From Promethearchaeota archaeon (GTDB taxonomy: Archaea; Asgardarchaeota; Lokiarchaeia; Sigyniarchaeales; SOKP01): a stretch of 64,000 nt of DNA. Below, one piece after another: positions 1 through 64,000 of this stretch. The notes beneath the pieces were generated by a model. It did not search any database, was not told the DNA's origin, and saw only the letters and a program-made list of their open reading frames with translations. The translations under genes and the position numbers were made by a program. Where the stretch lies: NCBI GenBank assembly GCA_019058365.1, contig JAHPZE010000012.1:13451-77450 (forward strand), given 5' to 3'. The number at the start of each line of letters is the position of its first letter. Within the stretch, counting starts at the first letter, position 1.

Positions 1-331
1 TTCTATGCAAACGATACAACAGGTAATCTTAATTATCAAGAAGTAGTGGTTAGAAAAGATATTATAGCTCCTGGTATTATCATCAACTCCCCAAATTCTA
101 ATGATTTATTTGGAAAAACTGCTCCGAATTATAATCTTACAATCATAGATAATAATTTAGATTCGATCTGGTATTCACTTGATGGAGGGAGCACGAATTC
201 AACTCCAATTGCAGCAACAGGAACTATTAATCAAATTATGTGGAGTGTACAACCTAATGGTACTATTACCATTCGATTCTATGCAAACGATACAACAGGT
301 AATCTTAATTATCAAGAAGTAGTGGTTAGAA
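1..331 (+). repeat. 55-bp exact direct repeat (1-55 and 277-331) inside the Ig-like repeat gene
   Basis: ttctatgcaaacgatacaacaggtaatcttaattatcaagaagtagtggttagaa occurs identically at 1-55 and 277-331. Confidence 0.9.
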
Positions 332-2643
332 TAGATATAATTGCTCCTATTATTACAATTATAGAACCAAATAATTTTGATAAGTTTGGGATTACTCCTC
401 CAGATATTACTATAAATATTAATGATACTAATTTGGATAAAAGATGGTATCAATTGGATAATGGAACAGTTATTACTAATAATTACACATGGACAGGACT
501 TATCGCTCAGAGTGTATGGGATCAAATCGGCAATGGAACAGTAATAATTCGATTTTACGCAAATGACACGTTAGGTAATTTAAGAACCGCGGAAGTTATA
601 GTTTATAAAGATATATACTTCCCTTGTATAATAATCAATTCTCCCAATATTAATGATGTTTTTGATAGTACGGCACCTGGTTTTATTGTTAGTGTGAGTG
701 GAAGTGATCTGCATACAAGATGGTATTCTTTAGATGACGGATTATCAAATTATACATTTACAGGGTTAACTGGGACTATAAATCAATTGGCATGGGATGC
801 CTTAGGGGATGGTACCGTAACGGTTAAATTTTATATAAATAATACCTTAGGAGTTATAGGATTTAATGAGATAACAATCATAAAAGACACTTTAGCACCT
901 TTAATTACAATAAACCTTCCATCGAATAGTACCTATTTTGGAACAACCCCAATTATCAATATATTAGCAACTGATGCAAATCTTGATGCGATTTGGTATA
1001 AAGTGAATACAATTAATATCTTATTAGGAAATAACATAAATCAGCAACTTGATGCTTCAATTTGGAATAGTTTACCAGAAGGAGTCTTTTATGTCTACAT
1101 TTATGCAAATGATAGTGTTAGTCACTTGAGTGACCCTGTTATACTAATCTTATATAAAGACACAATTGCTCCCTCAGCGCCGATATTAATAAGTTTTCCT
1201 CAAGGAGAAGTAAGTGGTACTTTAATATTCGAATGGCAAGAAGGTATTGATCCTTCTGGGATATCAAAATATAGATTGATTATAGATAATGAAGCAGATC
1301 CTTTTGCTACATCAGGATTCATATTTGAAATTAACATAACAGGCAATTATTATGAATATACGGGCTCCCTTCAACCAGGAACTTATCATTTCTTTTTATA
1401 TCAGATTGATGGAACAGGTCATCAGAGTCCTGCTTCAAATGGTAGTTTTTCTATAAGATCGAGTTTTCAACCTTCGCAATTTCCTTTTTGGATTATCATT
1501 GTTATAATCGGAGCAGCTATAGGTGGGGTGGTTGGAATTATAGTCTATAAGAAATCAAAAAGTAAGTCAGTAAAACCTATTGAAATTCCAGAAAAAGCAA
1601 TTATACCTAAATTTAAGCCAAAAATAGTAGAAGAATTAAAACTATTGGAATATGAAGCACTTAAAAATAAAAGTCACAGCGAATTAAAAGCTAGAGAAGA
1701 AAAAATACTGGTTTACATTAAGTATTTAGAAGAAAACAATGATTATATTAAAGCATCAGAATTTATAGGAGAACTGATCATAATTGAAGAGATTCTTGCT
1801 AATCCTATTAAAGCAAAATCATATCATCAAAAACAAATAGATACTGCGGTTAGGGGCCTTGATTATTTAAAAGACCAATACGAAATGGAGTCAAAAAATG
1901 CTGCTATTTCAGGAGATTATTCAAAATCATTAGAATTATATAAAGAGAGCAAATTAATATCTGAGAATCTTAAATTGTATCTTGAACAACAAAAATCTTC
2001 TTTACCTGAAGAAGATGTTGTACTAAAAACAAAAGGACCAGCAATATTAGTGGAAGATACAGAAATCGTGTATTCTTGTATTAACGACTTATTAACAAAA
2101 TACTTTAACGAGATTGGAATTAAATATTACTACAATCCTCATTTATATGGTGATATTTCCAAAAAGATTCATGGGTTAATTCTTGCTACTGATATTATAT
2201 TATTTGAAGACCTTGATCCCTCAATTCGGGATAAAATAAAAGCCATTCAAATTATTTTCTCTGAGGATATATCCAATCAAAATATTCAGAGAATTTGCGA
2301 AGATTTTCAAAGCTCATCGATGATTTTAATGATTATTGGTATTAAATGGCCTAAAGATAGTGAAACTCAAACAATTGAAGTCCCTCAAAATAAAAAAATA
2401 AAATATCCAGAAAATATTAAAATTGTTCACTATGAGCTCTTTTCTAAATTAATAGGATTAAAAGGTGATTATGAGGTTGCCCTTAGGGAGATTTTTAATT
2501 TATATGATAAATCAGAACTAGACCTCTTACATGACTCACATAATTTTAGTACTGCAAAGATGCATGATACTGAAGAATTACTTCAAGATCTTAAAGAAAA
2601 AGGCTTGAATGAGAAAAAATTAGAAGAATATTTTAACAAGTAA
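1..2643 (+). CDS. Partial (5' end outside window) surface/receptor-like protein: tandem ~95-aa Ig-like repeats, one TM helix, helical cytoplasmic region and a novel C-terminal domain
   Basis: Frame is open from base 1 (FYANDTTGNLNYQEVVVRKD) and continues into the 865-aa ORF. Repeated '..P.I.I..P......T.P.....I.D.NLD..WY.LD.G......G.INQ..W...GNGTV.IRFYANDT.GN' units; TM FPFWIIIVIIGAAIGGVVGIIVYKK followed by charged residues. Confidence 0.85.
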   Translation, partial: FYANDTTGNLNYQEVVVRKDIIAPGIIINSPNSNDLFGKTAPNYNLTIIDNNLDSIWYSLDGGSTNSTPIAATGTINQIMWSVQPNGTITIRFYANDTTGNLNYQEVVVRIDIIAPIITIIEPNNFDKFGITPPDITININDTNLDKRWYQLDNGTVITNNYTWTGLIAQSVWDQIGNGTVIIRFYANDTLGNLRTAEVIVYKDIYFPCIIINSPNINDVFDSTAPGFIVSVSGSDLHTRWYSLDDGLSNYTFTGLTGTINQLAWDALGDGTVTVKFYINNTLGVIGFNEITIIKDTLAPLITINLPSNSTYFGTTPIINILATDANLDAIWYKVNTINILLGNNINQQLDASIWNSLPEGVFYVYIYANDSVSHLSDPVILILYKDTIAPSAPILISFPQGEVSGTLIFEWQEGIDPSGISKYRLIIDNEADPFATSGFIFEINITGNYYEYTGSLQPGTYHFFLYQIDGTGHQSPASNGSFSIRSSFQPSQFPFWIIIVIIGAAIGGVVGIIVYKKSKSKSVKPIEIPEKAIIPKFKPKIVEELKLLEYEALKNKSHSELKAREEKILVYIKYLEENNDYIKASEFIGELIIIEEILANPIKAKSYHQKQIDTAVRGLDYLKDQYEMESKNAAISGDYSKSLELYKESKLISENLKLYLEQQKSSLPEEDVVLKTKGPAILVEDTEIVYSCINDLLTKYFNEIGIKYYYNPHLYGDISKKIHGLILATDIILFEDLDPSIRDKIKAIQIIFSEDISNQNIQRICEDFQSSSMILMIIGIKWPKDSETQTIEVPQNKKIKYPENIKIVHYELFSKLIGLKGDYEVALREIFNLYDKSELDLLHDSHNFSTAKMHDTEELLQDLKEKGLNEKKLEEYFNK

Positions 2644-2707
2644 GAACAGTTAAAAAATAGAGATAAGTGTATTTAATTATTAATTAATATTTTTTTTTCC
2701 TTTATTT

Positions 2708-4255
2708 TTAAAGATTCTTAATAGTACTAAACATAACATTTAATTGTTCATATAATTCTAATCGGAATTCAGAACTAAGATTAAATATAAAATAAGAAAT
2801 TTGTCTTTCTTCCAATTTTGTATATAAATCAAACTCCCCAATCATTTTTGACCAATTTACTTTTTCCTTAGTTATTATACCAATTAAGATCACTGCATTA
2901 TCTTTAAGAGTTTCAATTAGTTTTAAAATAATGTCATTCCAATGAAGATCAATAGAATCCTTTTTTTTAGCATCAAAAATAACAAAAACTCCATCAGAAT
3001 CAGAAACTTTCATAGAAATAAAGTTATAGCTTTCCAAGATTAATCCATTTGAAAATTTATAGATCTCTCTATCTTTCTTATCCTTTTTAGAAAATGGCCC
3101 TAAATCTTTTATCTCTTTTAAAAGCATTAAACCAGGATTGTTGACATGATCTTCTGATATAAATGCTATTGAAAGATCATTTTTGCTTTCGAGGATTGAA
3201 TTAATTTCCCTTAAAATCACACTTTTTAGGTTATTTTCTTCAGACTCTTTACTTAACATGATAAAATGATAAGCTACAATCCCAAAAGCTTCTTCAATAT
3301 TTTCTCCCGTTAACGCACTTGTTTCAATATATGAAATCTTTTTTTTATATTTTTCAGATAACATTTCTACTAATGTTACAGCTTCCTCGGATTCAATTTC
3401 TCTTTCTTGCTCCAGATCTTGTTTATTTCCAACAATAACCACTGATATCTCATGTTCTCTAAATTCATTCAATTCATTAAACCAATTTATTAAATTATAA
3501 TAGGAATCTTTATTTGTTAAATCAAAAACAATAAATGCAGCTTGAGCCCCTTTATAGTATACTTTTCGATATCTTTTAAAATATTGCTGAGCTCCTATAT
3601 CCCAGACAAATAAACTAATTTCATTTCCAAAAAATTCAAAATTATGAGATAATACATTCAATCCTATAGTAGTACGATAATCTGCTAAGAATCTCCCTTC
3701 TACAAACCTGCGTAAGATTGAAGTTTTACCAACTTCATGGTCTCCTATAATAATAAATTTAAATCTATACGTCCCTCCAGACTCTAGTCCAATTTGATAA
3801 GATGGACTGTCTCTTCCATAATACCCTTCAGTTTTATACTCAAAGTTAGGAATCGATAATTCAATTAAATCACCTTCTGATGCAAGTAGAATTTGAGCCA
3901 CTTTCTCCGCAAGAAAATAGGCGTATGGCGCTATTTTATCAATAGAGCCTAGATTTTCAATAACTAAACTTAACGTTATATTTTCAGTAATAGATATAAA
4001 TAAAATACGATTGTGTTCTGTATCAAAGTTTGCTGTTCCAAATTTTTTAAATGAAAATTCATTACGAAATCTCTCTATAACAGGATTAACAACAGCAGTC
4101 ATAATTGAGACTAATTCCATATCTACATCCTTTCTGCGTTCTCCTGAAATAATTAATCCGTCTTGATCAGAAACTATAATGGCTTCGGCATCCTTATTTA
4201 TCTCTAAGAAGTTCTTAAATAATTCACTGAATAATATATTTTTATTTATTGACAA
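2708..4255 (-). CDS. Roadblock/LC7 domain fused to Ras-like small GTPase, plus a C-terminal domain resembling a degenerate GTPase fold
   Basis: N-term roadblock-like (AIIVSDQDGLIISGE..); GDHEVGKTS (G1), YRTTIG (switch I Thr), WDIGAQ (G3), NKQD (G4), ETSA (G5). Start codon would be TTG. Confidence 0.88.
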   Translation of the reverse strand: MSINKNILFSELFKNFLEINKDAEAIIVSDQDGLIISGERRKDVDMELVSIMTAVVNPVIERFRNEFSFKKFGTANFDTEHNRILFISITENITLSLVIENLGSIDKIAPYAYFLAEKVAQILLASEGDLIELSIPNFEYKTEGYYGRDSPSYQIGLESGGTYRFKFIIIGDHEVGKTSILRRFVEGRFLADYRTTIGLNVLSHNFEFFGNEISLFVWDIGAQQYFKRYRKVYYKGAQAAFIVFDLTNKDSYYNLINWFNELNEFREHEISVVIVGNKQDLEQEREIESEEAVTLVEMLSEKYKKKISYIETSALTGENIEEAFGIVAYHFIMLSKESEENNLKSVILREINSILESKNDLSIAFISEDHVNNPGLMLLKEIKDLGPFSKKDKKDREIYKFSNGLILESYNFISMKVSDSDGVFVIFDAKKKDSIDLHWNDIILKLIETLKDNAVILIGIITKEKVNWSKMIGEFDLYTKLEERQISYFIFNLSSEFRLELYEQLNVMFSTIKNL

Positions 4256-4579
4256 CGTGGATGCCTCATAAGAAAAGGATTAATAATAACAAAAAAGTTA
4301 ATTTACGATTTAATTTGTTATTTGATATTAATATAATCTTATAATTATATAAATTTGATTAAGGTTTTGATTCAGAGGATTTAGAATATAGAAAGCTTTC
4401 GGACTTATCATTCAGCTTATTAATCTCAACCGCATGAGTATTCATAAGATTTGAAATTTTTTTGTGCGGGGATGTGATTCATATAAAAATGCGATTGAAA
4501 TATTGAGGAATATGCCATAAATTTATTTATCTCTAAGAAGTTCTTAAATAATTCACTGAATAATATATTTTTATTTATT
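4194..4579. repeat. 57-bp exact direct duplication: 5' end of the Roadblock-GTPase coding region (4194-4250) copied into the upstream intergenic region (4523-4579)
   Basis: ttatttatctctaagaagttcttaaataattcactgaataatatatttttatttatt present at both positions, offset 329 bp. Confidence 0.9.
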
Positions 4580-4634
4580 TATTTTTATTTTTAATTATAA
4601 AGATTAGATTATGACTTTTGGTTATCCCTTTTTT

Positions 4635-4907
4635 TCAGCTTTGATTTAAATCAAAATAGTCATTTACTAGGGTATAAAATCTCTTTAATACTTCTTCTCC
4701 TCGTTGTGTTGTGTGATATTTTATAATGTCACCCTCATTTAATTGTTCAATTAAACTTCGAGATAGGAGAAATTGAAGTGTTTCTTTTATTGCGCTCGTT
4801 TTTAAACGTGTTTTTCGTAATAACCAAGTTTGAGTTCTTTTGGCCCTTAGACAAAATTCCAATACTTCAGCCCAAATTTCGAATTTACTACGTCTAGAAG
4901 AACTCAT
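4635..4907 (-). CDS. Winged-helix DNA-binding protein (archaeal transcriptional regulator type)
   Basis: MSSSRRSKFEIWAEVLEFCLRAKRTQTWLLRKTRLKTSAIKETLQFLLSRSLIEQ...YHTTQRGEEVLKRF; ATG at 4907 preferred over the longer ORF start because it avoids overlap with the upstream gene. Confidence 0.75.
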   Translation of the reverse strand: MSSSRRSKFEIWAEVLEFCLRAKRTQTWLLRKTRLKTSAIKETLQFLLSRSLIEQLNEGDIIKYHTTQRGEEVLKRFYTLVNDYFDLNQS

Positions 4908-4929
4908 TACTATATCACCTAAACAACAA

Positions 4930-5661
4930 TTATGGGAGCTCCTCCTCATCAGAAGAAACAGAATTTTCTATAGAAAATTGTTCTACTTCTTGAGCCCATT
5001 CTTCTATTTTAGGGAATAGCTTTTCCCATTTGATGACTTGTTTTCTAATTTTAATTGAAGTCAAAAAATTCATTAACCAAAAGAATAATATTGGAAAAAA
5101 TATTATCACGATAAAGAGATTTATTAAATTGTTCGAATTTCCAGCATCCAAAAAACGAGTAACCAAAAAAAAAACGTAAAAACCTGAGAAGAAATTAAGG
5201 AATAAGAAAGTTCTTACTAATATAGTTAAAGAGGTTTTTTCTTTTGAATAACAATTAAAAAACGCATAAAAATTGGTTATATATGGGACAATTCCGTCGT
5301 AGAGAGCTGTTCCTGTTTCTTTATTCACTTTAACCTGTTTAAGAGAACGATTTCCTCTTATTATGAATAATCTATAAAAGATTATTTGTATTCCTATTTG
5401 AGTAATTAGCAAATAAAGAACCGTTATCATAATAATTGTCACTATGGTTCCAAACAAGCCATATCTCTGAGATAGTTCAGTTGTTGCTTGTCCTGTAACC
5501 AGTAAACATGTCAATAGAATAATAAACACTGATGCAAATAAAAAAAACAAGATTAAGGAAGAGAAATGAATTTTAAATAACTGATTAATTCTTTCTAATT
5601 TTGTATATAAAACTTTTTGGCTTTGAATTAATCCATTTTTTTTGTTTTCAACTTTTTCCAT
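4930..5661 (-). CDS. Multi-pass membrane protein of unknown function
   Basis: 243-aa ORF with about 4 hydrophobic segments; adjacent to the winged-helix gene on the same strand. Confidence 0.7.
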   Translation of the reverse strand: MEKVENKKNGLIQSQKVLYTKLERINQLFKIHFSSLILFFLFASVFIILLTCLLVTGQATTELSQRYGLFGTIVTIIMITVLYLLITQIGIQIIFYRLFIIRGNRSLKQVKVNKETGTALYDGIVPYITNFYAFFNCYSKEKTSLTILVRTFLFLNFFSGFYVFFLVTRFLDAGNSNNLINLFIVIIFFPILFFWLMNFLTSIKIRKQVIKWEKLFPKIEEWAQEVEQFSIENSVSSDEEELP

Positions 5662-5843
5662 AATTTCACCTTAGAAGTTATTAAAATATACAAGGGAGCA
5701 ATGATATTTAAGTATATAAGGGCAAATAATGGCTAGGGACGTATAATCCTCACCCGAAATATCGTAAAGTTTATTTTTATATCTATATGAATTTCAGAAT
5801 TGAAGATTGAAATTAAAAATCATAAATCGAGATTGAAAATCTG

Positions 5844-6268
5844 TCAAGATTGAGAGAAATATTTAATCGTTAATTTTTTTTTACCTTGTTCAAGCCACAT
5901 TTCCAAGGCATCTTCTGGAATTTTATTAAATAAGATGATCCCATCTTGGAGTATACTGTGTAGGAAGGGATTACCTTCCATTAGCCCTTTTTTAAACTCT
6001 TCATAACTAATATTTTTTGGTTGTACTAAACCCTCACTATATTTATAAGAGATTAAAAAACGCTCTCTTAAATCGTTAAATTCTTGGTCGTAAACACATA
6101 GTACATCAATATCACTATATTGTGTATATGTTCCCTTAGCTAATGAACCGTATAACAAAATTAATTTTAGGGTTTCCTTATCAATACGATTGATAAAAGT
6201 TTTTAATTCATCTAGATGAGGATATCTCTTTAATTTTTTCTCTAACAAATCTATTGATAAATTTTGCA
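5844..6268 (-). CDS. MNT-type minimal nucleotidyltransferase (MntA-like)
   Basis: LLYGSLAKGTYTQYSDIDVLCVYD = intact GSX10DXD; internal ATG (MQNLSIDLLEKK) at 6268 reduces overlap with the HEPN gene. Confidence 0.85.
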
Positions 6269-6639
6269 TATTCAATACACTCTTTTGCTGTTTTTTGGTT
6301 GTAATATTCTGCGGGATAACCACTTGCGAATCCGTTTGGATAACGGGGTTGTATATAATGGCGATCTAATTCTTGGCTTTTCTCAATTAATTCGTTAAAT
6401 TCTTGTTCATCTAATTCCATTTTTTCTTCTTTTACAAGGCGTTTCCATTCTTTCAATAAATGAATTAGTCCATGTCCCCAAGAATCAATATTTAGAAATA
6501 ATAGCAATGCTTTTAAAGCTTTCTCAGCTGATTGATGTGCTTGAAAGCATGCCCACTCAAAATGTTTGTATTTTTCACTGTCGGATGCTGCTTCCATGTC
6601 TTTTTCGGCTTGTTTAAGCCAATCATTAAATCTATTCAT
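6208..6639 (-). CDS. HEPN-domain protein (PF05168-like), partner of MNT
   Basis: WLKQAEKDMEAA...HFEWACFQAHQSAEKALKALL...LDRHYIQPRYPNG; immediately upstream of and overlapping the MNT gene. Confidence 0.88.
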   Translation of the reverse strand: MNRFNDWLKQAEKDMEAASDSEKYKHFEWACFQAHQSAEKALKALLLFLNIDSWGHGLIHLLKEWKRLVKEEKMELDEQEFNELIEKSQELDRHYIQPRYPNGFASGYPAEYYNQKTAKECIEYAKFINRFVREKIKEISSSR

Positions 6640-7010
6640 AACGGATCGCTCATCGTAAATTTAATATCTTATCATATAATAGAATCATAAATATAAATTC
6701 ATTTGCTTTCTAATCAATTTAAATTACTAAAAATATGTGTTTTTTATTAATTAAGTATGTTCCAATTAATCTTTTCAATTTTCCATTAAAATTTCCTTAA
6801 AAATTAATTGCTTTTACCTTAAAATTTGTGTGTATCTGATTTAATCAATTCATTGATGATTTTATCGAGAGAAAAATATTATAATTCATAAGGATAGATT
6901 TGTTAGTATTCTGGAAAAAATGGAGATACAAACTTTCTTTTTGGGTATATTTAAAAATACAGAGTTTTATAGATGTTGTATAAAAATGTATTTTTAAAAG
7001 TAAATCGAAT

Positions 7011-8126
7011 ATGGTCAGTTATGAATCAAGACCTATTGTAATGGATAATGGAACAGCTCTATCCAAGATTGGCTTTGCTGGGGAGGATGAACCAAACATA
7101 ATAGTCCCAACATTCCCTACCAATCCAATTATAGCAAAACCAAGTATTATCCGTCCCCTCAAGGATATGAGTGAAATTAGACCAAGATCTTTAGTGCAAA
7201 AAAATTTTTCTCAAGGTAAATCTCCTTTAGAAAGAGGGATCATAACAGATTGGGATGCAATGGAGAGATTTTGGCAAATCGTTTTTTATAATCTGCTTAA
7301 AATTGACCCAACAACACACCCTTTAATTTTATCGGAAATACCATTAAACCCAACGGAAAATAAGCTTAAAATGGCACAAATTATGTTTGAAAAATTTAAA
7401 GTCCCTTCACTTCTTATTATTTTGCAACAATCTTTATCATTATATGCATCTGGTCGTACAACGGGCTGTGTTGTGGATATTGGGGAGGGAGTAACAAAAA
7501 TCGTGCCAATTTCTGAAGGCTATGTTCTCACACACGCAATTCAGCTAATGGATATTGCTGGACAAGATATTACAAGATATTTATTAAGATTATTGAGAGA
7601 AGCGGGATATCCATTAACATCAGCAACAGAGAAAAGTCAAGCTATAGATATTAAAGAAACATTTTGTTATGTTTCTTCTGATTTCAATAAGGAGACAGAG
7701 TTAATGAAGAACTCCCCAACCATGGAAAAGATATACAAAACTCCTGATGGAGAAGAAATAAAGATCAAAGGTGAACGATTTATTGCACCTGAATGTTTGT
7801 TTAAACCTGTTCTAATTGGAAAGGAAATTAACTCTCTACCTGAAAATATCATAGAAGCAATATCTTTATGTGATATGAATCTTCACAAAGATTTTTATAA
7901 TAATATAATTCTTTCTGGTGGGACTTCAAGTTTTCCTGGTATAAAAGAACGGCTGAAACATGAAATTATTAAAAGAATTCCCACATCAATAGGAGTTAAC
8001 ATAATTGCATCTCCAAAGAGAGAATTATCTACTTGGATTGGTGGATCACTTTTAGGATCTCTTCCGAGTTTCTCTGAAATAGCAATAACTAAACAACAAT
8101 ATAAAGAATCAGGTTACGAATATTAA
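7011..8126 (+). CDS. Eukaryote-type actin / actin-related protein (Asgard actin)
   Basis: Full-length similarity to actin: MDNGTALSKIGFAGEDEP, GIITDWDAMERFWQIVFYNLL, LSEIPLNPTENKLKMAQIMFE, SLSLYASGRTTGCVVDIGEGVT, LMDIAGQDITRYL, NNIILSGGTSSFPGIKERL, STWIGGSLLGSLPSF, ITKQQYKESG. Confidence 0.97.
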   Translation: MVSYESRPIVMDNGTALSKIGFAGEDEPNIIVPTFPTNPIIAKPSIIRPLKDMSEIRPRSLVQKNFSQGKSPLERGIITDWDAMERFWQIVFYNLLKIDPTTHPLILSEIPLNPTENKLKMAQIMFEKFKVPSLLIILQQSLSLYASGRTTGCVVDIGEGVTKIVPISEGYVLTHAIQLMDIAGQDITRYLLRLLREAGYPLTSATEKSQAIDIKETFCYVSSDFNKETELMKNSPTMEKIYKTPDGEEIKIKGERFIAPECLFKPVLIGKEINSLPENIIEAISLCDMNLHKDFYNNIILSGGTSSFPGIKERLKHEIIKRIPTSIGVNIIASPKRELSTWIGGSLLGSLPSFSEIAITKQQYKESGYEY

Positions 8127-8255
8127 ATTTAATATTTTTCACAAAAATTCTATTTTAAAATTTGCTACTTTAAAGTACTAGTTGGAATAAATGAAAGAAA
8201 GCAGGTTAAGGTCAGTACTTTAATATTTCCTAGGAACAGTTCTCAATAATAACCT

Positions 8256-9374
8256 CTAATGATTCATAAAGACTTCTTTTCGCATAATTTTTTGTTTGGA
8301 AAATTTCGATAGCAACTCTTTTATTTCTTTTAAACGTTTATTATCAAGTTCTACCGGATTTAAAACTCCAGCTTTAATTGCCTTGGTAAAAATTTCATCT
8401 CCTTTTTTTGTGCGAGTCATAACTGTTGTAAATTTATCCGGAGATCCTAAGCCTCCAAAAGAAATATCGGCATAAATATTAGTAAAATCGTTGCACGCAT
8501 TGCACGCAGAGCGCATATAATTATTTAGCTTATCAAAGGGAATATGAATTGTCTCTGACTTAATGTTACTTTTCTTTACATTAATTATTAAATCTTCTTT
8601 TATATTGATTTTTTCAACTTCCTCAAACTTAATATTAAATTCTTTTTCAAATTGCTCACTTTTAGCTTTATCAAAAAAGAAATTCTCATAACAAAACAAT
8701 CCTATGCATAAATCTATATTTTGTGAGGGAATTATTCCTAATTCTTGCATACATCTAATAGTATAAATTTGACAGGGAGTTCCAACAATTGCTAGTTTAT
8801 CAAATCTTACTTGTTTTAATTTTTCGAAAGAACTGGTGTAAGTATGGAATTTTTGTATTTCTGTTACTTGATGGTGTAAATCTAATTTAACTCCTGATGA
8901 ATTAATTAGGTCTTCTTTATTTTTAGCAATATTAGCTTCTCTTGAAAAAGCAGCTTTGGTTTTTGCAACAATCGCTCCATTAATTATTTTTTTTTCTAAT
9001 AAAAAGTTCAATAATGAATTTACGATACCTCCATCAGTTCCATATTTTAAAAATTCTTCATCATTTGTTTGGCAAATATAAATATTTCTAATATGCCCAA
9101 TGGGCATTGAAGAAAAGTCTGCAAAATTATAAGTCTTGTTAAGTTCATCATCTAAAACGTGTGTTTGTGGACAAATTATATAACATATGCCACATTCAAG
9201 GCAATTATCTTCATTTATAAATTCTGGTGGGCCACTAGATTTTTTAAATCCGATTACTCCACTTTCAATAGCATTACAAAAACTTACACATCCCCCACAT
9301 TCTTGACAAATTCCCTTATTATGAACTTCCTTAATCAAATCCTTAAAACTTTTAACACTCACTTGTATAACCAC
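8256..9374 (-). CDS. Coenzyme F420 hydrogenase/dehydrogenase beta-subunit family (FrhB-like) iron-sulfur flavoprotein
   Basis: CQECGGCVSFC.., CLECGICYIICPQT (two 4Fe-4S motifs), IVGTPCQIYTIRCMQ, DISFGGLGSPDKFTTVMTRTKKG. Confidence 0.88.
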   Translation of the reverse strand: MVIQVSVKSFKDLIKEVHNKGICQECGGCVSFCNAIESGVIGFKKSSGPPEFINEDNCLECGICYIICPQTHVLDDELNKTYNFADFSSMPIGHIRNIYICQTNDEEFLKYGTDGGIVNSLLNFLLEKKIINGAIVAKTKAAFSREANIAKNKEDLINSSGVKLDLHHQVTEIQKFHTYTSSFEKLKQVRFDKLAIVGTPCQIYTIRCMQELGIIPSQNIDLCIGLFCYENFFFDKAKSEQFEKEFNIKFEEVEKINIKEDLIINVKKSNIKSETIHIPFDKLNNYMRSACNACNDFTNIYADISFGGLGSPDKFTTVMTRTKKGDEIFTKAIKAGVLNPVELDNKRLKEIKELLSKFSKQKIMRKEVFMNH

Positions 9375-9513
9375 CCAAATTTCCTACTTTTTTTTCCATT
9401 ATATTAATTGTGGATTTCATATATAGATTATGGGATCCAGTCACAGACATTTAGAACATGGAAAATAGTAGTGTCAATAAATATAAAAATTTTTTTCATA
9501 TAACTTTTAAGGT

Positions 9514-9618
9514 ATGTATTATCATGGAAGATCTGATGAATTTTGGCAAGCAGACATGTCTTATATGAAAAGTGCATTGATAAATTTTAACATACTTAAA
9601 AACCAGATTTTTGGATAA
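9514..9618 (+). CDS. Very short ORF or gene remnant (34 aa)
   Basis: MYYHGRSDEFWQADMSYMKSALINFNILKNQIFG*; protein-like composition, no other support. Confidence 0.25.
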   Translation: MYYHGRSDEFWQADMSYMKSALINFNILKNQIFG

Positions 9619-9788
9619 GTTATACAATAAGAAGATAAAACATAGTATAGGTGATGTGACACTTTATCTTTACATTAATTGCTTTTTATCCCAACCTTTA
9701 TATATACGATATATCATACTATTAATAGAATTAAGAGTATTACAAGTATTAAAAAAAAATATTTTTCTAATAATTAAGGTTGAGAAGA

Positions 9789-10013
9789 ATGGTCATATCA
9801 GAAATTGATTATTCTAAAATGTTTTTGGAAGCACTACACTTTTTGCAAAACAGTTATAAGAAATTTCCTAAATTTATGATTGAAATTATAGCTGAAAATT
9901 ATGGAATACCATCTCCAGAAGTGAAGAAACTCTTCAATCTTTTTAGAAGGAATGGAATGTTAAAAATTCTAAAAAATGAAGGATTTTATTATCAATTAAA
10001 TGATATTTCTTAA
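9789..10013 (+). CDS. Small HTH-like hypothetical protein
   Basis: MVISEIDYSKMFLEALHFLQNSYKKFPKFMIEIIAENYGIPSPEVKKLFNLFRRNGMLKILKNEGFYYQLN; winged-helix-like pattern. Confidence 0.55.
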   Translation: MVISEIDYSKMFLEALHFLQNSYKKFPKFMIEIIAENYGIPSPEVKKLFNLFRRNGMLKILKNEGFYYQLNDIS

Positions 10014-10057
10014 AAATAATTCTCATTAATGATTTGATTGGATAGAAAAGTATAGAT

Positions 10058-10279
10058 GGTGTTCCAGCAACTTTATCACTTATAGATGACGCTATACAAA
10101 TGGAAATCGAAGACTAAATAATTAATTGGGACGTCACTAATTATATAGAGATTCAAAACATAGGTATATATACGGGGGGAGGCGAATTAGGAAAAATCAA
10201 GCTGATTGTTACTAAATTTGAAGATTACATGTCCCTAATAGCATTCGAGACTGGAATACTTCTTATTGAATGTTTATGA
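10058..10279 (+). pseudogene. Gene remnant with one in-frame TAA (possibly Roadblock/LC7-like)
   Basis: GVPATLSLIDDAIQMEIED*IINWDVTNYIEIQNIGIYTGGGELGKIKLIVTKFEDYMSLIAFETGILLIECL*; both halves in one frame, no upstream start. Confidence 0.4.
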
Positions 10280-10666
10280 TAGCAAATTAATTTTAAAAGT
10301 TTAATTGAATAAATTACTATTTTTTTATTACTCTTAGAATTACTCTAATTGAATTATTTAATGGACCTTACCTAAGGTATATATAATTCCAATTAAGTAC
10401 AACTAAAATATGTGAATAATTTTTAATATTTGTATTAAAAATCATCAAACAGGAAAAAAATTTTTTGAATATCCAATTTTTAGGACTATTTATAATGAAA
10501 TTAAAAGCAAATTTAATATTAGATACCAATATAATTCTAATTTTTAGATTCTTTTTTCTAAAGAGATTTTTAAAACATCTTTTTAGTGTTATCAAAAACT
10601 TTATTTAAGATTTTTTCCAAATAAGACTATAAAAATGTGGTTTATCCAAAGTAAATCCAAACTATA

Positions 10667-11512
10667 ATGGTTAAAATAAATATTAAATGTCCAACATGTT
10701 CTCAGAACCGGGACCTTAATATCAATGAGGACGAGATTGAATTAAAGCCAAGTGGTCTTACTTCGATAAATATTGTAAAAAATTTTACTTGTGAACATAC
10801 CTATATTGCCTATATTGATCGACATTATAATGTAAGAGATTATTTCGATTTGGATTATAGTGTCGAGCTTCCCAAAATAATTACAGAAGACCAAACAATG
10901 GATATTGTTGAAGATTCAATTATGTCCTTTGATTACGATTTGATTAAATTAAATTTAACTCAAAACATATTAACAGTTATTCTTAAAGCAATTCTATCAA
11001 AAAAACCATGTGTTTTCATTAAAGATAAGGACATTTTATACGATTATGTAATCCCCTTTTTCAAGACTATTAATGAAAATGCATTTGAATTTGATATGGA
11101 AATAATCTCTGAGGAGACTTACCAAAATTCTAAGTCTAAATTCAAAAAATATGTAATCGTGAATAGTTCTGCTATTTTGAACAATCCCTATAAGTTCATT
11201 GATATAAAAAAATTAAAGGTAGAAAAAAGAATTATTAATGCTTTTATTGTTGAATTGGATATTAGAATGGGATTAAAAATTATCAAGAATCATATTAGAA
11301 ATGCAAATGATTTAGCTGTTAAAATTTGTGATTATGTAAAAAATCATGTAAATGAAAAGCATATTTATGCGAAAAATATAATAGATTATCTAGAAAGTAC
11401 TTATGGAATAATAATTTCTTCGCAATATTTAGATTTCCTGATTGAAGTAGTTCATCAATATTTTGAAATTCCAGTAAAGCTTTCAATGTCTCGTTATGCC
11501 GGAGTCTTTTAG
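10667..11512 (+). CDS. Zinc-ribbon-containing hypothetical protein
   Basis: N-terminal CPTCSQNRDLN...FTCEHTYIAYIDRHY; long uninterrupted ORF with coding-like composition. Confidence 0.75.
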   Translation: MVKINIKCPTCSQNRDLNINEDEIELKPSGLTSINIVKNFTCEHTYIAYIDRHYNVRDYFDLDYSVELPKIITEDQTMDIVEDSIMSFDYDLIKLNLTQNILTVILKAILSKKPCVFIKDKDILYDYVIPFFKTINENAFEFDMEIISEETYQNSKSKFKKYVIVNSSAILNNPYKFIDIKKLKVEKRIINAFIVELDIRMGLKIIKNHIRNANDLAVKICDYVKNHVNEKHIYAKNIIDYLESTYGIIISSQYLDFLIEVVHQYFEIPVKLSMSRYAGVF

Positions 11513-11581
11513 CAATACTATCATTTTATTATAATTTTGCTAGTATATAAAAACAAGAAGTTAATGATAATTTAGATAGAT

Positions 11582-12235
11582 TTATTTATCAGAAGTTTCC
11601 AATTTAAAGGGTCTGAAATAACCTAACGCGAAGAACATGCCATAACAATAAGCAATTATCCCCAGAATAAATTTTAAATAAGATTCTGAAACCCCTACGA
11701 ATGTTGTAAGAATGAAAAAGAGTGCTAAACCAAGTGCCCCATTATCTTTTAACTTAAATCCTGTATAAAGTAAAAATACTAACACTGCTAAATAACCAAT
11801 GAGCATCGAAGGTAAATATAACACAGTAAAGTCAACCAAGAAAATTAAAAGAATTACAATAATAAAGTAAATAACCGGAGCTATTTTTAAGAATACCCAT
11901 TTATTAGCATGACCTACAATGTATAATCCACATACAATTACAACAGGAACAGATAAAGATTGTACAACAATAGTGCTATAGTCAATATCCATCCAGTAAA
12001 TTGGAATTACATTGTGCAATGGCGTATTATAATATAGAAATTCCCATATGTTAAAATAGAGTATCCCAAGAAACCAGACAATCATCAATATTCGAATTAT
12101 ATCCCAATCATTTGTCTTATCATGATAATCTTTTAATTTTATAAACATCGTGATAACCATTATTATTATTGCAACTACTCCTAATAAATTAGTAAAAAAG
12201 CTTAAACCCACTTCAAGATTTATTTGACCAATCAT
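11582..12235 (-). CDS. Multi-pass membrane protein, unknown
   Basis: 217 aa with about 6-7 hydrophobic segments. Confidence 0.75.
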   Translation of the reverse strand: MIGQINLEVGLSFFTNLLGVVAIIIMVITMFIKLKDYHDKTNDWDIIRILMIVWFLGILYFNIWEFLYYNTPLHNVIPIYWMDIDYSTIVVQSLSVPVVIVCGLYIVGHANKWVFLKIAPVIYFIIVILLIFLVDFTVLYLPSMLIGYLAVLVFLLYTGFKLKDNGALGLALFFILTTFVGVSESYLKFILGIIAYCYGMFFALGYFRPFKLETSDK

Positions 12236-12372
12236 ATCAATTACTCATCTTTCATTTTTATTTAAATTTTATTATTTTTTTAAACAGAATTGAAGATATA
12301 TATGAACACAATTTCTAAATAATTAAAAAAATTATGTAAATTAAAGATTTTAACTCCAAAGTTTAATATCCT

Positions 12373-12990
12373 CTATTTTCCTAGCAATTTGAGGGCAATA
12401 CTCACTGCTTCAGTAGCATTAGGAGCATAAGAATCAGCACCAATAGATTGAGCGAAACGTTCAGAAACGGGAGCCCCTCCTACCATAATCTTCACTTGAT
12501 TCCTTAAATTATTAGTCTTTAAAGCTTGAATTACCCCTTCCATTTCTAGCATTGTTGTGGTTAATAAAGCAGAGAGTCCTATGATATCTGGTTTATCGTT
12601 CTTGACAGATTCTACGAATTCGTTCTTATGTACATCAATACCTAAATCTATTACTTCAAATCCAGCTCCTTCAAACATAGTTAATACCAGATTTTTTCCT
12701 ATATCATGAATGTCTCCTTGTACAGTTCCGAGAACTATTTTGCCCTTATATTCTTTCTTTGTATCTCCTAATTTTGGCTTTATTATTTTCATCCCTTCTT
12801 TAAATGTTTCAGCCGCCTGCATCATATCGACTACAAAATACTCCCCACTTTTGAATTTTTCACCAGCTAATTTTAATCCATTGATAAGCTCTTCGGTAAT
12901 TTTGATTGGCTCTGTATTTTTTACAGCTTCTATTACAGCTTCTTCAATAGCATAAACCTCCCCTTCTTCGACCAGTTTGCTTAGTGACAT
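12373..12990 (-). CDS. Corrinoid (B12-binding) protein of a methyltransferase system (MtaC/MtbC/MttC-like)
   Basis: GDIHDIGKNLVLTMFEGAGFEVIDLGIDV (DxHxxG cobalamin motif), helical N-terminal cap, IMVGGAPVSERFAQSIGADSYAPNATEAV. Confidence 0.93.
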   Translation of the reverse strand: MSLSKLVEEGEVYAIEEAVIEAVKNTEPIKITEELINGLKLAGEKFKSGEYFVVDMMQAAETFKEGMKIIKPKLGDTKKEYKGKIVLGTVQGDIHDIGKNLVLTMFEGAGFEVIDLGIDVHKNEFVESVKNDKPDIIGLSALLTTTMLEMEGVIQALKTNNLRNQVKIMVGGAPVSERFAQSIGADSYAPNATEAVSIALKLLGK

Positions 12991-14192
12991 TATTTATACA
13001 CCCCATATTTTTCTACTGAATTAAGAATTAAATCGATTTTTGTTAAATCAGTTCCTAAAGGAACTGCAGCTACTCCTAAACCTAAAGGGACTTCATTTTT
13101 CACTGCAAGTTCACATATCTTTCTTACTTGTGCCTCAATTTCTTCTTTAGTTCCATCTCTTAAAAATTTACCATGAATAAGATATTGGTAGGGGGTTTTG
13201 AGTTCCTTTGATAACTGAATCATTTCCTCATCATATGCATCTGGTGTCAAACCAATTTCATTTTGTGGGAACATATAATTATTAAAACATGCTATACCAC
13301 TAAGAGCGCGGTAATCACTAATCTCATTTGCTACAGTTGGTGAGGGTGGCATGTAACCTGCTGTTGGACGATACTTTTTAAATTCCTTCCATACTGATTC
13401 CACATACGGATATATATAGGTAATAAAATCGTTAGGGGACATAATCGGTGGATTTGCATATTGATTTACAATTACACAACCGAGCATATTAATTCCTTGT
13501 TCTTTATACATTTTCCCTATATGAATACTAGCTTCAGTAGCAAAGTCCATGATCCTAGGAAAAAAGGTTGGATCACCTTTTTTTTTTATCTTCTCTTTTT
13601 GAGCTAAATCCGTTGTTTTAACATAATTTTTGTAGAGAATGAAATCATTAAATAGTTTCTCTCCCCGCAATAAAATTGCTAAATCAAAAGATCCCTCAAC
13701 AATTGGAGGAGAATTCATTTCGGGATATCTATCTTGGGTTTCAACAATCAATTCAATCTGGTTTTTTAAAAATCCTTCCAATTTTGGTAATTCTAATTCT
13801 TCTAATGACATTTTATCAAGCGCATACACATCCGGAGAAGGCTCAACCATAGGGGATATTCGCATTGTAGTCCCCATCTCTACTTGACCCATTCCGGCTA
13901 ATCCCAACCAACTTGCTGGCATTGCAGCATCTACAGTAGGGAATCTTTTTCGCATTATAGCAAATAATTCTAGATTTGCTTCCCAATTATTAGTCAAACG
14001 TACAAAATCATAATTAGGATCAAGTAGTTGTGGGTGAATATTACTTGGAACAAGCAAAGTTGCTACTCTATCAATTTTAGAGAAAAGTGAAGTTAATAGA
14101 AACCTCTCAGATCCGGTTAAAGGTCGTCCCACCGTCATTTTTAGTTTTCCTTTAACAATATCTTTAATAATCTTAAACATTTTTAGTGTCAT
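12990..14192 (-). CDS. Uroporphyrinogen decarboxylase (UroD) family methyltransferase (MtaA/CmuA-like)
   Basis: UroD-like fold sequence (LTGSERFL..; WLGLAGMGQVEMGTTMRISPMVEPSPDV; PPIVEGSFDLAILLRG); stop/start overlap with the corrinoid protein gene. Confidence 0.82.
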   Translation of the reverse strand: MTLKMFKIIKDIVKGKLKMTVGRPLTGSERFLLTSLFSKIDRVATLLVPSNIHPQLLDPNYDFVRLTNNWEANLELFAIMRKRFPTVDAAMPASWLGLAGMGQVEMGTTMRISPMVEPSPDVYALDKMSLEELELPKLEGFLKNQIELIVETQDRYPEMNSPPIVEGSFDLAILLRGEKLFNDFILYKNYVKTTDLAQKEKIKKKGDPTFFPRIMDFATEASIHIGKMYKEQGINMLGCVIVNQYANPPIMSPNDFITYIYPYVESVWKEFKKYRPTAGYMPPSPTVANEISDYRALSGIACFNNYMFPQNEIGLTPDAYDEEMIQLSKELKTPYQYLIHGKFLRDGTKEEIEAQVRKICELAVKNEVPLGLGVAAVPLGTDLTKIDLILNSVEKYGVYK

Positions 14193-14388
14193 TTAGTAAT
14201 TTATCTTAATTATCAATAATTTACATTAGACGTGAATCCTTTTAATATATCCTTTTTTTTTTTAAATTAAATTTTTTTTGATATGAATTTTTAGAGATAA
14301 GAGGAATTCGGTTTGCATAATTTTCTAAATCCTTTTTAATTATACTTGTCTAACCTTAAATAAAGGTATAAATATGATTTAAAAGCTA

Positions 14389-15654
14389 ATGTCCTCCGAG
14401 TTTAATCAAAAATTAGAAAAGTATGCAGAAGTGATATTAAAAGTAGGTTTGAATCTGCAATCGGGGCAAAAGCTTCTGATTGGAGGTCCTTCGTTAGATG
14501 CTGATGGAATTCCTCTTGAATCTGCTCCTTTGGTGAGATTAATAACAAAAAAAGCATATCAAATGGGAGCCCGATTGGTCGATGTAGTATGGGGAGATGT
14601 GCAATTACGTAAAATTCAATTTCAGAATGCTCCTAAGGATTCAATTGAAGAATATCCGAAATGGAGAATAGATTCGAGATATAATATTTCTAAAGCGGGA
14701 GATGCGAATCTTCACTTTACAAGCCCAAATCCCGATTTACTAAGCGATGCGGAACCTGAATTGGTCTCACAGTTCCAAACATCATATTATAAGCAAATGA
14801 AGCCGGTCTATGATCTTCTTACAGCTAATGCATTTAACTGGTTAATAGTTCCATTTCCAAATGATGAATGGGCTGATAAGCTTTTCCCAGATGTCCCTCA
14901 AAATAGTCGAAAGGACAAACTTTGGGATATCATTTTCGAGATTTGCCGTATAAACAATAAGGATCCGATTTCTGCCTGGGAAATTCACAATAATAATCTT
15001 TCTAAGCGAAGTAGATATCTTAATCAGAAACAGTATACTGCATTAAAATTGACTGCTCCTGGCACAGATTTAATGATTGGTTTACCTAAAAACCATATCT
15101 GGGAAGGTGGAAGTTCTATTGCTAAGAATGGTATAACTTTTATAGGTAATATACCCACTGAAGAAGTCTATACAATGCCACATAAAGATAAAGTTGAGGG
15201 TGTAGTGAGTACTTCTAAACCGGTGTACTATGGTGGATACACTGTAGAAAATTGCCGTTTTACATTCTCTGAAGGGAGAATAATTGAAGCTACAGCAGAT
15301 AAGGGTGAAAAATTCTTACTTAACACACTTAAAACAGATGAAGGGGCAAGTAGATTAGGAGAGATTGCATTAGTGCCACATAGTTCTCCTATATCACAGA
15401 CTAAATTGCTTTTTTATAGTATGTTAATTGATGAAAATGCTTCGAATCATATCGCGTTAGGTCAAGCTTACAGAGATTCATTGAAAAATGGTAAAGCATT
15501 AAGTGATAAAGAATTTATGTCTGCTGGGGGTAATAATAGTCTTATTCATCTTGATTTCATGATTGGTTCGGGAGAAATGAATGTAGATGGAATATTGGAT
15601 GATGAAACCACAGAACCAATAATGCAAAATGGAGAATGGGCTTTTGAAATATAA
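14389..15654 (+). CDS. Peptidase family M29 (AmpS/PepS-like) metallo-aminopeptidase
   Basis: LTAPGTDLMIGLPKNHIWEGG...GNIPTEEVYTMPHKDKVEGVV...G..V.N...TFSEGRIIEATADKGEKFL...LGEIALVPHSSPIS..LLFYSMLIDENASNHIALGQAY. Confidence 0.9.
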   Translation: MSSEFNQKLEKYAEVILKVGLNLQSGQKLLIGGPSLDADGIPLESAPLVRLITKKAYQMGARLVDVVWGDVQLRKIQFQNAPKDSIEEYPKWRIDSRYNISKAGDANLHFTSPNPDLLSDAEPELVSQFQTSYYKQMKPVYDLLTANAFNWLIVPFPNDEWADKLFPDVPQNSRKDKLWDIIFEICRINNKDPISAWEIHNNNLSKRSRYLNQKQYTALKLTAPGTDLMIGLPKNHIWEGGSSIAKNGITFIGNIPTEEVYTMPHKDKVEGVVSTSKPVYYGGYTVENCRFTFSEGRIIEATADKGEKFLLNTLKTDEGASRLGEIALVPHSSPISQTKLLFYSMLIDENASNHIALGQAYRDSLKNGKALSDKEFMSAGGNNSLIHLDFMIGSGEMNVDGILDDETTEPIMQNGEWAFEI

Positions 15655-15789
15655 TATTTTTTAACCCAAAAATTTTCTCAAAGATTCTAAAAAAAATCTA
15701 CTCTAGATGATAAATAACTGAAGTTAAATAGATTAAAATCAATCGTTAATCAAGTAATAAGAGAATCATCCAGAAATTTACACGGATAT

Positions 15790-16053
15790 ATGGTAGATCC
15801 ATTTTACAATTATACTCCTGAATATGAAATTATAATAGATTTAAAAGCAGGTACCTTAACTCCAGATTTGGGAGGAGATGATGTGGAAAGCTATTATAAA
15901 TCTATTATCGATTGGTTTCATAAGGTGTTGCCAAAAGAAGGGATTCCAATTGAAATTATTTATACTGCAATTTTAAAGATAAATCCTCAAGGTAAAAAGT
16001 GTCATATTGAAGCTCAAGGACGAAAATTTACTTCTTTTTTAAAATTTACATAG
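15790..16053 (+). CDS. Hypothetical protein
   Basis: 87-aa ORF with a plausible start and coding-like composition. Confidence 0.5.
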   Translation: MVDPFYNYTPEYEIIIDLKAGTLTPDLGGDDVESYYKSIIDWFHKVLPKEGIPIEIIYTAILKINPQGKKCHIEAQGRKFTSFLKFT

Positions 16054-16467
16054 TTCAATTCAATTGTATTGACAAATAGAATGCAAAAGTCCTCGAATTT
16101 CCTACAGCTAAATAAAAGATTTAAGAAAAAGAGTCTCATAATATGTATTAAAATACAACCAAGAGATCCAAGAAAAATTAAAGAATCAATAAACAATCGT
16201 TTAAAAAATATATCTCTAAGATTGGTCTGCCAAGTAAGTTATTTATAACTGAAGATGATATTATTTTAGAAGAATTAACATAAGATGTCATTGGATCTTA
16301 AATTATATTAATAAATACTTCCAAACTTCTTATGCAGAAGGAAATTAAAGATTGTATGTTTAAGTATAATAAAATATTGGACTATTAAAATTTCATATAG
16401 ATTTCTTTTTTCACTTTAATATAAATAAAATACCTTTTTATTCTAATTACAATATGAGGTCGTTATT

Positions 16468-16929
16468 ATGAAAAAGATTTGGATAATTCATAACTCTGAG
16501 CATGGAAATTCTGAAAAGATTTCAAAACAACTTGCTGAGGGTTTAAAAGATGGTTATGAAGTAAGTGTAGGGAGCATCCGAAATACTAATCCGGAAGATA
16601 TTGCTAAAGACGAGCCTTATGGATTAATTATTGCTGTTAGAATTATTGCATTCTCATCAGATAAAGAGATGCGAAAGTTTGTCAGCAATTTAAATGATGT
16701 CATAACTCAACCAATTTCGAAAGTCGCCTATTTTGCAACCCATGCTTTAGGATGGAAGAAATTCTTTATAAAAGGAATGAAAAAGACTCTTGAAAAAGTT
16801 GGATGCGTTGAGGAAATCTGCCCAGAATATCTTGAAGTAAGAATGCAAGGGGCTGAAGGACCAGCTGTAGAAGGTGCAGATGCGAAAATTGAAGAATATA
16901 TTTCTACATTAAAGGAATTTCTAAAATAA
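16468..16929 (+). CDS. Flavodoxin-like protein
   Basis: IIHNSEHGNSEKISKQLAEGL (FMN phosphate loop); flavodoxin-size domain. Confidence 0.82.
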   Translation: MKKIWIIHNSEHGNSEKISKQLAEGLKDGYEVSVGSIRNTNPEDIAKDEPYGLIIAVRIIAFSSDKEMRKFVSNLNDVITQPISKVAYFATHALGWKKFFIKGMKKTLEKVGCVEEICPEYLEVRMQGAEGPAVEGADAKIEEYISTLKEFLK

Positions 16930-17158
16930 AATAAAATAAAATGAATTCATTGATTTTAAACTGATTTTATTCCATAAATATATAATATTTTTTTTTGATG
17001 ATAAAATATATAATCTTTTTTGATTGAAGTAGAAGTATCTAACTTACATATTAGTCTTTTTTCTATTAGTGAAAGCAGAGAATTTTTAATACGAGTTAAA
17101 TTATTCTAAGACATTCAAATATTAACTTAATATATTTAATTTAAATGAAGGTTCAAAA

Positions 17159-19588
17159 TTGAAGCTTGAGGATATTATAATTACGATTTCAGAAGGCGTT
17201 AAAGCCCCAGAATTTAAAGAACTTTTTTCTGAAACTAGATTATATACTTTTTTAGTAGGAGCAGGAATCTCGATGGATCCTCCATCCTGTGTTCCTTCTG
17301 CTAGAATGTTTGTGCGTGAATTGTTTAAATATTATGCTCCTGAAGAGGAAATTAAGAAGTTATTATCATTAGAGTCCTTAAGATATGAATTATTAGTTGA
17401 AAAAGTTCAGAATCTATTCGATAAGGAATTAAAGTTCTTGGATTATCTAGATAGAGTAAAAGAGCCGAATGCTATTCACATCTTCTTGGCAAATATGATA
17501 ATGAGATATAATTATGTAATTACGACAAATTTTGATTATTTTATCGAAATGGGGCTGAAGAAAAAACTCGAAGTGTTTCCAACCTTTCATGATTATCATA
17601 AAAAGGTTATGGTTATTATTACCAAAGAAGATTATCAGAACAAAGTATCTTTCCAGTTCCCAATCATTAAAATTCATGGATCTAAATGGGATGTGATAAA
17701 AGGACGATCAACTAAAGATTCTTTAATAACTACTATAAGTGCTCTTGGACGCGAAAGGGAAAAGGGTGAAACATTTGCAATCGAGCCATATAAAAAGCCA
17801 TTAATCAATGACGTTATGAATGGAAGAGACTTAGTTATTATGGGGTATTCAGGGAGCGATGATTTCGATATCAGCCCAATGTTGAAAGAATTGAGGAATA
17901 TGAAGAGAATAATCTGGATAGAGCATGATCACACCCTAGCTCCGGGAAAAGAAGAGATTTTTAAATATAAGTCAGTAAAAGATTTATCAGAATTAGAAAT
18001 ATCTGAATTATCTAAATTAGATAAATTGTTACTAGAACTTGCTTCAAATAAAAACATAGAAGTTTACAAAATTAGAGCGATGACTATTGAATTTGTAAAA
18101 GAGCAATTAGCACCAATATTTGATGAATCTTTTGAGCTACTGAGAAAAGATACACCAGAGACTTTAAGTTTTAGTGATTATATGCTAGAAAATCATTTAA
18201 AAGCATCAATTTCTTCAAAATATCGACTTGCTCATGAACTATTTTTTGAATTAGGAGATATAGATTCAGCAGAAAGAACTGCTCAAGTTGGTTTAAACTC
18301 ATCCAATGAAGAAAATAATGAAATTAATCAAAACTATTTTATAAATGCTTTGGGGATAATTGACGTCTCCAAAGGAGATTATGATAAAGCCTTGGAATAT
18401 TTCGAAAAATCTCTCAAATTTACTGAAAAATTAAATCAAACTGCTGAAAAAATAGCAGTACTTTTAAATATAGGAAATTTATATCATAAAAAGAGCGACC
18501 TTAAGAATGCATTTAAATATTCATTTGAAGCTGCTGCTTTGCTAAAAGAAACCACTCCAAATTTCATAAAATTTTCTGTTTTGAATAATTTAGGTATTTT
18601 ATATAGAGATAATGGGGATATTCCTAATGCTGTAAAAAATATTGAATCTGCACTTGAAATTGCTGAAAAAACAGGAGATTTATTTAGAAAGTCTTCATGC
18701 TTAAACAACCTTGCTGGAATGAAAATTTCTCAAGGTCTATTAAATCCCGCTTTAAATTATGCCTCTGGAGCTCTTAAAATTAATGAGCAATTAGGAGATT
18801 TAGACAGTATGTGCAATACACTAAATACTATTGGTAACATTTTTAAAACTGCAGGACAATATAGTCAAGCTATGCAATATTTAGAAAGAGCATATCAAAC
18901 AGCAATAAAAATTCAAAACTTGAACGCCAAAGCTCTTACATTAAATTCGATTGGTGTAATTTATTTTAATACGGGAAAGCTCGATTTAGCTTTCGAAAAA
19001 TATAACGAAAGTTTCAATATCAACAAAAATATCGGTGATTTGTCGGGGCAAGCTACTGGTTTAAATAATATTGGGATGTATTATCGTGCTAAAGGGGATT
19101 TCAATAAAGCTTTTGAATTATTTGACCAATCTATAACCCTCACTGAAAAAATTGGAGAAAAGACAAACTTAGGCCTTCGGTATGGAAATAGAGCTTCTAT
19201 TTACGAAATAAAACGAGAATTTGAAAAAGCATTGGCAGATTATAAGAAAGCATTAAGTATTGAACAATCTCTAAAAAATTTAGAAGGAATTGCCAATCAA
19301 CTTACTAATATTGGAGGAGTATTAGGGGATTTAGGAAGATATAACGAAACACTAGAAAATTATGAAAAATCGTTGAATATCATGGAAAATCTAGGTAATA
19401 AACCTGGTATTGCCAGAGCACTAAATAATCTAGGTATTATTTATTATAAATACAAGAAAGACTATGAGAGATCTATTGATTTTTTACAACGAGCACTTGA
19501 TATTTATAAAGAATTAAATATTCCTCAGATGATAATGGAGACGCAAAATAGTATAGATTTAATCAAAAACCAGGTTAATTTAAAGTGA
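17159..19588 (+). CDS. SIR2-like domain fused to about 10 TPR repeats (TTG start)
   Basis: LVGAGISMDPPS, VITTNFDYFIE, IIKIHGS (catalytic His), VIMGYSGSDDFD; then TPRs such as ALNNLGIIYY...YERSIDFLQRALDIYKEL. Confidence 0.92.
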   Translation: MKLEDIIITISEGVKAPEFKELFSETRLYTFLVGAGISMDPPSCVPSARMFVRELFKYYAPEEEIKKLLSLESLRYELLVEKVQNLFDKELKFLDYLDRVKEPNAIHIFLANMIMRYNYVITTNFDYFIEMGLKKKLEVFPTFHDYHKKVMVIITKEDYQNKVSFQFPIIKIHGSKWDVIKGRSTKDSLITTISALGREREKGETFAIEPYKKPLINDVMNGRDLVIMGYSGSDDFDISPMLKELRNMKRIIWIEHDHTLAPGKEEIFKYKSVKDLSELEISELSKLDKLLLELASNKNIEVYKIRAMTIEFVKEQLAPIFDESFELLRKDTPETLSFSDYMLENHLKASISSKYRLAHELFFELGDIDSAERTAQVGLNSSNEENNEINQNYFINALGIIDVSKGDYDKALEYFEKSLKFTEKLNQTAEKIAVLLNIGNLYHKKSDLKNAFKYSFEAAALLKETTPNFIKFSVLNNLGILYRDNGDIPNAVKNIESALEIAEKTGDLFRKSSCLNNLAGMKISQGLLNPALNYASGALKINEQLGDLDSMCNTLNTIGNIFKTAGQYSQAMQYLERAYQTAIKIQNLNAKALTLNSIGVIYFNTGKLDLAFEKYNESFNINKNIGDLSGQATGLNNIGMYYRAKGDFNKAFELFDQSITLTEKIGEKTNLGLRYGNRASIYEIKREFEKALADYKKALSIEQSLKNLEGIANQLTNIGGVLGDLGRYNETLENYEKSLNIMENLGNKPGIARALNNLGIIYYKYKKDYERSIDFLQRALDIYKELNIPQMIMETQNSIDLIKNQVNLK

Positions 19589-19638
19589 AAAATGGAAGAA
19601 ATTGAGACTTAAACTATAATATTTAAATAAAAGTAGAA

Positions 19639-19812
19639 TTAAACAATTTTATAGTCATCATCTTCCTCAGGTATTTTCCCTTTTTGTGGATAAATACGAT
19701 GACGATATTTCTCTTCTTTCGTTAAAATAACTCCGTATTCCTTTACTTCAGAATCCTTTCCTTTAGATTTCTTATTCCTATTTATTTTCTTTTCATTTCT
19801 TTGCTTTTTCAT
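19639..19812 (-). CDS. Small basic protein, 57 aa (absent from the supplied ORF track)
   Basis: MKKQRNEKKINRNKKSKGKDSEVKEYGVILTKEEKYRHRIYPQKGKIPEEDDDYKIV*. Confidence 0.6.
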   Translation of the reverse strand: MKKQRNEKKINRNKKSKGKDSEVKEYGVILTKEEKYRHRIYPQKGKIPEEDDDYKIV

Positions 19813-20008
19813 ATTATTTCCTACAAATATTTATCCGTTTTAAAATTGGTTAAAGAATATATTTAATTTTTCTATATACTTATTAGTACGGCAATTATAA
19901 AAAGAATTTCAAATATTATATCTGTGAAATCATAACCCAAAAGTTAATAAAAAGGATAAAAAGAATAAAAAGGAAAGTGGAATTCTCTTATAGAGAAGAT
20001 TTTTAATT

Positions 20009-20179
20009 TTATTTTTCTATTTGTTTTTCTGGAACTTCTTCAAAATGGATGTTATATGTTTTTTCAGGATCAATTACCTTATATTGAATGAGTTTTCTTG
20101 GAATGATGATCACATAGTCAGGTCCCATTGAGGCTAATTTTTTATTTTCTAAAGTAAATATCTTCTTCTCATTTTCCAT
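20009..20179 (-). CDS. Small protein, 56 aa, possibly AbrB-like (absent from the supplied ORF track)
   Basis: MENEKKIFTLENKKLASMGPDYVIIIPRKLIQYKVIDPEKTYNIHFEEVPEKQIEK*; 'IIIPRKL' resembles a SpoVT/AbrB-type swapped-hairpin segment. Confidence 0.6.
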   Translation of the reverse strand: MENEKKIFTLENKKLASMGPDYVIIIPRKLIQYKVIDPEKTYNIHFEEVPEKQIEK

Positions 20180-20456
20180 AATCTAGACCATAAAGAATAA
20201 TTTTAATTATTTTTCCTTATTTTTTATAGACATTCTAAATTTAGAGGCGTAATACGTTTCTATAGAATTTCCTATAGATCCCCTAACTATTAACATACTC
20301 AAAATCTATATTAAATACTATAGAAATTAAGGTTATATTAAAATAATTATTAAAAAACTTTAAATTTAATTTCTCAGTATGATTTGAAAGCCCTTAAAAG
20401 AAGATTATATATCTGATAATAAATAGAACCTTATTAAAAAATAGCAATCACACTTT

Positions 20457-21365
20457 TTATAGGTAATCTTCTAGATTTATTCCATATTTCTGGAACAAAT
20501 CTTTATTTGCATTGAAATTCTGTTCAGTATAATTAATTAAGAATTGCTCAAATTTTTGTGGATCAGTGCCTTTCATCGCATAAGGCATAAGAACAGCCCT
20601 CATGTCATATATATATAACTGATTATTCTTAATGCCCTTTATATATTTTTTAACAGCTCTATTAGGAAGCATAGCCTTACTTTCCATAACTTGTAGCATG
20701 GAATTATAAATTTCCCGGAGTTTTTCTTCTCCTACTTCCTCCATAAGTTTCTTAGAGTATTTTATTTTGGCTGATGAAAAAATACGGGTTCTAATATATG
20801 ATGGGACTATAACAGAGACATTAATCCCATGACGATGAAGGCGTCCAAAAAGTGCTTCCGAGATCCCTACTACAGCAAACTTTGAAGCAATATAGGGTAA
20901 AGGTTCTATTGAGCCAAAGACACCTGCTCCTGAAGACACATTTACAATGTGTCCCGACTTATTTTCAAGCATATGAGGTAAAAATACCTTGATTGAATGA
21001 ATTACACTCCATAAATTGATATCAAGAACTTCTTTCCAAACTTCTGGTTCCAAGTCTACAGCATTCCCTCCGATTGCAATTCCCGCATTATTTATTAAAA
21101 GATCGAGTTTACCTAATTTGCTATGAAAATTTTCTGCGGCACTTTTAAAATCTTCATACCTAGAAACGTCACATTTATCAGTGTACACATTTCCTCCCAA
21201 AACTTCAATTTCTTTTTTAACATTCTCTAAATTCTCTTTATCTATGTCTGTAATAAAAAGGTTCATACCCTCTTTAGCAAGTGCTTTTGAAAAAGCACAA
21301 CCTATCCCTTTAGCAGCTCCAGTTATAAAACAATTTTTTCCTTCTAAATCTTTCGTAAATTTCAA
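20457..21365 (-). CDS. Short-chain dehydrogenase/reductase (SDR)
   Basis: NCFITGAAKGIGCAFSKAL, LLINNAGIAIGG, VNVSSGAGVFG, YIASKFAVVG. Confidence 0.93.
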   Translation of the reverse strand: MKFTKDLEGKNCFITGAAKGIGCAFSKALAKEGMNLFITDIDKENLENVKKEIEVLGGNVYTDKCDVSRYEDFKSAAENFHSKLGKLDLLINNAGIAIGGNAVDLEPEVWKEVLDINLWSVIHSIKVFLPHMLENKSGHIVNVSSGAGVFGSIEPLPYIASKFAVVGISEALFGRLHRHGINVSVIVPSYIRTRIFSSAKIKYSKKLMEEVGEEKLREIYNSMLQVMESKAMLPNRAVKKYIKGIKNNQLYIYDMRAVLMPYAMKGTDPQKFEQFLINYTEQNFNANKDLFQKYGINLEDYL

Positions 21366-21392
21366 CTCTTTTTCTAAAACTAGTTTTTAATG

Positions 21393-21542
21393 TTAGATAA
21401 TAAGATCCAATTTATTTAACATTTTTCTTGTTTCCTCCTCGAAATTATTCCAGATACCGAATCCAATAATTGTGAAACCTAATTTATTTTTTTTAATTTG
21501 CTTTATAGGGGTAGATGTGAAATAACCAGATTTCTCATGTTA
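21393..21542 (-). pseudogene. Start-less coding fragment upstream of the SDR gene
   Basis: Reverse frame SGYFTSTPIKQIKKNKLGFTIIGFGIWNNFEEETRKMLNKLDLII* with no ATG/GTG/TTG before an upstream TAA. Confidence 0.35.
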
Positions 21543-21896
21543 CTGGTATTTTGTTAGTTATTAATGAGTGAATGGTGTAAGGGTGAATCATTATTTTATT
21601 AAGAAGGTGAAATATATTAGAAATTTAACTATGCTTTTAATATATATCTTTTAATCTTTATTATCATTAGGATATCCATCCTATTTAATAAAAAGTGCAT
21701 TAAGATTAACATCAGATATAAATTTTGGTTTAATGGTAAAAAGCCTAAACTTTTTTACTTATAAATGTAATAAAATAAAAAGTAAAAATATTGGTTGACT
21801 TAACTAGGCATCTATTTCAATAAACCTAATATAGAAGGGTTTATTATTTAGTAACTTGGTTTTTATTTATTATAAGAATAGAGAAAGCGATATAAT

Positions 21897-22820
21897 ATGA
21901 AACAGAAGAGAGACAAAGTGAACTGTCCGGTTTGCAGTTTTAAATTTATTCCAGAATCTTTTCATTATGAAAAAACACATTTTGATCAAATAGAATCCCA
22001 GGGTGTGCTTATAGAATTTCCAAATGGAAAGCATCAGCTTGAGCTTAAGCCATTCACTACAATCCGAGGTTCATATGTAACATATTGCCCTGAATGTGGA
22101 TATCTGATAAGATTTGTTGCGGAAATAGCTAGAAAAGAAGTAGTAGAAGATCCCTCTCTAATAAAAAAACTGGGGGGAATTAAGGAATTTGGGAAGACAT
22201 ATAAATATCAATTTGCTTTAAGTGAGAAGCCCTATATGGATTATTCAGATTATTTTATCGAAAAAGTAGATGATATCAAACTAAACATTAAGAAAGCTTT
22301 AGATGATGTCAATTTTGACCATTGGGGAAGTTTCTATAATAAATGGAAAGAGGATAAATCAATTGATTCTTTTAAATTCTTAATACACTTTTACACAACT
22401 TTAATTGATTATTTAGACTCCCAAGTTGAGGAGCATAATAATAAATCAGTGGCACAAAAAATTGAGGAATTACAATTACCCCAAAACCTTGAAATATTAA
22501 CAAAAAAAGTAGGATATTTAAGAAATAAAATAGCTCATGAAGTATATGAACTAACTGAAGAGGAAGAACAGTTGGTGGAAAGTACATTCACTCAATTCAT
22601 GAGACATTTAATAATAAAGCAATTAACTCCTTTAAATTTAAATAAAATTAGGATTGAACCTGAACACGAGTTTATTGATATTAATAAAGTGAACTATGAA
22701 ATCCAGGATTTTTTATATATATATTTAGAGAATTTATTACATATCAAAGAGTTTTATTCCGTATTCTTAGGACCCTTATTAGAAGATCTTGGAGTTAGTA
22801 ATCCTGATTATAATCCTTAA
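21897..22820 (+). CDS. Zinc-ribbon hypothetical protein with helical, HEPN-like C-terminal segment
   Basis: CPVCSFKF...YCPECGYLIRF; LRNKIAHEVYELTEEEEQLVESTFTQFMRHL. Confidence 0.7.
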   Translation: MKQKRDKVNCPVCSFKFIPESFHYEKTHFDQIESQGVLIEFPNGKHQLELKPFTTIRGSYVTYCPECGYLIRFVAEIARKEVVEDPSLIKKLGGIKEFGKTYKYQFALSEKPYMDYSDYFIEKVDDIKLNIKKALDDVNFDHWGSFYNKWKEDKSIDSFKFLIHFYTTLIDYLDSQVEEHNNKSVAQKIEELQLPQNLEILTKKVGYLRNKIAHEVYELTEEEEQLVESTFTQFMRHLIIKQLTPLNLNKIRIEPEHEFIDINKVNYEIQDFLYIYLENLLHIKEFYSVFLGPLLEDLGVSNPDYNP

Positions 22821-22990
22821 AATCTTTCTTTCTATTTTTTAAGGGTATTATTTATTATAGAAAAAAAGAGAGATTAAAATATCGCTTAAGATCTTTCTAT
22901 CTAACGTTTGGGTAGACACTAAATACAGTGAAGGCTATAAATTCTTCTACTTAAAAAATAAAAAGAAATTTTTAATTTGGTTTTGTTTTT

Positions 22991-23167
22991 TTATTGGTTA
23001 GAATACCAGACTAACACAATTCCGAAAAGAGAAAGAAAGATCGACAAATATATAATAAATGAAAATATCTGTGAATTGTTTATAAGAGTCATTATAGGTG
23101 ATTGGATTGCAAGGTAAATAAGAAGAATTCCTAAAATTTGACTAGTATTTAGGTTATTATTTTTCAT
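22991..23167 (-). CDS. Small two-TM membrane protein, 58 aa (absent from the supplied ORF track)
   Basis: MKNNNLNTSQILGILLIYLAIQSPIMTLINNSQIFSFIIYLSIFLSLFGIVLVWYSNQ*. Confidence 0.6.
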   Translation of the reverse strand: MKNNNLNTSQILGILLIYLAIQSPIMTLINNSQIFSFIIYLSIFLSLFGIVLVWYSNQ

Positions 23168-23475
23168 AATTTTTTCACTTTTTGTATTTTAATACCTAAT
23201 ATGTCATTGTTATGAAATATTCTCTTTATTATAAAAAATATTAAAATTTGTGTAATGTAAAGCGGATTTTTTTTATTAATAAGATAATTACTAAAAGATG
23301 ATACTTCAAAATTATAGTGATATTCTTTGAAATGTAAAACTATAATTTTTTAGAGTTCCAAAATGGTTAAGGAAATAAAAGCTAAGTTAAAATACTAATA
23401 AAAAATAAAGAATTATTTAAACAATAAAGTGTTAATATTTTATTATTCAACTTTAATAGTTAGAATTGGGTAAAT

Positions 23476-24333
23476 GTGGATGAAATAATGACTAAAGTAA
23501 AACTTAATGATACTGAATTATATTACGACGAATTTGGGTCAGGATTTCCATTTTTAGTCATGCATGGGGGCTTAGGAATTGATCATACTTATCTTCATCC
23601 CACGCTTGATCCTTTAGGAGATATATTCAAATTAATTTTTTATGATTATAGAGGACATGGACGTTCAGGTAGACCACCAATCAATACCATTACATTTGAA
23701 CAACTTGCCGACGATGCTAATGAATTACGTGAGATATTAGGATATGATAAATTGGGAGTTATCGGCCATTCTGCTGGCGGATACGTTGCTTTAAACTACG
23801 CAATACGTCATCCAAAACATATAAGTCATCTGATACTTATAGATACAGCTCCTGCCTTTGATTATATGGAGGAGATAATGGCGATTGTACAAAATAAAAA
23901 ATCAACACCAGAACTTATAGCAACTTTAAATGCTCCAGTAGATCCTACTATAGATGGATTTAGAAATCAATTTAAAATGTTACAACCGTTGTATTTCTAC
24001 AGATTTACTCCTGAAGTAGAAGAGATGGCATGTAAAGTGATAGATAAAATGATATTAAATCCTGAATTGGCAGCGCTTAATGAGATTTTGATGCTAAAAT
24101 ATAATGTATCCTCACAGCTTACTAAAATTGAAGTACCAACACTTATTTTAGTAGGAAAAGACGATTTTGTGTGTCCACCTTCACAATCTCAACGTATGCA
24201 TGATAGTATTCCCAATTCTGAACTCCATATATTTGAGAAATGTGGTCATTATCCTTTTTATGAGACGCCAGATGAATTTTTCAGAGTTTTACATAATTGG
24301 TTTAAAAAAGTACATCTTGAATTAGAAGTCTAG
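23476..24333 (+). CDS. Alpha/beta hydrolase
   Basis: MHGGLGIDHTYL, YDYRGHGRSGRP, VIGHSAGGYVALNYA, LVGKDDFVCPP, CGHYPFYETPDEF. Confidence 0.93.
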   Translation: MDEIMTKVKLNDTELYYDEFGSGFPFLVMHGGLGIDHTYLHPTLDPLGDIFKLIFYDYRGHGRSGRPPINTITFEQLADDANELREILGYDKLGVIGHSAGGYVALNYAIRHPKHISHLILIDTAPAFDYMEEIMAIVQNKKSTPELIATLNAPVDPTIDGFRNQFKMLQPLYFYRFTPEVEEMACKVIDKMILNPELAALNEILMLKYNVSSQLTKIEVPTLILVGKDDFVCPPSQSQRMHDSIPNSELHIFEKCGHYPFYETPDEFFRVLHNWFKKVHLELEV

Positions 24334-24440
24334 TAATAGATTTAGTAAAAATATATAAACTTTTTATTCTGAATTTAGATATTTCGAAAATAGAAAGTAA
24401 AATTAGAGATATTTTTTACTAATATTATGTTTATAAGGGT

Positions 24441-25073
24441 ATGAGCATCGCAAAAGAGTTATTGTATCCCGCTCCCTTCTATAACTTTTTATCCTATCTT
24501 TCTGAATCTGAAGTTAAGGGACAAATTCTCGATTGTGGTTCAGGTGGACCCTTTCCCAAACAAGCACTTTTTGTACAATTAGGGTTTGATATAATTGGTA
24601 TTGAATATTCGGAAGATCGATTAGAAATGGCACAAGATTATGCAAAACAACACAAATTAGAATTATGTATGCAAATAGGTGATATACGAACAATACCATT
24701 TAACTCCAATTATTTTGGACATGTTTACTCTTGGAATACAATATTTCATATGAATAAAAAAGATATTAAAAAAGTTATATGTGAAATGATTCGAGTATTA
24801 AAACCAGAAGGTCTTTGTTTCGTTAATTTCCTTTCTGTGGATTCAGAGTATTATGGTAAAGGTGTAGAAGAACACTCTGGTGAATTTATACAAATTGAAG
24901 GGGATGAGAAAGTTATGCATACTTTTTTTACTGATGACGAATCTGATGGATTTTTTGAAAATCTAAATATCGAAATCTTATTCAAAGAAAAAAGAATCTT
25001 ACACAAGAAACTTGAAGATCGAGTAATGAAAGATAGTTATATTGATTATATTGTTCAAAAGAAAAAAATTTGA
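24441..25073 (+). CDS. Class I SAM-dependent methyltransferase
   Basis: ILDCGSGGPFPKQALF, IGIEYSEDRLEMAQ, GDIRTIPFNSNYFGHVYSWNTIFHM. Confidence 0.9.
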   Translation: MSIAKELLYPAPFYNFLSYLSESEVKGQILDCGSGGPFPKQALFVQLGFDIIGIEYSEDRLEMAQDYAKQHKLELCMQIGDIRTIPFNSNYFGHVYSWNTIFHMNKKDIKKVICEMIRVLKPEGLCFVNFLSVDSEYYGKGVEEHSGEFIQIEGDEKVMHTFFTDDESDGFFENLNIEILFKEKRILHKKLEDRVMKDSYIDYIVQKKKI

Positions 25074-25196
25074 AAAGTATAGAATCTTTATTATAATGAA
25101 GTATTTTATCTTATGTTGTGGATGTTATAAACCCATTAATAAATATCAATTTTAATCAAATAATACTAATATAATATTGTCTATGAGGAGGTAAAT

Positions 25197-25475
25197 ATGA
25201 TATTAAAAGAGGAAAAAATATCAAACTCGAAAAAAGCGATGTATGTAATATTTTTTATTGTATGTGCTTTATTAAGCATCCTGACTACATCAGCTATTCA
25301 TTTTAAAATTTTAACAGTAATTCAACCAGGGTATCTATATAACGTTTACCTTTTAAATTTCCTTTGGATGGACATTCTAATAGGGTTTGGAATAGGTTCT
25401 GCTTTATTTGTTGCTATTCGTGTAGTTATTAATTATTATTTCAACATAAAAGAAGGACCAAATTCAATTCAATAA
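25197..25475 (+). CDS. Small two-TM membrane protein
   Basis: 92 aa, two hydrophobic segments, GAGGAGG Shine-Dalgarno-like sequence just upstream. Confidence 0.65.
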   Translation: MILKEEKISNSKKAMYVIFFIVCALLSILTTSAIHFKILTVIQPGYLYNVYLLNFLWMDILIGFGIGSALFVAIRVVINYYFNIKEGPNSIQ

Positions 25476-25489
25476 ATATCAAATACTTA

Positions 25490-26434
25490 TTATAGTGGAA
25501 ATTTACTCATCGCGATTTTAAGTTTTTGAAAACCCGCTTCTATCATATTAGGAAGGTTATTTTCAACACCAAATTCAATATATCCCAAGCTAGATCGCCC
25601 ATATAAGAATTTCATTCGCTTTTTAAAATTAGTTTCTAATAAGCCTTTATAATTGGATAAAAGCTCATTTAAAAAAAGATCTCCCTCTTCATAGAAAAGA
25701 AAATCTGCTGCAGGGTCATAGATTCTTGATTCTTCAAAATCAACTATTCCAGTAATTTCAAAAGTTTTATCATCAACTAAGATATTACTAATGTCAAAAT
25801 CTCCGTGAATTATTGTATATTTGAATTTAAAATTTTTTTTTTCATTTAGGAAAGAATTAAATAAATTTGTTATCCATCTTTTTTGAGTCGAATTCATAGA
25901 TTTAAAGATAGTCATCTGGATTTTCTCAAAATATTTTTCCCAATTCTCTCGATAGATTTCACATAAGAATGGAGTTTCAACTATCCCTTTACTTATCGCG
26001 TCTTTAAACAGCTCATCTGAGTGAAGTTCGGAGAGAAATTTACTAACTTCTTTGGCAATTTTGATTTTTTCATTATTTGAAGTTGAATAATAACACTTGG
26101 ATAATGGAATTCCCTCAATTTTTTTATATCCCATAAGAGGGCAATCTGGATCTATCGAGAGATAGATTGGTTGAGGGATAACTACAGAAACATACTTTTG
26201 GATATGATGAAGCATTTTAAGTTCATTTTGAATCAGTTTAACACCCATATGGTTCCGGAAAACCTTATCAGGGATACGGAATATAAACTGGTTTTTTACT
26301 TCAAATACATTATATGTTCCATGATAAAAGAATCTGATATCGGGTTCCTCTATATCTGGGAAAAATCCATAAATACCATCAATTACTTCTGTTAAAGATA
26401 TGTCCGCAGCTCGTTTTTCTTCGAATAAGGTCAT
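25490..26434 (-). CDS. Aminoglycoside phosphotransferase (APH)/kinase-like family protein
   Basis: YTIIHGDFDISNILVDDKTFEITGIVDFEESRIYDPAADF. Confidence 0.9.
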   Translation of the reverse strand: MTLFEEKRAADISLTEVIDGIYGFFPDIEEPDIRFFYHGTYNVFEVKNQFIFRIPDKVFRNHMGVKLIQNELKMLHHIQKYVSVVIPQPIYLSIDPDCPLMGYKKIEGIPLSKCYYSTSNNEKIKIAKEVSKFLSELHSDELFKDAISKGIVETPFLCEIYRENWEKYFEKIQMTIFKSMNSTQKRWITNLFNSFLNEKKNFKFKYTIIHGDFDISNILVDDKTFEITGIVDFEESRIYDPAADFLFYEEGDLFLNELLSNYKGLLETNFKKRMKFLYGRSSLGYIEFGVENNLPNMIEAGFQKLKIAMSKFPL

Positions 26435-26536
26435 TGTTAATAATGAATTATCATTCTTCTCATTTAAAAAATATTGGTTTGAAACCTTAGAATAAAGATC
26501 AAATCTTTTTTATTTAGGAGTGTTTTATCTTAAGTT

Positions 26537-27730
26537 ATGAACTTAGTAACCTTTTTCATTGAATTCAGACTTAAGATTAAGCAATACAAGTTAGCTTTTA
26601 TATTTCTTTTCTTTTTTTGGTTTGGGGGTTTTCTTTTTTTTCTCATTACAGAACCAGACCAAAACGTATGGGTTATTTTTTTATACTCTTTAACTGTGCG
26701 CTCTCCAGTAGATGCGAGCGATTTCGTGAATTTATATGCTTTATTATGGCCGATATTATTGGAAGTGATTGTTTTTGGCTTCATCATTGGAGAATTACTG
26801 GAAAAGTATAATCCGATTATAACAAGCAGAATACTTGCTAGTCATAGGAAAAATCATACAGTAATCATTGGATATCATCATCTTTCTAAAAGAATTATTG
26901 AATCATGTCTCGAATGTAAAAAACCCTTCTGTCTTATAGAAGATGATGAAGAAGCAGTAGAAGATCTAATTAATGCAGGACAACCAATAATAATTGGTGA
27001 TGCTACTGAAGTAACCAATCTTAATGCTGCAAATATAAAACAAGCGAAAGAAGTTTTTATCAATGTTGGAGATGTTAGAGTTGCTATAATTTGTACTGAA
27101 AAAATTCGCAAGATGAATCCCAAAATTCCAATATATGTACGCGTATTTGAAGATCACGTGCAAGAGTATCTCAGACAACCCCCATTAAATGCCTTTCCAT
27201 TTTCCACGTCGAAATGGACTATGGATGATATTGATAAGTGGACAAAAGATAAAACTGGAAACGCAATTGTGATTGGTCGTGACAGTTTAACTCATCGGAT
27301 TGCTTATCACATTTCTACACAACCAGACCGTGAAGTTTTTCTTTTTGATGATGAACACGATGGTATCGAGTTTGAAGTAAATGAAAGATTACATATCATC
27401 AATGAGTTCGCTTGCTTCTTGAGTGATTTACGTACTCACATAAAACTCGAACATGTTTCCCAATTATTTATTTGTTGGAAACGGGAATCTGAATTTGATG
27501 AATTACTCTATCTAACAGCTAAAATCCATTTACGGTATCCATTCATTAGAGTATTTGTACGAGTTTTTGATGAAGAACTTGAAAATTTAGTTAAAAGGTA
27601 TAACGCAAAAACTTTCTCGTCTTCTAAAAGAGCATTCAAAATGCTTCAAAAAGAAGTTCCACCAGATTCAGCGATTTGTGCAACCAATAAAATAAATCGA
27701 AAATATAGCTCAATAGTAAATCAGAACTAA
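26537..27730 (+). CDS. Membrane protein with tandem TrkA-N/RCK-like domains; pore region lacks a K+ selectivity filter
   Basis: Two TM helices then NHTVIIGYHHLSKRIIESC..., second NAIVIGRDSLTHRIAYHI...; pore region is SLTVRSPVDASDFVN instead of TVGYGD. Confidence 0.85.
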   Translation: MNLVTFFIEFRLKIKQYKLAFIFLFFFWFGGFLFFLITEPDQNVWVIFLYSLTVRSPVDASDFVNLYALLWPILLEVIVFGFIIGELLEKYNPIITSRILASHRKNHTVIIGYHHLSKRIIESCLECKKPFCLIEDDEEAVEDLINAGQPIIIGDATEVTNLNAANIKQAKEVFINVGDVRVAIICTEKIRKMNPKIPIYVRVFEDHVQEYLRQPPLNAFPFSTSKWTMDDIDKWTKDKTGNAIVIGRDSLTHRIAYHISTQPDREVFLFDDEHDGIEFEVNERLHIINEFACFLSDLRTHIKLEHVSQLFICWKRESEFDELLYLTAKIHLRYPFIRVFVRVFDEELENLVKRYNAKTFSSSKRAFKMLQKEVPPDSAICATNKINRKYSSIVNQN

Positions 27731-27795
27731 AAAAAAAATTAGTTTTTTCTATTTATTGTTTATTTTAATATTTCCTTGTTTAAACATCTCATATT

Positions 27796-28308
27796 TCAAT
27801 CTAAATTAAAAGCAAATTCACAATTGATACATTTTTTTACACCATGGAATAACTGGATTCCACAATTTGGGCATTTGTATCTTTTTTCCTCTTCTCTAAC
27901 CCATTTTTCAGTTCCAAGTTCTCGCCAAGCAGGAATAGCACGAAGCATGACCTTTTTCTCTAAATGATCCGGCCAAATTATTATGGATGTGCACGGAAAA
28001 TCATCACATAGATAACACCCTTCAAGCTTTTTATTCTTTATACAATCTTTAATAGGACATGTTCGACAGAAATGAAATATAATATCATCAGATAAACATC
28101 CTGTACAAGCTATATCATCTACACTTTTTACTCCCTAATCATTAAGGGTAGGTAGTATTTCTTTTTTAAACTTTAAATCATTGTCTCTATGAGCTTTGTA
28201 AATTCTACATACACCACAATATAAACCACAAGGAGCTAAAAGTTCTTTTTTAAGATCAAACATTTCAAAAATACTCAAAAATTTTGATATAAAATAATTC
28301 TCTAACAT
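27796..28308 (-). pseudogene. DUF3795-like cysteine-rich protein gene interrupted by an in-frame TAG (28135-28137)
   Basis: MLENYFISKFLSIFEMFDLKKELLAPCGLYCGVCRIYKAHRDNDLKFKKEILPTLND*GVKSVDDIACTGCLSDDIIFHFCRTCPIKDCIKNKKLEGCYLCDDFPCTSIIIWPDHLEKKVMLRAIPAWRELGTEKWVREEEKRYKCPNCGIQLFHGVKKCINCEFAFNLD*; 170 codons in one frame broken only by one TAG. Confidence 0.85.
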
Positions 28309-28373
28309 TTAATTTGAGGTGAACAAATTTTTTCATTTATTTTTTTATAATTTTGTATATTGTTCATTTATGT

Positions 28374-28429
28374 TTAAATATTCCGTACTATGTCTAGTAA
28401 AACTTAAATACTCTGTACAATACCTAGTG
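28374..28429 (+). promoter_or_regulatory. Two 26-bp imperfect direct repeats with 30-bp period upstream of the Lrp-family gene (putative operator/TATA region)
   Basis: ttaaatattccgtactatgtctagta (28374-28399) and ttaaatactctgtacaatacctagtg (28404-28429). Confidence 0.7.
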
Positions 28430-28457
28430 ATTAATAATAAAAATAACCAACAAAAAA

Positions 28458-28904
28458 ATGATTGATAACCTTAATAAAAATATCTTAGAAGAGTACCAAA
28501 AAGATGCTAGTATAGCCTACAGAACTTTAGCAGAGAAAATTGGAGAAGCTCCATCAACAGTTTTTTCAAGAATTAAACAAATGAAAGATTCTGGAATTAT
28601 AACAGGGGTAATCCCTTTAGTTTCTCCTGTGGCAGTAGGCAAAGCTACTACCGCTTGGATCAAGATAAGTCTTGATATCGATACAGATTGCTGTGATTTT
28701 GCAGATGAAGTAGCCAAAAATAAGAACGCAATGGAAGTTCATGAAATTGCTGGTGAATGGGATATACTAATTAAAGTCAAAGTAGAGGATAACCTAGCTT
28801 TGCATGATCTTACAAAGGAAATCAGCAAAATATCTGGGATTAGAAATATGGAATCACTGATTGCCTTTAAAACAATAAAAGAGGATCCTAGAATAGCTTT
28901 ATAG
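28458..28904 (+). CDS. Lrp/AsnC-family transcriptional regulator
   Basis: NILEEYQKDASIAYRTLAEKIGEAPSTVFSRIKQMKDSGIITGVIPLV; RAM domain VHEIAGEWDILIKVKVED. Confidence 0.95.
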   Translation: MIDNLNKNILEEYQKDASIAYRTLAEKIGEAPSTVFSRIKQMKDSGIITGVIPLVSPVAVGKATTAWIKISLDIDTDCCDFADEVAKNKNAMEVHEIAGEWDILIKVKVEDNLALHDLTKEISKISGIRNMESLIAFKTIKEDPRIAL

Positions 28905-28988
28905 TTAGTAGTATATGATTCAAGATATTAAATATGGCTATTCAATCGCTATATAAATTAAAAAGAAATTTCGAATTATTTTAAGAGA

Positions 28989-29933
28989 GTGATGGCTATA
29001 ACAAATGAAAATAACATTATACAGAAGTTTTATAAAAACTTAGAACTGAAAGGTTATAAAGGAAAAATAGTATCTGTAGAACATATTCCGGATTTACGTA
29101 GAGATGTTCAAAAATATCATGATCAAAAGCTTATAGATCCCAAATTTTATGAAGAATATAAGTCTTATTTTGAATTTGAACCAGAGGTTGATTTTCCTCA
29201 AATTAGGTCGCTTTTTATCATATCAGTTCCAGTACCGCAATTTGAAGCTTTCTTTCACTGGAATAATAAGAAGATCTCCTTACTAATCCCTCCTACATAT
29301 TTGTATTGGCTTAAAATAACTAACGAGATGATTGAATTTCTTACTGAAATATTAAAACCAAGTGGGTATAATGTAGCTTACGCTCGTCTTCCTCAAAAAA
29401 CATTAGCTGTACGTAGTGGATTAGCGGAATATGGTAGAAATAATATCACATACGTATCGGGAATGGGAAGTTTTCATCGCTTAACAACATTATACTCCGA
29501 TTTTCCTACAAAGGAAGATAATTGGAGAGAATTACAAATGATGGATTTATGCAAGGAATGTTCTGCATGTACACGAAAATGCCCTACGGGAGCGATTCCA
29601 ACCGATCGTTTTCTACTTCGAGCTGAACGATGTATTACATATCATAATGAACAACCTGGGGATGTTCCTTTTCCAGAATGGATTGATCCAAAAGGGCATA
29701 ACTGTTTAGTAGGGTGCTTGCATTGTCAAAAAGTATGTCCTGCTAATAAGAAAGTTAGAAATTGGACTGAACCAGGACCAGAATTTAGTGAAGAAGAAAC
29801 AAAACTAATAATGAATGAAATAAAATTCGATGATCTTCCCACAGAAACTAAGAATAAATTTGAAAAATTTGAATTTGTTAATTATTTCGAGGTTTTTCAC
29901 CGAAACCTAACTCCTTTTTTTAATAAAACTTAG
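28989..29933 (+). CDS. Epoxyqueuosine reductase (QueG)-like 4Fe-4S protein
   Basis: LCKECSACTRKCPTGAIPTDRFLLRAERCITYHNE...CLVGCLHCQKVCPANKKV. Confidence 0.85.
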   Translation: MMAITNENNIIQKFYKNLELKGYKGKIVSVEHIPDLRRDVQKYHDQKLIDPKFYEEYKSYFEFEPEVDFPQIRSLFIISVPVPQFEAFFHWNNKKISLLIPPTYLYWLKITNEMIEFLTEILKPSGYNVAYARLPQKTLAVRSGLAEYGRNNITYVSGMGSFHRLTTLYSDFPTKEDNWRELQMMDLCKECSACTRKCPTGAIPTDRFLLRAERCITYHNEQPGDVPFPEWIDPKGHNCLVGCLHCQKVCPANKKVRNWTEPGPEFSEEETKLIMNEIKFDDLPTETKNKFEKFEFVNYFEVFHRNLTPFFNKT

Positions 29934-30034
29934 GAAATAAAATTTCTTTAAAAAAGATTTTTTTCTAAAATTGTAAATATAATGGAACATAAAAAAAAAA
30001 GGATTTTGGCTAATTTTGCTTTTATTTGATTGAA

Positions 30035-30361
30035 CTAATCTTCTGGCATTGATAAACCGATCATTGGTAAGGCATCTACTCCAGAAAGGAATGTCTCTAT
30101 TTTGTAACTAAAACCTGGAACATCTGAATATATAAGATTCATATTTGTAATGCGTTTAAGCATTTCATCATATTTTCCTTCTTTAACTTCTGTTGCGGAG
30201 ATTGATTTGATTCCTTTATGGGTGGCTTTAACTGCAACACGGATGAGTGATTTTTCTAATGATCTATCCATTGGATATTTTTTCACTATCTCAAGATATT
30301 TCTCGGCAATAGTTTTTTCTTTACCATAGGGGATATAGGATGTTGTAAGAATTATAACCAT
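30035..30361 (-). CDS. Hypothetical protein
   Basis: 108-aa ORF, MVIILTTSYIPYGKEKTIAEKYLEIVKKYPMDRSLEKSLIRVAVKATHKGIKSISATEV; coding-like. Confidence 0.65.
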   Translation of the reverse strand: MVIILTTSYIPYGKEKTIAEKYLEIVKKYPMDRSLEKSLIRVAVKATHKGIKSISATEVKEGKYDEMLKRITNMNLIYSDVPGFSYKIETFLSGVDALPMIGLSMPED

Positions 30362-30532
30362 TAATTTCGCCTCTATTTAATAAATATTTTTAAAAATTAG
30401 ATTTCAGAGTAATATTCATATGTTTTAATTCAATTTAAACGTTATTAGGAAAACTATTCAATGCTTTCAGTAATTAATTTTCTAGAAAAGGAGTTTTCAA
30501 AAACTAAATTAATATTCTGATGGAGTAAATAT

Positions 30533-31033
30533 TCACCATTCATATCTGCATTTAGTACAAGATTTCTTTTTTGCGTATATACGTCTTGGAGTATAGCTAA
30601 TTACATTGGATTTATCATCTATTTCTCTTATAGCAAATCCCATAGCACCACAATTAGGGCATACTCTTTTATTAATTCTAGAATCGTCGCTTATAGAATG
30701 TGAATCCTCTAACTTTTCTGAGAGAGATGGTGGAGTAAATGATTGCTGTTTTGGAGGAAAAGATGGCGGAGTGTAAGATAACTCAACTGGAGGCGGTGGT
30801 TTATAAGACTCCTGACTTGGTGGAGGAGTTGGAGTTGATTTGTGCATTAATTCTTGAATTTTAACAAGCAATTTTTGATTTTCCTTGGCTAGTTGAGCTA
30901 TTTGATGATCTTTTTCAGCAACAAGTGCTTGATAAAAATGAATCTTAGAAAATAATTCTGTTATTTGATCTGATAATTTATTAATCGTAACTTCATATTC
31001 AGATATAGGTTCCTCTGGGTTGTTATACATCAC
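30533..31033 (-). CDS. Coiled-coil / polyproline linker / C-terminal zinc-ribbon protein
   Basis: N-terminal heptad-like helix; STPTPPPSQESYKPPPPVELSYTPPSFPPKQQSFTPPS; CPNCGAMGFAIREIDDKS...CTKCRYEW. Confidence 0.75.
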   Translation of the reverse strand: MMYNNPEEPISEYEVTINKLSDQITELFSKIHFYQALVAEKDHQIAQLAKENQKLLVKIQELMHKSTPTPPPSQESYKPPPPVELSYTPPSFPPKQQSFTPPSLSEKLEDSHSISDDSRINKRVCPNCGAMGFAIREIDDKSNVISYTPRRIYAKKKSCTKCRYEW

Positions 31034-31251
31034 AATTCATACTCCTCATTCTTAACAATATTGTCGGGTCTTTCTATTGTACTTAGTTTGATTTAATATA
31101 TAAATGTTTTCGGAGTGAAATTTTCGAAAAATAGATATTAATATGAGCTTTATAAATGTCGAGCTTAACATTTGCTTCAGAGTAATAACATTTAAAAAAA
31201 CTATAATGTATTTTACTATATTAAAGAATTCAAAATAGAAAGTGATTTATA

Positions 31252-32307
31252 ATGTCTAAATTAAATGATTCTTCAATTAAAGAATTGGAAAATCAAATTA
31301 AAACTCTTGAGAACAATCTACAAGAATTGAGAAATGAATTTATTAAAAAAACTGGGCAATTACCCTCAAGAAATTTAAGAGATTTCAGCTGGAAATGGAC
31401 AATTTTCGTAACTCTGGGTTTTGCGTTTATATCAAGTATTGTCTATCTTTTAGGTATAGCAAAAGTTGGTATCTCAGAAAATACGGGTATTCCATCATTC
31501 TTTTTTCATACTGATTTAGCATATTTTAACATTCTCACTCTTTATGTTATTATCATGGTATTAATAGTTCAATCAAATAAAATTAACGGATATCAAACAC
31601 TAGTGCTGATTTCAGGTTTTTGGTGCGCTCATTGGTTAATTTATGACTGGTCATGGTGGACTCTTAGAATTGGGATGGGTACAATTAACTTAGACGGTTT
31701 CTGGATACGTGGATTAGGATCTCCAATAGTCGTACCTCATCCTTCAATGGGGATGTTCTTATTATGGGCTATCTTAGGAGGGATAATGGCTTTATATACC
31801 TTCACAATACCCAAAAATTATATTGAACTTTTGCCTCCTACGATTTGGTTATATACCGGATATCCCAACGCAAGTATTTGTGAGATGATAGGTATATCAG
31901 ATGATATTATATTGATTATTGGGATAATACTTATAGTTATATCATTTTCTATAGGTGGATTCTTTACATATCGAAGATTCAAGGGCAGATCTATAGAATA
32001 TCATAAAAAACGAGACGAAATTAAAAATAGCTTTAAAAGAGAAAATCTAAATTTTGATCCACTTACACTGCCTTGGATTTTTATTATAGCAGGAATGTTG
32101 ATATTTATGTATCTTTTTCTTGTATTGATACCTGTAATAGGATTATTCTTAGGGTTTATTTCGTGGATGCTGATTCCGCTTTTTTATATACTCTTCAAAG
32201 GATCAAGTGCACTAAAGTATAGAAAGACAGTTCAAATAACAATTGCTATTACCTTAATTATATCAATAATAGTGATAATGTATGGTATACATATGTGGCT
32301 CCTTTAA
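31252..32307 (+). CDS. Multi-pass membrane protein with N-terminal coiled coil
   Basis: 351 aa: LENQIKTLENNLQELRNEFIKKTG then about 8 hydrophobic segments. Confidence 0.75.
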   Translation: MSKLNDSSIKELENQIKTLENNLQELRNEFIKKTGQLPSRNLRDFSWKWTIFVTLGFAFISSIVYLLGIAKVGISENTGIPSFFFHTDLAYFNILTLYVIIMVLIVQSNKINGYQTLVLISGFWCAHWLIYDWSWWTLRIGMGTINLDGFWIRGLGSPIVVPHPSMGMFLLWAILGGIMALYTFTIPKNYIELLPPTIWLYTGYPNASICEMIGISDDIILIIGIILIVISFSIGGFFTYRRFKGRSIEYHKKRDEIKNSFKRENLNFDPLTLPWIFIIAGMLIFMYLFLVLIPVIGLFLGFISWMLIPLFYILFKGSSALKYRKTVQITIAITLIISIIVIMYGIHMWLL

Positions 32308-32424
32308 ATACTACATAAGATTTTTTAATAATTCTTTAAAATTTTGGATTATTTAAACACAAAGTTATTAATTTATTAATTCAATTAGAATCAGATTTCA
32401 AAAATGCTCATCCAATAAATTTTT

Positions 32425-32682
32425 CTATTTTTCGCTTAATAACCTATTTCTTGAAAACCTTAAAGCAATTATTATTAATATTACACCTAAAATCAAAAAA
32501 CTCATAGAATTAAAAACCTCCGCAGCTTCAGCTCTCCAAAAAATCTGAGATCCTACTAATTCTGGCATAAATCCTTGAATATAGTGAAAATGTAGTTCAC
32601 TTATAAATGATAATATTATTAATAAAATTCCGAAAAATAAAATCACTTTTTCAGCTGAGTTATATTTCATTTTTCCTTTCAT
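32425..32682 (-). CDS. Small two-TM membrane protein
   Basis: 85 aa, start overlaps the 3' end of the STAY-GREEN-like gene (translational coupling likely). Confidence 0.6.
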   Translation of the reverse strand: MKGKMKYNSAEKVILFFGILLIILSFISELHFHYIQGFMPELVGSQIFWRAEAAEVFNSMSFLILGVILIIIALRFSRNRLLSEK

Positions 32683-33157
32683 CCTTTACTATATTAACAA
32701 TGTTCTCTTTCATTTTTCCAAAATTTTCAATCTTATTGTATTTCTTATTTTTTGATTGAAAATGAACATAGATTTGTGATTCTTTTAGATGTGGAAAATT
32801 TTCAATTAATTTCTTTTCTCCATGTATAATGGTTTGAAACACAAGTGGTAAGTGACTACGAAATATTCTATCTCGCATACTCGCCCATCCAAATAGTAAT
32901 CCTCCACTCACGTGAATATAGAAATGTAATTCAAGGTGATCATTTGTCATTAGCCATTCAGCTAAAACTTCGTCTCTCATAAAGCGAGTATAAAAGCTGG
33001 ATATTTGTTTTAAATCATAGTCATCACTTATAGTCAAGAATAGATCTCCCGTTGAATCAGAATGAGTTAAAGTATATCTTCGCGGTAATTTTAAATTATT
33101 AGATTCTACCGAGGCTTTAAACACTACTTTTAGTTTCTCAGGATTAAAATCTACCAT
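32660..33157 (-). CDS. STAY-GREEN (SGR; Mg-dechelatase family, PF12638-type) homologue
   Basis: LKVVFKA...LKLPRRYTLTHSDSTGDLFLTISDDYD...RDEVLAEWL...LHFYIHVSGG...MRDRIFRSHLPLVFQTIIHGEKKLIENFPHLKESQIYVHFQS...YNKIENFGKMKENI, matching the recalled SGR signature across the domain. ATG at 33157. Confidence 0.88.
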   Translation of the reverse strand: MVDFNPEKLKVVFKASVESNNLKLPRRYTLTHSDSTGDLFLTISDDYDLKQISSFYTRFMRDEVLAEWLMTNDHLELHFYIHVSGGLLFGWASMRDRIFRSHLPLVFQTIIHGEKKLIENFPHLKESQIYVHFQSKNKKYNKIENFGKMKENIVNIVKDERKNEI

Positions 33158-33292
33158 TAGTAAGTCTAAAATAATCAAAAATGATGTTTAAACGTTTTTT
33201 TTATTAAATATTACTATAAACTATTTAAAATTGTTTTTAATTTAGGATTGTATTATATATTAAAAATAAATTTACTAACCTAGATGTTATGA

Positions 33293-34114
33293 ATGAACAC
33301 TCTAAAAGGTAAAACAATTTTTATTACAGGTGCTAGTAGAGGGATAGGAAGAACTATAGCTTTACGGGCCGCAGCAGATGGAGCTAATATTGCAGTAGTC
33401 GCTAAGACTAAAGAACCTCATCCAAAATTACCAGGAACAGTGTATACTACTGTAAAAGATATTGAACACGTCGGAGGTAATGCAATCCCATGTATAACAG
33501 ATATAAGATTTGAAGATCAGATTCAAACTGCTATTGATGCCACTGTTGATAGATTTGGAGGGATAGATATCCTTGTGAATAATGCCAGTGCGATAAATTT
33601 ATCTCCAACTTTAGAAATTGGGATGAAGAGATATGATCTTATGTTTTCTGTTAATGTACGAGGGACTTTTTTATGTTCAAAGTTATGTATTCCGTATCTA
33701 AAAGACGCAGAGAATCCTCATATTTTGAATCTATCTCCTCCTCTAAATATGAACCCAAAATGGTTTAAAAATAATCTAGCTTATACTATGGCTAAATACG
33801 GAATGAGTATGTGTGTTTTGGGGATGGCAGAAGAATTTAAAAAAGATGGGATTGCAGTTAATGCGTTATGGCCAAAAACGTCTATAGCTACTGCAGCTGT
33901 GAGAAATTTATTAGGTGGCGAATCAGCAGTTAAACATTCGAGAAAACCAGAAATTGTAGCAGATGCTGCTTATCTAATTTTAACTAAACCAAGTAAAGAA
34001 TATACGGGTAACTTTTTCATTGATGAAGAAATTCTACTTGAGCATGGGATAACTGATTTTGAGAAATATTCAGTTGATCCTAATTCGAAATTATACCTTG
34101 ATTTCTTTCTATAA
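33293..34114 (+). CDS. SDR, HSDL2-like (hydroxysteroid dehydrogenase-like protein 2 subfamily)
   Basis: KTIFITGASRGIGRTIALRAAADGANIAVVAKTKEPHPKLPGTVYTTVKDIEHVGGNAIPCITDIR...ILVNNASAINL...LNLSPPLNMNPKWFKNNLAYTMAKYGMSMCVLGMAEEF. Confidence 0.92.
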   Translation: MNTLKGKTIFITGASRGIGRTIALRAAADGANIAVVAKTKEPHPKLPGTVYTTVKDIEHVGGNAIPCITDIRFEDQIQTAIDATVDRFGGIDILVNNASAINLSPTLEIGMKRYDLMFSVNVRGTFLCSKLCIPYLKDAENPHILNLSPPLNMNPKWFKNNLAYTMAKYGMSMCVLGMAEEFKKDGIAVNALWPKTSIATAAVRNLLGGESAVKHSRKPEIVADAAYLILTKPSKEYTGNFFIDEEILLEHGITDFEKYSVDPNSKLYLDFFL

Positions 34115-34140
34115 TAAAAAAAATAAGAAAAGAATTAAAA

Positions 34141-35034
34141 TTAAGGATTGTTTTTTATAAACTCCACTATTAGGTTGGCTAGTTCAGGACCCTTATCTTC
34201 TTGGATAAAGTGACCAGCATTTTTAATTGTAGTATGATTTTGTCCTTGAGCACCTGGAATACTTTCTTGCCAAAATTTATCTCCCCCTCTTGTAATTGGA
34301 TCACTATCAGAAAAAGCGGTTAAAAATGGTTTTTTCCATTGAAAGAACTGTTCCCATGCTTTTTTATTCGCCATGTGCTCTGGATCTTCTTTAGTAGTTG
34401 GAACCAATGAAGGCATAACTCTTGCTCCCGCTTTAAAAGTATCATCCGGAAACGGGGCATCGTACGCTTTAATCACATTACTAGGCAATTTAGTAACTGT
34501 AGCCCCTTGTATTATCTTTCCTATATCAAATTTCGATGAAGTTTTAGAAAACTCTTGCCATTCTAAAAAAGCTTTACCCATCTTCTGTTCTCCTGTGGGT
34601 AATCCTCCATTCGATAAAATAATCCTCTTAAAACGTTCTTGATTCTCAATAGCAACTCTTAAACCTATTAATGAACCCCAATCTTGGCAAAATAAAGTAA
34701 TATTTTTGAGATCAAGCAGATTTACCATTTTTGTTATCCACACCACATGCTTACGGTAAGAATGATCACTTTGTTCAGTTGGTTTATCAGATCGTCCAAA
34801 TCCTACTAAATCAGGTGCTACTGTTCTGTAACCCGCTTGTATTAGAATTGGGATCATATGTCTATATAAAAAGGACCATGAAGGTTCTCCATGCATGAGA
34901 AGGATGCTTTCAACATCTTTTGGTCCTTCATCTATATAATGAATCCTAACTCCGTCAACATTTAAATAATTAGGTTTAAATGGAAAATTTGGGAGATTCT
35001 TAAACTTTTTCTCCGGAGTGCGTAATAATTTCAT
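34141..35034 (-). CDS. Haloalkane dehalogenase-like alpha/beta hydrolase
   Basis: LLMHGEPSWSFLYRHMIPILIQAGYRTVAPDLVGFGRSDKP...ITLFCQDWGSLIGLR (nucleophile Asp-Trp) ...GGDKFWQESIPG...NAGHFIQEDKG. Confidence 0.85.
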   Translation of the reverse strand: MKLLRTPEKKFKNLPNFPFKPNYLNVDGVRIHYIDEGPKDVESILLMHGEPSWSFLYRHMIPILIQAGYRTVAPDLVGFGRSDKPTEQSDHSYRKHVVWITKMVNLLDLKNITLFCQDWGSLIGLRVAIENQERFKRIILSNGGLPTGEQKMGKAFLEWQEFSKTSSKFDIGKIIQGATVTKLPSNVIKAYDAPFPDDTFKAGARVMPSLVPTTKEDPEHMANKKAWEQFFQWKKPFLTAFSDSDPITRGGDKFWQESIPGAQGQNHTTIKNAGHFIQEDKGPELANLIVEFIKNNP

Positions 35035-35290
35035 ATAAATTTCTTCTCTTTGTTAATTATTAAAATTATTAAATCTTAGCTATCTTTTAAATTACAATTA
35101 ATTTGTTTAAATTTGAATTTAGATGATATTAAGCAGGTGAAATCAGAAAATTAAAAATAAGAAACCATTTTTGTGATAAATTTCTTATCAAAAAGATAAA
35201 AAGGCATGATATCTTAATTAAAATTGTAGTGAAAATTATTAGTCATAATTTATCGCTTTTTTAAATTCAATTAAATTTTGAGACATATTT

Positions 35291-35926
35291 ATGATTCGCG
35301 TTCTAGATCAATTAGGTAAAGATAATAAAGATTTTTTTACTTCTGATGAATTAAAAAAACATTGCGATGATTTGTATATCGATTATAGGCGCACAATGGA
35401 TTATCTTGTTTCTCGTGGACATTTAGTCCAGATTATTGAAGATATTTATTATGTGAAAACCATTAAAGAAATTAGTAAAAACCAGTTAAGATATTCAATT
35501 TTAGAATTTGTGGCGAAAGGATTAAAATTAAAACGAATTAATAATTGGTATTTTGGGCTTTACACCGCATTAAATATAAACAAAATTAGCCACGATCATC
35601 AAGATGAATTTTTGTACTTAATTAATGATCATATTTTAAACGAACAACCTATAAAGATTTTAGGTAAAGATTTTAGGTTTTTAAGATTCAAAAACGCTTT
35701 TTTCAATTTTGGTATTATAAAAAACAAAATCAGATATTCTGATCATGAAAAAACGATTTTAGATTTAATTTATTTATGGGAATCTAATCATATCAATGAA
35801 AATAGAATATATATTGAGGTGTCTAAATTATTGGAAGGAATATCTGAAGAAAAAATATTGCAATATGCCCAATATTATCCGGATTCTAATCAAAAACTAT
35901 TGAAAAAAGCTTTGAATAAATCATAA
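35291..35926 (+). CDS. AbiEi-like antitoxin/regulator (no toxin partner nearby)
   Basis: N-terminal wHTH FFTSDELKKHCDDLYIDYRRTMDYLVSRGHLVQIIEDIYYVK, then WYFGLYTALNIN...RFKNAFFNFGI...RYSDHEKTILDLIYL. Confidence 0.65.
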   Translation: MIRVLDQLGKDNKDFFTSDELKKHCDDLYIDYRRTMDYLVSRGHLVQIIEDIYYVKTIKEISKNQLRYSILEFVAKGLKLKRINNWYFGLYTALNINKISHDHQDEFLYLINDHILNEQPIKILGKDFRFLRFKNAFFNFGIIKNKIRYSDHEKTILDLIYLWESNHINENRIYIEVSKLLEGISEEKILQYAQYYPDSNQKLLKKALNKS

Positions 35927-35929
35927 ACT

Positions 35930-36427
35930 TTATTTTTTAAATGGATTTGGAATCCATTTTCGTACTCTCTTTTTATATTGTATATACTCATCACCAAACA
36001 TATTTTCAAGTATGTTTTCTTCAAAATTTGCCATCCAATTATAGACTAAGAACACTAGAATGAAGAAAGCGATGCTAATCAATGAAATGGACAAAAATAT
36101 AAATGCTACATAAATTAATAGTATTCCAGAATACATCGGATTTCTCACATAACCAAGAATTCCGTTGGTAATCAATGAGTCAGGCGGTTTGTGTGATTTA
36201 AATAAAATTCGATGGGATAATTCTATAAAGATAAGAGCAATACAAAGAACTGATATAAATAATATTAACCGAATAATAAAAGGTACAAAATCGTTTAAAA
36301 TTGTCGATATTTTAAGTATGTTTGAGTCTAAAAACCATATTAATATAAAGACTATTGGTATTACCGCATGATATATATGTCCATGTGGTATTTCTCGCTC
36401 ATGGCCTTCATGTCTTTTTAAATTCAT
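35930..36427 (-). CDS. ICMT/PEMT-family membrane methyltransferase
   Basis: GYVRNPMYSGILLIYVAFIFL...NFEENILENMFGDEYIQYKKRVRKWIPNPF. Confidence 0.88.
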   Translation of the reverse strand: MNLKRHEGHEREIPHGHIYHAVIPIVFILIWFLDSNILKISTILNDFVPFIIRLILFISVLCIALIFIELSHRILFKSHKPPDSLITNGILGYVRNPMYSGILLIYVAFIFLSISLISIAFFILVFLVYNWMANFEENILENMFGDEYIQYKKRVRKWIPNPFKK

Positions 36428-36603
36428 TTTTAATCCATTATTTGTAGACTTTTATATTCTAGATTTTACAGTTTATTATTTATTTTTTATATAGACCAAT
36501 TTTTCATATTTTCTTATAATCTATTCATACTCATAATTATAGATATTGAATTTATTGAATTAAAACATAAATATCTTATGAAGAACTCAGACATAAATAA
36601 TTT

Positions 36604-37374
36604 TTATAGTAAATCTAAACTTATTACCATTACAATCATTCCAAGGATGATTCCTATTATTGAAAGATGTTCAAATCCGCAATCTCGAGACGCAGGAAGC
36701 AATTCATCAAGAGAAATGTAAACCATAAATCCTCCCACACCAGCAAGCATTATGCCTAATATAAAATCATTAATGAAGGGAAAGAGGATTAATCCGACAA
36801 TTAAAGCACCAATTGGTTCACTTATTCCTGAAATGAATGACCAGAAGAAAGCTTTTTTTCTATTCTTTGTTGAAGAATAAATTGGGACTGCTACTGCGAT
36901 ACCTTCAGGAATATTATGGAGTGCTATAGCAAAGCATAATATAATACCGAGATCGATGTTTTTTATGGTAGCTACAAAAGTTGCCATACCCTCTGGGAAA
37001 TTATGAATAAAAATACCAAGGGTGACGAGTAATGATGTTTTCTGTAATTTATTTTCAAAATTGCCTTTTTTATCTTCAAATTCGTATTTATGGGAAATTG
37101 AAATGTCAATTATTAACATTAGAAACATTCCAATTAAAAAAAATGTATTTCCTAATAAGAAACCCAATGACTTAATACCCTCTTGCAGTAATTCTACAAA
37201 AGAAATAAATATCATTACTCCAGCAGAAAAACCCATAATAAGGGAGATAAACTTCTTGCTAGGTTCTTTAACAATAAGAGCAAAAACACTACCTATAGTT
37301 GTGGATAAACCTGCGATTGAAGTCAAAATAAGTGCAAATAAAAAAGCTTCCATAATTATTTTCCGTGTATACAA
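36604..37374 (-). CDS. ZIP-family metal transporter (ZupT-like)
   Basis: FIHNFPEGMATFVA and ALHNIPEGIAVAVPIY signature helices. Confidence 0.93.
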   Translation of the reverse strand: MYTRKIIMEAFLFALILTSIAGLSTTIGSVFALIVKEPSKKFISLIMGFSAGVMIFISFVELLQEGIKSLGFLLGNTFFLIGMFLMLIIDISISHKYEFEDKKGNFENKLQKTSLLVTLGIFIHNFPEGMATFVATIKNIDLGIILCFAIALHNIPEGIAVAVPIYSSTKNRKKAFFWSFISGISEPIGALIVGLILFPFINDFILGIMLAGVGGFMVYISLDELLPASRDCGFEHLSIIGIILGMIVMVISLDLL

Positions 37375-37424
37375 ATAGGTCTTATGTATTTAAATAAATT
37401 TTATTTTCTATTGCGTTTTAGTAT

Positions 37425-38066
37425 TTATAATTTTTTCATACTAATCGCAGTAATCCAACCTTTGTTATATTCTTCAAAAATTTGGATATTAGAAAATCCT
37501 GCTTGTTCTAAAAATTCTTTATACTCTTCTGGAGTATGGATAGGAAAATTTCCTAACTTTGACCACTTTTCAGCTCCTTTCCTTCTTTTTTGATTATTAC
37601 ATTTGTATCCTTCATTAACTAAGATAAAATGCCCATTTGGTTTAAGAATTCTATATATTTCTCTTAGATCTCTTGTTAAATCTGGCCAGAAGTAATATGC
37701 CTCAAAACCGCTAACTAAATTGAAGAAATCATCTGGGAAAGGGAGAGATGACACAGAACCTTGGGAAATTTCAACAATTCCTTGTATAATATATCTTTTA
37801 TTAATTTCTGTACTTACATTTACAGCAGTTCTAGAATAATCTATTCCAAAAATCTTTCCATTTAATATCATTTTCGCATAACGTTCTATATTTCCCCCGC
37901 CACCACATCCAATATCTAAAATTTTATCGTTTGGATCTATCTTAACATGTGATAAACCCCATGCTGCTAACTTTGCATGACCTTTATTCATACCTTTTGC
38001 TATTATTTTTCCTAGCCTTCCAGAAGGCTTTCTTACTTGGTCAACTAATTTTTGTTTAAAACCCAT
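37425..38066 (-). CDS. Class I SAM-dependent methyltransferase
   Basis: DKILDIGCGGGGNIERYAKM, GIDYSRTAVNVS, VSGFEAYYFWPDL. Confidence 0.93.
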   Translation of the reverse strand: MGFKQKLVDQVRKPSGRLGKIIAKGMNKGHAKLAAWGLSHVKIDPNDKILDIGCGGGGNIERYAKMILNGKIFGIDYSRTAVNVSTEINKRYIIQGIVEISQGSVSSLPFPDDFFNLVSGFEAYYFWPDLTRDLREIYRILKPNGHFILVNEGYKCNNQKRRKGAEKWSKLGNFPIHTPEEYKEFLEQAGFSNIQIFEEYNKGWITAISMKKL

Positions 38067-38095
38067 TTTGAGATAATCATCTGTTTTATAACTAA

Positions 38096-38860
38096 TTATT
38101 TGATTCCATATAACAAACCCATTGTTTTAAGTTCAAATTTCAATAAATTCGGCATTGGTATCTCATAAGCAGTTTCAATAAAATTAACCTCCTCAACACC
38201 CCATTCCTTAATATCTCTTATTAATTCTTCAATATTACCATATTTTTTTTCATTTTTTAATGTATCTTGTAGAGAAAATACCCCTCCTTTCTTCAAAACT
38301 CGAAAGGACTCACTAATGAGTTTTTTTTTATCTCTAATATCCCGAACTTCATGATATACAAAATTACTTACAATTGCATCAAATTCACCATCTTTATAAG
38401 GCAACTTAGAAGCACTTGCTTTTTGAAATACAACTTGGTTTTCTACACCCTCAAGTTTGGCATTTTCTTCACATTTGAGTTTAGAATAATTCCATGATTT
38501 TCCCCAATAATCAATTCCCCAAACAGTACATTCAGGAAATCTCTTCGCAAGCTCTATTGCTAATGCTCCTGCTCCTGTACCGACATCGAGTGCTTTTCCC
38601 CGTCCATTCCAAGGTAACTTTTGGATAACTAAATTCCAAACCTTGTATTGGAGCTCTTTATTATGTGCTGAAAATTGATAATATAAATATATTAAGTAGG
38701 AGAAAGGCAAAAGAAGTAATCCTACTATTATCCATAATATTATTCTAACGACTAGAAAAATAGGAAATAATGTGGGAATTAAAACAATTAGAATAATTCC
38801 TAATATCGTATATAATAAATTTAGTGGTACCCAATTTCCATAATTTGCTAATTTGTTCAT
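38096..38860 (-). CDS. Membrane-anchored class I SAM-dependent methyltransferase
   Basis: Two N-terminal TMs; GKALDVGTGAGALAIELAKRFPECTVWGIDYWG, FDAIVSNFVYHEV. Confidence 0.92.
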   Translation of the reverse strand: MNKLANYGNWVPLNLLYTILGIILIVLIPTLFPIFLVVRIILWIIVGLLLLPFSYLIYLYYQFSAHNKELQYKVWNLVIQKLPWNGRGKALDVGTGAGALAIELAKRFPECTVWGIDYWGKSWNYSKLKCEENAKLEGVENQVVFQKASASKLPYKDGEFDAIVSNFVYHEVRDIRDKKKLISESFRVLKKGGVFSLQDTLKNEKKYGNIEELIRDIKEWGVEEVNFIETAYEIPMPNLLKFELKTMGLLYGIK

Positions 38861-39197
38861 GTTTTTTCAAATCATTTTAAAAATTCTTATTAAAATCTAT
38901 AATTACAGTACTAAGTAATTAATAATTTTCCTCAAATTTAAATTTAGTCATGCCTAATTTATATAAAAAAACATTATAATAATTAAGAGAAATATAAAGA
39001 TACATTAAAACTTAAATTAATATTTAAAAAATTGAATATTAATTTAATTAATTTCCCATAATGGTTAAAATTGTTAGGATTATAAATGAAAAAAGGCTTC
39101 TCTTAAATTTGAGCCTATTCGACCTAATAATTACTTATTTATTAACTTAGATAACGGAAAATAAGAAAACTACACAATATTAGAAATAAGAACATAA

Positions 39198-40061
39198 TTA
39201 TTTCCCAATTATTAACAACATGATTAATTCCAATAATATTCCAATTTTCAATATTGAACTGATTTTTTTATAAATATCATTTTCTAATATGCTTGCTAGT
39301 GTTAAAAAAGCTCCAAGAATAATAATTATTAAACCAGGAATAGTAATAAAAAGAAATAGGGAGGGATATTTAAGAATTTTATAAATTGAAAGCACCATGA
39401 AAAGTACAGATAAAATCTGGAAGAATAATGAATATTTGAGCAGTTTATAATCGTCCATTCTAATAGGGAATAGGATAAAATCTTCAACTTTCTCTCTTTT
39501 ATTAAAGCCTTTAGTGAATTCTCGTGATATTTGTAGAAAAGAAATTGAAAAGAAGAAATAATAGATATAAACAGGTATATTTAATATATTTAGAAACGCG
39601 CCATAAATTAATCCGATAGAGAAGGTAAAAGTTATAATACAAACTTTAACAATAGGGATATTTTTTCTAGATTTTAAACCAATAATAATGAAGATACACC
39701 AAAGAATACCAATGAAGGCTGTAAAAATTATAATTGAAATATTAATATAATAAATTATAGAATTTATAACTACATTAACTATAGTCAAAATAAAACCAAT
39801 AAGATATCCTGTTCCAATTATTATCAACACTCGCTTAATTGTTAGGTTCCCATTGTAAGAAGGTGTATCTAAGACTTGAAAGAGTTTAATGACTATTAAT
39901 CCAGAAAAAGCAAGAAAGAGATAGGCAAGTGGGCCATAAATAAGATTTATAGTAAAAATTTCAACCCCAATACCTAATCGAGAATTGAAAATGCCAAAGA
40001 GGACCATTATACCCCCTTTTACTGATGGTTTGCCTATTTTTAAATACGTTCTAATTCTCAA
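39198..40061 (-). CDS. Polytopic membrane protein, possibly divergent UbiA-prenyltransferase-like
   Basis: About 8-9 TMs; loop segments KLFQVLDTPSYNGNLT and QISREFTKGFNKREKVEDFILF sit where UbiA Asp-rich motifs would be but are degenerate. Confidence 0.5.
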   Translation of the reverse strand: MRIRTYLKIGKPSVKGGIMVLFGIFNSRLGIGVEIFTINLIYGPLAYLFLAFSGLIVIKLFQVLDTPSYNGNLTIKRVLIIIGTGYLIGFILTIVNVVINSIIYYINISIIIFTAFIGILWCIFIIIGLKSRKNIPIVKVCIITFTFSIGLIYGAFLNILNIPVYIYYFFFSISFLQISREFTKGFNKREKVEDFILFPIRMDDYKLLKYSLFFQILSVLFMVLSIYKILKYPSLFLFITIPGLIIIILGAFLTLASILENDIYKKISSILKIGILLELIMLLIIGK

Positions 40062-40081
40062 AGTAGCTTCCTTTCACCTAT

Positions 40082-42421
40082 TTATGTAATTTGATATATT
40101 CTTGAAGCAGTATCGAAATTGAGGACTAAGCTCTGGTTGCCAAACTTTATGAGAGTGTTTTTAGTATCGAAGTCTTGATAACAATAATCATTCTCAAATC
40201 GAGGATATGGACCCAAATCAACTTCACTACCATCTACTTCCATTGAACCTTCCCAAGCTACACTAATTAATCCTTGAGAGGGAGAGGAATATCGTACACT
40301 ATACCCTAATGCATGTGGTATGACTTGAACTTGAGATTGCTGAATATCCGATATAAATTGGGCAAAAGACCCGTATTCATCAACACTTCCTAATTCAACT
40401 ATCCATAGATTTTTAAACCCATCTACTCGAAGTTCATAATCTGAAGCCCAATAAGTGTCCATATAAGAATATAGTGCAACATATCCATCATCTTTAGCAC
40501 CAAATGTCCATTTGCCATGTTGCTCCCAATCGTCAAAAGCCCAACGAGGAAAGTATGCATGTTGGTAAAATTTATTACCCATAAATAGATTTAAAAAGTA
40601 GAGAAGAAGTTCCCCTTCTAATGGTAAAGTTTCACGGTCATACTGAATAATTCCAACATTCTTATATAATGTGGCACGAGGATTCCATCCTCCAACATAA
40701 TTCTGCTCAAAATCTTTTGTGAGCCCTCCCGGTGAATTAGTATATACAAAAGCATCATCATCTAAGGAAGCTTGCCAAATATGTTCTTGATAACTATTCA
40801 TCCCTTTTTGATGGTCCTGGGAACCAGAAAGTTGGTAATAGGGTGTTCTATATGTATAAGTATTTGAAGATTCCAAACAAATACCTTGAGTAATTAATTT
40901 CAATTTTTCTGAATATGAGCTTAATGGTATACCATATAAAAATGCAGACACTTTAAAGAAGTCAGCAATTATTTGAGGTCCGTACATAGTATCCGATTTT
41001 ATATTATATTTTTCTACTAGATTAAAGACTTCCTTTATAGTTTGTGAAGGGAGGACTGCCGACATTCCAAGCCAGAACATAAGATCTTCTTCATTATAGT
41101 GTAGATTATATAATGGACCTTCATCCATATTTATGCTATTTCGTTCTTTATGCTCATTATATAAAGTCGCATTATTAGCAATATCCTCCAAAATTGGGGG
41201 AGGAGCATAATAATCACTAGTAGCTAAAGCAACAGCAGCGAGATTACTATTATCAAAGGGGTTATGATCTCCAATACTAAGCATTATCCAAGCCGACTCA
41301 GATGTACTATCTCTAGAAGCAGGGGATGCAATACTAGTTCCTACTTTAGTTCTATCATAACAGCGACCGTGAGTGGTTGCATATCTACCTTTATAATAAT
41401 TATTAGCAAAGTCAAAAGCAATAATATCCAAAACACTCGCTGCTTTATAGACGATTTCCGGGTCTTCTGAAAAATCTACTAAATTAACTAACGCAGCAAT
41501 ATCCTCTGTGTAGTATGTATTTGAATGCCATTCTGAGAAACCAAATTGTGCTCGCCAATCAAGCCATCTTTTTACAAGCGGTAATGCATGATTCACATGT
41601 TCCAACCCGGTCATACCTGAATTAACAAACGTATCATTAGGAAATAGTTGACCAATTAGTAATTCTGCTGTGTGAAAAAGAATCTGATGATTCTCAGTAT
41701 AAAATATCATATCATCTCTAGTAGGCTCTGTATACCAATATTTAGTTTTACCAAAGGCATCAATAACTTTGTTCCTTATTGATGGACTCAAAATACTCCT
41801 ATTAATATCAATATATATTAATCGTAAAAGATTGTTTAATGTAAAATCTAAGGTGTCTCTAAAACTATAGATTTTATAAAGGGAAGTTTCAATACTATCT
41901 TCACTTACATTCAACCCTAAATAAACCCGACATACTTGTGCATAAACATCTTCGCTGTTTTTGCTATCATTTAAATATATATTTTGACGTTCTTTATATC
42001 CATCTGTAGCGTTAAACGTTTCAAATAAATCGAAACTGCGATTAAAATTAGTTCTCATTGAGAACTCCCATTGACCTTGGCTTATGTTTGGGCTTGTTTT
42101 ATCTTGTCTGGAATGAAAGAATTGTGGTAAAATTAAAATAATAAAAATGAAAAATAATTTTGGAAATTTCTTACTTTTACTAACTTCAGGTCGCTTTATA
42201 CTATAGATTTTACAAGATAAATAAATTACAAATAAAATTATTACAATATTATTAAAAACACTATATGATGATAGACAATACATTCCAAAACCAATAAATA
42301 TGAAATAACCTCCTATACTACTCGAAATAATAATTTTCCAAAAAAAAGTTATACCAATTAAAATTATTGTAGAATAGAATAACCATCTAATTGTTTTCTT
42401 CTGATTTTTTAATTTTATCAT
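40082..42421 (-). CDS. Large membrane-anchored protein, possible extracellular carbohydrate-active (polysaccharide lyase-like) enzyme
   Basis: Three N-terminal TMs then about 650-aa soluble part: ENHQILFHTAELLIGQLFPND, RWLDWRAQFGFSEWHSNTYYTEDIAALVNLVDF; neighbours are sugar enzymes. Confidence 0.6.
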   Translation of the reverse strand: MIKLKNQKKTIRWLFYSTIILIGITFFWKIIISSSIGGYFIFIGFGMYCLSSYSVFNNIVIILFVIYLSCKIYSIKRPEVSKSKKFPKLFFIFIILILPQFFHSRQDKTSPNISQGQWEFSMRTNFNRSFDLFETFNATDGYKERQNIYLNDSKNSEDVYAQVCRVYLGLNVSEDSIETSLYKIYSFRDTLDFTLNNLLRLIYIDINRSILSPSIRNKVIDAFGKTKYWYTEPTRDDMIFYTENHQILFHTAELLIGQLFPNDTFVNSGMTGLEHVNHALPLVKRWLDWRAQFGFSEWHSNTYYTEDIAALVNLVDFSEDPEIVYKAASVLDIIAFDFANNYYKGRYATTHGRCYDRTKVGTSIASPASRDSTSESAWIMLSIGDHNPFDNSNLAAVALATSDYYAPPPILEDIANNATLYNEHKERNSINMDEGPLYNLHYNEEDLMFWLGMSAVLPSQTIKEVFNLVEKYNIKSDTMYGPQIIADFFKVSAFLYGIPLSSYSEKLKLITQGICLESSNTYTYRTPYYQLSGSQDHQKGMNSYQEHIWQASLDDDAFVYTNSPGGLTKDFEQNYVGGWNPRATLYKNVGIIQYDRETLPLEGELLLYFLNLFMGNKFYQHAYFPRWAFDDWEQHGKWTFGAKDDGYVALYSYMDTYWASDYELRVDGFKNLWIVELGSVDEYGSFAQFISDIQQSQVQVIPHALGYSVRYSSPSQGLISVAWEGSMEVDGSEVDLGPYPRFENDYCYQDFDTKNTLIKFGNQSLVLNFDTASRIYQIT

Positions 42422-42502
42422 TATTTTCCAGTAAGAAAATTTTACTAAATTTTGCTATTTTAAATTTGATTTATGTCTTAAAATATCTTTTTCTAGAAAT
42501 GG

Positions 42503-43876
42503 CTAATTCTTATATTGAGGATCTCTTGTTGCACATCCTACATTTCTTCCAAGTTTCATGAATTCAGAGCACTTTGAACATGTAATACAAGTCTGCTTTT
42601 TATCAATAATTCCATCTTGGAAAAGCTGTTTAGGAAAGTTAGGATTTGCGAGTGCCATCCTTCCAAAACCACAAATATCAACTTTTTTCTCATGGGTTAA
42701 ACCTGCTGCAATATAACCTGCAAATTGGCGTAAATAAGAATAACCAGACCCTAAAATTATTGCGTCATTTGGTAAATGATTTTTAATTAAAGATGTTAAG
42801 TTTAAAAGTCTACTCACACCAAATAAAGGATTTTCATTAGGTAAAATCCCTCCTTTTACAGGTGTATCAAATGGACGTGTAATCTGGGGTTTGTAATGAG
42901 GATTTCCAGCAGAAATGTTAATTAGTCTTATCCCTAAATTATATAGCCTATTTATTATTTCAATAGGTTCAATAAGATCAATAGAAGCTGGAAATTTTTC
43001 ATTTTCTACTGGCTTCACTCCAAACCCATAAGGATAAGGAATACCATCATATATACTCATGCGGGTAGTTAATACGAAGTCACTTTCATTCATTAATTCT
43101 TTATTCAATCTTTCTATAATATTTAAAAAGAATCTTGCTCTGTTTTCAAAACTATTTCCACCATATATAGAATTCTTACGAATTCTTGAACTTAATAATT
43201 CATGAATTAAATAACCATGACAAGCTTTTATATCTACACCATCAAACCCTACTTTTTTTGCTAAAATCGCCTTTTGAACCCAAATATCTTCTAACTCTTT
43301 TAAATCTTCATCAGATATTATAATACCATCTTTTTCTGAAAGACCTCTAGCTTTATCTAATTCAGCATATTGAAACGCTTTTATTGGGTATTTTTTACCC
43401 TTTCTTACACAATATCTTCCAGAATGATTCAATTGGAGAATTAAAACACAATCATTTAAAAATCCTAGTTCTCTCAAAGTGGTATTACAAATATCTCTTA
43501 TATATGAGACAAATTCTTTAAATTTATCAGAATTTTCTTCAGTTAAAACTAATTGATGTGCGTTTGAACGGCAATCATGGCTAATTGCTGTTGCCTCAAA
43601 CCAAATTAATCCTGCGCCCCCTCTTGCATATCGTTCATATCTTCTATAAGTTAATCTTCCCGGGTCTCCATCTGGATTAGCATCAAAACCTTCTATTGGT
43701 TGAATGGATAACCTGTTGGGGATAAATCTCTTAGCAATGTTTATTCTTTGCTGTAAAATTTCAACTCTAGGATAGAAAGGAATATCTAAATGTAATTCCA
43801 TGACCTTATTCTTCAAATCTTCTAAACTCTTATAAATAAATGGTTCAAATTGCATGTGGGAAGGATTAAAACTCAT
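42503..43876 (-). CDS. Old yellow enzyme-family NADH:flavin oxidoreductase
   Basis: RYARGGAGLIWFEATAIS, ILQLNHSGRYC, GFDGVDIKACHGYLIHELLSSRIRKNSIYGGNSFENRARF, CITCSKCSEF. Confidence 0.93.
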   Translation of the reverse strand: MSFNPSHMQFEPFIYKSLEDLKNKVMELHLDIPFYPRVEILQQRINIAKRFIPNRLSIQPIEGFDANPDGDPGRLTYRRYERYARGGAGLIWFEATAISHDCRSNAHQLVLTEENSDKFKEFVSYIRDICNTTLRELGFLNDCVLILQLNHSGRYCVRKGKKYPIKAFQYAELDKARGLSEKDGIIISDEDLKELEDIWVQKAILAKKVGFDGVDIKACHGYLIHELLSSRIRKNSIYGGNSFENRARFFLNIIERLNKELMNESDFVLTTRMSIYDGIPYPYGFGVKPVENEKFPASIDLIEPIEIINRLYNLGIRLINISAGNPHYKPQITRPFDTPVKGGILPNENPLFGVSRLLNLTSLIKNHLPNDAIILGSGYSYLRQFAGYIAAGLTHEKKVDICGFGRMALANPNFPKQLFQDGIIDKKQTCITCSKCSEFMKLGRNVGCATRDPQYKN

Positions 43877-43934
43877 TACATTATAATTAGAGAACCCTTA
43901 ATAAAGAACTTTTCATTTTTTTTAATGATGATTT

Positions 43935-44570
43935 ATGGCTAAAAAGAAAATTTTACTATGTCAAAGAGGTAGGTATTTCAAAAAGGATAAGACTTATTCT
44001 TATTTCAAAGAAATCTTGAATGAATATATCATTGATAATTATGTAGATGTTGAGATTTTTAAAAATAGAGACTTTTTTGAGTATGATACAACTATTTTTT
44101 TTACCCAATTCGGTGAATTTACAGAAGAACAAGAGAAAAATTTGTTAGATTTTATTTCAAGTGGAAAAGGTTTTGTAGGACTGCATGGAGCTTCAGCATC
44201 CTTTAAACAACACGCTAAATATTATGAAATGATTGGAGGAAGATTTTCTGGTCATAAAAAGAAATGCATCATAGATATCAAAATTATAGATAAAAAACAT
44301 CCAATCACAAAAAATTTGGATGACTTCACTTTTTTTGATGAACCTTATCGTCATGATTTCTCCATGAAAGGTGATATGAAAGTATTAGCAGAAGCATATT
44401 ATCATGATGAGGAAGATCCTGAACCAGAACCAATTATCTGGGTAAAATCTTATGGGAAAGGAAGGATCGCATTTTGTGCATTAGGTCATCAAGCAAGGGC
44501 TCTAAAAAATGAGATTTTTCGTACAATCATTAAAAATTCAGTAAAATGGGTAATAGACGGGCAAAAATAA
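43935..44570 (+). CDS. ThuA-like (trehalose utilization) domain protein
   Basis: LLDFISSGKGFVGLHGASASF...YYEMIGGRFSGH...ITKNLDDFTFFDEPYRHDF...WVKSYGKGRIAFCALGHQA. Confidence 0.9.
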   Translation: MAKKKILLCQRGRYFKKDKTYSYFKEILNEYIIDNYVDVEIFKNRDFFEYDTTIFFTQFGEFTEEQEKNLLDFISSGKGFVGLHGASASFKQHAKYYEMIGGRFSGHKKKCIIDIKIIDKKHPITKNLDDFTFFDEPYRHDFSMKGDMKVLAEAYYHDEEDPEPEPIIWVKSYGKGRIAFCALGHQARALKNEIFRTIIKNSVKWVIDGQK

Positions 44571-45607
44571 AGGTGAATTATATAGAAAATAATAATTTTG
44601 TAAAAGTTGGTGTAATCGGCTGTGGATTGATAGCAAATAGTTACAAATTAGCTACTAGAGTGGTCAAAAACACAACAATTGTTGCTGCAACGGATTTAAA
44701 CTTAAACAGAGCTATCAGAATAGCCGGTAAAAAGCATGCTTATACTAACGTTGAAGATATGTATGAAAATGAAGATTTTAATGCAGTCTATATTGCAACA
44801 CCTCCTTTTCTCCATAAATCTATGATTAAACAGGCTTTTGAAAAGGGGAAACATGTTTTATGTGAAAAACCTATAACAGTTACAATAGAAGATACTCGTG
44901 AAATTATTCAATTAGATAAAAAATTTAATGATTTAAAATTAGGCTTTAATTATATGCATAGATATGACCATAAAAGTTATCGTTTAGCTTCAGCTCTTAA
45001 CAATAATCATTTAGGAGAAACATACTATGCTAATTGTAATATATTTTTTAGCAGAGATGCTACTTATTTTGAAAAAGGTCCATGGCGAGCTGAGAAAGAG
45101 AAAGCTGGTGGAGGAACTATCTTATCTCATGGGTCCCATTTTATAGATATATTGTTATGGGCTTTAGGAGAACCTTTATCTGTAATTGGAAAGATAGACA
45201 AATTAAAATTTAAAACTTCTGAAGTAGAAGATATTGGATTTGGAATCATCGAATTTGAAAATGGATCTTATGGACAATTAAATAACTCCATGTTTGTTTA
45301 CCCCCCCATGAGTATATTAAAAGAAAGAATGGAGATACAAATTTTTGGAAATAAAGGAAGATGTTATTATAAAGCCCCTTGGCCATTTTCTTCCCTAAAA
45401 TGGAAGGGAGTTAAGAAATTTAAAATAAAAAAAGATACAAAGGGTTTCTCTCATTTAGGGAGATCTATAAAAGCCTTTGGAAATTGGATCCTTCATGATA
45501 AACCCTACTTAAATACTGTGAAACAAAGTGCAAAAATTCTGTGTTTAATATCTGCTCTATATAAATCTTCTGAAACCGGTAAAAAAGAACAAATTGAAAA
45601 ATTATAA
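44546..45607 (+). CDS. Gfo/Idh/MocA-family oxidoreductase
   Basis: KVGVIGCGLIANSYKLA...VYIATPPFLHKSMIKQAFEKGKHVLCEKPIT...GGGTILSHGSHFIDILLWALG; alternative GTG start at 44573. Confidence 0.94.
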   Translation: MGNRRAKIKVNYIENNNFVKVGVIGCGLIANSYKLATRVVKNTTIVAATDLNLNRAIRIAGKKHAYTNVEDMYENEDFNAVYIATPPFLHKSMIKQAFEKGKHVLCEKPITVTIEDTREIIQLDKKFNDLKLGFNYMHRYDHKSYRLASALNNNHLGETYYANCNIFFSRDATYFEKGPWRAEKEKAGGGTILSHGSHFIDILLWALGEPLSVIGKIDKLKFKTSEVEDIGFGIIEFENGSYGQLNNSMFVYPPMSILKERMEIQIFGNKGRCYYKAPWPFSSLKWKGVKKFKIKKDTKGFSHLGRSIKAFGNWILHDKPYLNTVKQSAKILCLISALYKSSETGKKEQIEKL

Positions 45608-45628
45608 AGAGAATTTTTCTATCTAGAG

Positions 45629-47677
45629 TTATAATTCAAATTTAATTGATAATAGCTCATCATTCTTAGATGAGCCACCCATATAAAGTGTGTATGTTAT
45701 CTTTTCAATTTCCCATGATTTTGATTCTGGATTATACCAAGCTAGGTTTTTCCTTGACACTTCAATTTTAACGTTTTTTGTTTCATTTTGTTTTAGAGGG
45801 ATACGCTTAAATCCTTTCAAGAGTTTTAAAGGGCGATCAATTTGAGATTGTTCAAACCCAATATATAATTGTACTACCTCATCTCCAGCTATTTTTCCTG
45901 TATTTTTAACATCTACAGTTCCAATAACTTTATCATTCTTTACATCAACTTGTAAGTCACTATAAGAAAATGTAACATAACTTAGCCCGAATCCAAAAGG
46001 GAATGCCGGTTCATATCCATTTTTATCAAAAAGAGTATATCCATGATAATATCCATATTCAATTTCATCTGCATTTTTATCGAAATAAGGTAAATGCTTA
46101 GGATCTTTAGGAATTGTAAAAGGTAATTTTCCCCCTGGATTTATATCTCCAAAGAGTATTTTTGCTAAAGCATTGCCTCCTTCTACACCAGAATACCAAG
46201 CCATTAATATTGAAGGTATTTGATCTTTCCATTCTTCCATAGTGATTGCGCTTCCTCCAATCAGAACCACAATAGAATTTTTATTTTCCGCTGAGACTGT
46301 GTTAATTAATTCAATATCTTTATCATGTAAGGAAAGAGTGTCTCGATCACCACCAGTTCTAAATTCTTTAATATATTCTCCTTCATCCTTATAATTTAAA
46401 CCAACAACTATAATTGCGACATCTGCTTCCTTGGCAGTATTTTTAACACTTTTCTGGTCTTTTCCATCGTCATAGACCACTTCAATTGAGTCTCCTAGAT
46501 ATCTTTTAATACCCATCAGTGGGGTAATAACTTTTTTAACTGCTACATTACTACTTCCATGATCTCCTGTATTTTTCACTTTAGCATATTTTCCAAAAAC
46601 CACTAATTTACTGATTTTATTTTTATTCAATGGTAAAATTTCATTTTCATTTTTGAGGAGTACCATACCTTTTTCTGCTGTTTCTAATGCTACTTTATAG
46701 TGTTCTTTACATCCAATTAACTCGTTTTCATAGTTCTGCGGATCTTCTTTTGTAACATAATTGAGAATCGTTCGCATAACTCGTCCTGCTGCATCATCTA
46801 TCATTGCTTCTGTTATTTTACCTGCTTCCAATGCATTTTTGATTTTTTTAACTTTAAAATACTTTGCTCGAGGCATTTCAACATCTAATCCACCAGCTAC
46901 TCCCCCTACGGTGTCTTTCACACCATACATCCAATCAGAATGAACAAATCCCTTGAAATTCCAATCACCCTTCAAAATATCACGCAATAAATAGTTATTA
47001 TGTCCACAATATTTGCCCCGAATTTTATTGTAAGCACTCATTATAGTGGCACACCCTTCTTCAATACATCGTTTAAAATGAGGCAGATATACCTCTCGAA
47101 GTGTGCGTTCATCCATTTTCACATTCACTTTAAATCGGGCATTTTCAATGCTATTTGCGGCAAAATGCTTAGCAGTCGCCATAACATTATGTTTTTGAAC
47201 ACCTCGAGTCAAAGCAACACCAAATTCGCTGAGTAAGAATGGATCTTCACCATAAGTTTCTTGAGCTCTACCCCACGCAGGATGACGTAATAAGTTAATA
47301 CAAACACCCCCAAAGAGATTTCCCCCATGCGCACGGACTTCTTTTCCAATAACATCACCCACTCGTTGTTCTAGATCTATATCCCATGACGCTGCACGAG
47401 CCATAGATACAGGAAAGCAAGTAGAACCTGGAATAATTACCCCACGGGGACCATCTGTAAATTTGAAGGGGGGAATATTAAATTTTTTTGAACCCGCAGC
47501 ATCATATGCTCGTTTTCCAAAGCCTTTATCCTCAATTACTTTCATGAATAGACCATTTCCACTCATTTGGGCAATCTTTTCTTCCAAACTCATATGTTCT
47601 AGAACATAATTTACATAGTCATCAATTTCACTTTCATTCATTCCTTTCTTGATTTCAATCATCCATTTTATCCCCAA
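45629..47677 (-). CDS. Glycoside hydrolase family 3 (beta-glucosidase-like)
   Basis: KFTDGPRGVI, AQETYGEDPFLLSEFG, ATAKHFAANSIENAR, GFVHSDWMYGVKDT (nucleophile Asp), FPFGFGLSYVTFSY, C-terminal FnIII-like. Confidence 0.96.
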   Translation of the reverse strand: MGIKWMIEIKKGMNESEIDDYVNYVLEHMSLEEKIAQMSGNGLFMKVIEDKGFGKRAYDAAGSKKFNIPPFKFTDGPRGVIIPGSTCFPVSMARAASWDIDLEQRVGDVIGKEVRAHGGNLFGGVCINLLRHPAWGRAQETYGEDPFLLSEFGVALTRGVQKHNVMATAKHFAANSIENARFKVNVKMDERTLREVYLPHFKRCIEEGCATIMSAYNKIRGKYCGHNNYLLRDILKGDWNFKGFVHSDWMYGVKDTVGGVAGGLDVEMPRAKYFKVKKIKNALEAGKITEAMIDDAAGRVMRTILNYVTKEDPQNYENELIGCKEHYKVALETAEKGMVLLKNENEILPLNKNKISKLVVFGKYAKVKNTGDHGSSNVAVKKVITPLMGIKRYLGDSIEVVYDDGKDQKSVKNTAKEADVAIIVVGLNYKDEGEYIKEFRTGGDRDTLSLHDKDIELINTVSAENKNSIVVLIGGSAITMEEWKDQIPSILMAWYSGVEGGNALAKILFGDINPGGKLPFTIPKDPKHLPYFDKNADEIEYGYYHGYTLFDKNGYEPAFPFGFGLSYVTFSYSDLQVDVKNDKVIGTVDVKNTGKIAGDEVVQLYIGFEQSQIDRPLKLLKGFKRIPLKQNETKNVKIEVSRKNLAWYNPESKSWEIEKITYTLYMGGSSKNDELLSIKFEL

Positions 47678-47757
47678 TTAAAATTGTAATAACATCAAAG
47701 ATAATTAAAAAAAAAAAGGATTTAAAGTAAATTTTCTCCTTTTAGAATTTTATAATT

Positions 47758-49437
47758 TTAAAGAGATATTCCTAGATCTGCCAAGCTAAATAAGCATGAG
47801 AGAATTAACCATACTAAGAAAAATCCAATGCCCGTAAGCGAAATTATTAGTGCTCGCTTATTATAGGTGTTATCTTGTTCAGTTCTTTTTGATCCTCTTG
47901 CTATAATATATGTAATAAATGAAATTGGGAAAAAGAGAAAACCAAAGAAAGACATCTTATAAGCAAATTTAGAATCTGCTTGTAAATCATGTCGAATCTC
48001 ATTCTTTTCTATAACATTTAACCATTCAGCATTATAAAATGCTTCTTCAACATTTAATTCTCCTGACTGCCACCATTTCTGATTAGCCACTTTCCTAGCA
48101 GGAATGATCTGCGCTGAAATTGTACCTATAGTCCATTCCAAGCTTCCAATATATTTAACTCTTTCCCAAGCGAGCAAAATACCATGTAAAATTAAGAAAG
48201 TTATAGCCATCGTTAGAAAAGTACCTACCCAATCGAGATGGAGGTATGGTTGTTTATATATCGTTGAGGAGATTATAAACCACACTATAAAATAGACCCA
48301 CTGAATATTATAAACAGTGAAAGCGACGAATCCAAATCGACGGAAAAATCGTGTTTTATCAGCGAATTCTTTGCCGCGACCTCGAAATTCAACCACACGA
48401 ACTACAACCATAATAAGACACGTTGCTGCTCCATTTAAACTCATAAATTGAAAAAGCCATCCTAAGAACGGTACAGGATTATCTGGATTGTCAGGAACCC
48501 AATTTCGGTGAAATGGAAGATTAGGCCAAAGTGCTAATGTTGCATCAATGCCAATTATAGCAAAATTGATAATAAGACCAAAAATACCAATAATAAAGAC
48601 TATAAATCCTATTTGCATTACTCTATTGGGGAAGTGATGTTGAACTTCTTCTCTTTTTTGTGCTAAAGTGATTCCAATGATACTACCCATAAATGATACT
48701 GCTAAGTAAGGAAATATGGGTTCCTCTCTTCCTGCAATAGCATTAAAAAAGAAGTGTGTAATAAAATCCCACCATGGAGACCTTCCAAGGTAAGGATACT
48801 GCACATCTACACCTGTAACTGGATCGATGGCCCATGGATATCCAGGGATTGCTAAATCAACAAGCCACCACATAAGTGGTGTGAGAACAACTATAGCTAC
48901 AATCAAGATTATGTATTTTTTTATAAGGTGATTAGGGTTTTTCCAGCCCTCATTCCTAGAGAGAATTCCTTGTACAATACCATTAAGAATAATACACCAG
49001 GCTATTGTATGGATTGTTTCAAAGTGATAACCACGATAAAGTATTACTTGCCAATTCCACGCAGAGACATCATCTAATGTTTTCATAAGATTGGCTACAG
49101 CTCCATGGATACTTAAGAAACTTTCAGATATCATAGCAAAAATCAACAATAATACACCACCCATGATCTGTCTTATCACTAAATCCTTTACACTTCTTCC
49201 GGCTTGTAAATGTCGGTACATACTAATCATATTTCCTATAGCTGAAACCATTAAAAAAAAACCCGCTAAACCACCTAAAAACGGCAATACGATAAATGCT
49301 ACTATATTTATCAACACTATGTTGTCTATTTGAGCGAGTAAGCCATCAATATCTAATACATGAAGTATAGTGTGTAAGAAGATCATTAAAACAATTGCAA
49401 TACCACGTAAAAAATCAATACTAGCAAATCGTCTCAT
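47758..49437 (-). CDS. HGSNAT/DUF1624-like membrane acyltransferase
   Basis: MRRFASIDFLRGIAIVLMIFLHTILHVLDIDGL signature and about 10 TMs. Confidence 0.75.
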   Translation of the reverse strand: MRRFASIDFLRGIAIVLMIFLHTILHVLDIDGLLAQIDNIVLINIVAFIVLPFLGGLAGFFLMVSAIGNMISMYRHLQAGRSVKDLVIRQIMGGVLLLIFAMISESFLSIHGAVANLMKTLDDVSAWNWQVILYRGYHFETIHTIAWCIILNGIVQGILSRNEGWKNPNHLIKKYIILIVAIVVLTPLMWWLVDLAIPGYPWAIDPVTGVDVQYPYLGRSPWWDFITHFFFNAIAGREEPIFPYLAVSFMGSIIGITLAQKREEVQHHFPNRVMQIGFIVFIIGIFGLIINFAIIGIDATLALWPNLPFHRNWVPDNPDNPVPFLGWLFQFMSLNGAATCLIMVVVRVVEFRGRGKEFADKTRFFRRFGFVAFTVYNIQWVYFIVWFIISSTIYKQPYLHLDWVGTFLTMAITFLILHGILLAWERVKYIGSLEWTIGTISAQIIPARKVANQKWWQSGELNVEEAFYNAEWLNVIEKNEIRHDLQADSKFAYKMSFFGFLFFPISFITYIIARGSKRTEQDNTYNKRALIISLTGIGFFLVWLILSCLFSLADLGISL

Positions 49438-49564
49438 TTTGAATCATCAAATAATTATATTTTGTTATAGTAAGATAGATATATTCTTATATTTATTCTT
49501 TTAAATTCACTTCTTTGATACTCATTTAAAAATATTTTTAATAAACTCAAATAAATAGTATTGT

Positions 49565-50365
49565 ATGGATAAAGATAATAAAAAAGTGGCATTAGTAACT
49601 GGCAGTACTCATGGAATAGGAGAAAGCATTATTTTAGAGCTTGCCAAAATTGGATTTTCAATAGTCATAAATGGGGCTTCAACTAAAGAGTTGCCAAATG
49701 ATTATAAAAATAAACTAAAAGAGATCTTTAAAGGAGAGCTTGAAGATAAATATATTTATATTCAAGCTAATGTAGGGAAAACAGAAGATCGAAAGAAGTT
49801 AGTTGATGGAATTAAGAAAAAATTCAATCGTATAGATGTGTTAGTGAATAATGCAGGAGTTGGACCTATTCAAAGAGGGGAAATGTTAGAAATGACAGAA
49901 GAATCCTATGATAGAGTAATGGGAATCAATCTTAAGGGTCCATTTTTCTTAACTCAAACTATAGCCAAATGGATGATTGAACTTAATGAGACTCTCAAGG
50001 ATGAATATCAGCCATATATAATAAATATATCTTCTATAAGCAGATACACAGTTTCACTCAATAGGGGGGAATACTGTATTTCTAAAGCAGGAATGACAAT
50101 GATGACTAAACTCTTTGCAGTAAGATTAGCTGAAGAAGGTATTCCGGTATTTGAGATATCACCTGGTATAATAGATACTCCTTTAACAAAACCTAGGTAT
50201 GAAATGTATGATAAATTAATTAATGAAGGAGTTGCTCCAATTAAAAGATGGGGAACACCAATTGATATTGCAAAACCAGTAGTTGCTATCGTAAGTTGTT
50301 TAATACCATTCTCTACAGGTACAGTTCTGGATATAGATGGAGGATTTCATCTTCACCGATTATGA
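49565..50365 (+). CDS. Short-chain dehydrogenase/reductase
   Basis: KVALVTGSTHGIGESIILELAK, VLVNNAGVGPIQRGE, YIINISSISRYT, GEYCISKAGMTMMTK. Confidence 0.94.
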   Translation: MDKDNKKVALVTGSTHGIGESIILELAKIGFSIVINGASTKELPNDYKNKLKEIFKGELEDKYIYIQANVGKTEDRKKLVDGIKKKFNRIDVLVNNAGVGPIQRGEMLEMTEESYDRVMGINLKGPFFLTQTIAKWMIELNETLKDEYQPYIINISSISRYTVSLNRGEYCISKAGMTMMTKLFAVRLAEEGIPVFEISPGIIDTPLTKPRYEMYDKLINEGVAPIKRWGTPIDIAKPVVAIVSCLIPFSTGTVLDIDGGFHLHRL

Positions 50366-50379
50366 TTTTTTATTAAGAG

Positions 50380-50874
50380 TTAAAAATATTTTTTAAAATT
50401 TCTTACAGGGCAATTCTCTTTATTACTACATTTTGGGCATAGAATTGGCCATGCTATTGTTGCATATATGAGGAAGCAAAAGGGAGGGATTAATGTAATC
50501 AAAAATAAAGATGACCATAATGAAATAATTATCACGATAAAGCTAAAAATAAAATTACCCATTCCTATTAAGGTATAAAATATTAAAGTAATTCTCATCA
50601 TTTTTCGGCTTATTTTTTCTTTTTTAATCAACTTTTTTGAGAGCAAAGCACCAAATAGTAATTGACTAGTTCCAGGACAGAAACGACCTTGATGAGGACA
50701 ATCATGACAAATAATTGCTATTAATAAATTCATTAAAATATAAAAAAAAATGAAAATCATTAAATAGATGATTGAAATAATACCAAGTAAAATTATAATC
50801 CCAAAAAAAGATATTATATAAAAAAGATCAATAATAACAGTATCTTTTAGTTTCCAATTATAGATATTATTCAT
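50380..50874 (-). CDS. Cysteine-containing multi-TM membrane protein
   Basis: IICHDCPHQGRFCPGTSQLLFGALL...WPILCPKCSNKENCPVRNF; about 4 TMs. Confidence 0.7.
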   Translation of the reverse strand: MNNIYNWKLKDTVIIDLFYIISFFGIIILLGIISIIYLMIFIFFYILMNLLIAIICHDCPHQGRFCPGTSQLLFGALLSKKLIKKEKISRKMMRITLIFYTLIGMGNFIFSFIVIIISLWSSLFLITLIPPFCFLIYATIAWPILCPKCSNKENCPVRNFKKYF

Positions 50875-50933
50875 TTTAACAACAAATAATAATCAGTTTT
50901 TTGTATAATATATAACTAACATTATAATAAAAT

Positions 50934-52955
50934 ATGAATGATTTTAATATCAAAGATCCTGAAGTTAAAGAATTTAATGCGATAATAATCGGATCCGGTG
51001 CTGCTGGATTAAATTGTGCTATTCATTTAACGCAAGAAGGTATAGATACTTCAAAAATCGCAATAATCACCGAAAAATTAGGTGGTGGAACTTCATTTAA
51101 TGCTGGTTCCGATAAACAGACATATTATAAAATGTCAATTTATGGAGATCAAGGTGATTCTCCTTATGAATTGGCTAAGGATCTTTATGCTGGAGGTGCC
51201 ATGCATGGTGATATTGCCTTAATTGAAGCGACCAATTCAATTAGAGAATTTTTTCATCTAGTTCAATTGGGGGTTCCTTTTCCATATGATGAATATGGAG
51301 GATTTGTAGGATACAAAACTGATAATGATCCTAAACAGAGAGCAACATCAATTGGTCCTTTTACTTCTCAAAAAATGGGGGAATGCCTATTAAACGCAGT
51401 TAAAGAGAAAAACATAAAAATTTTTGACAAACATTATGCCATAAAAATACTCGTTGATGATACTGCTGAAAAACCAGAAGCAATTGGATTAATCTGTATT
51501 GATTTAAATGAACTTTTAAATAATAAGAATATCGATACTTTACTCAGTTCTTTAAGAATTTTTAAAACAAGAAATATAATTATCGCGACTGGAGGTCCAG
51601 CAATATTATATAAAAATTCAGTTTATCCAGAATCTCAGAAAGGAACGACGAGTTTAGCTATTGAGGCAGGTTGTAAATTACAAAATTTAACAGAATCTCA
51701 ATTTGGATTGGCATCGACTAAATTTCGTTGGAATGTTTCTGGTTCATATCAACAAGTGATACCGCGGTATTTTTCTATTGATAATAATAATATCGAAAGA
51801 GAATTCCTCCTTGATGTTTTTCCTTCTTTTAGGGAACTATCAAAAGTAATCTTTTTAAAGGGCTATCAATGGCCTTTTAATGCTACATTGATCGAAGGAT
51901 CCAGTTCTTCTCTAATTGATTTAGCTGTGTTCCATGAGACAGAAATACTCAATAGACGAGTCTTCTTAGATTATACAAAAAATCCCAGCAATTTCAGTTT
52001 AGATGAGCTCCACCCCATAGCAAAAGAATATTTATACAAATCAAATTCTTTAGGAGATACACCAATTGATCGCCTAAGAACATTGAATGAGCAAGCAATT
52101 AATGTATACCATAAGCATGGTATCGATATCGCATTGGAACCTCTAGAAATAGCAGTATGTAATCAGCATCTTAACGGTGGAATATCATGTGATTTATGGT
52201 GGGAGTCAACAACGGTTAAACATCTCTTTGCTATAGGTGAGATTAATGGCAGTCATGGTATTTATAGACCTGGTGGAGCAGCGTTAAATGCAGGACAAGT
52301 AGGAGGATTAAGAGTCTCACAAAAAATTGCTCATTCAAATTATAAAAATCTAATCGAAAATCATAAGGTGTTCCAAAATAATCTCAAAAATGAATTAAGC
52401 AATATAAAAAATAAATTGTCAACAATGTTACAAAATTCAGTCTCTTCAAATAAGAGTTGTCTAACAACAATAGGTCTTTTAAATCAAATACAAAATAGAA
52501 TGTCCAAATTTGCTTCAATCATTCGTCCCTTGAATGGTCTTGAATCTGAATTTGATATTGTTAAAAATCAATTAAAATCCATTACGAATTTAATAGCATT
52601 AGAAAATGACACAGAAATTGTTGACTATTTCCGAGTAAAAGATGCTCTCCTTACTCAATTGTTCTTTTTAAAAGCTATTTTAGACTATCATCTTTCATAC
52701 GGAAGAAGTAGAGGTTCTTACTTAATTTTACGAGATAACCTGAATGATTCATTTTCAGAAATGTACATATTACCACCAGGCAAGCTCAAAGCATATAAAT
52801 TTATTCATAATAATTTAGATTTAACAAAAAAAATTCAAACACTCCAATGGAAAAATGAAGAAATAATTATCGAATGGGAGGAAACAAGAGAAATTCCGTC
52901 TGAATTTGGGTGGTTTGAAAATGTATGGAAAAAATTTGTAAAACAAAACTTATAA
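50934..52955 (+). CDS. FAD-dependent oxidoreductase of the fumarate reductase/succinate dehydrogenase/L-aspartate oxidase family
   Basis: FNAIIIGSGAAGLNCAIHLTQEG, NIIIATGGPAILYKNSVYPES, HLNGGISCDLWWESTTVKHLFAIGEINGSHGIYRPGGAALNAGQVGG. Confidence 0.92.
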   Translation: MNDFNIKDPEVKEFNAIIIGSGAAGLNCAIHLTQEGIDTSKIAIITEKLGGGTSFNAGSDKQTYYKMSIYGDQGDSPYELAKDLYAGGAMHGDIALIEATNSIREFFHLVQLGVPFPYDEYGGFVGYKTDNDPKQRATSIGPFTSQKMGECLLNAVKEKNIKIFDKHYAIKILVDDTAEKPEAIGLICIDLNELLNNKNIDTLLSSLRIFKTRNIIIATGGPAILYKNSVYPESQKGTTSLAIEAGCKLQNLTESQFGLASTKFRWNVSGSYQQVIPRYFSIDNNNIEREFLLDVFPSFRELSKVIFLKGYQWPFNATLIEGSSSSLIDLAVFHETEILNRRVFLDYTKNPSNFSLDELHPIAKEYLYKSNSLGDTPIDRLRTLNEQAINVYHKHGIDIALEPLEIAVCNQHLNGGISCDLWWESTTVKHLFAIGEINGSHGIYRPGGAALNAGQVGGLRVSQKIAHSNYKNLIENHKVFQNNLKNELSNIKNKLSTMLQNSVSSNKSCLTTIGLLNQIQNRMSKFASIIRPLNGLESEFDIVKNQLKSITNLIALENDTEIVDYFRVKDALLTQLFFLKAILDYHLSYGRSRGSYLILRDNLNDSFSEMYILPPGKLKAYKFIHNNLDLTKKIQTLQWKNEEIIIEWEETREIPSEFGWFENVWKKFVKQNL

Positions 52956-53126
52956 TTAAATTTATTTCTATATTTTCTTTTCTTTTTTGGATAGATTAGG
53001 TATTCTTTAATAAATCGGAGTTATTAATTCTAGTCATCTTTTTGAAAAATAAGAAGATCATTTAATTAACCATAATAATTCCATGCATATAATATAAATA
53101 TTGATAATATGATGGATTTGTAGATT

Positions 53127-53969
53127 ATGAGTATGGATGGAAAAATATGTATGGTAACTGGTGCTAATTCTGGTATGGGTAAAGCAACAGCTATTGGTTT
53201 AGCAAAAATGAATGCTACTGTAGTAATGGTTTGTCGTAATAAAGAACTTGGAGAAAATACCCGAGAAGAAATAATCAATCAAACAGGAAATAAAAATATA
53301 AATTTATTACTCTGTGATTTATCGTCTCAAGAGCGGATTCGAAAACTTGTTAATGAATTTAAGCAAAAATATCAGAATTTACATGTATTAATAAATAACG
53401 CTGGGGTTATGCTGAAAAAGCGAGAAATATCTGTTGATGGAATTGAAATGAATTTTGCAGTGCACGTTCTCGCACCGTTTTTATTAACTAATTTATTGCT
53501 CGACCTTTTAAAAAAGAGTGCTCCAAGTCGCATTATTAATGTTGCTTCAGCAGCACATAAACGTGCAAAAATTGATTTTGATGATCTTCAAAGTGAAAAC
53601 AAGAAATATCGCTTATTTTCTGTATATGGAGTTTCAAAGTTAGCAGAAATATTATTTACTTATGAATTAAGTAGGAAATTAGAGGGAAGTGGAGTAACCG
53701 CAAATGCTGTTCATCCTGGGGTTGTGAATACTAATCTTGGTAGGAATCAGTCTAAATTTAGTCAAGGATTTTCAAGAGCTTTTTTTAAAAGCCCTGAGAA
53801 GGGAGCAGAAACTTCGATTTACTTAGCATCTTCCCCAGAAGTGGAAGGAATAACGGGGAAATATTTTATAAATAAAGAACAAAGGCAATCATCCGAAGAA
53901 TCCTATAATGAAGAACATGCTATGCGACTATGGAAGATACTCGCAGAAATGACAGGTTTGAATATTTAA
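53127..53969 (+). CDS. SDR, retinol-dehydrogenase (RDH11-14)-like
   Basis: ICMVTGANSGMGKATAIGLAKMNATVVMVCRNKELGE, LLLCDLSSQERIRKLV, LINNAGVMLKKRE, RIINVASAAHK, YGVSKLAEILFTYEL. Confidence 0.93.
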   Translation: MSMDGKICMVTGANSGMGKATAIGLAKMNATVVMVCRNKELGENTREEIINQTGNKNINLLLCDLSSQERIRKLVNEFKQKYQNLHVLINNAGVMLKKREISVDGIEMNFAVHVLAPFLLTNLLLDLLKKSAPSRIINVASAAHKRAKIDFDDLQSENKKYRLFSVYGVSKLAEILFTYELSRKLEGSGVTANAVHPGVVNTNLGRNQSKFSQGFSRAFFKSPEKGAETSIYLASSPEVEGITGKYFINKEQRQSSEESYNEEHAMRLWKILAEMTGLNI

Positions 53970-54046
53970 TAACTTTCTTTATTAGTAATTTTTCTTTTTT
54001 TAAATTAAAATCTAACTATTATTTGAACTATAAGATCTGATTTGTT

Positions 54047-54637
54047 ATGTTTCATAAGATACACGAATCTATAAAGAACCAAATGGAATATTTAGAAGAC
54101 TTAGACACAAAGGATAGGATCAATGGAACGCCAAGAATGAAAAGACTCCGTCAAATTCCCCCTGAGACGGGGAGATTTATATCAATTCTTGCTGCTAGTG
54201 CACCAAAAGGGGAATTTTTGGAAATAGGGACTAGTGCAGGGTATTCTGCCCTTTGGATAGGTTTAGCATGTCAACTCAATGGAAATAAACTATATACCTT
54301 TGAAATTTTAAAAGATAAAGCAGAATTAGCAAGGGAAACATTTGCGGCAACTAGTTTAAAGGAGGTAATCGAATTAATTGAAGGTGATGCTCGAGATTAT
54401 ATTCCAAATTATAAGAATATATCTTTTTGCTTTTTAGATGCTGAAAAAGAAGTTTATGAAGATTGCTATGGTCTAGTGATTCCAAATATGGTTAAAGGAG
54501 GTATTCTTGTTGCTGATAACGCAATTAATCACTATGAAACGTTAAAACCAATGTTGGATAAAGCACTTGCTGATGAACGAGTAGATGCTTTGATCGTGCC
54601 AATTGGAAAAGGGGAATTAGTGTGTAGGAAGATTTAA
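54047..54637 (+). CDS. O-methyltransferase family 3-like (CCoAOMT-type) SAM methyltransferase
   Basis: [73 protein letters not shown]. Confidence 0.9.
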
Positions 54638-54692
54638 AGTTCTATTGCAGATTCTTTATTGCATCTACTAAATTTAAGACATATCTTTGTTC

Positions 54693-55616
54693 CTAAGGAA
54701 GATTCCATATTTTTATAGTTTGATCAGTTGATCCACTGGCAATATATTTCCTATCAGGTGAAGCTGCAACTGTAAAAACTGCGCCCTTATGCCCGGTTAA
54801 AGTGTGGATTAATTGAAGTGAAGGTATTTCCCATATCTTTATTGTTTTATCCCCTGAGCCACTGATTAAATATTTTCCATCAGGAGTTAACGCAAGAGAA
54901 TACACTGAACTCTTATGACCCTCAAGTGTAGCTATCTTATCACCAGTAGAAAATTCCCAAACATGTATAAGTTTATTAAATGAACCACTAATGACATATT
55001 TCATGTCAGGGGTTATCACAAGTGAATGAATATCACCCAATTTTTTAGTCTTTAATTCTCTAATGTTATTTCTTGCTTCTATATCCCAAATATTAATAGC
55101 TTTTTTTGCTTTCACATATGCGATATAATTATTATCTGATGAGATGGCTAATGTCCTACTTACCCCACCAGTTTTAAATTTATCAATAACTTCCCCTGTT
55201 ACCAAATCCCATATGCGTATTCCACCATATGTGCTAGCTATTCCAATAATAAATTTACCATCAGTAGAAACATCGACTTTTGAAACAGCTCCTTTTGTTT
55301 TAGCTTCCCACACTAAGTTTCCAGATGAAAAATCCCACATTTTTATTCTAACATTCTCAATTCCGGTGATAATATATTGCCCATCAGGAGAAACTGCTAC
55401 ATCATTTACCCAACTAAAAGTGCCTGTAGTTGCTTTAATTTTTCTAATTTGACTACCAGATTCAATATCCCATATTTCAAAATAGTTTTTTGAAGCACAA
55501 ACAATATAATTCCCATCGGGGGTAAATTTTAATGAACTTATTGTTCCTTGGGTACCCATATCCTCTTTTTTCCTAATTGTTGTATGACTATAACTAGTTT
55601 CCATTTTTAAAACCAC
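54693..55616 (-). CDS. WD40-repeat protein (seven repeats)
   Basis: Seven WD-type blades ending FEIWDIES, IKMWDFSS, IRIWDLVT, INIWDIEA, IHVWEFST, IKIWEIPS, IKIWNLP. Confidence 0.95.
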   Translation of the reverse strand: MVLKMETSYSHTTIRKKEDMGTQGTISSLKFTPDGNYIVCASKNYFEIWDIESGSQIRKIKATTGTFSWVNDVAVSPDGQYIITGIENVRIKMWDFSSGNLVWEAKTKGAVSKVDVSTDGKFIIGIASTYGGIRIWDLVTGEVIDKFKTGGVSRTLAISSDNNYIAYVKAKKAINIWDIEARNNIRELKTKKLGDIHSLVITPDMKYVISGSFNKLIHVWEFSTGDKIATLEGHKSSVYSLALTPDGKYLISGSGDKTIKIWEIPSLQLIHTLTGHKGAVFTVAASPDRKYIASGSTDQTIKIWNLP

Positions 55617-55833
55617 TTTTAAATTTGGATTAATAATAATTATATGACTTAATATTATTTATACCTTCAATATCCAATTTAAAAACTTCTTAATAAAGCA
55701 AAAATTCTAAAATTAAATACTACTTTTGAAATATATTCATAAGGATATCAAGGATTTTTACTACTTCTTACCCTATTTTGCGTTTAATCAACCTTTCAAC
55801 GCATAAAATCCACGTTTTAAGAATCATAAAGTA

Positions 55834-55957
55834 CTTTGCGATACAAAGCTTTAAATATTCTCTTTCATATAATTTTAGTAGGACTTAAGAAAGTCTGTAA
55901 GGACTGAATTTAAGAAAATTTAAAATATATGGATTAGTTCAATTTAGGTTAGGTTAA
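55834..55957 (+). promoter_or_regulatory. Putative promoter/operator/leader of the ABC operon: palindrome, TATA-like box and leader hairpin
   Basis: CTTTG-CGATA-CAAAG (55834-55848) abutting TTTAAATA, then gactt-aaga-aagtc (5-bp-arm hairpin) before the first ORF. Confidence 0.5.
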
Positions 55958-55959
55958 AT

Positions 55960-56193
55960 ATGAAGAAAGAATCTATGTTTATAATTGGATCAAGTTCTTT
56001 AACAATATCCCTTATATTGGGTATGTTTCTACCAGATTTACCATTAATCGGCTTTTTTGAAGGGATGTTTATGGGAATTTCTTTAGCTATGAATATTTGT
56101 TTTCTAATTAGATATCGACTCGAAAAGAATGGCTTTAATGAAGAAAATAGCAGAAAAAGTGAATCACGAGGTGACCAATTTGGAGAAAGATAA
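55960..56193 (+). CDS. Small membrane protein (77 aa), first gene of operon
   Basis: MKKESMFIIGSSSLTISLILGMFLPDLPLIGFFEGMFMGISLAMNICFLIRYRLEKN; two TMs. Confidence 0.65.
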   Translation: MKKESMFIIGSSSLTISLILGMFLPDLPLIGFFEGMFMGISLAMNICFLIRYRLEKNGFNEENSRKSESRGDQFGER

Positions 56194-56386
56194 TCCATGT
56201 GGGATATGTATAGTTGGAATAATATTTGCTCTCTTAGAAATTTTCATAGTTATCGGAGAAAGTCTTGGATGGATTAGTTATAGCATGAATTTTGAATCGT
56301 TCCTATTTATAATTTTTCTTATATTCATCGTATCTTACGAAAATAAAAATCAAAATAAAAAAATTGAGGTAGAAAAATATGAGTAA
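56180..56386 (+). CDS. Small two-TM membrane protein (TTG start preferred; ORF opens at 56129)
   Basis: EKDNPCGICIVGIIFALLEIFIVIGESLGWISYSMNFESFLFIIFLIFIVSYENK; GAGGTG Shine-Dalgarno 6 nt before TTG at 56180. Confidence 0.6.
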   Translation: MEKDNPCGICIVGIIFALLEIFIVIGESLGWISYSMNFESFLFIIFLIFIVSYENKNQNKKIEVEKYE

Positions 56387-57212
56387 AATACACGCAATTA
56401 AAACCCAAAATCTTACCAAAAGTTTTGGAAATCTTCATGCTGTTAAAAAAGTAAATCTCAATATTCCTTATGGAAAAACTTACGGATTATTAGGACCAAA
56501 TGGTGCTGGAAAAACTACAACTGTAAGGATGCTCAATGCTATTATATCGAAAACCTCAGGAAATGCTTTTGTTGGAGGGTACGATATCGTAACCGAAAGT
56601 CAGAAAGTTAAAATGATATGCGGCTTTTTACCAGAATCCCCTGGATTATATTCTAAACTTACTGCCAAAGAATTCTTAGAATTTATTGGAGAATTATATT
56701 TTTTACCAAAGGATGTAATTTCCAATCGAATCAATGAATTAATAGAGTTATTTAATTTGGAAGGGCGAGAAAATGATCTTTTGGAAGGTTATTCAAGAGG
56801 AATGAAGCAGAAAGTCTGTCTATGTGCGGCTTTGATTCAAGATCCTGAAATATTATTTTTAGATGAGCCTACATCGAACTTAGATCCTGCTGCTGCTAGA
56901 ATGGTAAAAGATTTAATTTCTCAACTAGCTAAGAAAGCAGATAAGACAATTTTTATTTGTACCCATCTTCTTGATACAGCTGAAGAATTATGCGATATAA
57001 TTGGCATTATTATTGATGGACAACTAAAAATTGAAGGAACGCCAAAAGAAATAATTGAATCTGTTGGTGCTAAAGATTTAGAAGAAGCATATTTGAAAAT
57101 TACTGGAGCCTCTCATATGGATGATTTACTTAGCTGGCGAGAGGAGAATCCTAATAATAATGAATTTGGCAAGAATAAAAAAAATAAGAAGAAAGGTAAT
57201 AAATCGAGGTAG
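56379..57212 (+). CDS. ABC transporter ATP-binding protein
   Basis: GLLGPNGAGKTTTVRML (Walker A), YSRGMKQKVCLCAAL (signature), EILFLDEPTSNLD (Walker B), FICTHLLDTAEEL. Confidence 0.97.
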   Translation: MSKIHAIKTQNLTKSFGNLHAVKKVNLNIPYGKTYGLLGPNGAGKTTTVRMLNAIISKTSGNAFVGGYDIVTESQKVKMICGFLPESPGLYSKLTAKEFLEFIGELYFLPKDVISNRINELIELFNLEGRENDLLEGYSRGMKQKVCLCAALIQDPEILFLDEPTSNLDPAAARMVKDLISQLAKKADKTIFICTHLLDTAEELCDIIGIIIDGQLKIEGTPKEIIESVGAKDLEEAYLKITGASHMDDLLSWREENPNNNEFGKNKKNKKKGNKSR

Positions 57213-57219
57213 AATATAG

Positions 57220-58899
57220 ATGACGGTTTTAACAACTGAAGAAGTAATTGATTCAACTGTAACTGATATTAAGAGAAAGGAATCCCTCGCTCTAATACAA
57301 GAAAAAAGAAGTTTATGGAAAATAGTAGCGAAGAATGAGATAAGAATTAGGACAAGTAATTTCAGAAATCATCGTATTTTATTTTTCATGGTATTATATT
57401 CGGTTCTATTGATATGGGCGTTGATAATTGCTCCCTATCTCTTCGATTTATTTATGCCAACTTTAGCAGTTCAATTTTCCGATGTATTTAAACCTGTAGT
57501 TGCAATTATCATCGAATCTATCATGATGATGCTATTTTTAGTGCTTGTAATATACCCATTGAATAATGTGTACAAGGAAGACGAAATTGGATCTAAAGAA
57601 ACATTACTGTCGACACCAGTTAAGGCAAATGATATATTTTTAGGGGAACTTCTAGGCAAATCTCCGATATTTTCAATTTCGATCTTGATACTTGCTCCAA
57701 TTATCGTTGGATTGATAAACCCCATCATCAATTTGACTGTAATCCAGTATATCATAATATATGGAACAGTTTTCGGCTATGTTTACTTTGCTAATCTGAT
57801 AGGATCAATTATCGGAAGCTGGATTGAACATAAAATTTCGAAAAATGAAAAAGCAAGGGATTTAGGAAAGGCTTTGATATGGGTATTTACCATTGTTTTA
57901 GTTGTTATAATGTATGCGATAATGTTTTTCCTTAATTTCCTGTTGGAGCACCCTGAACTAAAAAATTGGTTGGCATTTTATCCCTCTCTATGGTTTTCAA
58001 ATATTATATTATACTCTATTGATCCAGTTTTAATCAACACGTTCATACTGAATATATGGATAAGTATTCTATTAGCCGTTGTTATTCCGACTATTACTTT
58101 ATATTTTTCATATAAAAAAGCTGAATCATTTTATACTTTAGAAGGAGGTATTGAAAAGAGCCGTATTACGATCATCGAGCATGAAAATCCATTTTATGTG
58201 CTTGTAAGTAAAATTTCCGGGCGTAAGTGGGGTGGCTTAATTGTCATACAACTAAAGAGATTTTTCAGGAAAAAAGCTAATATTGCTAGAATTGCTTATG
58301 TAGTAGGGCTTTTAGTTTTTATGAGTTGGTTTATTTCAAGAATGGTTGAAGATGCAATTATGATAGTTTTCAGCTCCACTATATTGATCGCTATAGGAGG
58401 GGGAATAGGAAGTATAATTGTAGGACATCTCGCTTTTGTTGATTCAAAAGATTTAATATGGGTCTATAAGCGATCTCCAAGAGGAATAAAAGCAGTTGTA
58501 TATTCTTATCTGCTAATGATGTTAATATTCAACATTTTCTTAGCACTATTTGTTACCACAATGCTTACAATATTCTCGAATATTGATCTTCTCAATACGG
58601 TGATTTTCTTTGTCGAATTTCTATTATTTGCGCAGATATCAATGTGTCAAGCTATGGGTCTTCAATGTATTTCTCCCGCTTTCGGAGAGAAAGATTCAAG
58701 CATGAGAGGAAATATGATGATCTCTATGTTACTTTTGCAACCATTAATGTTTTTGCCAATAGGATTATTGATATTCTTTAGTCCAGGGAGTGCTGAGCTG
58801 ATGAGATTAATTATACAAGCTCCTCTGTTTCTATATAATATCGGGGTGAGTCTTCCACTGTTGTATTTTGGTATGAAAAAATTGAATCGACTTGAGTAG
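57220..58899 (+). CDS. ABC transporter permease
   Basis: 559-aa polytopic membrane protein directly downstream of the ATPase with its own Shine-Dalgarno (gaggtagaatatagATG). Confidence 0.9.
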   Translation: MTVLTTEEVIDSTVTDIKRKESLALIQEKRSLWKIVAKNEIRIRTSNFRNHRILFFMVLYSVLLIWALIIAPYLFDLFMPTLAVQFSDVFKPVVAIIIESIMMMLFLVLVIYPLNNVYKEDEIGSKETLLSTPVKANDIFLGELLGKSPIFSISILILAPIIVGLINPIINLTVIQYIIIYGTVFGYVYFANLIGSIIGSWIEHKISKNEKARDLGKALIWVFTIVLVVIMYAIMFFLNFLLEHPELKNWLAFYPSLWFSNIILYSIDPVLINTFILNIWISILLAVVIPTITLYFSYKKAESFYTLEGGIEKSRITIIEHENPFYVLVSKISGRKWGGLIVIQLKRFFRKKANIARIAYVVGLLVFMSWFISRMVEDAIMIVFSSTILIAIGGGIGSIIVGHLAFVDSKDLIWVYKRSPRGIKAVVYSYLLMMLIFNIFLALFVTTMLTIFSNIDLLNTVIFFVEFLLFAQISMCQAMGLQCISPAFGEKDSSMRGNMMISMLLLQPLMFLPIGLLIFFSPGSAELMRLIIQAPLFLYNIGVSLPLLYFGMKKLNRLE

Positions 58900-59000
58900 A
58901 ACTATAGCTGAGAACGATAACTGAATATATCTATAACTTTCTTTTTTTTTAGATTATCAATTATAAAATAAAAAAAATTAAATCAAAGGAGGAGAAATAA

Positions 59001-59096
59001 ATGGATAAGATATTACTTTTAAGAATCATAATAATCATTGCATTTACAGCAATTTTTGTAGTGTTTCTTATGAATTTCGTAGATAATATATCTTAA
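59001..59096 (+). CDS. 31-aa single-TM microprotein (absent from the supplied ORF track)
   Basis: AAAGGAGGAGAAATAA-ATG then MDKILLLRIIIIIAFTAIFVVFLMNFVDNIS*; strong Shine-Dalgarno, in-operon. Confidence 0.7.
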   Translation: MDKILLLRIIIIIAFTAIFVVFLMNFVDNIS

Positions 59097-59110
59097 GATT
59101 TGATATTAAG

Positions 59111-59758
59111 GTGAAAAAAATAACAGAAAAGATTGATTTAAAGGAAATTGAGAAAAAAACATGGAGATCGACACTCGAAGATGGAATTTTAGATATTTAT
59201 TTTGGTATATTAGTTTTAGGTATTGGTATGGGTATGACCCTTAGTCATGTGTTGCCTAATCCTTTCGATATATTTATACCATTTATTTTTATTGGAATTG
59301 GGTTAGCTTTTTTTTTAACTGCAAAAAAATTTATTACTCAAACTAGATTAGGTGTTGTAAAATTTGGATTTAAACGAAAAGGGCGTAAAAGAAAGACGTT
59401 AATTGCATTATCTGTAAATTTTATAATTATGTTAATCCTATTTTTAATCCGATTTACTAACCCTGAATTAAGCTTAGAATTTCCAGGATATTTAGATGGA
59501 TTAATTTTGGGTTTACTCTTTATAACTGCTCCTGTATGTTTTGCAGCATATTTCTTAAAATATCCCCGTTTTTACTTTACCGGTTTACTGGTGGGAGTAA
59601 GTTTCTTTTTATCAGATTTATTCTCAATTTTTATACCCGAACCTTTTGATACTTTAATAGTATTTGGCCTTTTAAGTGGTATAATAATAATTATGGGGAT
59701 TGTATTTTTAATCAAATTTCTCCGGAAATACCCATTATCTAAAGAGGAGATGGCTTAA
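59111..59758 (+). CDS. Tandem-paralogue membrane protein A
   Basis: KIDLKEIEKKTWRSTLEDGILDIYFGILVLGIGMGMT...TRLGVVKFGFKRKGRKRKTL...LRKYPLSKEEMA; GTG start. Confidence 0.85.
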   Translation: MKKITEKIDLKEIEKKTWRSTLEDGILDIYFGILVLGIGMGMTLSHVLPNPFDIFIPFIFIGIGLAFFLTAKKFITQTRLGVVKFGFKRKGRKRKTLIALSVNFIIMLILFLIRFTNPELSLEFPGYLDGLILGLLFITAPVCFAAYFLKYPRFYFTGLLVGVSFFLSDLFSIFIPEPFDTLIVFGLLSGIIIIMGIVFLIKFLRKYPLSKEEMA

Positions 59759-59761
59759 AAA

Positions 59762-60385
59762 ATGGCAGAGAATATTGATTTAAAGAAAATTGAGAAAAAT
59801 ATTCTCAAAACTGCTCATCAGCATGGTTTTTTTGATATTGTAATAGGTTTTATAGTTTTTGGAATGAGTTTTGGTCCTGTTTTCCGTGAGAGTCTACCCT
59901 CGCCATATAAATACTTTTTATGGCCATTGATTCTTGTTGTTATTGCAGAATTATTACTTTTTATTATTATCAAATATGTCGTTCAGCCTAGAACTGGAAT
60001 TGTTAAACCCGGACCTTCGCTAAAATCAATGAAAAAGAAGTTATTTATAGTTATTTCCATTCAATTTGTAATTCAATTAATTTTTACTATTTTATTGGTG
60101 ATTGGAAATGGTTCTGGAATACATGTAGAAGGAATTTTATTTATTTTAATTATAGGTTTATTTATTATACCTCTTTTCGGTATTATAGCTTATTTAATGA
60201 AATATCCACGATTATATTTAATCGGAATGCTTATATGGTTGGCGATATTCATCAATGAGCTATTATACGATTCCTTTGATTATAGATTAAGATGGCTTTT
60301 TTCATTTGGAATTATAGGAAGTATAATCTTTTTCATGGGTTTAGCAATTTTTATTCGATTTCTTAAAAAATATTCATTAACATAA
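59762..60385 (+). CDS. Tandem-paralogue membrane protein B
   Basis: NIDLKKIEKNILKTAHQHGFFDIVIGFIVFGMSFGPV...PRTGIVKPGPSLKSMKKKLF...LKKYSLT. Confidence 0.85.
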   Translation: MAENIDLKKIEKNILKTAHQHGFFDIVIGFIVFGMSFGPVFRESLPSPYKYFLWPLILVVIAELLLFIIIKYVVQPRTGIVKPGPSLKSMKKKLFIVISIQFVIQLIFTILLVIGNGSGIHVEGILFILIIGLFIIPLFGIIAYLMKYPRLYLIGMLIWLAIFINELLYDSFDYRLRWLFSFGIIGSIIFFMGLAIFIRFLKKYSLT

Positions 60386-60403
60386 GAGGGGGTGGTCTAA
60401 AAT

Positions 60404-61051
60404 ATGGTAGATAAAATTGATTTAAAGTCGCTTGAGAAAAAAGCTTATAGAAGTGTTTTTAATGATGGTCTATGGGATTTATTTATTGGATTGCTAATTT
60501 TAAATTTTGGAATAGGACCATTATTTAATTTACTTTTTGATTTACCTGAATTCTTTTTCATCATCATTTCATCTATATTATGGAACTTCATGGCTTTACT
60601 AATATTTATTTTAGGTAAAAAATATATAACAACCCCCCGCGTAGGATATGTTAAATTTGGACCAGAGCGCAAGTCAAAACAACTAAAGCTGAAGATATTT
60701 TTAATGATTGTATTTATTGTAAATGTGATTCTTCTCATTTTCCCTCTATCAGGTATAATAAATTATAGCCAAATTACACCTTTCCTTATAACATTATTAC
60801 TAGGTATTGGTATTTTTGCTTTTCCGTTTAGTGTCATTGCTTATTTCTTAGATTATACTAGACTATATTATTATGCTTTTTCGATAGCAATAGGCTTTTT
60901 TTTAATTAATTTAATAACTCCGATTGTAGGTAATCCATTAGGCATCATTATTATTTTTGGGGTTATAGGAGTAATAATTGTGATAATCGGGTTATACTAT
61001 TTTATTCTTTTCTTAAAAAAGTACCCCTTATCAAGAGAGGAGGTGTTATAA
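60404..61051 (+). CDS. Tandem-paralogue membrane protein C
   Basis: KIDLKSLEKKAYRSVFNDGLWDLFIGLLILNFGIGPL...PRVGYVKFGPERKSKQLKL...LKKYPLSREEVL. Confidence 0.85.
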   Translation: MVDKIDLKSLEKKAYRSVFNDGLWDLFIGLLILNFGIGPLFNLLFDLPEFFFIIISSILWNFMALLIFILGKKYITTPRVGYVKFGPERKSKQLKLKIFLMIVFIVNVILLIFPLSGIINYSQITPFLITLLLGIGIFAFPFSVIAYFLDYTRLYYYAFSIAIGFFLINLITPIVGNPLGIIIIFGVIGVIIVIIGLYYFILFLKKYPLSREEVL

Positions 61052-61054
61052 AAA

Positions 61055-61390
61055 ATAGCAAAAAAGAAAACAGAATCAGAAGATATTATCCAACCACTTA
61101 GTGATATTAACAAGATCATTCATGAGCCAGCAAGGTTAATGATCATGTCATATTTATATGTAGTTGAGAGTGCTGATTTTGTTTTCTTGAGAAATCAAAC
61201 TAACCTAACAGATGGAAATTTATCCTCTCATTTAACTAAACTCGAATCTGCTGGATATCTTGAAATTGAGAAAAGATTTAAGGGCAAAAAGCCTCAAACA
61301 ATGCTGAAACTTAGTGCAAAAGGTCGAAAGGCTTTTGAACTCTATCGGAAAAAAATGGAACAAGTATTAGGTGGATTAAATGAAAAATGA
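61055..61390 (+). CDS. Winged-helix (HTH_34/PF13601-like) transcriptional regulator, apparent ATA start
   Basis: (I)AKKKTESEDIIQPLSDINKIIHEPARLMIMSYLYVVESADFVFLRNQTNLTDGNLSSHLTKLESAGYLEIEKRFKGKKPQTMLKLSAKGRKAFELYRKKME; GAGGAGGTG 9 nt before ATA at 61055. First conventional start (61139) would truncate the domain. Confidence 0.8.
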   Translation: MAKKKTESEDIIQPLSDINKIIHEPARLMIMSYLYVVESADFVFLRNQTNLTDGNLSSHLTKLESAGYLEIEKRFKGKKPQTMLKLSAKGRKAFELYRKKMEQVLGGLNEK

Positions 61391-61477
61391 TTATCTAATT
61401 TTAGGATTGGTATCCATCTTACCGAAATTCTTTTCCAGATTAAATAATCCTCATTTTTAATCCAATTTTTTCAAAAT

Positions 61478-61753
61478 CTAAAAAGATATTTCAATTGCCT
61501 GTGAAGGACATACTTCGACACATTTCATACAATCGGGACAAAATTTATCGGCGAAGGATTTAAAGATCATATGGATTTCAAATCTAATAGGTGCACCATC
61601 TTTATCTTTTTTTTTTAATGGCCTAAACATTAATAAAGATTTAGGACAAACCTCTAAACATTTTAAGCATTTAGTAGGGCGTAATTCAGTGGGATCATAA
61701 GGTAAATCACATTTTTTATGGTTATATTTGAATTTTACCATCTTTTTAATCAC
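61478..61753 (-). CDS. 4Fe-4S ferredoxin-like protein
   Basis: CLKCLEVCPKSLLMF...CPDCMKCVEVCPSQAI. Confidence 0.9.
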   Translation of the reverse strand: MIKKMVKFKYNHKKCDLPYDPTELRPTKCLKCLEVCPKSLLMFRPLKKKDKDGAPIRFEIHMIFKSFADKFCPDCMKCVEVCPSQAIEISF

Positions 61754-61756
61754 TCC

Positions 61757-62605
61757 TCACCATATTTTCTTAGCTATTGAATGAGTATTTCGATCAACTA
61801 GTCTGATTGCGTTTTGCTCACAAACAAACCTACATTGTCCACATCCAAAACAGATTCTAGGATCTATATCGGCTCTACCATCCTCCCCTAAGCTAATTGC
61901 TCCAAATTGACAGTGTGAAATACATTCTCCACAGCTAATACATTCATCACTATTAACCTCAGCTACATATTCTGCTTTTCGATAAGTATTAGTTATACCA
62001 TACCATATTTTTGGTCTTGCAGCATAACAATATTGAGCCTCACAATTACATACACATGCTACTTGTGGCATATCCATCCACCAGAAAACAGTGTGTATAT
62101 AACCTTTTTCTGAAAATTGTTGTAACCATTCTTTTGCTTCTTCAGGGCTTAATCTCTTTTCTTTCCAATTTCTTGGTACTTTTCTATTAGTTTCAACTAA
62201 AGGTCCAAAATTTAAGCATTTAAATTCATCTTGTCCTTTAAAAAGCCTTTTACACATACATGGGTAAGCTACATGATCATAAGCTAGATCTGATATCTTT
62301 AATGCATCTTCTAATGGGACTACTTGTCCAGCATGGCTGCGTATTGCAAGATAATTACCATATGCCCTTGCTATATTACCAAAGAATGGAATTTTCGCCC
62401 AATCAACCATATCTAAAAGTTTAGATATGTCCAGAGGATACCATGCTGAATCTGCCCCATTAATCGCTTCTCTTACCATCTTGGGTTCTCTACCAAGAAT
62501 TCGATCTAACAGCGACAATTTATAGAAAAGTTCGCCGGAATACCCTTTAGGGTTAAAATACCATTTATCGTATCCTTCAGCATGCTTTCTACAATACTTA
62601 CACAT
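61757..62605 (-). CDS. Multi-cluster 4Fe-4S protein
   Basis: CKYCRKH, CMCKRLF..CLNF, CVCNCEAQYCYAARP, CISCGECISHCQFGAI, CFGCGQCRFVCEQNAI. Confidence 0.88.
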   Translation of the reverse strand: MCKYCRKHAEGYDKWYFNPKGYSGELFYKLSLLDRILGREPKMVREAINGADSAWYPLDISKLLDMVDWAKIPFFGNIARAYGNYLAIRSHAGQVVPLEDALKISDLAYDHVAYPCMCKRLFKGQDEFKCLNFGPLVETNRKVPRNWKEKRLSPEEAKEWLQQFSEKGYIHTVFWWMDMPQVACVCNCEAQYCYAARPKIWYGITNTYRKAEYVAEVNSDECISCGECISHCQFGAISLGEDGRADIDPRICFGCGQCRFVCEQNAIRLVDRNTHSIAKKIW

Positions 62606-62935
62606 TTAAAATACCTCCCAATATATCCATTTTTAAAGATAAAAATCAATATTAAATAAATTGTAATTAAAACTTATAAGGATTTATCAAAGCTAATATT
62701 AATACGTCTCCTTCTTATTTTTTGCTACAATCATTTCTGAGCAATCTATTACACTTTTAGTGGCCAATTCTGTTCCAATATATTTTTAATTTACCTAACT
62801 TAATTTTATGGTCGATAATCGTAGTAATTTAATATTCAAATATGATATAATATAGATATTTTAAATTCAATTTTAAAATGTCTTGGGCTTTAGAGATTAA
62901 TTGACTTTATTACAAATAAATAATTCAATAGAATT

Positions 62936-63742
62936 ATGCCAATTGTAGGAATAGATTATGAGAAATGCAATGATTGTAATATCTGTGTAACCACATGTAT
63001 ATTGTTTAGACGAGATAAAACACAAAATAAAATTGTCTTCAACAATTCAACAGAATTGTGCAATTTATGTGGTAAATGTATTGCAAAATGTCCCCAAGAT
63101 GCTATTATTTATGAAGGTATGGGAGAGGCGTACATTTATGAAGGAATTAATAAACCAGAAACTATAGCGTCTTATGAAACAATATATAAGTTTCTCAGAG
63201 CAAATCGATCAGTTCGACTTTATAAAAAGAAAAAAGTGCCAACTGATAATATAAGAAAAGTTTTTGAAGCAATGTCATATGCTCCTACTGCGGATAATAT
63301 GAGATCAGAACGATTTTCTATTTTATCAGAGCAAGACAAAATTAAAAATCTGAACGATGCGGTTTTAGAAGCAATCTTAAGTATACCAGAAATGAATGAA
63401 AGATATGGACTAATATTTAGACTTACTAGCAGAGTTTTCCATAGTCCTGTATATTTTGATGCCCCCCATGTTATTTTTGTGGACTCTTCAGAGGATTCTA
63501 AAATTGAGGCTACTAATATTGGAATTATAATTACTTATGGCAGATTAGCTGCACAAGCTCTCGGTCTAAGCACGTGTTGGAATGGATGGACACAAATAGC
63601 TATGAGGATTAATCCAAAAATAAAAGAATTGGCAAATATTAAAGGAAATACGGTCGGAGTTTTGATTATTGGGTATTCGGCAGAAAAATTTTATCGCGCT
63701 TCCCCACGATCTCCCAAACCTATTGATGGTTTGGAGGAGTAA
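62936..63742 (+). CDS. Ferredoxin-nitroreductase fusion protein
   Basis: CNDCNICVTTCILFRR..CNLCGKCIAKCPQDAI then nitroreductase FLRANRSVRLYKKKKVPTDNIRKVFEAMSYAPTADNMRSERF. Confidence 0.92.
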   Translation: MPIVGIDYEKCNDCNICVTTCILFRRDKTQNKIVFNNSTELCNLCGKCIAKCPQDAIIYEGMGEAYIYEGINKPETIASYETIYKFLRANRSVRLYKKKKVPTDNIRKVFEAMSYAPTADNMRSERFSILSEQDKIKNLNDAVLEAILSIPEMNERYGLIFRLTSRVFHSPVYFDAPHVIFVDSSEDSKIEATNIGIIITYGRLAAQALGLSTCWNGWTQIAMRINPKIKELANIKGNTVGVLIIGYSAEKFYRASPRSPKPIDGLEE

Positions 63743-63747
63743 ATATG

Positions 63748-63999
63748 CTAAAATATTGCATATTTAAAAATTTCGTCTTCAATGATCCACGCTTCAAGAA
63801 AGTCATCTCTTATTTTTGTATCCCATATATTATCAATATTTTTTATCCCTTCACTAAGATCCACTAATAACTCTTTGCCAACAGCGAATTGTTCATGAGA
63901 GGGATAAAGCTCAATGTTTTCAGATTTTTTATACAAATCTATTAATTTCGAAATACTTGAAAGAATGATGGGAAACGTCTTTTTAGTGAGATACATCAT
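63748..63999 (-). CDS. Hypothetical protein, possibly truncated by window end
   Basis: 83-aa ORF reaching the window edge. Confidence 0.5.
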   Translation of the reverse strand: MMYLTKKTFPIILSSISKLIDLYKKSENIELYPSHEQFAVGKELLVDLSEGIKNIDNIWDTKIRDDFLEAWIIEDEIFKYAIF

Positions 64000-64000
64000 T

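Follow-up and report, generated by a model that had tools for sequence, protein, structure and literature searches.

The STAY-GREEN (SGR) family, used by plants for taking magnesium from chlorophyll, is present in a non-photosynthetic Lokiarchaeon, and in Asgard archaea and Chloroflexota the SGR gene is associated, both statistically and physically, with heliorhodopsin (HeR), photolyase and other light genes. The protein itself belongs to a known family, and archaeal SGR homologues as such were already reported, so the surprise that the earlier note attached to an archaeal SGR was overstated. The novel part is the association with HeR and photolyase, which appears to be unreported: a search of the literature readable without subscription returned no paper with both heliorhodopsin and staygreen/stay-green, and SGR is unmentioned in a paper on heliorhodopsin gene context (PMC8612252). 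This association is invisible inside the window (the whole stretch of 64,000 nucleotides analysed here), and it, rather than the presence of SGR alone, is the informative part. Our preferred reading, which we hold to be somewhat probable, is that SGR acts as a metallotetrapyrrole dechelatase in a response to light or photo-oxidative stress, most likely on an exogenous chlorophyll-type or other metal tetrapyrrole.

The SGR locus contains the following features, in window coordinates.

32660..33157, minus strand: SGR (STAY-GREEN, PF12638), 165 aa, assigned by Pfam, the match to PDB entry 7Y5Y and an AlphaFold model
32672..32704, minus strand: C-terminal tail of SGR (ENIVNIVKDERKNEI region) seen only in the window, which crosses the breakpoint of a ~0.72-kb deletion
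32425..32682, minus strand: hydrophobic protein with two transmembrane (TM) segments, 85 aa, a same-strand ORF conserved in relatives
33293..34114, plus strand: short-chain dehydrogenase (SDR), divergent from SGR (PF00106, E=1.5e-34; NCBIfam NF006133, E=6.4e-136)
34144-35034, minus strand: alpha/beta hydrolase of the haloalkane-dehalogenase type (NF002043, 452 bits)
36604-37374: ZupT-type transporter gene, about 3.4 kb from SGR

The mechanical ORF of SGR spans 32660-33178 on the minus strand with a TTG start, while homologues back the ATG at 33157 and hence a product of 165 aa. The earlier note had called this ORF a STAY-GREEN homologue on the basis of motifs, all of which are found in it, and its membership of the SGR/Mg-dechelatase family is confirmed by several comparisons. 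The Pfam Staygreen profile (PF12638.12) aligns residues 4-151 with profile positions 2-146/147 (E=1.3e-48), and the score of 165 bits exceeds the cut-off of 27 bits across the full domain. The sole meaningful PDB match by sequence is 7Y5Y (E=2.2e-46, 47% identity), the crystal structure of AbSGR-h from Anaerolineae bacterium SM23_63 and the sole SGR structure solved, with which the archaeal protein shares its numbering over residues 4-151. An AlphaFold model (pLDDT 86.8) has the same fold as 7Y5Y when compared by Foldseek (E=2e-21, TM 0.85/0.91, 1.7 Å rmsd), and this search of the PDB gave no other significant match, the second-best having E=0.014.

AbSGR-h removes Mg from chlorophyll a, its D34N and D62N variants being soluble but inactive and its H32A variant weakly active (PMC8531759); it also takes chlorophyllide, protochlorophyllide and Chl b/c (PMC11006732). 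Work cited by PMC11006732 proposes D34 as a ligand and a D62-H32 pair as a proton relay. The three proposed catalytic residues H32, D34 and D62 are all present at identical positions in the window protein, as are the structural residues R26, Y28 and T29, and R26, Y28, H32, D34, D62, E63 and R95 are invariant across 42 sequences (the window SGR and 41 homologues, from Lokiarchaeia to Firmicutes). Unlike AbSGR-h, the Lokiarchaeial protein has E for D at position 114, a conservative change common to some Lokiarchaeial homologues, and the window protein alone carries the deletion-derived tail. Plant AtSGR1 and AtSGRL belong to the same family, D34 and D62 corresponding to Asp107 and Asp132 of AtSGRL (PMC8531759), whereas the archaeal host is without known chlorophyll, and there is no reason to assign the window protein to the plant/plastid subgroup. 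In the literature searched there was no measured activity or substrate for any archaeal SGR. By analogy with the assayed AbSGR-h, we infer that the window protein is a Mg-dechelatase: in line with the mechanism put forward for the Anaerolineae enzyme, D34 would bind the central Mg2+ and the D62-H32 pair would relay protons, so that the metal is released and the free base is left.

Through drift, the archaeal protein may instead now serve a different metal complex, or bind tetrapyrroles or metals without catalysis, as in metal scavenging coupled to a ZupT-type transporter. Known SGR homologues differ widely in substrate specificity (PMC8531759, PMC11006732) and a ZupT-like gene lies ~3.4 kb from the window SGR, but sequences from Firmicutes, Chloroflexota and Lokiarchaeia all keep the catalytic residues unchanged, and no ZupT-like cluster is among the listed recurrent SGR neighbours. 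We consider such drift very doubtful.

The Asgard host proposed in the earlier note is upheld. The nearest named relatives are 'Candidatus Lokiarchaeota/Lokiarchaeia', and the window encodes two proteins that bear on its origin.

7011-8123, plus strand: actin homologue, a typical Asgard eukaryotic-signature protein (PF00022, E=7e-102)
2711-4255, minus strand: 515-aa protein in which residues 166-327 form an internal GTPase domain of the Ras/Roc/Arf type

Many Chloroflexota records also have SGR and the contamination estimate for the bin is 6.57%, so a contaminating or mis-binned Chloroflexota contig has to be weighed; its probability is negligible. The GC content around SGR is uniform at 29-30% and equal to that of the surroundings, and actin and the Ras-type GTPase lie in the same window. 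Within the window's genus, 13 of 19 genomes have an intact SGR; the gene is also found in neighbouring genera and on one single-contig chromosome (CP070831), with conserved synteny across many Lokiarchaeial bins. In a tree of 83 non-plant SGR sequences, the Lokiarchaeial sequences form one group (support 63/27 for strict unity, 97/90 with one other Asgard lineage), and a second supported group holds other Asgard SGRs (Thor-, Hermodarchaeota and a further family). SGR is therefore native to Lokiarchaeia and contamination is excluded. Altogether 49 of 227 Asgard genomes have SGR, and two damaged copies were seen.

G009, contig C1, 1569031-1569264 (locus L019): remnant of a decayed SGR, interrupted by an in-frame stop, in a member of the window's genus that lacks heliorhodopsin
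G004, contig C1, 3184683-3185129: second SGR copy of this genome, with one in-frame stop

The overlap between SGR and the two-TM gene, which the earlier note had taken as a sign of membrane coupling, is real (23 nt) but has a local origin. In the closest relatives the divergent SDR is followed by SGR, then by a methyltransferase and lastly by the two-TM gene, which does not overlap SGR; in L041, L043, L045, L047 and L052 the two-TM ORF is kept on the same strand, ~1.2 kb downstream of where SGR starts. Alignment of the window DNA with its sister locus L041 reveals a ~0.72-kb gap, and the methyltransferase gene is gone from the window. This deletion accounts for both the overlap and the extended SGR frame, whose tail is lineage-specific, homologues stopping at about residue 154. 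As a state derived by deletion, the overlap is no evidence for membrane coupling, and that reading of it is rejected. A Pfam scan of the 85-aa protein gave no family match.

On the other side of SGR, the SDR is a conserved upstream neighbour within the window's SGR subclade, its position and strand being kept in L041-L043, L045-L047, L052 and L059. A plant-like pathway, in which the SDR and the hydrolase would parallel chlorophyll b reductase and pheophytinase, was considered and rejected: the SDR falls in NF006133 and the hydrolase is of the haloalkane-dehalogenase type. The alpha/beta hydrolase is also not among the recurrent SGR neighbours.

The light-gene context emerged from a survey that clustered every ORF lying up to 8 kb from any of 80 SGR genes. 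Recurrent neighbours include heliorhodopsin (E=3.5e-85 to 2e-102), class I photolyase (2e-92), class II photolyase (TIGR00591, 612 bits) and a DPRP photolyase relative (8.9e-54), together with MsrA, MsrB, peroxiredoxin, phytoene desaturase, DUF1722 proteins, a MerR plus B12-binding CarH-like regulator, and membrane proteins that we label only 'TspO-like' because they score below the Pfam cut-off or have no match. With six light-gene queries, at least one match to HeR, photolyase, DPRP, TspO-like or CrtI was found in 35 of the 80 SGR loci and in 1 of 57 random 16.45-kb windows from ten SGR-bearing genomes, and the resulting p=2.6e-9 is optimistic because the query families were picked after the neighbourhoods had been inspected. 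Among Firmicutes, 1 of 10 SGR loci has light neighbours.

Physical linkage is clearest for HeR: of the 36 Asgard genomes with both genes, 14 have them within 10 kb of each other (~0.6% expected each). HeR immediately precedes SGR, on the same strand, in L056 and L058 (Lokiarchaeia), in L185 (Asgard family f18), where a class I photolyase follows ~4.5 kb further on, and in L087 and L104 (Chloroflexota). The Lokiarchaeial locus L055 has a same-strand run of HeR, Asp/Glu racemase, class II photolyase, SGR and methyltransferase. In L067 the run is HeR, CarH-like protein, small protein, SGR; this MerR plus B12-binding protein, which resembles the B12-dependent light regulators CarH/LitR, has CarH (5C8D, E=3.5e-29) among its best PDB matches and scores 149 bits, under the NCBIfam CarH cut-off of 400. 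That layout is seen in one locus, and weaker CarH-like matches lie close to three more SGR loci. Upstream of SGR at L069, an Anaerolineae locus whose SGR is identical to 7Y5Y over residues 4-151, lie a TspO-like gene (at 2.1 kb) and a photolyase (at 7.5 kb), so that this Anaerolineae SGR has light-gene neighbours as well. These arrangements recall the published heliorhodopsin clusters with photolyase, carotenoid and oxidative-stress genes (PMC8612252, PMC9769723).

In contrast to the SGR of L069, the window SGR has no light genes adjoining it in its own genome: the light-gene queries gave 0 matches in the window, with no HeR, photolyase or light regulator adjoining SGR. The genome (G000) does encode a heliorhodopsin on a different contig (C16:14697-15455), with the retinal-binding lysine region conserved, and a photolyase search of this genome found none. 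Here the link between SGR and light genes is therefore at the genome level only. Class I photolyase is almost absent in Lokiarchaeia, and class II is patchy there.

At the genome level the HeR counts are free of post-hoc query choice. In the window's genus, intact SGR and HeR occur in the identical 13 of 19 genomes; the genome with the decayed SGR, G009, lacks HeR, and the genomes negative for both genes comprise two incomplete bins (G011, G012) and three that are 94-99% complete (G013, G015, G017). Among 227 Asgard genomes, 49 have SGR, 60 have HeR and 36 have both (Fisher p=1.7e-15, uncorrected for kinship), and counting by genus gave 8/10 versus 13/51 (p=0.002). In Chloroflexota, HeR is found in 21 of 30 genomes with SGR versus 24 of 217 without. 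In an RpoB tree with 29 members of the family, where G017 and G013 sit on separate branches within the genus, HeR matches 3-4 of 5 independent SGR changes and opposes 0, a comparison that is underpowered with 5 pairs (p=0.125). SGR occurs without HeR in several Asgard genomes, among them every one of family f21.

This co-occurrence may stem from a sunlit habitat that the organisms have in common and not from a single pathway. Inhabitants of sunlit surface sediment would then carry SGR and HeR independently of each other, and SGR would simply digest chlorophyll detritus for nutrients. The 24 Asgard genomes with HeR but without SGR are in keeping with this idea, as are the photolyase, carotenoid and HeR neighbours, which differ by clade like the contents of a loose island. 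Habitat alone does not explain the linkage, with 14 of 36 gene pairs within 10 kb and direct upstream adjacency in three lineages, and the CarH-like regulator within the L067 gene run also speaks against it. We judge a pure habitat marker possible but unlikely.

A role for SGR in light or photo-oxidative stress is what this gene context suggests. The response partners would be HeR and, in some relatives, photolyase, methionine sulfoxide reductases, peroxiredoxin, TspO-like proteins and carotenoid genes. The substrate would most likely be chlorophyll-type pigments from decaying phototrophs or another exogenous metal tetrapyrrole, and the purpose is presumed to be photoprotection.

The archaeon could instead synthesise a Mg- (or Co/Ni-) tetrapyrrole of its own, with SGR in charge of its turnover or quality control, and one gene pair in the window's genome is relevant.

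G000, contig C34, about 300754-305595 (locus L183: 255-5096): BchH-like magnesium-chelatase/cobaltochelatase large subunit and a BchD/Cob-chelatase-like protein

The large subunit narrowly passes the BchH equivalog model TIGR02025 (839 versus 829 bits) and adjoins the BchD-like protein. Against this, the chelatase family shows no association with SGR in 58 relatives (9/18 versus 14/40, p=0.39), so a link between SGR and the Mg/Co-chelatase large subunit was rejected, and no BchH-like chelatase was found in the SGR-bearing genomes G004 (single contig), G005 and G027 (99-100% complete). We regard an endogenous substrate as quite doubtful. Because the presence of a BchH-like chelatase does not track SGR, and those three genomes have none, exogenous chlorophyll derivatives are favoured.

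Pheophytin, the free base produced by dechelation, remains phototoxic, and a downstream enzyme would therefore be needed. Speculative candidates are the TspO-like proteins and a VanA-type Rieske oxygenase. A Rieske oxygenase of the VanA_C type recurs near four SGR loci (L104:6052-7074, L081, L056 and L064; 52-79% identity) in Lokiarchaeia, another Asgard lineage and Chloroflexota. Its identification as pheophorbide a oxygenase (PAO) was rejected, since there was no such library match and the matches were of the VanA_C/NdmA/SxtT type.

More tentatively, and with less than even confidence, we suggest that SGR could be an old part of a light-sensing and photoprotection module (heliorhodopsin, CarH-type regulator, photolyase, TspO-like protein, Msr/peroxiredoxin) with which non-phototrophic prokaryotes, including Asgard archaea, would disarm environmental photosensitising metallotetrapyrroles. 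SGR would then not have evolved for chlorophyll catabolism by phototrophs, and plants would later have recruited it for senescence. The HeR, photolyase and CarH-like context provides a concrete, testable hypothesis for the role of SGR outside photosynthesis, and points to SGR as a candidate partner of heliorhodopsin, a protein of debated function. A further implication is that some Lokiarchaeota are exposed to light and phototoxic pigments.

Two further observations concern other parts of the window. Three consecutive proteins of ~210 aa (59111-61048, plus strand) are apparently paralogous and have an N-terminal pattern in common; one of them was scanned against Pfam and had no match. An 809-aa protein (17159-19585, plus strand) combines a SIR2-like domain with a long TPR array and could serve defence or signalling.
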